Part shown: positions 1 through 33,513 of the stretch, piece by piece | Layout: each line of letters starts with the position of its first letter | Numbering within the stretch: the first letter of the stretch is position 1 | From: Parcubacteria group bacterium GW2011_GWA2_47_26 | Lineage (GTDB): Bacteria > Patescibacteriota > Patescibacteriia > GWA2-47-26 | Direction of reading: 5' to 3' | NCBI GenBank assembly: GCA_001001705.1 | Contig: LCOG01000009.1 | Location: 1-33,513, forward strand | DNA length: 33,513 bases | Notes under the pieces: model-generated | Told to the model about the DNA's origin: nothing | The model's database searches: none | Seen by the model: the letters and a program-made list of their open reading frames with translations, nothing else | Program-made: the position numbers and the translations under genes

Positions 1-468
1 CCAAAATCGTTGCTTTGATCGTCCCATTGATTGGTTTGTACATAGGTTTTTAGCATACGCGGATTGAGAAAGTGTGTCTAGTATACGGGGTACAGTCCAA
101 CCGTCAAGGGAGCATGGGGAGGAATTAGTCTTTTCCTGCTCATTCTGATCATGGTAGCAGCTATCGGTATGCCAGTTGTCGGCCCGCCGCTACTACTGTA
201 CTACTGGCTCCTACACCAAGGCATCGGCCATGATGCGGCCAGTATCATTGCGATGATTCTGGGGTTTGGGTGTTTAGCGGCGTGATAGGGATCATGTCCG
301 CAAACAATGAGATACTCAACAGATTTCTCGGCCGCTGGTTTTAGACACATGATCCTACTGTAGTTGATCCACGCTCCTTCCGTGCGCCGGGCACGTTCAA
401 CTCCCGGCTTCTTTCTTTTTACAACAAATATCAAAATCGATCCCCCACTTTCCCTCACTAAATAACCA

Positions 469-506
469 TGGTTCAGATTCCCCACGATCGTGAGGTTTTT
501 GACCCA
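469..506. repeat. 38-bp near-palindromic repeat, copy 1
   Basis: TGGTTCAGATTCCCCACGATCGTGAGGTTTTTGACCCA; 37/38 identical to 1175-1212; hairpin centred on GATC. Confidence 0.9.
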
Positions 507-579
507 GTTAATTAGGAATGCTATACTCCACTATGATACTAAACCACTAAATCCCTTTTAAACTTTGATTGAAATAAAT

Positions 580-1152
580 ATGGCAAAACGGCAACTGCCC
601 AAACCTACATCAAAGGTACGCGCTGGATTAAGTATTGCGCGAGACTACCTGCAAGAATTGGCTGGCCAGCTTTATTGGGCTTGCTCAACCAATAATCATA
701 TTGACTATGGATTATACAAAGAAATTGAACGGCGCAAAATGCTTAAAGACAAACGGGAACAATTAAAATATCTCAAAAAGCAAAAATTGATAGAGATGGA
801 AAAAATTGGCAAACGCGTGATTGTGCGGCTGACTGAAAAAGGGTGGGGTGAGGCATTGCGGGATCGTATTAAATCCGAACGGACACGTTGTAAAAACGGT
901 TTTTGCTTTGTGCTTTTTGATGTGCCGGAAAAAGAACGTTTTGCTCGAGATACTTTGCGCGATTTTCTAAAGGAATGCGGCTTTAAAAGATTACAGCACA
1001 GTGTCTGGATGACGGACAGAGAGGTGATAGAACCCTTGTGCGAACTTCTTCAATGCCGCAAACTTGAACGCTGGATCCGCATTGTCCAAGGACATATTAT
1101 TGCCGCCTCGCCTCTTGACCGCCTGGTGATTCGCCAAAATTACCGCTCATAG
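580..1152 (+). CDS. Solitary PaaX-like protein: N-terminal winged helix plus C-terminal Cas2-like fold
   Basis: ORF 565-1152, likely start ATG 580 (MAKRQLPKP...). The C-terminal FCFVLFDVPEKERFARDTLRDFLKECGFKRLQHSVWMT is typical of Cas2-like/PaaX C-terminal domains; no cas genes nearby. Confidence 0.75.
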   Translation: MAKRQLPKPTSKVRAGLSIARDYLQELAGQLYWACSTNNHIDYGLYKEIERRKMLKDKREQLKYLKKQKLIEMEKIGKRVIVRLTEKGWGEALRDRIKSERTRCKNGFCFVLFDVPEKERFARDTLRDFLKECGFKRLQHSVWMTDREVIEPLCELLQCRKLERWIRIVQGHIIAASPLDRLVIRQNYRS

Positions 1153-1174
1153 TAGAAGGCATAATTTAGACGCT

Positions 1175-1212
1175 TGGTTCAGATTCCTCACGATCGTGAG
1201 GTTTTTGACCCA
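1175..1212. repeat. 38-bp near-palindromic repeat, copy 2; could also act as terminator for the upstream CDS
   Basis: TGGTTCAGATTCCTCACGATCGTGAGGTTTTTGACCCA; CCTCAC-GATC-GTGAGG stem followed by TTTTT, 23 bp after the stop codon. Confidence 0.9.
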
Positions 1213-1247
1213 AATGTATTTTGACAACAGGCACAAAGGCGCAACTT

Positions 1248-1526
1248 CTATGCAGGAACTTTTTCACCAATTGTCTTGAAGGTTAACTGTACGCTTGGGT
1301 TGTCCGAGGGAAGCATCCTCACACGATCACCATATTTCTCTCGAAGTACACTAATAAATTCATCTCCCCACGAAGGAGTTAAGACCAACACTTTACCAAA
1401 ATCTAACTCAACAATTTCACCCTCTTTAAGATTACGCAACACATTTGCTTGCAATGCTAAAGCGGCCTCGCGTCCGACAGGCCGTGAAAGCAAAGATTCG
1501 CCAAATTTACTGATATCAATTCGCAT
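1248..1526 (-). CDS. STAS-like domain protein (DUF4325 type)
   Basis: ISKFGESLLSRPVGREAALAL...LDFGKVLVLTPSWGDEF...RVRMLPSDNPSVQLTF resembles the DUF4325 family. Confidence 0.7.
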   Translation of the reverse strand: MRIDISKFGESLLSRPVGREAALALQANVLRNLKEGEIVELDFGKVLVLTPSWGDEFISVLREKYGDRVRMLPSDNPSVQLTFKTIGEKVPA

Positions 1527-1937
1527 ATTTCATTTGTATGTGGAGTTCGCTGTATACCCCACGTAACGGCATTTCAGCTACACCAATATACGCTTCTATA
1601 CGGCTTGGGTCAAGGGGCAATTCTGCGCTCATCCGTGCCGTGCCTGATTGTAAAAGAAACGAACCGGCTGCGCTACTATGAAGCGCATCAACTGCAAATT
1701 TGAGTCCATTTCCTCGCTTTTCCGGAGCTCGGCCTGATACTCGCTCAGTTAATGCAACTCGAAGCGCCTCGCTATCGGTATGAAGCCCCGGCCGCACTGC
1801 TTTAAGCGAAGTTAAAATACCACGGCCACGATCAACTTTGTAAAACGCCCTTGCCACACATCGCTTGTTTTACAATAAAATTCCGCGGGCGGTTCGGTTG
1901 GCGTTTGTGCGGTTGCCCATTCAAATGCGATCATAGT
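1516..1937 (-). pseudogene. Decayed histidine-kinase-like ATPase (partner of the DUF4325 protein), internally deleted and frame-disrupted
   Basis: N-part MIAFEWATAQTPTEPPAEFYCKTSDVWQGRF and C-part KVDRGRGILTSLKAVRPGLHTDSEALRVALTERVSGRAPEKRGNGLKF lie in different overlapping frames; the segment expected to carry the N-box is absent. Confidence 0.5.
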
Positions 1938-1956
1938 ATTGATATTATAGCATGTT

Positions 1957-2050
1957 GGGACTGTTGCCGAATATCCATTTTGGCCATTTCTTCCCAAATA
2001 CGGCTGCGACTCGTTGAAAATTACTCGAAATAGCTCTGCTATTCCTGCGT
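1957..2050. repeat. Left 94 bp of the TGTTGCCGAATA-type element (truncated copy)
   Basis: Appears identical over 94 bp to 29191-29284; lacks the right-hand inverted terminus. Confidence 0.9.
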
Positions 2051-2087
2051 ATTTTCTCTAACTCCCCCTTACCTTAAGGGGGAGAAA

Positions 2088-4619
2088 CTACAGTGTTTCC
2101 ATCTCTCCCCAATTTTTACCTTGCTTTATATCAACGACAATTGGAACTTTAAAAGAATGGATATTTTCCATGATAGATTTAATCTTTGGTGTAATCTCTG
2201 CCATTGCGCCCTCTTTCCCCTCAAACACCAATTCATCATGCACTTGCAACAACATCCGCACACCTGTGAACTGTGAACTGTCGACTGTGAACTGCTCGTA
2301 GAGCTTTGTCATCGCCATTTTCATGAGGTCAGCGCTAGTTCCTTGAATGGGCATATTTTGTGCCATGCGCTCGGCCGCGGCGCGCACTTGTTGCACTCCG
2401 GAATTAATCTCGGGCAAAAATCGGCGACGGCCAAAAAGCGTTTCCACATAACCGAGGATACGCGCCTTTTCTTTTAATCCTTCTAAATAATCATGCAAAG
2501 TACTGAACACTTCAAAATAGCGCTCAATAAATTGTTCGGCATCTTGCCGCGATAAACCGGTGCTTTGGGCGAGGCTTTTTGCGCCCATACCATAGACAAT
2601 GCCGAAGTTAATGGCTTTGGCATTGCGGCGCATTTCAGAAGTTATTTTATCTTCCGACTTTCCAAAAACGAGCGCAGCAGTTTTTGTATGAAAATCCTCC
2701 CCACTATTGAAAGCCTTGATCATCTGCGCGTCGCTTGAAAGCGAGGCGGCTATGCGCAGTTCAATTTGAGAATAATCCGCCGACAGCAGTTTAAACCCAC
2801 GTTCAGCAATAAAAGCTTTGCGGATTTGCCGCCCGGTCTTAGAACGAATAGGAATGTTTTGGAGATTGGGATTGGAAGAGGAAAGGCGGCCGGTCGCGGT
2901 TACGGCCTGATTAAAGGTGGTGCGGAGGCGGCCGTCTTTTTTATTAACCAAGGCGATTAGGGCATCGGTATAGGTAGATTGCAACTTCGCGAGTTCGCGG
3001 TATTCAAAAATCAAATCCACAATGGGATGACTGCCGCGCAATTTTTCAAGCTCTCCGGCAGCGGTAGAGGCGACACCGCCCTTAGCAGTTTTTTTTACTC
3101 GACCGGATACGGGCGCGAGTTTTAATTTATCAAACAGCATTTCGCGGAGCTGGGCCGGAGAGTTTATATTAAATTCTTGTCCGGAGCTCTCATGGATTTT
3201 TTTTGTCAACCGCGCGAGTTCTTTGCTAAATTCGTGAGACAGCTTTTTTAAATACGCGACATCAACTTTTATACCCCTTTCTTCCATGACAGCCAGCACT
3301 GGAATAAGCGGCATTTCAATATTCTCAAATACAAAATCAAGTTTTTCTTTTTTAAGCTCCTCGCGGAGAATGGAGACGAGTTGGTGCAAAACCGTGACCA
3401 AGTCACTTTTCGCCGTGACTTGGTCACGAAGATGTTCTTTTGTCACACTCTCAAAATCATGCGCCCTACTGCCGGGATGCAAAAGATAAGAAGCGATCAT
3501 GATGTCAAACAATTTTTCACCATTCCATTGTAAAGTTCCGTCGCGCAGGAGTTGTTTTAAATCGTGGCCGATAATAGTTCCATTTTGCCGCACATACGAT
3601 GTAGCGGCAGTCTTTAGGCTGCCATTGTCTTGTGGCGACCTCAAGGTCGCCGCTACGTTATTGCCGCCCAGCAACGAGGTTTGCTCTTTTTGCGCCAGCT
3701 CACGACCTGCGGCTACCTCTTCTTTATCCAGTCGCGCGAGCAAATTTTTAAACTCAAATTTTTCAAAAATCTCCCGTAATTTTTGAGTGTCCTGCGGCGG
3801 TATCTTGCAATCTGCAAGCGACACACTGATTGGCACATCGCGCACAAGTTGGACGAGTTTTTTGCCAAGCAAGGCGTCCTCTTTGTATGTACGTAAAAGC
3901 TCAATTGTCTTCGGCCTTACCTTTTTAATAACCTTATCGCCTGCTCTCTCGATCTCTTGGTATAGATCCTCTACATTCCCAAAATCCCTGATAAGCTCCG
4001 CGGCGGTTTTTTCTCCAATCCCCTTGACCCCCGGAATATTATCGGAAGGGTCGCCGCGCAAGGCCTTAAAATCAGTCATTTGCGCCGGAGAAAGTCCATA
4101 ACGCTCTTGCACTGCGGCTTCGTCATAAATAACCGTATCGGAAAATCCTTTGCGAAAGCTATATACTTTGGTACTTTTATCCACGAGCTGCAAAGTATCG
4201 AGGTCGCCCGTTACAATGACGGTTTCAATTGGCTGTGAGCTGTCGGCCGTGAACTCTGAACTCAATGTCGCAATCACATCATCGGCCTCCACTCCTTCTT
4301 TTTCAACCACGGGAATACCAAAAGCCTTGACTACTTGTTTTACTAAAGGTAGCTGATCGTAAAGCTCTTGAGGTTGTTTTATGCGAGTGGCCTTGTATTC
4401 TTTATACAACTCGTGCCGAAAAGTTGGCTTGGGCAAATCAAAAGTTACTGCGGCATAAGTTGGCTTTAGTTCTTTTAGAGCCTTGAGCAGGACAGTTGTA
4501 AAACCATACACCGCATTTACAATTTTCCCGTCTTTGGTGGAAAGCGAGGGCAAAGCATGAAAAGCCCGATGCACTAGGGCATTGCCGTCAATAATCATGA
4601 AACGGGGTTTGTTGTCCAT
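2088..4619 (-). CDS. polA: DNA polymerase I
   Basis: 5'-3' exonuclease motifs (MIIDGNALVHRAFHALP, GVEADDVIATL, GDPSDNIPGVKGIGEKTA) and polymerase motifs (LSADYSQIELRIAA, RRNAKAINFGIVYGMG, LLQVHDELVFE); start set at MDNKPRF. Confidence 0.95.
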   Translation of the reverse strand: MDNKPRFMIIDGNALVHRAFHALPSLSTKDGKIVNAVYGFTTVLLKALKELKPTYAAVTFDLPKPTFRHELYKEYKATRIKQPQELYDQLPLVKQVVKAFGIPVVEKEGVEADDVIATLSSEFTADSSQPIETVIVTGDLDTLQLVDKSTKVYSFRKGFSDTVIYDEAAVQERYGLSPAQMTDFKALRGDPSDNIPGVKGIGEKTAAELIRDFGNVEDLYQEIERAGDKVIKKVRPKTIELLRTYKEDALLGKKLVQLVRDVPISVSLADCKIPPQDTQKLREIFEKFEFKNLLARLDKEEVAAGRELAQKEQTSLLGGNNVAATLRSPQDNGSLKTAATSYVRQNGTIIGHDLKQLLRDGTLQWNGEKLFDIMIASYLLHPGSRAHDFESVTKEHLRDQVTAKSDLVTVLHQLVSILREELKKEKLDFVFENIEMPLIPVLAVMEERGIKVDVAYLKKLSHEFSKELARLTKKIHESSGQEFNINSPAQLREMLFDKLKLAPVSGRVKKTAKGGVASTAAGELEKLRGSHPIVDLIFEYRELAKLQSTYTDALIALVNKKDGRLRTTFNQAVTATGRLSSSNPNLQNIPIRSKTGRQIRKAFIAERGFKLLSADYSQIELRIAASLSSDAQMIKAFNSGEDFHTKTAALVFGKSEDKITSEMRRNAKAINFGIVYGMGAKSLAQSTGLSRQDAEQFIERYFEVFSTLHDYLEGLKEKARILGYVETLFGRRRFLPEINSGVQQVRAAAERMAQNMPIQGTSADLMKMAMTKLYEQFTVDSSQFTGVRMLLQVHDELVFEGKEGAMAEITPKIKSIMENIHSFKVPIVVDIKQGKNWGEMETL
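2264..2294. repeat. CTGTGAACTG tandem repeat inside polA
   Basis: ctgtgaactgtgaactgtcgactgtgaactg, encoding EQFTVDSSQFTG. Confidence 0.75.
3394..3427. repeat. Inverted repeat inside the polA coding frame
   Basis: GTGACCAAGTCAC-ttttcgcc-GTGACTTGGTCAC, perfect 13-bp arms; related copy in trxB at 32393-32435. Confidence 0.85.
3601..3656. repeat. GTAG...CTAC REP/BIME-like double-hairpin unit inside the polA coding frame
   Basis: GTAG-C-GGCAGtctttaggCTGCC-spacer-GGCGACCTCAAGGTCGCC-G-CTAC. Confidence 0.7.
4233..4262. repeat. Degenerate CTGTGAACT-type tandem repeat inside polA
   Basis: ctgtgagctgtcggccgtgaactctgaact, encoding SSEFTADSSQ; related to 2264-2294. Confidence 0.55.
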
Positions 4620-4645
4620 ATACGCTTGTCCACATAATAGCACAT

Positions 4646-4702
4646 GTAGCCGCAAGCTTCAGCTTGCATACCTTGCAACGCCTGCTAAAGACCGGCGACT
4701 AC
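4646..4702. repeat. GTAG...CTAC-bounded hairpin element upstream of polA
   Basis: GTAGCCGCAAGCTTCAGCTTGC...CCGGCGACTAC; GCAAGCT/AGCTTGC stem. Confidence 0.5.
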
Positions 4703-4727
4703 AAAACTCTTACAGCCATATTTTAAA

Positions 4728-4763
4728 TAAAAAGAACCCTCCGCAGGAGAACCCTGGGAGGGT
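4728..4763 (-). terminator. Intrinsic terminator downstream of the GC-rich CDS
   Basis: minus strand ACCCTCC...GGAGGGTTCTTTTTATTT. Confidence 0.6.
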
Positions 4764-4796
4764 GAGAAGGAAGGAGCGATGCGGAAGGAGCGAGGG

Positions 4797-5918
4797 CTAG
4801 ATCGTCGGGGTGGCGGAGGTCCAGCCCTGGCCGGACCGGAGCGGGCGGATGCCGCACAGGTTGACCGAGGTGCCGATCGCCGAGGCCGACTCCTCCGCGC
4901 TGTCGCGGATGGTCGCCTGGAACGTGATCGACCCGTCCTGGCCCAGCACCATGGTGAAGTGCGGGACGTAGCCCCGCATGTTGCCCACGATCCTGGCCAC
5001 CTTGTCGGTCGCCAGACCCGCGAAGCTCGCCTTGCGCTCGGTCTGGTCGCCCGCGACGTAGTCGCCGAGCATGTGGCGCGCGACCGCGAACCAGGCCGCC
5101 ATGTTGACACCGGTGGGGGCGCCGTGCAGCTGCGCCTGGTTGCTGCGGACCCGGTTCTCGGCGGAGATGACGATCGTGCGGTTGACGACCACGTTGCCCG
5201 AGGTCGCGATCTGCGTCTTGAGCAGGTCGATGACCGCCGGCCGGAGCTTGGCGTCCACCCCGCGCAGGGCCTTCCAGGCCTGCTCGTTGGCGAACACCGG
5301 GGTGACGTCGGTCAGCTCTCCGCGCAGTGCCGCGATGTGCGGGAACTCGATCCCGTCGCAGCAGCGCTGGATCGTCCGGAAGGCCTCGAGGGCCTGCCGG
5401 TTGATCTCGGCCTTGGTCGACGACTGCTCGCCGCCCCGGGTCTTCGCGCCGAAATCCGACGCGAACGCGTCCGACTCGACGAGCTTGCCCGCGGCGTTGA
5501 GCACCTTGTACGCCGGCCGCAGGATCGCGATCACGGTCCGGGCGTACTCGTTGAAGGGCGTGACGTCCGTCGGCGGGATCACGATCCCGGCGAGGACGTA
5601 CTCGATCGCCACGGTCAGGGCCTGGGCCTTGTTCAGGTCCAGCGCCAGGGCCTCGTCCGCGAAGTACGCGACGAGCGAGGCCAGGTCGGCCACGAACTCC
5701 TGGCCGGCGATCTCGGCCTTGGCGCCGAAGCGCTCCTGGAGGAAGCCCTTGTGGTCGGCCGGCACCGTGATCGCGCCCTGCGGCAAGTAGCCGCCGAAGG
5801 GCTTGACCCGCATGCCGTCGGGCACCCGGGCACTGGTCATGGCCTCGGTCTGCAGGGCGATGGCGACCCGCGAGAGGTCGTAGGTGCTGGGACGGGAGGG
5901 ATTGCCGTTCGTGCCCAT
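4797..5918 (-). CDS. GC-rich orphan protein (373 aa), no recognised family
   Basis: Long ORF with strongly C/G-ending codons; AGGAG 10 nt upstream of ATG 5918 (MGTNGNPSRPSTYDL...); terminator downstream. Confidence 0.75.
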   Translation of the reverse strand: MGTNGNPSRPSTYDLSRVAIALQTEAMTSARVPDGMRVKPFGGYLPQGAITVPADHKGFLQERFGAKAEIAGQEFVADLASLVAYFADEALALDLNKAQALTVAIEYVLAGIVIPPTDVTPFNEYARTVIAILRPAYKVLNAAGKLVESDAFASDFGAKTRGGEQSSTKAEINRQALEAFRTIQRCCDGIEFPHIAALRGELTDVTPVFANEQAWKALRGVDAKLRPAVIDLLKTQIATSGNVVVNRTIVISAENRVRSNQAQLHGAPTGVNMAAWFAVARHMLGDYVAGDQTERKASFAGLATDKVARIVGNMRGYVPHFTMVLGQDGSITFQATIRDSAEESASAIGTSVNLCGIRPLRSGQGWTSATPTI

Positions 5919-6139
5919 GGGTGTTTGTCTCCTGGTTGCCCTCGTCATGAGGGGCTTGAGTTGCCGCTCTTGTCCCGGAAGAAAATAGATTGCTCCTTTC
6001 TCCGTAGGGACAAACGGACTCGCGCGGGTATAGGGCGCACCCGCGGGGCGGACTGGAAAGAGCGGCTTGCCCTAACTTGAAATCTCATAAAAGATCTCAA
6101 GCCAGAGCAAATCAATTTCCCAAATTTTTCCAAACTGAA

Positions 6140-6157
6140 ATCCCGCCAGGGCGGGAT
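6140..6157. repeat. Short perfect hairpin
   Basis: ATCCCGCC-AG-GGCGGGAT. Confidence 0.6.
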
Positions 6158-6280
6158 CAAATAATCCGTATTTTGGATCCGTTTGCAAATCGTTTTTACA
6201 GATTGACTACACTCTACAAAACCTGCTAAATCTTGTCAAGCCCTCACTATCCACAAGGGTCTCTTGTGGAAAAACAAAAA

Positions 6281-6352
6281 AGGCCCGGGCGGGAATTGCA
6301 CCCGCGTATAAGAGTTTTGCAGACTCCTGCCTTACTACTTGGCTACCGGGCC
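6281..6352 (-). tRNA. tRNA-Cys (GCA)
   Basis: GGCCCGG/CCGGGCC acceptor stem, anticodon loop CTGCAAA, T-arm GCGGG-TGCAATT-CCCGC; no encoded CCA. Confidence 0.9.
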
Positions 6353-6382
6353 CGATTTTAGGGGGTTGAGTCGGGTAATACG

Positions 6383-8356
6383 CTATTTTACTAGGAACCC
6401 CACGATTAGCAACGCTACGATATTGATAATCTTAATCATGGGATTGATGGCTGGACCGGCGGTATCTTTATAGGGATCGCCAACAGTGTCGCCGGTCACC
6501 GCGGCTTTATGCGCATCTGAACCTTTGCCGCCGTGATGTCCGGCCTCAATGTATTTTTTGGCATTATCCCAAGCGGCTCCGCCGGTGGTCATGGAGATAG
6601 CCACAAAAAGTCCGGTTATAATTGAACCCATGAGCAATCCGCCTAAGGCCTTTGGCCCCAAGAGAAAACCAATAAGTATCGGGGCGACAACCGGAATGAG
6701 CGCGGGTACAATCATGCGGGCTAGAGCCGCGCGAGTGACAATGTCTACGGCGCGACTGTAATCTGGCTTGGCCGTCCCTTCCATAATACCCTTGATCTCT
6801 TTAAATTGCCGGCGGACTTCATCAACGACTGCTCCGGCGGCTTTACCAACAGCTTCCATGCCCGCAGCTCCAAACCAGTAAGGCAAGAGCCCGCCGATAA
6901 AAAGGCCGACTAGCACGCGCGGATCACCGAGCTCAAAAACTATTTGCGCGCCGCGGACGGAGAGCTCTTCGGTATAAGCGGCAAAAAGCACGAGAGCGGC
7001 GAGTCCGGCTGAAGCAATTGCGTAGGCTTTGGTTACGGCTTTGGTAGTATTGCCTACAGCATCTAGAGGATCAGTCACGTCGCGTACTTCTTTGGGCAAG
7101 CCGGCCATTTCGGCAATGCCGCCCGCATTATCGGTAATCGGACCGAAAGCATCAATCGCCACAATAATGCCGGTAAGCGAAAGCATGCTCATAGCGGCAA
7201 TGGCCACGCCGTAAATACCGGCTAACTCATAAGCCAGAAGCACCCCGGCGGCGATGGTCAACACGGGCAAAGCAGTAGAGCGCAAAGAAACGGCTAGTCC
7301 GGCGATAATATTGGTACCATGACCAGTTTCAGAAGCTCTGGCAATTCCTTGCACGGGCTTATGAGTGGTGCCGGTATAATATTCGGTAATAAGGATCATC
7401 AGAGCGGTAACGACTAAGCCAATGAGTGCGCTCAAAAATAACCTAATGGGGTTGGCTCCGACTGGCGCAATCAAGGGAGTCACAAAATAAAATGCCAGAG
7501 CCGAAAGTACTCCCGCCACTACTAAACCCTTATAAAGAGCGGCCATTATTTTCGCATCTTTTAGGCGGATAAAGAGAGTGCCCACGATTGAAGCGATGAT
7601 GGCAATGGCTCCAATAACTAGAGGAAACATAATTGCCGAGGGACCAAAAGTCAGAGCGCCTAAAAGCATGGCCGCAATAGCGGTTACGGCATAGGTCTCA
7701 AATAGGTCGGCGGCCATGCCGGCACAGTCGCCAACATTGTCGCCTACGTTATCAGCAATCACTGCCGGGTTGCGCGGATCGTCTTCGGGAATACCGGCCT
7801 CAACCTTGCCGACCAGATCCGCACCTACATCCGCGGCCTTGGTATAGATGCCGCCGCCCAAACGCGCAAACACAGAGATAAGCGAACCGCCAAATCCCAG
7901 ACCGATAAGCGCATTGACATCACGGGTCAAAAAATAATATCCGGCGACTCCGAGCAAGCCTAACCCCACTACTAACAAGCCGGTGACGGTTCCGCCTTTT
8001 ACAGCAACATCCATGGCTTGTTTTAAGCCGTGCTTGGCGGCTTCAGTAGTGCGGACGTTAGCGCGCACCGAGACGGTCATGCCAATAATACCGGCTAACG
8101 CAGAAAAAACTGCGCCCACTAAAAAACCCAGCGCGACTTTAAAGTTTAGCCCAAAACCAAGAATAAGAAACAGGAGGATCCCGATGGGAGCGACTGTTTT
8201 ATACTGTCGTATAAGGTAGGCTTTGGCACCCTCTTGAATGGCCCGAGCAATACCAATCATTTTTCCTTCGCCACCCGGCAATTTAATGATCCGAGAGGCC
8301 AGGAATAGTCCCCATAGAATCGCCAAAGCGGCCGAGGCAAAAATAAAAATAAACAT
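6383..8356 (-). CDS. hppA: Membrane-bound H+-translocating pyrophosphatase
   Basis: [80 protein letters not shown]. Confidence 0.97.
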
Positions 8357-8463
8357 AAATGACTTGATATTAAGACTTATTCATTGATAAACCCGTAATT
8401 AAGGTATCAGAAAAGCCGCATAAAATCAACTGACAGTATGCACAGCTTGTGGATGGCAGACCA

Positions 8464-8492
8464 TTGACAATTAGCAATTCTCATGGTAGTAT
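8464..8492 (+). promoter_or_regulatory. Candidate sigma70-type promoter for the LysM/M23 gene
   Basis: TTGACA-N17-TAGTAT, ending 9 nt before the ATG. Confidence 0.6.
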
Positions 8493-8501
8493 ACGGATTG
8501 C

Positions 8502-9794
8502 ATGAAAGAGTCTCTGTTTCGGCTCGTGCTCCGATCGAGCCTTAAACTGTTATACGTCTTCATCCTCGCTGGCCGAGGACTTGGTTTTTTGGGTTATATA
8601 TTAGGATGCCTAATCCGCTCTGGAGCCCATCTTGTCATCCCGGTTTTACTAATTGGCTATTTAAACGGCCGTAAAGTAAAAAGTGCGCTTTTAAATTTTA
8701 TCGCCCCAGTACGCACACGCACTTTTTATATCATGGGCCACCGTTATTTTGTCCACGCTCTAGTTATATTTATTGTACTGCTTACAGCAAGCCAATCATT
8801 GCTCGCTGCGAATACGGCACAAGAAAATTTTGGAGAGCGCTCACTCCTTAAAGAGCTCGTTGGCGAAGAGGAAGAAAACATTGTTGATGATACTTTGCCC
8901 GCGGAAGAATTGCAAAACTACTTGGAAGGATTATTTCAAAATCAGCCACCCGCAAGAGGCGAGGCAGGATTGCCCCTTGCCCTCGATGGTGCGGCTTTGC
9001 TAAATCAAGAGTTGCCCGGTACGCTTACAGCAATAACACGCACGGAAATTGTAGAATATGAAGTGCAAAATGGCGACACAATTTGGGGGATTGCCGAGCG
9101 TTTTGGCGTGAGTGTCACTACGGTTTTATGGGAGAACAAACTTTCGTTATATAGCGTAATTCGGCCGGGCCAAAAATTGACGATTTTGCCCGTCTCCGGT
9201 GTTTCTTACGCTGTGCGCAAAGGAGACACTTTGGACAGCATTGCCAAGCGCTACAACGGCTCCGCTGAAGAAATTAAACAGTACAATAAAATTGCGGGCG
9301 AGGGAGAATTAGCTGTTGGCTTGAAAATCACAGTGCCGGGCGGGCGACCTTATTCCCCGCCAGCATCTCAACTGCAGCCGCAACGCCGAGAGGTTGTGGT
9401 TGCTCCGAAACCGGCAACCAATATCGGGGGTAAAGGGTTTATTTGGCCCACGGTCAGTCGCCGTATCACGCAATACTTCAAGTGGAGACACGCGGGTATT
9501 GATATTGGCGGCAAAAATGGTGTTGATCCGATTTACGCGTCAGAAGCGGGCATTGTTGAATATGCGGGCTGGGGCCGCGGCGGTTGGGGAAATACTGTAG
9601 TTATTGATCATGGCAATGGCACAAAAACCCGTTACTCGCATGCTAGCAAGATTTTTGTCGCGGTTGGCACACAAGTCAGTAAGGGGCAGACTATCGCTCT
9701 TATTGGTTCAACTGGACGCTCTACCGGACCGCACGTAGACTTTCGTATTTATATTAACGGGCGTTCAGTTAACCCGCTGGGGTATATCCGATAA
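8502..9794 (+). CDS. LysM domain (x2) M23 family metallopeptidase, membrane-anchored
   Basis: YEVQNGDTIWGIAERFGVSVTTVLWEN and YAVRKGDTLDSIAKRYN LysM repeats; HAGIDIGGKNG...VVIDHGNGTKTRYSHASK...GSTGRSTGPHVDFRIYINGRSVNPL M23 domain. Confidence 0.95.
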   Translation: MKESLFRLVLRSSLKLLYVFILAGRGLGFLGYILGCLIRSGAHLVIPVLLIGYLNGRKVKSALLNFIAPVRTRTFYIMGHRYFVHALVIFIVLLTASQSLLAANTAQENFGERSLLKELVGEEEENIVDDTLPAEELQNYLEGLFQNQPPARGEAGLPLALDGAALLNQELPGTLTAITRTEIVEYEVQNGDTIWGIAERFGVSVTTVLWENKLSLYSVIRPGQKLTILPVSGVSYAVRKGDTLDSIAKRYNGSAEEIKQYNKIAGEGELAVGLKITVPGGRPYSPPASQLQPQRREVVVAPKPATNIGGKGFIWPTVSRRITQYFKWRHAGIDIGGKNGVDPIYASEAGIVEYAGWGRGGWGNTVVIDHGNGTKTRYSHASKIFVAVGTQVSKGQTIALIGSTGRSTGPHVDFRIYINGRSVNPLGYIR

Positions 9795-9882
9795 GGGGAC
9801 ATAACACTAAATATTCGATTCAAGAAATTGTGCTGATTTTACTTTCGGTATAAAATAACATTAATCCTTAACCTTAATCACT

Positions 9883-10578
9883 ATGGTAAAAAGTAAATGG
9901 TTAATAATAATTGTGACAGCGGTTATCACTGCTATCGTGGTGGGCGGTGGCGTTTACTGGTGGCAAAATAAGGAAACTCAATCAGCTCTAACGCAACAAG
10001 TAAATCAAGAACCAGAGGTTCGCTTGCTTGCGGACTGTAGCAAATTAGGTTCTCCGTGGACACGGTTCGAGAACAGTGGAACATCACTGTCTTTCTGCTA
10101 CAAAAATTCGTGGGGCAGCCCACAGCTTAAACAAGAAACACTGGACCCAAGGGGAGGAAAGGGAAGCCAATGGTTTATTACTTTTCCATCTGCCCCACGC
10201 GTTAAATCAGTTCTTGGCAACCAATATCCTCTTATCAATTATGAATCACTGGACTTCCAATTGACTGGAGATACAGATGGTACTCCTTTCAGCGCATGGG
10301 CTTCGATTGACTTTAATAAAAGTGGAAGCGAGCTCGCTCGCCTATTATTTTCCAATGAAAACGCCGCCGTCAAAAAACTTACTGTGAATGGGAAGCAAGT
10401 TCTTAAAGTTAAAAGTGATCTTATTGAACCGCTGTCACAAGAACGCATAACTCCACTCGATTACTTCATTCCAAATGTAGTTATCAATGGGACGACATAC
10501 AATCTCCATATTATAGGTGGAGTCGAGCAAGAGGCTGACTTGGATAAATTATTAGAGTCAATGGTTTTTAAAAAATGA
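9883..10578 (+). CDS. Hypothetical membrane-anchored protein
   Basis: N-terminal TM segment WLIIIVTAVITAIVVGGGVYWW; no recognised domain. Confidence 0.6.
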   Translation: MVKSKWLIIIVTAVITAIVVGGGVYWWQNKETQSALTQQVNQEPEVRLLADCSKLGSPWTRFENSGTSLSFCYKNSWGSPQLKQETLDPRGGKGSQWFITFPSAPRVKSVLGNQYPLINYESLDFQLTGDTDGTPFSAWASIDFNKSGSELARLLFSNENAAVKKLTVNGKQVLKVKSDLIEPLSQERITPLDYFIPNVVINGTTYNLHIIGGVEQEADLDKLLESMVFKK

Positions 10579-10582
10579 AGCT

Positions 10583-10600
10583 CCACGGGCAAGCCCGTGG
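10583..10600. repeat. Short perfect hairpin
   Basis: CCACGGGC-AA-GCCCGTGG. Confidence 0.6.
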
Positions 10601-10629
10601 CCTTCTGGTACTGTTGGTAAAAAACCGTC

Positions 10630-10665
10630 GCGCGCAAAATCCTACGATCGTAGAATTTTGCGCGC
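10630..10665. repeat. 36-bp GATC-centred near-perfect palindrome
   Basis: GCGCGCAAAATCCTACGATCGTAGAATTTTGCGCGC. Confidence 0.85.
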
Positions 10666-10794
10666 AAAACTTGCTTTCCCGTAAAAATCGGACAACCTAA
10701 CACCAAACAACGCATTGTTGGGGAAACCAGCCACATGATCGGTTGGTTTTTCGCAAATTGCCGATTTTTCTTTTATTTGTTATCCTTGCGCTAT

Positions 10795-11085
10795 ATGATG
10801 CAAGAAAAAATACGCGAAAAAATTCATGAACAACTCCCCTTATTAAAAGCCAAATATCATGTTAAAAAAATCGGGATTTTTGGCTCCTTTGTTCGCGACG
10901 AGCAGAAAAAAGGGAGCGATTTGGATATTCTGGTGGAATTTGAAACCCCCATCGGCTTTTTTGATTTTATTCGATTGGAAAATTTATTGAGCCGCACTTT
11001 GCGCAAAAAAGTAGATCTAGTTTCAAAAAAAGCTATCAAACCGGCTGTTAAAAAAGGGGTTTTAAAAGAAGTGCAGTATGTCTAA
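10795..11085 (+). CDS. MNT-type nucleotidyltransferase (antitoxin of an MNT-HEPN pair)
   Basis: IGIFGSFVRDEQKKGSDLDILVEF (GSxxR...SDxD motif); start at MMQEKIREK. Confidence 0.88.
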   Translation: MMQEKIREKIHEQLPLLKAKYHVKKIGIFGSFVRDEQKKGSDLDILVEFETPIGFFDFIRLENLLSRTLRKKVDLVSKKAIKPAVKKGVLKEVQYV

Positions 11086-11423
11086 ACGAGGTTTGAAACT
11101 TTATCTCAAAGACATTCAAGAATCTATCCGAAAGATAGCAAAATATGTGCGCGGCGTCAGTTTTGAAAAATTTTCCGATGACGAGGAAAAGATTGATGCG
11201 GTAGTGAGAAATCTTACGATCATCGGGGAAGCAGTCAAAAATATACCGCTGGAAACGAGAGCCAAAAATCCCGATGTGGCATGGCAAGAAATCAAGGGTA
11301 TGCGAAATAAAGTTGTCCATGAATACTTTTGGTATTGACGAAGAAATTTTGTGGAAAACAATCCAGGAGGATCTCCCAATCTTCAAAAAGCAGATCGCAG
11401 CACTTTTACGGGGAATCAAATAA
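11078..11423 (+). pseudogene. HEPN-domain toxin (DUF86 type), frameshifted near the C-terminus
   Basis: Intact frame to 11338 with RNKVVH (Rx4-6H) motif. Removing one T from TTTT (11327-11330) restores ...HEYFGIDEEILWKTIQEDLPIFKKQIAALLRGIK* ending at 11423. Confidence 0.75.
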
Positions 11424-11448
11424 AAGCGCGTTGCTTAAAGAGAATTCC

Positions 11449-12981
11449 CTACTCACTCTTTTGTCTGTACTGTATGGCTTCGGCCACGTGCGTCATTTGA
11501 ATTGGAGCCGAGTTTTCGACATCGGCGATAGTGCGCGCGAGTTTTAAAATGCGATGGTAAGCGCGCGCGGATAGGTGCATGCGGTCAACGGCATTGCGCA
11601 AAAGGTCCTGGGTTGTTTGATCAACCGGACAAAATCTTTTTATATCTTGGGCTGGAATTTCGGCATTAGTACTATAGGGCAAGCCTGCGTAACGCTCCTG
11701 TCCAATTTTGCGCACGGCTTCTATTTTAGCACGGACTTCTGAAGATGATTCAGCAACTTTTTCCTCGGTTAATTTATCAAATTTGAGCCGGGGCACTTCC
11801 ACATGCAAATCAATGCGATCAATGATAGGCCCGGAAAGTTTTTTGCTATATTTGGCAACTTGGCCGGGCAAACAAGTGCAGGGTCGTTCGCGATCGCCAA
11901 GATATCCGCAAGGGCAAGGATTATGCGCGGCCACTAACATAAACTTGGCTGGAAAACGCAAAGATCCGGTCGCTCGTGAGATGGTAATACACCCGGTCTC
12001 CAGCGGCTCGCGCAATGACTCTAAAACATCGCGATGAAATTCCACAACTTCGTCCAGAAATAAAACACCGCGATGGGCCAAGGTAATTTCGCCAGGCTTG
12101 GGCGAACTCCCGCCGCCAACGAGCGCGGGGGCGGAAGCAGTATGATGGGGCGCGCGATAGGGCCGCCGAGTAATGAGCGGCGTACCCGGGGGCAGTAAAC
12201 CGGCGATACTATAGATACGCGTTACGTCAATCATTTCCTCAAAAGTCAGATTGGGCAAAAGGCTAGCGACCGCGCGAGCAAGAAGAGTCTTGCCCGATCC
12301 GGGCGGGCCGGACATTAAAATATTATGGTGGCCAGCAGCGGCAATCATTAGGGCGCGCTTGGCATGTTCTTGGCCGGCAATGTAGGCGAGGTCTACCTCA
12401 AAATTATTTTTGGCAAAAGCAACCTCGGTCGGCGCTATTGGTTCTATGGTTTTGAGCGCTTTGATGTGCTCGACAAGCTCCCGCAAATCCCCCACTGGAA
12501 AAACTTTGAGCTCTTTAACTAAAGCGGCTTCTCCCGCGTTATTTTTAGGAACAAAGATTCCTTCTAACCCAGCGCGCAAAGCAAAAAGAGCGGCGGGGAG
12601 TACGCCATTGACGGGGCGCAAGGTTCCGTCCAGGGCGAGTTCGCCTAAAAATAAAAAACGAGAAAAAAAATTAGGGCCTAGGCCCGCGGCGGGTTTTATT
12701 TCTTCAGCAGCCAATAATACGGCGAGAGCCACGGGTAAATCGTAGGACGGCCCTTCCTTTTTCAAATCGGCCGGCGCAAGATTTACGGTAATCTTCGTGG
12801 CCGGAAAGTTCAGACCACTGTTGCGGATGGCCAGTCTTACGCGTTCGCGCGCTTCTTGAACAGCAGTATCGGGCAAACCGACGATTGTAAAAGCAGTGAG
12901 AGAAGGGGTGATCCCGGCCTCAACTTCAACTAAAGCCGCATCTAGCCCAACTAGAGCCGTGGAAAAAACTTTGGTTGACAT
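11449..12981 (-). CDS. comM: YifB/ComM family Mg-chelatase-like AAA+ ATPase
   Basis: TFEEMIDVTRIYSIAGLLP, GPPGSGKTLLARA, FLDEVVEFHRDVLESLREPLE, HNPCPCGYLGD. Confidence 0.95.
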   Translation of the reverse strand: MSTKVFSTALVGLDAALVEVEAGITPSLTAFTIVGLPDTAVQEARERVRLAIRNSGLNFPATKITVNLAPADLKKEGPSYDLPVALAVLLAAEEIKPAAGLGPNFFSRFLFLGELALDGTLRPVNGVLPAALFALRAGLEGIFVPKNNAGEAALVKELKVFPVGDLRELVEHIKALKTIEPIAPTEVAFAKNNFEVDLAYIAGQEHAKRALMIAAAGHHNILMSGPPGSGKTLLARAVASLLPNLTFEEMIDVTRIYSIAGLLPPGTPLITRRPYRAPHHTASAPALVGGGSSPKPGEITLAHRGVLFLDEVVEFHRDVLESLREPLETGCITISRATGSLRFPAKFMLVAAHNPCPCGYLGDRERPCTCLPGQVAKYSKKLSGPIIDRIDLHVEVPRLKFDKLTEEKVAESSSEVRAKIEAVRKIGQERYAGLPYSTNAEIPAQDIKRFCPVDQTTQDLLRNAVDRMHLSARAYHRILKLARTIADVENSAPIQMTHVAEAIQYRQKSE

Positions 12982-13016
12982 AAAAAGTCAGGCCTTGCAC
13001 TCGCCGATACAATGCA

Positions 13017-13709
13017 TCAGGGTAGCTCATTGTCGGCCAGGGTCAGCACGCCTTGGTAATAATCAATTACGCCATCCACATCCTCCTCATGGAAAGTGCG
13101 CTCAAAATAGCCAAAGGCCTCTTCAAAAGTTTTCACTTTATCAAGAATTTCGGCTTGCCAGCGTTCACTTTTCACGGCCATATCTTTTAGAATGCCGAGC
13201 TTAATTTCAATCCGCGCGAGTTTCTGTCGATGGTCTTCAATCACTTCATCGCATTCATTCTTTTTTTCTAAACGACAAGTTCCCGCAATATCTTTGAGCA
13301 CAAAGGCGTGCGCCTCAAGCACAGCCTGACCAATCTCAAATTTTTCTTCTGCGGCAAAGTAGGTCTCCAGTGCTGTGCCGCGCCGAAAATCAGCAAGGCT
13401 ACCGCCTTGTGCCAAAAACTGTTCATATTTCACGCGCAATTCCGGGTTAAGTTTTTCGCACACTAATTGTTCTTCTTTACTTTTACCATAACGCCGATAC
13501 AGCTCTTCCAGGGCTTCGTGATAGGGCCAGACTTCTTTACCAACTGCCACAATTTTTTGTTGAATCATTTCTTGGGTAACGCCCGGATCAGAAACCAGCT
13601 TTTCATATTCCGCACGTAATGTTACAACGCGCTCGGGGGATAAAAGCGTGTGTTCGCTTTTATCAATCAAAAGTTTAAGGAGTGAGAGGGTATAGTGATA
13701 GGGGTGCAT
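13017..13709 (-). CDS. Hypothetical protein
   Basis: 230-aa ORF with helical, charged composition; no recognised motif. Confidence 0.6.
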   Translation of the reverse strand: MHPYHYTLSLLKLLIDKSEHTLLSPERVVTLRAEYEKLVSDPGVTQEMIQQKIVAVGKEVWPYHEALEELYRRYGKSKEEQLVCEKLNPELRVKYEQFLAQGGSLADFRRGTALETYFAAEEKFEIGQAVLEAHAFVLKDIAGTCRLEKKNECDEVIEDHRQKLARIEIKLGILKDMAVKSERWQAEILDKVKTFEEAFGYFERTFHEEDVDGVIDYYQGVLTLADNELP

Positions 13710-13788
13710 AGAAGTTGATTTAATCGACTACAAATAGGCCGTACTCCCATGATAGCGGAAAACACAAATAAAGTACACGGCGACTCCC

Positions 13789-14256
13789 CTACTCCTTGCG
13801 CTTACTCGAGGTGAGATACATTTCCAGTCCTTGTAAAATTCCGGACTTAAAATATTGTTTTAAATCTATAGCATAGGGATCGAGCCAGGCGTGGTCAGTG
13901 TGTTCGTCGCTGATAGTCAGTACGCCATCAAGATAATCAGCTTCAAAAAAGATGTAGAGAACATGGATCTCGCGATTAAGTTTTCCGGAATATCTTGGGT
14001 CAATCTGGTGACGGCCAATTGCGACTGGCACAGGACGAATAATAAATTGTGCTTCGTCGCCAATCTCTTCGTGAATTTCTCGCTCAAGCACTTCTACGAA
14101 TGGCGTACTAAATTCATCAACATTCAACCGCCCGCCCGGTAAATCGTAGTAGCCACCAAATGTGCCAGTCGCCACTGCTTTCAAGGCGAGAATTTTCCCG
14201 TCTTTATTTTTCAAGATTGCTTTCAACGATACTTGGTAAAAATCTTTTTCAGACAT
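13789..14256 (-). CDS. NUDIX hydrolase
   Basis: GGRLNVDEFSTPFVEVLEREIHEEIGDE resembles the NUDIX box; start chosen at MSEKDFYQ. Confidence 0.85.
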   Translation of the reverse strand: MSEKDFYQVSLKAILKNKDGKILALKAVATGTFGGYYDLPGGRLNVDEFSTPFVEVLEREIHEEIGDEAQFIIRPVPVAIGRHQIDPRYSGKLNREIHVLYIFFEADYLDGVLTISDEHTDHAWLDPYAIDLKQYFKSGILQGLEMYLTSSKRKE

Positions 14257-14269
14257 ATCGGACAGATTG

Positions 14270-14800
14270 TTACGCTGTCGGGTCATAGTAGCGAGAGTCG
14301 TGGTCAAATTGAAATAGCGGAATTTGATCAACTGATTTGATTTTGTTTTGTTCTAGGATTAGTTTTCTTTTCTCAATTCTTCCATTCATTTTTGATAGCT
14401 CGGCGGCTAACGCAAGTAGCTTGGGCATTTCGTGGCGGTACATGCGTGCTTTAAACTCCACCATCCTTTTCCAGATTACAAAGGCTTTGGCTTTTTCCCC
14501 CTGCAAGGGATATTCCTCAAAATGCCGCGTCACTTTAAAAAGCTCCGCAATTTTCACAATCCGAAAATATGCGCGGGCACCCGAGATAGATTTTGGATTA
14601 CTAAATTTACCAGCTACGGGTTTAGAAAAATAAATTTTTCCGCATCCAAAAAATTCTCGAACTTTTTTCAAAAGTTCAAGGTCCTTAATATTCAAAGCGA
14701 TTGCATAGTACAAACTAAGATTCCGGACTTTTGACATACGACTATAAGTGAACGTTCCTTCTCCGTCAGTTAAGCCAGTTACGTAATTGGGGTTGAGCAT
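14270..14800 (-). CDS. Free-standing LAGLIDADG homing endonuclease
   Basis: YVTGLTDGEGTFTYS motif, LELLKKVREFFGCGKIYF, YFRIVKIAELFKVTRHFEEYPLQGEKAKAFVIWKRMVE. Confidence 0.85.
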   Translation of the reverse strand: MLNPNYVTGLTDGEGTFTYSRMSKVRNLSLYYAIALNIKDLELLKKVREFFGCGKIYFSKPVAGKFSNPKSISGARAYFRIVKIAELFKVTRHFEEYPLQGEKAKAFVIWKRMVEFKARMYRHEMPKLLALAAELSKMNGRIEKRKLILEQNKIKSVDQIPLFQFDHDSRYYDPTA

Positions 14801-14804
14801 AAAT

Positions 14805-14820
14805 GTCTGTGCTGAAACAG
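14805..14820. repeat. 16-bp direct repeat, copy 1
   Basis: GTCTGTGCTGAAACAG; identical at 15201-15216. Confidence 0.8.
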
Positions 14821-14920
14821 CGGCTTATGTGAATCACGAAACAATTGCTTATTTTGATATAACACACTTGAGATATACTATTCTTTTATCCTTACAACTC
14901 GTTCACTTAATTTACTAACT

Positions 14921-14994
14921 TGGTGGACCTGGGGAGAATCGAACTCCCGCCTCCGCAATGCGAATGCGGCGTTATACCACTTAACTACAGGCCC
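14921..14994 (-). tRNA. tRNA-Ala (CGC)
   Basis: GGGCCTG/CAGGTCC acceptor with the G3-U70 alanine identity pair, anticodon loop TTCGCAT, encoded CCA. Confidence 0.92.
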
Positions 14995-15035
14995 TTGTAA
15001 AATTTGTGGAATAAATTGATTAAAAACAGGTTATA

Positions 15036-15107
15036 TGCCCCCGGCACGAATCGAACGCACATCCACCCCTTAGGACGGGGTTGTTCTATCCATTGAACTA
15101 CGGGGGC
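15036..15107 (-). tRNA. tRNA-Arg (CCT)
   Basis: GCCCCCG/CGGGGGC acceptor, anticodon stem ACCCC/GGGGT with loop GTCCTAA; no encoded CCA. Confidence 0.9.
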
Positions 15108-15200
15108 TCAGATTATTGAAAATGGATCTTCTCGTAAGTCACCTACCATAGCCGGAAACAGGATAGCTAACTTAAATCAAGAAACATAAGGCCTTTTTCT

Positions 15201-15216
15201 GTCTGTGCTGAAACAG
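15201..15216. repeat. 16-bp direct repeat, copy 2
   Basis: GTCTGTGCTGAAACAG; identical at 14805-14820. Confidence 0.8.
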
Positions 15217-15286
15217 TATAACATAAAATATGGCTGAAAATCTAGGGGGTAGACCAAAATCTGTGGATAATGTTATACTACGGGAT

Positions 15287-15335
15287 GTGGCGATCCCTCG
15301 ACAAACTCGGGACAGGCTCTAAGGGTCGCCGCTAC
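15287..15335. repeat. GCTAC-terminated palindromic element upstream of rmuC
   Basis: GTGGCGATCCCT...AAGGGTCGCCGCTAC; right end related to the polA element. Confidence 0.6.
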
Positions 15336-15351
15336 ATTACCGCATCATATT

Positions 15352-16422
15352 ATGAGTCAAGTCTTAACGCTAATCCTCGGGATCGTTGTTCTGATCTTAA
15401 TCGGGCTGGTATTTTACCTTAGCCGCCGGAGCCATGGCAAGGGGGAGGGAATCCTTATTTTGGAACAACGGCTAGAAAACCTTAACAAGACAATGTTAAG
15501 TCAGCTCAATGCCGTAACTGGTCAAATCAATGAGAGGTTAAAAGAAAATATGGAGGCGGTGGCGGGAGCGAACAAAACCGTGGGGGAGCGACTGGATAAT
15601 GCCTCCAAAGTAGTCGGTGCGCTACAGCACAAGCTTGGTGAGCTCGGGGAAGCTACTAAACAAGTTTTTATGGTTGGCCGGGATATTTCCTCTTTGCAAG
15701 AAATTTTGCGCGCGCCAAAACTGCGCGGCGGACTGGGCGAACTTTTTTTGGGAGACTTGCTGGCACAAATTTTACCGCCGGCTCATTACAAACTCCAATA
15801 CCACTTCAAAAGCGGGGAGGCTGTGGACGCGATAGTCCAATTACGAGATGACAAGCTCGTACCGGTGGACTCAAAATTTCCTTTGGAGAATTTTAAAAAA
15901 ATGATTGAGGCGCCGGATGATACCGCGCGCGCAACATATCGAAAGCAATTTATTAACGATGTTAAAAGACATATTGATAAAATCGCCAAATTTTATATCT
16001 TGCCTGATGAGGGAACATTTGATTTTGCGCTGATGTATATTCCGGCCGAGAACGTTTACTACGAGACAATCATAAAAGGGGAGGATGAACATTCGCTCAT
16101 GCACTATGCTTATGACCGTCGGGTGATTCCGGTTTCACCTAATACACTCTATGTTTATCTACAGGCGATTGTGCTGGGCATGAAGGGTATGCAGGTTGAA
16201 AAATCGGCCGGAGATATTCTAAAGAACCTGACGCGCTTGACTGGCGATCTAGAAAAATTCCGAGGCGACTTTGAATTGGTCGGCACCCATCTTAGCCGCG
16301 CTAAAAATTCTTATGAGGAAAGCGTAAAACGTCTAGACCGGTTTCAGGACAAACTCGGTTTAGCAGCTCCGTCTGAAATAGCCGAGGAGCCGGCCCTGCC
16401 CTTGCCTAAAATAGGGGAATAG
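15352..16422 (+). CDS. rmuC: DNA recombination protein RmuC
   Basis: LRAPKLRGGLGELFLGDLLAQILPPAHYKLQYHFKSGEAVDAIVQL...VPVDSKFPLENF...YAYDRRVIPVSPNTLYVYLQAI. Confidence 0.93.
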   Translation: MSQVLTLILGIVVLILIGLVFYLSRRSHGKGEGILILEQRLENLNKTMLSQLNAVTGQINERLKENMEAVAGANKTVGERLDNASKVVGALQHKLGELGEATKQVFMVGRDISSLQEILRAPKLRGGLGELFLGDLLAQILPPAHYKLQYHFKSGEAVDAIVQLRDDKLVPVDSKFPLENFKKMIEAPDDTARATYRKQFINDVKRHIDKIAKFYILPDEGTFDFALMYIPAENVYYETIIKGEDEHSLMHYAYDRRVIPVSPNTLYVYLQAIVLGMKGMQVEKSAGDILKNLTRLTGDLEKFRGDFELVGTHLSRAKNSYEESVKRLDRFQDKLGLAAPSEIAEEPALPLPKIGE

Positions 16423-16473
16423 AGTATAATGCCCCGAGTAAGTCTTATTAAAGAGGTAACTTATATATAAGAT

Positions 16474-16734
16474 ATGGCGCATACTAAAGCGGCGTTGAAA
16501 GGAATACGTCAAACTAAAAAAAGAACAGCACGAAATCGCCAAGTCAAAGAAAGAATTAAGGATGCCCTTAAAGCGCTGGGAAAACTAGTGGCGGCAAAAA
16601 AAATAGATGAGGCTAAAGCAATGTTACCCAAGCTCTATAAAATGTTGGATAAGGCCGCGAAAATGCAGATCATGCCAAAAAATAAAGCCGAACGACTCAA
16701 AAGCCGCTGGGCCAAACAACTAGTAAAGCAGTAA
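16474..16734 (+). CDS. rpsT: 30S ribosomal protein S20
   Basis: MAHTKAALKGIRQTKKRTARNRQVKERIKDALK...LDKAAKMQIMPKNKAERLKSRWAKQL. Confidence 0.93.
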   Translation: MAHTKAALKGIRQTKKRTARNRQVKERIKDALKALGKLVAAKKIDEAKAMLPKLYKMLDKAAKMQIMPKNKAERLKSRWAKQLVKQ

Positions 16735-16739
16735 CGAAC

Positions 16740-16762
16740 GCGCCCCACTATGGGGCGCTTTT
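16740..16762. terminator. Intrinsic terminator between convergent rpsT and holA
   Basis: GCGCCCCACTATGGGGCGCTTTT. Confidence 0.8.
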
Positions 16763-17762
16763 ATGTTGTAGCTCGTGTGGGCTGTTTTTGGAGCAAGGTG
16801 CGTAGAAGCGTGGTGGTGAGTTGTACCCGGCCATCACCGGCTAGGCCACGCTTGATGGCGAAGTCTAGGGCCATGAATTTGAAAAGGAGTTTTTTTAGTT
16901 CAAATTTATTCCAGTGCCGCACTTGGGTCTGGATTTTTTTTAATTGAAAAGGATGCAGGCGCAAGGCTTGGCTACCACTGCTACCTTTAGACGAGACTAA
17001 AAGTAGGGCGCGGAGGTGCCCGATAATACGCGACATCAACTGTAAAGGGTCGGATTCGCTAAGTTGTTCTTCTAGTCGTGTGGATAGTTGACGCATGTCT
17101 TTTGCGCCAAATGCGTCTAAAAACTCAAAAATACTGCGTTCTGGCGAAGATATACACACTTTCTTAACATCTTCGGAAAGTACTCTGGGCGGGCCGGAAG
17201 TTGACTGGCCAGTACCTGCTTTAAAAGCCGCTAATTTAGTCAGCTCCTGCTCTGTAGCTCCTAAATCGCTACCACAAAATAGGGCGAGAAGGCTACAAGC
17301 GCTGCGTTCAATCTCCAGGCCAACTTGCTTGGCCTGCTTTTCAATAACGGCCTCGAGTTTCAGTCCGTAGAACGGCTTAAACTCTTCGGTCATAGCTTCC
17401 TTTTCCAAATATTCCCAAAGCGCCCGAGCATCCGAATTTTTCCAGGTTTTGGGTTTGCTGCTATTCTCATCAATTATCAAGATTGTGTTTTCGCCTATAT
17501 CTTTACAGGTCTTCAACAATATTTCAGCAAGCGTTTTTTTCCGGCCCTCGCTAAAAAAATTTTGTAAAATAACCAGGCGTTTACGCGCCAAAAAGGGTTG
17601 GGCTAAAATCCGGCTACGCAAAGTTTCTTCCTGTAGATCAGCAGGGGAGATGGTCGCAAGATTCAATTTAGAGGGGTCAATATCGCGAATAAAGCGCTCT
17701 TTTAATTGGTTGAGCTTTTGCTTCTTGCGCCAGGGGTCTTCACCGTAAAGAAAAATGACCAT
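16761..17762 (-). CDS. holA: DNA polymerase III subunit delta
   Basis: MVIFLYGEDPWRKKQKLNQLKERF..., LEIERSACSLLALFCGSDLGATEQELTKLAAF, RSIFEFLDAFGAKD. Confidence 0.85.
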   Translation of the reverse strand: MVIFLYGEDPWRKKQKLNQLKERFIRDIDPSKLNLATISPADLQEETLRSRILAQPFLARKRLVILQNFFSEGRKKTLAEILLKTCKDIGENTILIIDENSSKPKTWKNSDARALWEYLEKEAMTEEFKPFYGLKLEAVIEKQAKQVGLEIERSACSLLALFCGSDLGATEQELTKLAAFKAGTGQSTSGPPRVLSEDVKKVCISSPERSIFEFLDAFGAKDMRQLSTRLEEQLSESDPLQLMSRIIGHLRALLLVSSKGSSGSQALRLHPFQLKKIQTQVRHWNKFELKKLLFKFMALDFAIKRGLAGDGRVQLTTTLLRTLLQKQPTRATT

Positions 17763-17773
17763 ACCTTATTATA

Positions 17774-18019
17774 TTAGGACTCGTCTAGGCCGCCCTTGCT
17801 CCAAGGGTGACAGCGCAACAGGCGGCCTAGCGTAAGAGCAGTGCCGCGTAAAATGCCGTGTTTTTGCAGGGATTTCTTGGCATATTCAGAACAGGTCGGT
17901 AAAAACTTGCAGCGTGGAGCAGATACAAAATAACGCAGGGGGCCATGATCAGAAGATAACACTTTCTGGTATAGCGTGATCAGGGCGTGGCTGAAGGTGA
18001 GAAGAATTAGGCGCATCAT
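17774..18019 (-). CDS. yidD: Membrane protein insertion efficiency factor YidD
   Basis: ALITLYQKVLSSDHGPLRYFVSAPRCKFLPTCSEYAKKSLQKHGILRGTALTLGRLLRCHPWSKGGLD. Confidence 0.95.
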   Translation of the reverse strand: MMRLILLTFSHALITLYQKVLSSDHGPLRYFVSAPRCKFLPTCSEYAKKSLQKHGILRGTALTLGRLLRCHPWSKGGLDES

Positions 18020-18351
18020 ATCAGGCGCGCCTTTTTAAGCAATTGTTCTAACTCCGACTTGAGTTCAAAAAATGATTTGCCGATAGCGGCTTTGGTTATA
18101 AAAACCATGAGATTAATCGGCGGAGAGATTCTGGCGAGCAGTGGCCGCAGGGCCTCGCGGCACTGCCGTTTAAGACGGTTGCGCACTACGGCGCTCTTAG
18201 ACACGGTCAAACCGGCCACAACTGTAGCGCGAGAAAGTGGCCCTCTCGCGGGTGCCCACTTGATACGTAAAATTGCTCCTCCTATGCTGCGGCCGCGTTT
18301 AGCAACAAAACTAGCGGTCCGGCCAGTAAGACGGGATCGGGTGGGGAGCAT
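18016..18351 (-). CDS. rnpA: Ribonuclease P protein component
   Basis: AGLTVSKSAVVRNRLKRQCREALRP plus synteny with rpmH and yidD. Confidence 0.93.
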   Translation of the reverse strand: MLPTRSRLTGRTASFVAKRGRSIGGAILRIKWAPARGPLSRATVVAGLTVSKSAVVRNRLKRQCREALRPLLARISPPINLMVFITKAAIGKSFFELKSELEQLLKKARLI

Positions 18352-18370
18352 ATACCGAGGTGTGCCACGC

Positions 18371-18508
18371 TTAAACCGTTAAGCGATGCCGGCCTTTGGC
18401 CCGCCTTCTTTTTAAAACTGCGCGTCCGGCGGTGGTTCGCATTCTGGCCCTAAAGCCGTGTACTCGCGCGCGCTTGCGCTTTTTAGGTTGATAGGTTCTT
18501 TTGGGCAT
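18371..18508 (-). CDS. rpmH: 50S ribosomal protein L34 (45 aa; below the ORF-track length cut-off)
   Basis: Hand translation: [45 protein letters not shown]. Confidence 0.96.
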
Positions 18509-18696
18509 AGTTTTGGAGATTTAAATATTTAAGGAGAAGGCTTTGTTACTTCATCCTAACATAGGTTGCTCTAAAAGCAAAGGCTGTGTCGCCGAAATGC
18601 TCCTACACGAAACTAGTCACAGTATTTGAACATCTTATCAACTTGACGGACTCTGTTGTGGTCTGGTGGTGTCTAAATTGTTTATAGGCTGTGGCC

Positions 18697-18725
18697 TTGA
18701 CTCGCTCTTGTGAGCATGATAAAGT
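18697..18725 (+). promoter_or_regulatory. Candidate dnaA promoter
   Basis: TTGACT-N17-TAAAGT. Confidence 0.45.
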
Positions 18726-18805
18726 CTTTCAAATGTAGTTCGCACTTCAAGGGACTGAGCATACAATAAACTCCGACTAACAATCGTTAGAACTCCTACA
18801 CATCT

Positions 18806-20152
18806 ATGACATCCGAAGAGCTTTGGCAAGCCGCGTTGGGAGAGCTGGAAATTGCCCTCTCAAAAGCCAACTTTACAACTTGGTTCAAAAATACGGCGCT
18901 TACTCAATTTGAAAACGACCAAGTAACGATTTCGGTTCCTAATACTTTTACCAAAGCCTGGTTTGAAAAAAAATATCATCGAGCAATTCTGGATACTTTA
19001 CAAAGAATCGGAGGCAGGCCCATTAAAACTATTACTTACCAAGTAGGGGGCAGATCCTCTTTTGCGGCTGTGCCGGCTATAACTATGGCCCCAATCTCCG
19101 CGCCAGCATCGCGAGGCGTAGCAAGCACTACCGGAAACGGTCTAAATCCCCGATATGTTTTCTCGACTTTTATTGTGGGCAAGGGCAATGAACTCCCGCA
19201 CGCCGCGGCGCGTGCGGTGGCCGCGCGGCCGGGTGCGGCTTACAATCCTTTGTTTATATATGGAGGAGTTGGGCTGGGCAAAACCCACCTTATACAAGCA
19301 GTGGGCAATGAAATTTTGGCGAGCGATCCCACCAAAAAGATTCTTTACGTCACCTGCGAAACTTTTACCAATGATTTTATCCATGCGGTGCGAGGCGGGA
19401 ACGCTAAGCGGTTTCAAGACACCTACCGCGGCGTTGATGTGCTTTTAATTGACGACATCCAATTTATTACGGGCAAAGAAGGAACTCAAGAAGCTTTTTT
19501 CCATACTTTTAACGCTCTGCACCAGACCAATAAACAACTGGTCTTAACCTCGGACCGACATCCCAAGGCTATCCCCGCGCTCGAGGCGCGACTGCTCTCG
19601 CGGTTTGAATGGGGAATGATCGCCGATATTATTTCGCCGGATTTTGAAACTCGAGTGGCAATTCTTGAGGCTAAATGCCAAGAAAAACAATATCAACTGG
19701 ATAAAAACATCGTCAGCTACATCGCCACCATGATACAAAATAACGTCCGTGAACTGGAGGGAGCCCTTAATAAAATTGTGGCCTTTCACCAATTAAAAAA
19801 CATCCCGCCCACCCTAGAGTTCATAAAAAAAATGCTGGCCTCTTCGCAGCCTATTCGCAAATCCGTAACCAATAAACAAGTCCTCCAGACGGTTTCTCTG
19901 TTTTTTGACATTCCACAAGAGGAACTGCTGGGTAAAAGCCGAGAAAAACGCTTGGCTTTCCCACGCCAAATTATTATGTATCTTTTGCGCACAGAGTTGC
20001 AGGCTTCTTTTCCTGCCATTGGTTTAGAGCTAGGCGGACGCGATCATACTACAGCCATGCATGCTTGTAGCAAAATCACCAGGGAGGCCGAGGAGGATCC
20101 AAAGCTAAAGCAGGATATTGAGTTGATTAAACAGCGACTATACAATGGATAA
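18806..20152 (+). CDS. dnaA: Chromosomal replication initiator DnaA
   Basis: NPLFIYGGVGLGKTHLIQAVGNE, VLLIDDIQFITGKEGTQEAFFHTFNALH, LGGRDHTTAMHACSKI. Confidence 0.98.
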   Translation: MTSEELWQAALGELEIALSKANFTTWFKNTALTQFENDQVTISVPNTFTKAWFEKKYHRAILDTLQRIGGRPIKTITYQVGGRSSFAAVPAITMAPISAPASRGVASTTGNGLNPRYVFSTFIVGKGNELPHAAARAVAARPGAAYNPLFIYGGVGLGKTHLIQAVGNEILASDPTKKILYVTCETFTNDFIHAVRGGNAKRFQDTYRGVDVLLIDDIQFITGKEGTQEAFFHTFNALHQTNKQLVLTSDRHPKAIPALEARLLSRFEWGMIADIISPDFETRVAILEAKCQEKQYQLDKNIVSYIATMIQNNVRELEGALNKIVAFHQLKNIPPTLEFIKKMLASSQPIRKSVTNKQVLQTVSLFFDIPQEELLGKSREKRLAFPRQIIMYLLRTELQASFPAIGLELGGRDHTTAMHACSKITREAEEDPKLKQDIELIKQRLYNG

Positions 20153-20384
20153 TCTGTGCGCATAAAGTTGGTAGGACCAAATTTATGCGGGATAACTTTG
20201 CGCCTTACCCACAACGATCTTATAGCGGGACCGAGCTATCAACAGTGTTGCACTTTTTATTCCCCCCACCTTACACTTTAGATCAACATCGTTTTATAAC
20301 AATTTGTTAAACAAATTACAGATATCCACCTAATCCACAGGCTTATTATTAGTACGATTAATATAATTAATTAAATCAAACTAA
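20153..20384. other. Candidate oriC in the dnaA-dnaN intergenic region
   Basis: DnaA-box-like TTACCCACA (20205-20213) and TAATCCACA (20331-20339), AT-rich tract, inverted repeat AATTTGT-TAA-ACAAATT (20301-20317). Confidence 0.6.
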
Positions 20385-21497
20385 ATGAGGTTCAGTTGTA
20401 CACAGGAAAATTTAGTCCAGGGTCTTAGCATGGTTTCGCGTATAGCTTCTAGGGCGGGCAATCTCCCAATTCTTTCCAATATTTATCTTAAGACTACCGC
20501 AACGGGTTTGGAGTTAAGGGCTACTAATTTGGAAATCGGATTGACCTGCATGGTGCGCGGAAAAGTGGAGGAGGTGGGAGAGTTTACGGTGCCGGCCAGG
20601 CTTTTTAGTGAGTACATCGCGCTTTTGCCAAAGGATAAAGTTGATCTAGTATTGGCGGGGTCAGAGCTGCAAGTGGTCTGCGGAAAAAATAAAACCAAAA
20701 TTAAGGGAATGCCGGCGGTAGATTTTCCAGTAATCCCGCAAGTGGAAAATGGGGAAGGGGGAGAGGTGTCTTTACCGGCCTTAATGGAAGCGTTGGAGCA
20801 AGTTCTTTTTACAATTTCGCCAAATGAGGGCAGGCCAGAAATATCAGGGGCCTTGATTGTGTTGGACGGCTCGCATTTAACCGTGGCCGGGACAGACAGT
20901 TATCGGTTAGCAGAGAAAGCTCTGATTACCAGCGGCACGGATAAAAGCGCGGCCAGAGCGATTCTTCCCTTGCGCGCGCTTCAAGAGCTGGTGCGGGTTT
21001 GCGGTTCCTTGAAAGAAGAAGCGGCTACCGCCAAAATTATCATGTCATCAAATCAGTTTGCCTTAAGCGTGCCAACAGTGGAATTTGTTTCACGGCTTAT
21101 TGAAGGGCAATATCCGGATTACAAAGCGATTATTCCGACGCGCTTTGGCATTAAGGCAAAAATTTCAAGAGCGGAATTGGCCTCGGCACTTAAGGCCGCC
21201 GGTCTATTTTCAAAAACCGGAGTTTATGATGTGGCAGTCTCTTTTAATCCCGAGAAAAACGAGGTGGAGATAGCCTCACTAAATTCTCAAACCGGAGAGC
21301 ATGCGAGTGTCCTTCCAGCAGAGGTGCAAGGGGTGGGCACAAAGATTGCTTTTAATTGGAAATATTTGCTGGATGGGGTGCAGGCTTTAAGGGGGGAAAA
21401 TATTATAATCAAAGCGACGGATTCAGCTTCGCCAACCATGCTTACCGAAGAGGATGGCACGGATTATTTCTATATTGTCATGCCGATCAAGGAGTAA
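20385..21497 (+). CDS. dnaN: DNA polymerase III beta sliding clamp
   Basis: MRFSCTQENLVQGLSMVSRIASRAGNLPILSNIYLKT, LIEGQYPDYKAIIPT; adjacent to dnaA. Confidence 0.97.
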   Translation: MRFSCTQENLVQGLSMVSRIASRAGNLPILSNIYLKTTATGLELRATNLEIGLTCMVRGKVEEVGEFTVPARLFSEYIALLPKDKVDLVLAGSELQVVCGKNKTKIKGMPAVDFPVIPQVENGEGGEVSLPALMEALEQVLFTISPNEGRPEISGALIVLDGSHLTVAGTDSYRLAEKALITSGTDKSAARAILPLRALQELVRVCGSLKEEAATAKIIMSSNQFALSVPTVEFVSRLIEGQYPDYKAIIPTRFGIKAKISRAELASALKAAGLFSKTGVYDVAVSFNPEKNEVEIASLNSQTGEHASVLPAEVQGVGTKIAFNWKYLLDGVQALRGENIIIKATDSASPTMLTEEDGTDYFYIVMPIKE

Positions 21498-21515
21498 AAT
21501 AAATAATATTTGACT

Positions 21516-22553
21516 ATGCCTTCATCATTTAGAATCCCTGGCGAAGTCCCGGTTGAAGAATTTGATCGTATAGGTGAGAAACAGAGAGAATTCGATAATA
21601 TTGAAAGCTTAGTGAAAGATCCACAAGATCGACCAACAGCCGCTTCTTTTTTCGCAGAAGCAATCCACGGATCTGACTATACAAAGGAAGCTCCCCGTCA
21701 GTCAAAACTCGAGGGATTTAAAAGGGCGATTCAACTTATTGACGAGGGCGGTGAGGAGTCAAACAGAAACACGGCAAAAATTCTCATTGATATTGTTCGA
21801 ACCGAACCAGACATGACCGTGCGCCTCCGGATGATGGCAATATTGAGCCATGATCTGCAGCATAGATTTCTTCCGGCAATTCCGGCAAATGAAGCAGACC
21901 TTGCTCAAATTATGAAGGCAATGAAACGCATTGAATCATTTCATGCGCTTGCTAGCGGCAAGGATATCCCAGAGGCGTACCAACAATGGGCGCAAATGTT
22001 GCTCGATGAAGAAGGTTCTTTAAGAGAGTGGAATGATCTTTATGCCCAAGATCCCAATGTAGAAATACCGCCAATAATTCAGACTGATCTAAGGGCAATT
22101 ATAGAGAATGCGGCGCCAAGTCCCGATACGTCTATAGCAGATAGGATTGGGCAGGTTTTCACCGGTCGCATCACCATTCTTCCAGAGGCAATTTTCCCTA
22201 GTCCGGAAAAGATTGAAGAGTATGAAAGACAAATGGGGCGGCCCTTGCCAGTATATGTCACTCTTCGACAAGGGGCAGAATATAAACCTATACCCTTTCC
22301 TGCGGATATCACTAAAGAACTTCTTGAAACCGTGGCGCGATTTAGAGACAGTTCAATTACCAGGAAAGAAGTAGTGGAGATTACCCACGAAGTGCTTATG
22401 CGTTTTGAGCGCAGACTTAATACGCGGCAATTAGTAGAAATTGAACAGGCTTATGCAAATCAAAATGTCGAAATTCGTTTTGGAACTGAAAAAAGCCGCT
22501 GGATAAATGCACCAGTTGCTCCGATGGCTGAAGAGAGGCAACTGGAACTTTAA
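21516..22553 (+). CDS. Hypothetical protein downstream of dnaN
   Basis: 346-aa ORF from ATG 21516 (MPSSFRIPGEVPVEEFDRIGEKQ); no recognised domain. Confidence 0.65.
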   Translation: MPSSFRIPGEVPVEEFDRIGEKQREFDNIESLVKDPQDRPTAASFFAEAIHGSDYTKEAPRQSKLEGFKRAIQLIDEGGEESNRNTAKILIDIVRTEPDMTVRLRMMAILSHDLQHRFLPAIPANEADLAQIMKAMKRIESFHALASGKDIPEAYQQWAQMLLDEEGSLREWNDLYAQDPNVEIPPIIQTDLRAIIENAAPSPDTSIADRIGQVFTGRITILPEAIFPSPEKIEEYERQMGRPLPVYVTLRQGAEYKPIPFPADITKELLETVARFRDSSITRKEVVEITHEVLMRFERRLNTRQLVEIEQAYANQNVEIRFGTEKSRWINAPVAPMAEERQLEL

Positions 22554-22573
22554 ATAAAGAAAAGAGCCCGGTC

Positions 22574-22918
22574 TTAACATTTTAGACCAAGCTCGGCGCG
22601 ACACTTTGCTTCAAATCCCCGATTAAGGAACCCTATTGTGGCGCTGTCAAACCATGTAAACGCCTCCACGATGTTTTCAAGGGCGATATGCGGGGCAAAG
22701 GTATAGTCTGGCTGATCAGCACGGAGACGGTCCAGCACGAGGTACCAGGGGCCGTTCTGTTGTACAAGTTGCGGGTTTCGTCCTCCCACGGACCTTGGGC
22801 CAGTGGGGGTCATGTACCGCACGAAGCACAGCTCGCGCGGCATGAACAGGGTTTGTCCGCTCCCCAGATCGTAGACAAAGAGCGGATATTTTAGCTCCCA
22901 GGGTCGAGGATTGCGCAT
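22574..22918 (-). CDS. Small orphan protein (114 aa), GC-biased codons
   Basis: GGAGGAG just upstream of ATG 22918 (MRNPRPWELKYPLFVYDLG...); promoter upstream; terminator-like GAGC..GGTCT/AGACC..GGGCTC-TTTTCTTT overlapping the 3' end. Confidence 0.7.
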   Translation of the reverse strand: MRNPRPWELKYPLFVYDLGSGQTLFMPRELCFVRYMTPTGPRSVGGRNPQLVQQNGPWYLVLDRLRADQPDYTFAPHIALENIVEAFTWFDSATIGFLNRGFEAKCRAELGLKC

Positions 22919-22937
22919 CTCTCCTCCTTCCCATTTG

Positions 22938-22966
22938 ACACTATCGAATAAAAAGATATTTGTCAA
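22938..22966 (-). promoter_or_regulatory. Candidate promoter for the small orphan gene
   Basis: minus strand TTGACA-N17-TAGTGT. Confidence 0.5.
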
Positions 22967-22981
22967 GGGTGTTGACGGGGA

Positions 22982-23143
22982 TATAATAATAAAAGGACCA
23001 GCCCCTCCTTTTCCTCCGTCAGCGTATCAACGCATGCAACTCGTCCCGCAATTCTCGCGATCGCGTCAATCACGGGACGACTAAAGGTGGACTCTAAACA
23101 ATCAACTACGCGCGGCCACGCGTAGTTGATTGTTTATCTTTTT
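22982..23143 (+). ncRNA. Candidate small RNA: TATAAT -10 to strong hairpin plus T-tract
   Basis: TTGTCA-N16-TATAAT (22960-22987); 17-bp perfect stem AAACAATCAACTACGCG-CGGCCA-CGCGTAGTTGATTGTTT (23096-23135) followed by ATCTTTTTT; no ORF. Confidence 0.4.
23041..23080. repeat. 40-bp GATC-centred palindrome
   Basis: TCGTCCCGCAATTCTCGCGATCGCGTCAATCACGGGACGA; same architecture as 33352-33399. Confidence 0.8.
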
Positions 23144-23236
23144 TCAAAAAAATTGAAAAGAGCCCAATCAAAATATTTCCAATTATTTGTTGTTCAAAAT
23201 TGCGTATAATGGCTCGCGTGCATCTGAAGCCCTGCT

Positions 23237-23656
23237 TTATTTTTCGACGGCATTATTGTGAATAAAATCTGTCAAAAGCTGCAGCATGCCTTCACGATTA
23301 TCACTCCGAGATGTCGCGACAGTTACAGCAATATCATAGAGTTCTCGCCAGCTTGTTTTGAGCCATGTATTATTGAGGGAGAGTAAGACCATGAGCGAAA
23401 CACAAGCAATGCGTTTGTTACCATTCAAGAAAGGATGTTGCTTGATTAACTCGTAAAACAAAACTGCCGCTTGTCGCGACATCGAGGAGTGAACAAATTT
23501 TCCGCCGACCCACGTTTGAGGAGAAGCCAGCACAGCTTCTAGCTTCTCTGGAAATCGTGTGTCAAAAGAAGAAATAGGCTCATCGTGGGCAAGATGAGCC
23601 TTGGCGTAAACGTAACAAATATCGCGTACGTCTTCGAGCGTCAGAAAGTGGGACAT
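23237..23656 (-). CDS. Doc/Fic-family toxin
   Basis: HPFLNGNKRIACVSLMVLL (Fic motif, Doc-type length). Confidence 0.88.
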   Translation of the reverse strand: MSHFLTLEDVRDICYVYAKAHLAHDEPISSFDTRFPEKLEAVLASPQTWVGGKFVHSSMSRQAAVLFYELIKQHPFLNGNKRIACVSLMVLLSLNNTWLKTSWRELYDIAVTVATSRSDNREGMLQLLTDFIHNNAVEK

Positions 23657-23662
23657 ACTTAT

Positions 23663-23809
23663 TCATTCAGCACCGAGTCGCTTGAGAGCTTCACCATACT
23701 CCGCAATTGTGCGTTTCACTGCTTGCTCTATAATCTGTTTCCGCTGCGCTGGCTTTCTCGGATCAAGTTTCTTTGGTCTGAGTTGAAATTTTTCTAGCAT
23801 CTTCTTCAT
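23663..23809 (-). CDS. Candidate antitoxin upstream of Doc (48 aa)
   Basis: Hand translation: MKKMLEKFQLRPKKLDPRKPAQRKQIIEQAVKRTIAEYGEALKRLGAE*; stop lies 6 bp before the Doc ATG. Confidence 0.6.
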   Translation of the reverse strand: MKKMLEKFQLRPKKLDPRKPAQRKQIIEQAVKRTIAEYGEALKRLGAE

Positions 23810-23943
23810 AGCAATTCCATTATAATGCAAGTCGAAAAATAAAGCAAAATTTCGAATTGACCGATGTAAAATCTAACCCAAAGGGCATACGTTTACCGAC
23901 GAGAAAACCTAACCGAGGCACGATAAGGAATTAACCATAATTC

Positions 23944-26517
23944 CTATTTTACCACTTGAAATCGCAGACTTGTCTCGCCGCGGTTGAGGATGTCGTCATA
24001 GGCGCGGGCGACAACGATGTGTTCGCCAGCGGGGACATCATTAAGAGAGAGGGTTGTCGTATAGGGCGCACTTTGCAGAGTAGTTTTGACTATCCCGTCT
24101 AAAATAATTTCAACGCGAGCGATACCCCGTGGGGCAGAGCCTTGTACCTCCACATCAAGATTATTGCCGGCGATGGTTGCGCCTGAACCGGAAGGCCGAA
24201 TAAAAGAGATGTTTGGGCGGTTGGCCTCGGTATGCAGGTCGTCGTAAGTTGTGGGTGCTGATTCCATGTTGACTGTATTGCGTTCGGCCCATTGGCGCAC
24301 GGCGGCTTCCCAGTTTTCAAAATTGGGATCCTCGACAGGATTGGCTGGCGGCGGCGCGTCAAGATTATCTTTATTTATATAATAGAGAATAGAATGTGGA
24401 GCAGAGTAGGTGCGCTCCCCCACAAGTTCGGCGGGAGTTAAAGCGGTGGCGAGTTTTCCGGAAGCTCGATCAATACGCGCACGGATTTGTCCAAGGCCTT
24501 GACCGCGCAGAATTGGGTTGGCTACGGGCCGTGCCTCTGGCGCAGGGAACTGTTCTACGGGGGTGTTTCTTAAAGCGCGGGACATAAAAGCATTCCAGAT
24601 TGGCGCGGCTACAAGAACCCCGTCGGCTCCCCGTTTCATTTCCTTGTTATTGTTGTTGCCGACCCAAACTCCGGCGGCAAGCGAGGGGGTGTAGCCGATG
24701 GTCCAGCCATCATGCCAGTCATTGGTGGTACCAGTTTTAGCGGCCACGGGGCGGTCGGATAAGATAAGCGGGCTTTGCGGCCCGAAAATAAAAGTCCGCG
24801 CGGCATTATCGGAGAGAATGGAGGTGACTTCGTTGGCAATGCCTTCAGGTATAACTTGTTCGGGGCGTCGGGCTTGCCAAGCCTCAAGAGGCCGGCCGCT
24901 GCTATCTTCAATGCGCAGGAGCACGGTTTGATTTAAACGTTTGCCGCTTCCAGCGAGGGCGGCAAAAGCTCCGACGTGTTCTAAGAGTTTAACCTCGCCT
25001 CCCCCCAGTACGATGGAGAGCCCAAAGCGGCTGCGGTCTTTGAGGGTGGTGTAGCCCAGTTTTTCCGCAAGATCAAGCACGCGATCAATGCCGGTAAGAT
25101 AAATGGTTTTGACGGCCGGAATGTTAAGGGATCCAGCCAAGGCTCCGCGCATACTCAACGGGCCGTGCTCCTTGTCGTCATAGTTGTGCGGTGTGTAATC
25201 TTTAGGTTGGGCTTTAAAGGTGGTGACCACATCATAGAGCAGGGTGTCGGGGGTAAACCCTTTTTCAAAAGCCGCGGCGTAAACAATAGGTTTAAAGGAG
25301 GAGCCGGGCTGGCGCGGGCGGAGCGCCACATTAACATTGCCGTCTATGGCCTCATCAAAATAGTCGCGGCTGCCGACCATGGCTAGGATTTGACCGGTTT
25401 TGGGGTCTTCGGCAACGAGGGCGGCATTTTTTCCATTGTACTGTTTTTCGTTGCGCTGCGCACCTTTGCGTATTTCCTCTTCGGCAATTTGTTGGAGCCG
25501 CCAGTCCAGGGTGGTAATGACTTTAAGTCCGCCTTGCTCGACAAACTGCCCCCCGTATTTTTCAACCAGCAGTTCACGGACATAAAGCACAAAATGCGGG
25601 GCCAAAATATTATCTCGGCGAGGCTGGATGCGTTTTAGAATGTCTTGGGCTTGGGCTTGTTGCGCTTGCTCTTTATTTATGTAGCCTTCTTCGGCCAGGC
25701 CATTTATAATATGGCGCGTGCGGGCAACTAGTTCGTCAGTATGATTGCCATAAGGGGAGAGGCGGGTGGGGGCTTTGGGCAAAGCCGCCAGGACAGCGCT
25801 CTCTACCAAATCGAGATCTTTAGCGGGTTTGTTAAAAAGGGTCTCTGCGGCGGCTTCAATGCCATAGATTGTTGAACCGTAGGGAATTTCGTTGAAGTAC
25901 ATGTTTAAGATATCGTCCTTGCTGAAGCGTTTTTCAATTTGGTAAGCCAAGATCAGCTCCTTAAGTTTGCGGGTTAGAGTTTTCTCGCGGGTAAGCACGG
26001 CGTTTTTGATAAACTGTTGGGTAATGGTGGATCCGCCCTGGGCTTTGTCCAGCCGCGTGAGGTTGACAAGAAAAGCGCGCAGCATGGCTTTGAGATCAAA
26101 GCCTTCGTGTTTGTAAAAATTTCTATCCTCGGCAATAAGGGCGGCCCATTTGGCAATAGGAGGAATGTCTTGCAAGGCAATAGGAGTGCGCCTGACTTCA
26201 TTGTGTATGTCATATAGCAAGACTTTGCCTTCACGATCGTAAATTTTGGTGGAGATGGGGGTAGTGCGTTCAAGCAGTTTTCCCGGTTCGGGCAGGTTGC
26301 GGGAAATTGAAGCAATGGCAAAAGTTAGAAAAATTCCGCCTCCGACGACAGCTAATAAAAAGGCAATGAAAGCCTGCTTTAAAAAGCGCTTATGCAGTTT
26401 TTTGAATAAGGCGTTGGGAGACCTCCGGGGTTGTTTTTTGCGCAGCGTTGGGCGGCGTCTTACGGGCTGTTTGCGCCAAGTGCCGCCTCCACGGGCGCTG
26501 TAGACTAAACGGGACAT
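23944..26517 (-). CDS. Class A penicillin-binding protein (transglycosylase/transpeptidase)
   Basis: AEDRNFYKHEGFDLKAMLRAF, GGSTITQQFIKN, RQPGSSFKPIVYAAAFEKG, AAKTGTTNDWHDGWTIGYTP. Confidence 0.97.
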   Translation of the reverse strand: MSRLVYSARGGGTWRKQPVRRRPTLRKKQPRRSPNALFKKLHKRFLKQAFIAFLLAVVGGGIFLTFAIASISRNLPEPGKLLERTTPISTKIYDREGKVLLYDIHNEVRRTPIALQDIPPIAKWAALIAEDRNFYKHEGFDLKAMLRAFLVNLTRLDKAQGGSTITQQFIKNAVLTREKTLTRKLKELILAYQIEKRFSKDDILNMYFNEIPYGSTIYGIEAAAETLFNKPAKDLDLVESAVLAALPKAPTRLSPYGNHTDELVARTRHIINGLAEEGYINKEQAQQAQAQDILKRIQPRRDNILAPHFVLYVRELLVEKYGGQFVEQGGLKVITTLDWRLQQIAEEEIRKGAQRNEKQYNGKNAALVAEDPKTGQILAMVGSRDYFDEAIDGNVNVALRPRQPGSSFKPIVYAAAFEKGFTPDTLLYDVVTTFKAQPKDYTPHNYDDKEHGPLSMRGALAGSLNIPAVKTIYLTGIDRVLDLAEKLGYTTLKDRSRFGLSIVLGGGEVKLLEHVGAFAALAGSGKRLNQTVLLRIEDSSGRPLEAWQARRPEQVIPEGIANEVTSILSDNAARTFIFGPQSPLILSDRPVAAKTGTTNDWHDGWTIGYTPSLAAGVWVGNNNNKEMKRGADGVLVAAPIWNAFMSRALRNTPVEQFPAPEARPVANPILRGQGLGQIRARIDRASGKLATALTPAELVGERTYSAPHSILYYINKDNLDAPPPANPVEDPNFENWEAAVRQWAERNTVNMESAPTTYDDLHTEANRPNISFIRPSGSGATIAGNNLDVEVQGSAPRGIARVEIILDGIVKTTLQSAPYTTTLSLNDVPAGEHIVVARAYDDILNRGETSLRFQVVK

Positions 26518-26526
26518 AATTCGAAA

Positions 26527-28677
26527 CTAGGATTGCTCGTGGGAGACGAGGATCTCGCGGGGTTTGGCGCCGTCGCCGGGACCAATAAAACCTGCCGCCT
26601 CCAAAAGGTCAAGAATGCGCGCGGCGCGGGCGTAGCCGATTTTAAGGCGTCTTTGCAGTAAAGAAGCAGAAGCCTTGCCGGCTTGCAAAATAATTTCTTT
26701 AGCCTCGGCAAGCAGGGGATCGGAATCATCATCTGTAGCGCCGGCGCCATTAAAAATACTGGCGCTGGTTTGAGCGGTGATCTCAACATATTCGGGAGCG
26801 CCCACTTTTCTTAAATACCCCACGACTTTGCGGATTTCCTGGTCAGAAACATAAGCGCCTTGCAAACGTTTTGGTTTGCCAAGTTCTGAACTGATGAAAA
26901 GCATGTCCCCGCGTCCCAGCAATTTTTCCGCTCCGGCAGTATCCAGGATAGTGCGGGAATCTATTAGGGAAGCCACAGAAAAGGCAATGCGCGAAGTGAT
27001 ATTAGCTTTGATGAGGCCGGTAATAACATCTACGGAAGGGCGTTGGGTGGCGAGAATCAGGTGAATGCCGACCGCGCGAGCCATTTGCGCGAGCCGGATG
27101 ATGGCGGCTTCAACTTCAGAGGCGGCGGCGACCATGAGGTCCGCCAATTCATCGACAACAATAATAAGATAGGGCAGGCGTTCCTCGGTCGGTTTTATCT
27201 CGTTATAGCTTTTGAGATCGCGAGCACCTGCGGTGGAGAGAAGCCCGAAGCGCCGCTCCATTTCTATAAGGGCAAAGCGCAGGGCTTGCACAGTTTGTTT
27301 GACGTCAGTGATCACCGGGCTAATCAAGTGGGGAATTTCGTTATAAGAGGGAAGCTCCACGCGTTTGGGATCAATCAAAAGAAGTTTTAAATCATCGGGG
27401 CTGTTTTGATAAAGCAGAGAGACAATAATCGTGTTTAAGCAAACAGTCTTGCCCGAGCCAGTGGATCCGGCCACGAGCAAATGGGGCATACGACCCAAGT
27501 CGGAAATATAAGGCTTGCCCGAGACATCTTTGCCTAGGATAACGGTTAAGGGCGAGGCGCGTTTTTGCCACTCGCTAGATTCCAGAATTTCGCGCAGACG
27601 CACGGTAGAGATTTGTTCATTGGGAACTTCAATGCCTACGAGAGCCTTGCCGGGAATAGGCGCTTCAATGCGGATAGGGTGCGCGGCTAAAGCCAAAGCA
27701 AGATCATTTGAAAGCGCGGTAATGGAGGCGAGCTTAACTCCTTCGGCGGGGCGCAGGGTATATTGAGTGACAGTGGGACCCACCGAGACGTCGCCCATTT
27801 CTACGGCAATGCCAAAATTGCGCAGGGTTTTTTCAATAATTTCTTGACGAGCGCGAATGTTGCCGGAGACGGGTTTGCTGCCATTTTTTTCTAAAAGGTC
27901 AAGGGGCAATTCAATGCGGCCGAGACGCTTGCGAGGCAGGATTTTGAGGCCGCTTGCAAGGGCGGCAGAGGGATCGGATTCGTCTCCTGCCAGTGTTTCA
28001 GGCGATTGTGCGGTATCAGCCGCATCTTCTTTTGAGGCGGCGTCAAGGGGATGCTCTTCAAAGCGCAGTTCCTGCTCTGCAGGTTTTTCGTCATATTCTC
28101 CACTGATCCGCGGTTTAGCAAAAATGTTGCGCAGAGGAATTCCTATTGCCATACAATAACGCAATAATTGTTTAAGGGCGTGGAGCAGTTGTATAAAAGA
28201 CGCGGAGGCCAGCAGGGAAAGCGCAATGAACAAAAGAGCGACTAAAATAACGGCGGTGGCCCAAAAACCGAAGAGCTGATAAAGAGGATAGGCAATAAAC
28301 AATCCGAGATAACCTCCGCCAAGGCCTTGTTCTACGGCGGTAAATCCGGCTCCGCCCGGGTATTGAATAAGATGAGTGAGAGAAACCAAGGATATTGAAA
28401 ATATAATAAGACCAAGAAGAGCGAGGCTGCGCGGAGGAGATTTAGCCAGCAATCCTCCGATGGCGATAAGCAGGAGAGGGAGCAAGGGGCGCAAGGTTCC
28501 AAGCAGTCCGGAGAGCGCGCTGTCAATAAATAATCCAGCGCGGCCAGCGAGGTTAAAATAGGCGAGCAAGGCAAGGCCGGCCAAGGTGAATAAAAAAATC
28601 ATGCCGATTTCGCGTCGGGTTTGCTGGGGGAGTTGTATTTTTTTCTCAAGGCGCGGGCCGCGCCGTTTGCGGGACAT
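26527..28677 (-). CDS. ftsK: DNA translocase FtsK/SpoIIIE
   Basis: N-terminal TM segments; PHLLVAGSTGSGKTVCLNTIIVSLLY; IIVVDELADLM; C-terminal gamma-like winged helix. Confidence 0.97.
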   Translation of the reverse strand: MSRKRRGPRLEKKIQLPQQTRREIGMIFLFTLAGLALLAYFNLAGRAGLFIDSALSGLLGTLRPLLPLLLIAIGGLLAKSPPRSLALLGLIIFSISLVSLTHLIQYPGGAGFTAVEQGLGGGYLGLFIAYPLYQLFGFWATAVILVALLFIALSLLASASFIQLLHALKQLLRYCMAIGIPLRNIFAKPRISGEYDEKPAEQELRFEEHPLDAASKEDAADTAQSPETLAGDESDPSAALASGLKILPRKRLGRIELPLDLLEKNGSKPVSGNIRARQEIIEKTLRNFGIAVEMGDVSVGPTVTQYTLRPAEGVKLASITALSNDLALALAAHPIRIEAPIPGKALVGIEVPNEQISTVRLREILESSEWQKRASPLTVILGKDVSGKPYISDLGRMPHLLVAGSTGSGKTVCLNTIIVSLLYQNSPDDLKLLLIDPKRVELPSYNEIPHLISPVITDVKQTVQALRFALIEMERRFGLLSTAGARDLKSYNEIKPTEERLPYLIIVVDELADLMVAAASEVEAAIIRLAQMARAVGIHLILATQRPSVDVITGLIKANITSRIAFSVASLIDSRTILDTAGAEKLLGRGDMLFISSELGKPKRLQGAYVSDQEIRKVVGYLRKVGAPEYVEITAQTSASIFNGAGATDDDSDPLLAEAKEIILQAGKASASLLQRRLKIGYARAARILDLLEAAGFIGPGDGAKPREILVSHEQS

Positions 28678-28682
28678 ATATT

Positions 28683-28848
28683 ATGGGACTGTTGCCGAAT
28701 GCGCTTTTGAAGCGAAATTTACGAAATTAGAGATAAATTTTTCAGACAAGTTTTGAGGTTTATATGGAATATAAGCCGAAGAATTTTTTGGAAAATTTAG
28801 CCGAATTTTGGGAATTGCAGCCAAAATGGTATTCGGCAACAGTCCCAT
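28683..28848. repeat. MITE-like element, TGTTGCCGAAT family
   Basis: ATGGGACTGTTGCCGAAT ... ATTCGGCAACAGTCCCAT, perfect 18-bp terminal inverted repeats. Confidence 0.85.
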
Positions 28849-28878
28849 TATAAGTATAGCAAAAAATGTGTTCAGGTT

Positions 28879-28922
28879 CAAGGCTAAGCCTTGGTGGAGG
28901 GCGATCCCAAGGCTTAGCCTTG
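28879..28922. repeat. Perfect 16-bp inverted repeat
   Basis: CAAGGCTAAGCCTTGG-TGGAGGGCGATC-CCAAGGCTTAGCCTTG. Confidence 0.85.
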
Positions 28923-28932
28923 TTGCAATAAG

Positions 28933-29364
28933 AAAAGGCTGGGAATGGAACAGCAGACCGCGAAGCGGAAAGATTGAGGAGAGAGATACTCGTCTTGGGA
29001 AGTTCCCCCATAAAAATGGGAGGCTTCCATACCGACGAGGAATCTTTCCGCTGGTGGTCTTTGGGAACTGTTGCAGTCCCCAAGAATTCATCTTAAGGGC
29101 CTGTTGCCAAATACCATTTCTACTGCAATGTCCAGATTTCGGCTGCGGCTTTGCAGAAATGTCTCGACAGATACTGCGTATATGCCTTACGGGACTGTTG
29201 CCGAATATCCATTTTGGCCATTTCTTCCCAAATACGGCTGCGACTCGTTGAAAATTACTCGAAATAGCTCTGCTATTCCTGCGTCATTTCGTTACGAAAG
29301 CGTATTCGGCAACAGGCCCCTTAAAGCGCGTGCTTTAGATGTGCTGTTCCATTCCCAGCCTTTT
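28933..29364. repeat. Large compound foldback element bounded by 23-bp perfect inverted repeats
   Basis: AAAAGGCTGGGAATGGAACAGCA (28933-28955) / TGCTGTTCCATTCCCAGCCTTTT (29342-29364), with other palindromes nested inside. Confidence 0.8.
29191..29319. repeat. Full-length MITE-like element, TGTTGCCGAATA family
   Basis: GGGACTGTTGCCGAATA ... TATTCGGCAACAGGCCC; left 94 bp match 1957-2050. Confidence 0.85.
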
Positions 29365-29371
29365 GATTAGT

Positions 29372-29532
29372 AGACCTGTCCCCAAATAACATTCTGGCTA
29401 ATTCTCCTGATTTTCGGCTACAAACCGTTTCTCGGAATTCGCCGTAATCATCTATTACGCCTCATTTCTGCGAAACAGTTTTCGCTCAAAAATCAGGACA
29501 ATTATCTCAAAAGCTTATTTGGGGACAAGTCT
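29372..29532. repeat. MITE-like element, AGACCTGTCCCC family
   Basis: AGACCTGTCCCCAAATAA ... TTATTTGGGGACAAGTCT (17/18) plus nested inner inverted repeats. Confidence 0.8.
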
Positions 29533-29572
29533 AGTGTAAGAGGAGGCGTTTTTTATGTCAAGCGAGTAAGCG

Positions 29573-29601
29573 TTGACTTTATCTTATAAAAAGCTTACAC
29601 T
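29573..29601 (+). promoter_or_regulatory. Candidate infB promoter
   Basis: TTGACT-N17-TACACT. Confidence 0.5.
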
Positions 29602-29707
29602 GCGAGTACTTGTATGAATTCCGTTAGAGGTAATTAAACAAGGTATTACTTTGCACGAGATTTTCAGAGTGGCAAAACAAGTCTTAAAACTTAACCAGGT
29701 ACGGTCG

Positions 29708-29815
29708 TCCCGTTAGAAGTTCAGGCACGCCATTCATATATGTACGAGGGAAGGCGAAGCCGACTTTGTCTACAGGACATGATAATTGTAAGTAATTCTT
29801 AAACTTCTAACGGGA
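29708..29815 (+). promoter_or_regulatory. Candidate structured infB leader closed by a 14-bp stem
   Basis: TCCCGTTAGAAGTT (29708-29721) / AACTTCTAACGGGA (29802-29815); 3' arm ends on the A of the start codon. Confidence 0.5.
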
Positions 29816-31791
29816 TGAATGTTGCTGAACTAGCGCGCAGGTTGCGCATCTCTCCGCAAGAGCTCAAAGAAAAATTGCCCGAGCTCGGTTTTGATATTGG
29901 CATGCGGGCGATAAAGGTGGATGATCGGACGGCCTGGAGGATTATTGAAAACTGGTCGCAGCTCATGCGCGAGTGGCAAAAAAAGCATGCGGTGGCGGAG
30001 GTGGCGGAGGTGGCAAAGGCGGCGGAGGTGAAACGCGAAGTGATTTTGCCGCCGGTTTTGACGGTGCGCGAATTTGCCGCGCGTTTGGGTTTGCCGATTA
30101 CGCGGGTGATTTCGGAGTTAATGAAAAACGGAATTCTTGCGGCAATGAATGAGAGGATTGATTTTACGACCGCCTCCATTATTGCTCAAGACCTGGGGTT
30201 TGCCGTAAAAGAGCCGGAGGCGCCAGATGTGGCAGGGGCGACAGAGGTGAAGGATGTAATTCGTGAACGGATTGCAAAAGAAGATATGGCCGCGTTGCAG
30301 CCGCGGCCGCCTGTCGTCGTGGTCATGGGCCATGTGGACCATGGCAAGACCAAACTTTTAGATGCGATTCGCAGGACAAATGTTATGGCGGGTGAAGCCG
30401 GCGGAATTACCCAGCATATCGGCGCTTATCAGGCCATACGCCACAACCGCAATATTACCTTCATTGATACTCCCGGACATGAAGCTTTTACAACCATGCG
30501 TAGCCGCGGAGCGCGTATTGCGGATGTGGCTATCTTAGTTGTCGCGGCTGATGACGGAGTCCAGCCGCAGACCCTGGAAGCTTTGAAAATTATTAAAGCG
30601 GCTAAGGTGCCCTATGTGGTGGCGATAAACAAGATGGATAAGCCCGAAGCAGATGCTGATCGCGTGAAGCGCGAGCTTTCGGATAAAGGGGTGATGTCTG
30701 AAGAATGGGGGGGCAAGATTCCGTTTGTGCCTATCTCGGCAAAGCAAGGATCGGGGATAGACGCCCTGCTGGATGTGATTTTGCTCGTAGCCGATCTTGA
30801 TAAGGATAAGATTGTAGCTAATCCTGAAGCACTGGCACTAGGCACGGTAATTGAAGCACACATTGACCCCGGGGAGGGAACTGTGGCAACAGTGTTAGTC
30901 CAAAATGGGAGCCTGCAAAAAAATGATTATCTGGCGATTGGCCGGGCTTTATACGGGCGGGTGCGGGCCATGAAAGATTGGGCCGGTAAAGTCGTGGCAG
31001 TCGCGCCTCCGGGCATGCCGGTTAAGATCTTGGGCTTAAGGGTTGCGCCGGAGGTTGGAGATATTATTGAAGTGCCCAGAGAGGTTAAAGGTTTGGAAAC
31101 CAAAAAAGTGCGGCCGGCTTATAAAGAGGTGGTCAAGCTAGTTTTGACTGCGCCGGTACAGGCTGACGTAGCAGAGAAAGCCATGCTGAATGTTATTGTA
31201 AAAGCGGATGTGCTGGGCTCTTTAGAGGCGATCTTGGCAAGTTTGGAAAAAATACAGCACTCGGAGGTTGGGATTAAGGTGATTGGGCAGGGTTTGGGCA
31301 ATATTACAGAGGCAGAAGTGTTGCAGGCCGCAAGCGCGGGCGCGGTGGTTTATGGGTTTAATGTGGCGGCCTTGCCCCAAGTTAGCGATTTGGCGCGCGA
31401 GAAAGGGGTAGAGACGCGGACTTATAAAATTATTTATGAGCTTTTGAGCAATGTGAAAGCTCGTCTGGAGGCCTTATTGAAGCCAGAGATTATTCGAGAG
31501 ACTCTAGGCAGACTTAAAGTGCTGGCGATATTTCGCACGGAAAAGAATTATGTTATTATGGGGGGGCGTGTGGAAGACGGCAAGGTTTTGATGGGCGGCA
31601 AAGTTGATATTTACAGGGCACAGGAAATGCAGGGCAGTGGAGAGATTGTAGAGGTGCAATCAGCTAAACAAAAAGTGAATGAGGCGCGGGGCGGCTCGGA
31701 GTGCGGCATGAAGATCATAACTCGAGCAGTGATTGAGGTCGGGGATGTACTGGAGGTGTATAGAGAGGAGAAGAAAGAGAGGAAACTATAA
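29815..31791 (+). CDS. infB: Translation initiation factor IF-2
   Basis: [65 protein letters not shown]. Confidence 0.98.
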
Positions 31792-31792
31792 T

Positions 31793-32113
31793 ATGCTTAT
31801 GCTTACAGACCAAAATTTCGAAAAAGAAGTTCTTAATTCTAAAGAGCCTGTTTTGGTGGACTATTGGGCGCCATGGTGCGGGCCATGTAAAATTATGGGG
31901 CCGATTGTTGACGAGTTGGCGCAGGAATATAGCGGCAAAGCCATTAAATTTGGCAAGATGAATGTGGATGAAAATAGTATTATTCCGTCAAAATACGGCA
32001 TTATGTCTATCCCAACTTTTATTTTTTTTAAAGATGGAAAACCTCTTGAGCAGTTTATGGGAGTGCAGAAAAAAGAGGACTTAAAGAGAAAGATTGAGGG
32101 CTGGTTGAAATAA
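31793..32113 (+). CDS. trxA: Thioredoxin
   Basis: VLVDYWAPWCGPCKIMGPIVDELA; IMSIPTFIFFKDGK. Confidence 0.96.
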   Translation: MLMLTDQNFEKEVLNSKEPVLVDYWAPWCGPCKIMGPIVDELAQEYSGKAIKFGKMNVDENSIIPSKYGIMSIPTFIFFKDGKPLEQFMGVQKKEDLKRKIEGWLK

Positions 32114-32127
32114 GGTGGAAGACGGGT

Positions 32128-33216
32128 ATGGAAAAGGTGATTATTATTGGCAGCGGCCCGGCTGGTTATACGGCGGCAATATATACCGCGCGAGCAAACC
32201 TCGCGCCGGTTTTATTTGAAGGAGCGGAGCCGGGAGGACAATTGACTACGACATCCGAGGTGGAGAACTTTCCGGGTTTTGCCAAAGGGGTGAGGGGGCC
32301 AGAGATGATGGCGATTTTTAAAGAGCAAGCGGAACGTTTTGGTACGCGGGTGGTGGCGAAGGCGGTAACGGCGGTTGATTTTAGCGGCAGAAGTGACCAA
32401 GCCACTGCCGCAGGCGCAACCCGTGGCTTGGTCACGAGGAGCCGCATTTTTGAGGTTTTTTGCGAAGGGGAACTATATGAGTCTCGTGCGGTCATTATTG
32501 CCACTGGCGCTTCGGCTAAGCGTTTAGGTCTCCCGAATGAAAAGAAATTATATGGCAAGGGGGTTTCGGCTTGCGCAACCTGTGACGGGTTCTTTTTTAA
32601 AGACAAAGTTGTGGCAGTAGTTGGCGGCGGGGATACGGCAATGGAGGAGGCGAATTTTTTAACAAAATTTGCAAAAAGAGTTTATGTAGTACATCGGCGC
32701 GCAGAATTTCGCGCCTCGCCAATCATGCTTGAGCGCGCTCGCAATAATCCGAAGATTGAATTTATCATGAATACGGTGGTGGAAGACATCTTGGGAGTGG
32801 ATGAGGGGCGTGTGACAGGGGTGAGGCTCAAAAATGTAGGGCAGGGGCTTGTCCCCGGCCGCGGCGGGGCACCCGCCTCTCCCGCCGACGGTCGACCATT
32901 CGGTTCTGTGGCACCAGCAGACTCGGCGGGCAGGCAAGGCCCCGCCCTACCATCATTTCAGGATGACAAACGGGTATTGCTTTGCGATGGGGTTTTCGCG
33001 GCGATTGGCCATGAGCCTAATACGAAATTGTTTGCGGGTCAGCTTGAACTGGATCAGAAAGGATATATTGTAACGCGGCAAGGTTCGACCATGACTTCAA
33101 TTGAAGGGGTGTTTGCGGCGGGGGACTGCGCTGATTATAAATATCGGCAAGCTGTTGTTGCCGCGGGCGCGGGTTGCATGGCGGCGATTGATGCAGAGCG
33201 TTGGCTAGAGGAGTGA
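32128..33216 (+). CDS. trxB: Thioredoxin reductase
   Basis: IIGSGPAGYTAAIYTARANL, CATCDGFFFKDKVVAVVGGGDTAMEEA, VFAAGDCADYKYRQAVVAAGAGCMAA. Confidence 0.96.
   Translation: MEKVIIIGSGPAGYTAAIYTARANLAPVLFEGAEPGGQLTTTSEVENFPGFAKGVRGPEMMAIFKEQAERFGTRVVAKAVTAVDFSGRSDQATAAGATRGLVTRSRIFEVFCEGELYESRAVIIATGASAKRLGLPNEKKLYGKGVSACATCDGFFFKDKVVAVVGGGDTAMEEANFLTKFAKRVYVVHRRAEFRASPIMLERARNNPKIEFIMNTVVEDILGVDEGRVTGVRLKNVGQGLVPGRGGAPASPADGRPFGSVAPADSAGRQGPALPSFQDDKRVLLCDGVFAAIGHEPNTKLFAGQLELDQKGYIVTRQGSTMTSIEGVFAAGDCADYKYRQAVVAAGAGCMAAIDAERWLEE
32393..32435. repeat. Inverted repeat inside the trxB coding frame
   Basis: GTGACCAAGCCAC-N17-GTGGCTTGGTCAC, perfect 13-bp arms; related to the polA copy at 3394-3427. 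Confidence 0.85.
32836..32950. repeat. GTAG...CTAC GC-rich palindromic element inside the trxB coding frame
   Basis: GTAGGGCAGGGGCTTGTCCCC ... CGGCGGGCAGGCAAGGCCCCGCCCTAC; inner CCCGCCGA/TCGGCGGG. Confidence 0.75.
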
Positions 33217-33351
33217 AGTGGTCTGGGAGCAAGGTGTTGTGTTTTTGTGCTGACACACGGGAGCATGGGCGTGTCAAATCATTTAACCATGATACCGAAC
33301 CGCATATTGAGGTATACGGAGAGTGCCACAATATGCTTCCAATATGCTTCT

Positions 33352-33399
33352 CTACTCGTCCCGCATTTAGCTCGATCGCGCTAAACACGGGACGAGTAG
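33352..33399. repeat. 48-bp GATC-centred palindrome downstream of trxB
   Basis: CTACTCGTCCCGCATTTAGCTCGATCGCGCTAAACACGGGACGAGTAG. Confidence 0.85.
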
Positions 33400-33416
33400 C
33401 GTTAAGGAAGCATCAT

Positions 33417-33433
33417 GGGCCTGTTGCCAAACA
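33417..33433. repeat. Terminus of a TGTTGCC-type element (other end not in recognisable form)
   Basis: GGGCCTGTTGCCAAACA, cf. GGGCCTGTTGCCAAATA at 29097. Confidence 0.5.
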
Positions 33434-33513
33434 CCGCTTATCCTCACTTCCAATCGCTCCAAACTTGATACAATAAAGATAGGAGTTTAATAAATAATTC
33501 TATCTCTCAGTAT

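Follow-up and report, generated by a model that had tools for sequence, protein, structure and literature searches.

Short in-frame hairpins in polA and trxB of an uncultured Uhrbacteria genome, best read as a coding-compatible, RAYT-linked REP-like element

Hairpins in polA and trxB

The window, i.e. the whole stretch of 33,513 nucleotides that was analysed, is contig C9 of an uncultured Uhrbacteria genome (G000; assembly of 842 kb, ~80% complete). Two of its genes each contain a short palindrome. The first (type A with a gap of 8 nt, positions 3394-3427, minus strand) reads GTGACCAAGTCAC-GGCGAAAA-GTGACTTGGTCAC on the minus strand and lies inside polA (2088-4655, minus), the product of which, DNA polymerase I, matches Taq polymerase with an E-value of 1.6e-175. 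The second (type A with a gap of 17 nt, positions 32393-32435, plus strand) reads GTGACCAAGCCAC-TGCCGCAGGCGCAACCC-GTGGCTTGGTCAC and lies inside trxB (32128-33216, plus), which encodes thioredoxin reductase according to its PDB homologues. As the first-pass annotation had claimed, the arms of both are perfect over 13 bp (13/13; in polA 14/14 when one flanking base per side is added), and the one arm position that differs between them is compensated (T/A to C/G, with the partner arm changed too). The peptides are also those claimed, namely RDQVTAKSDLVT in PolA, where the copy encodes (R)DQVTAKSDLVT, and SDQATAAGATRGLVT in TrxB. At up to two mismatches the window contains exactly these four arms, compared to a mean of 0.62 (and never four) in 100 shuffles. 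The polA hairpin folds into a stem of 14-15 bp (z = -5.0), and the trxB hairpin, folded as RNA, reaches z = -5.1.

Several other features were observed in the window. At 28880-28921, in a repeat-rich and probably intergenic stretch, lies a related hairpin with arms of a different family (AAGGCTAAGCCTT-N16-AAGGCTTAGCCTT). A 100-bp repeat containing AATACGGCTGCGACTCGTTGAAAATTACTCG occurs at 1957-2056 and 29191-29290 (98% identical), and two further palindromic repeats, CTCGTCCCG...CGGGACGAG (23039-23083 and 33354-33398) and TGGTTCAGATTCC...GATCG... (469-506 and 1175-1212), are apparently intergenic. The stretch at 4797-5948 (minus) has a GC content of 67-70%, against ~46-55% in the nearby genome, with ORFs overlapping on both strands, including one of 383 aa without a Pfam match; it is possibly foreign DNA. 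An Rfam search of the window gave three tRNAs and nothing else.

A dispersed family of in-frame hairpins

The genome search for further copies that the first-pass annotation had proposed was productive: the arm GTGACCAAGNCAC occurs 38 times at up to one mismatch in the 842-kb genome, compared to 2 times for the reversed control. Paired hairpins (GTGRC...GYCAC, searched as GTGRC-NNN-GYCAC) number 23 in the 339 kb covered by the census (contigs C2, C5, C8, C9, C13, C23 and part of C10), of which 17 are in-frame parts of long ORFs, with unit lengths of 34, 35 or 43 bp. The in-frame carriers are IscS, a coiled-coil protein, RecG, a DsbA-like protein (two copies), PheT, the transposase RAYT, MetRS, LeuRS, PolA, TrxB, UGD, UvrC, two family-2-like and one family-4-like glycosyltransferases, and an 885-aa ORF of no named family (for PolA, TrxB, MetRS, LeuRS, IscS and UGD the identity comes from PDB matches, for the others from reading the sequence). 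Other arm families also occur in this genome, among them AAAGCTGAGCTTT (in AtpG and UGD) and AAGGCTAAGCCTT. In a relative from the same family but another genus (Ca. Uhrbacteria RIFCSPHIGHO2_02_FULL_46_47, listed as both G001 and G057), 31 elements were found in 432 kb, 25 of them in ORFs. Shuffled DNA yields ~0 elements, whereas the real sequences yield 18-31. The CCAAG pattern, taken exactly, gave no match in the 56 other genomes of the search for relatives, because the arms in G001 are CCTGG/CCAGG; a collection of viral contigs also gave no match to the hairpin. Matches in Clostridia (L037-L040) were judged convergent, as only the palindrome GTGACCWGGTCAC is in common.

The pairing between the two arms is conserved: 342 of 351 inter-arm pairs (97%) in 27 copies are Watson-Crick, and stem pairs 4 and 6 vary yet are paired in all 27 (pair 10, also variable, in 23). 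The compensated position in the window is thus part of a wider pattern of covariation. Within a single arm, pairing is not maintained: 18 of 54 arms have a mismatch at pair 4-10. Since pairing holds between the arms and breaks within them, the unit is a single hairpin, which rules out a REPIN model of two separate inverted REP hairpins. The 17-nt loop of the trxB copy, TGCCGCAGGCGCAACCC, is identical in the IscS copy and in copies of G001, i.e. in unrelated genes of two genera. In G001 it is enclosed by GTGACC, GTGGCC or AAAGCTGAGCTTC arms, and in G000 by arms of the GTGAC type or by degenerate AAGCTAAGCT arms, so that the arms appear to have been swapped or rewritten while the loop was kept; gene conversion between families would be a guess at how. 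The sequences next to 18 in-frame copies and to 8 sites of non-coding type contain no GTAG/CGTC tag, and no common tag was seen. No target-site duplication is visible in the flanks either, and the empty sites are too diverged to place the element ends at base level.

The earlier claim that both window copies are read in the same phase is true, although much of this pattern is survivorship, as stop-free frames exist only in some phases. Where CTAG arms enclose an 8-nt gap, every frame contains a stop, and 4 out of 4 such copies are intergenic. With a 9-nt gap one frame per strand is open (with the exception of C8:35963, which is intergenic); four such copies are in genes in the open frame, and another supplies both the 3' end and the TAG stop of the RAYT gene. 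When the arms are CCAAG, CCATG or CCAGG, two or more frames are open over both strands (usually four), and yet all 13 such copies are in genes in the identical phase, though a second phase is mostly open. This agreement exceeds what the stop-codon filter accounts for.

Comparison with orthologues gives several clean empty sites. The TrxB segment (15-18 aa relative to orthologues) is missing from the PDB homologues and from 10 relatives of the class. In PolA, the loop that holds the copy belongs to the degenerate 3'-5' exonuclease region and varies in length; it is longer by just 6 aa than in G001 and by 2 aa than in G002 (a second relative from the same family). PolA is therefore the weakest example of insertion in these alignments, and alone it would not prove one. 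The DsbA-like protein has a clean insert of 12 aa (DPAGRDQATTESDLVTAIAIVEFG in G000, DPNAELAIVEFG in G001 and DQSAE-ITIVEFG in G002), the UGD insert of 13 aa is missing in orthologues, and the LeuRS site is empty in G002 and holds a different repeat in G001. Reciprocally, elements of G001 in UvrD, a GT2, a P-type ATPase and the protein at L102 14523 are missing from the orthologues in G000 or G002. The alignments place the inserts between conserved blocks; a single-sequence structure model of TrxB had a mean pLDDT of 35 and was unusable. No distant orthologue was found to contain the peptide without the palindrome. With many in-frame copies, insert-free orthologues and compensated arms, the view of a mobile palindrome that remains translatable within essential proteins has held up.

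At nine of ~15 sites in G000 (TrxB, IscS, MetRS, AtpG, LeuRS, UvrC, GT4, DsbA-like site 1 and RAYT), the corresponding loop of a relative from the same family is occupied by a different repeat. In TrxB these are other in-frame repeats, of the PSPQPSPIKGEG...GGVRGG type, in exactly the same loop of both G001 and G002. The alternative occupant at DsbA-like site 1 and in RAYT is another RAYT-type hairpin, which is probably also the case in UvrC.

In-frame repeats are not limited to these hairpins. TrxB has a second, unrelated one at 32833-32961 (plus; GQGLVPGRGGAPASPADG...LPS, translated GQGLVPGRGG...LPS), with an 86% copy at G000:C17:10128-10256; its site is empty in most relatives and holds other repeats in G001 and in genome G019. 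Further families are of the ERSEGS...QND, KGTASNFAAQNLEVVPFS and NPPQPSLTLREG...PLRVRGG types, and genes with other repeat families include RecG, PheT, AtpG, UvrC, LigA and LeuRS of G000 and many genes of G002 (L213-L230). Repeats of the ERSEGS and KGTASNF types occupy the same loops as the hairpins. The LeuRS on contig C13 (an ORF of 1072 aa) also has a ~200-aa alpha/beta-hydrolase-like segment (KVLLIHGFEGSAESNWFPW...) in the middle of the protein, which Thermus LeuRS does not have.

Association with REP-type transposase genes

The G000 genome contains one Y1_Tnp (PF01797) gene (match at C5:68139-68363), with an HUH motif (HFH) and a tyrosine motif (RYIHLN), the best NCBIfam match of which is the REP-associated tyrosine transposase (RAYT), under the cut-off; solved structures gave no match by sequence. 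This gene carries a hairpin element in frame. The gene is preceded by a truncated hairpin of the GTGGCTAGGCCAC type, and a complete hairpin at the 3' end provides the TAG stop. The protein is without an N-terminal part relative to those of G001 and may therefore be inactive, while another RAYT may be missing from the data because the assembly is only ~80% complete. A piece related to the 100-bp repeat of the window lies upstream (C5, ~67890-67970) and seems to replace the start of the gene.

In G001, RAYT1 (67% identical to that of G000) has CAGGGCTAAGCCCT hairpins on both sides, with spacers that are mutually reverse-complementary, and RAYT2 has GAAGCTGAGCTTC hairpins inside the gene and behind its 3' end. 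The two arm families are also found in frame in further genes of that genome. In G002, RAYT is absent and the short hairpins are almost absent; its own longer palindromic family, NPPQPSLTLREG, has all 9 copies in frame without a RAYT. The correlation between RAYT and hairpins within the family covers these three genomes.

This RAYT type is present in 56 of 381 genomes of the class. About 9 of 28 RAYT loci in other genomes have matching hairpins at both gene ends, or at one end and inside, and the sequences of these hairpins differ from genome to genome. These genomes have few matching hairpins, most of which lie outside genes (in the stretches read of G010, G017, G319, G267, G050, G296, G202, G330, G307 and G004, in-frame copies were few or zero), and RAYT alone therefore does not explain the insertion into coding sequence.

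A probable coding-compatible REP-like element

Following these results, both palindromes are read as copies of a short (34-43 bp), non-autonomous, mobile REP-like hairpin linked to RAYT in Uhrbacteria, with a probability of roughly two in three. The role of RAYT is inferred from its linkage to the hairpins and their matching arms, and mobility from the distribution of copies. RAYT would recognise the folded single strand, cut it, and then copy or move the hairpin to new sites. Copies that break genes would be lost, leaving those that are intergenic or in loops tolerating ~12-15 extra residues. The CCAAG/CCATG arms would represent the coding-compatible form, as without the TAG of the CTAG arms extra frames are open. 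The encoded peptide is probably tolerated rather than useful. More tentatively, and at somewhat less than even odds, a REP/RAYT system may here have evolved a coding-compatible hairpin, in which one arm lost its stop codons and the other changed to match, and which lives mainly as in-frame inserts of housekeeping proteins.

It is conceivable, though rather unlikely, that the hairpins spread without RAYT (through recombination, template switching during replication, or another enzyme), as is assumed for the Rickettsia elements, which have no known transposase, and that those beside the RAYT genes are simply additional insertions. The G002 palindromes are in frame in a genome without RAYT, the ERSEGS- and KGTASNF-type repeats use the same loops, and the RAYT of G000 looks truncated, all of which would fit such a spread. 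However, in about ten genomes the arms at the start and end of the RAYT gene match each other while differing between genomes, and where this RAYT type is missing there are almost no short hairpins. Selection for a function as RNA or DNA structure (i.e. in translation pausing, mRNA stability or transcription control), rather than selfish spread, would be in line with the very stable folds (z of about -5), the compensated changes that keep the stem paired, and the terminator-like look of the intergenic copies. A functional structure should hold its position, whereas the insertion sites differ between genera even in orthologous genes, with other repeats or nothing there, which makes this explanation very improbable. 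Finally, that the peptides are old, ordinary linkers, palindromic by chance or codon bias, fits only the length-variable PolA loop (2-6 aa off its relatives) and is refuted by the dispersed copies (~0 in shuffled DNA), the identical 17-nt loop in unrelated genes of two genera, and the clean empty sites.

The RAYT-linked hairpin resembles the palindromic elements of Rickettsia (RPE-1 to RPE-10) and Wolbachia (WPE), in that in-frame palindromes occur in unrelated housekeeping genes that remain unbroken, with several families per genome. The Rickettsia palindromic element unit is 100-150 bp. The first-pass annotation had called such a palindrome the hallmark of Rickettsia elements, which seems right for the behaviour but not for membership: the unit here is 34-43 bp and the phylum is another one. 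Different element groups at the same or a nearby site in orthologues, as seen here, have been described for R. japonica (PMC3767692). For the CGTC repeats, including RPE-4 and RPE-6, no dedicated transposase was found (Di Nocera et al., PMC3733652), whereas here a linked transposase gene is present.

As in REP/RAYT systems (REPtrons, GTAG REPs), short hairpins of a matching arm family flank a single-copy HUH tyrosine transposase gene, and the terminal hairpin of GTAG REPs likewise gives the TAG stop of the adjacent ORF (PMC3733652). Unlike those REPs, the elements here have no GTAG/CGTC tag and a lower copy number, lie mostly within genes in frame (17/23 and 25/31) rather than extragenically, and may keep the loop while the arms differ. 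With REPINs and BIMEs they share two near-palindromic inverted halves around a variable spacer, but in the present elements it is the pairing of one arm with the other that is conserved. Intragenic in-frame REPs are known from O. terrae, R. conorii, Thauera and others (Di Nocera et al. 2013, PMC3733652), where they hit DNA repair genes, DNA polymerase I and tRNA synthetases, and two Xanthomonas recB genes have REPs at about the same site. Most REPs in that survey are intergenic, whereas in-frame copies form the majority here. The likeness to the Rickettsia and Wolbachia palindromes and to the intragenic REPs (PMC3733652, PMC3767692, PMC10969869) thus appears to be one of way of working; the size that defines the former, and the tag and extragenic position that define REPs, are not found here. 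All in all, the behaviour is that of Rickettsia palindromic elements, but the best reading is a REP-like element that is linked to RAYT and has a coding-compatible form. Such hairpins were not found reported for Patescibacteria among open-licence papers, in agreement with the expectation that no equivalent had been described for this kind of genome.

Protein-coding palindromes were reportedly described in Rickettsia in 2000 and in Wolbachia in 2005. In a different phylum, in-frame palindromes, some with clean empty sites, here co-occur with REP-type transposase genes that have the same arms, which suggests a cause for protein-coding palindromes. The mechanism can therefore be put to a direct test, for which small proteins and synthetic hairpins suffice. 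If a REP/RAYT system has indeed evolved such a coding-compatible hairpin, this would explain the origin of protein-coding palindromes, and the swapping of arms around a conserved loop would let the element change its RAYT specificity. For Patescibacteria the data mean that organisms with small genomes add short peptides to core enzymes, with different repeats hitting the same loops across genera, and that lineage-specific inserts of 12-15 residues should be expected in annotation and structure prediction.
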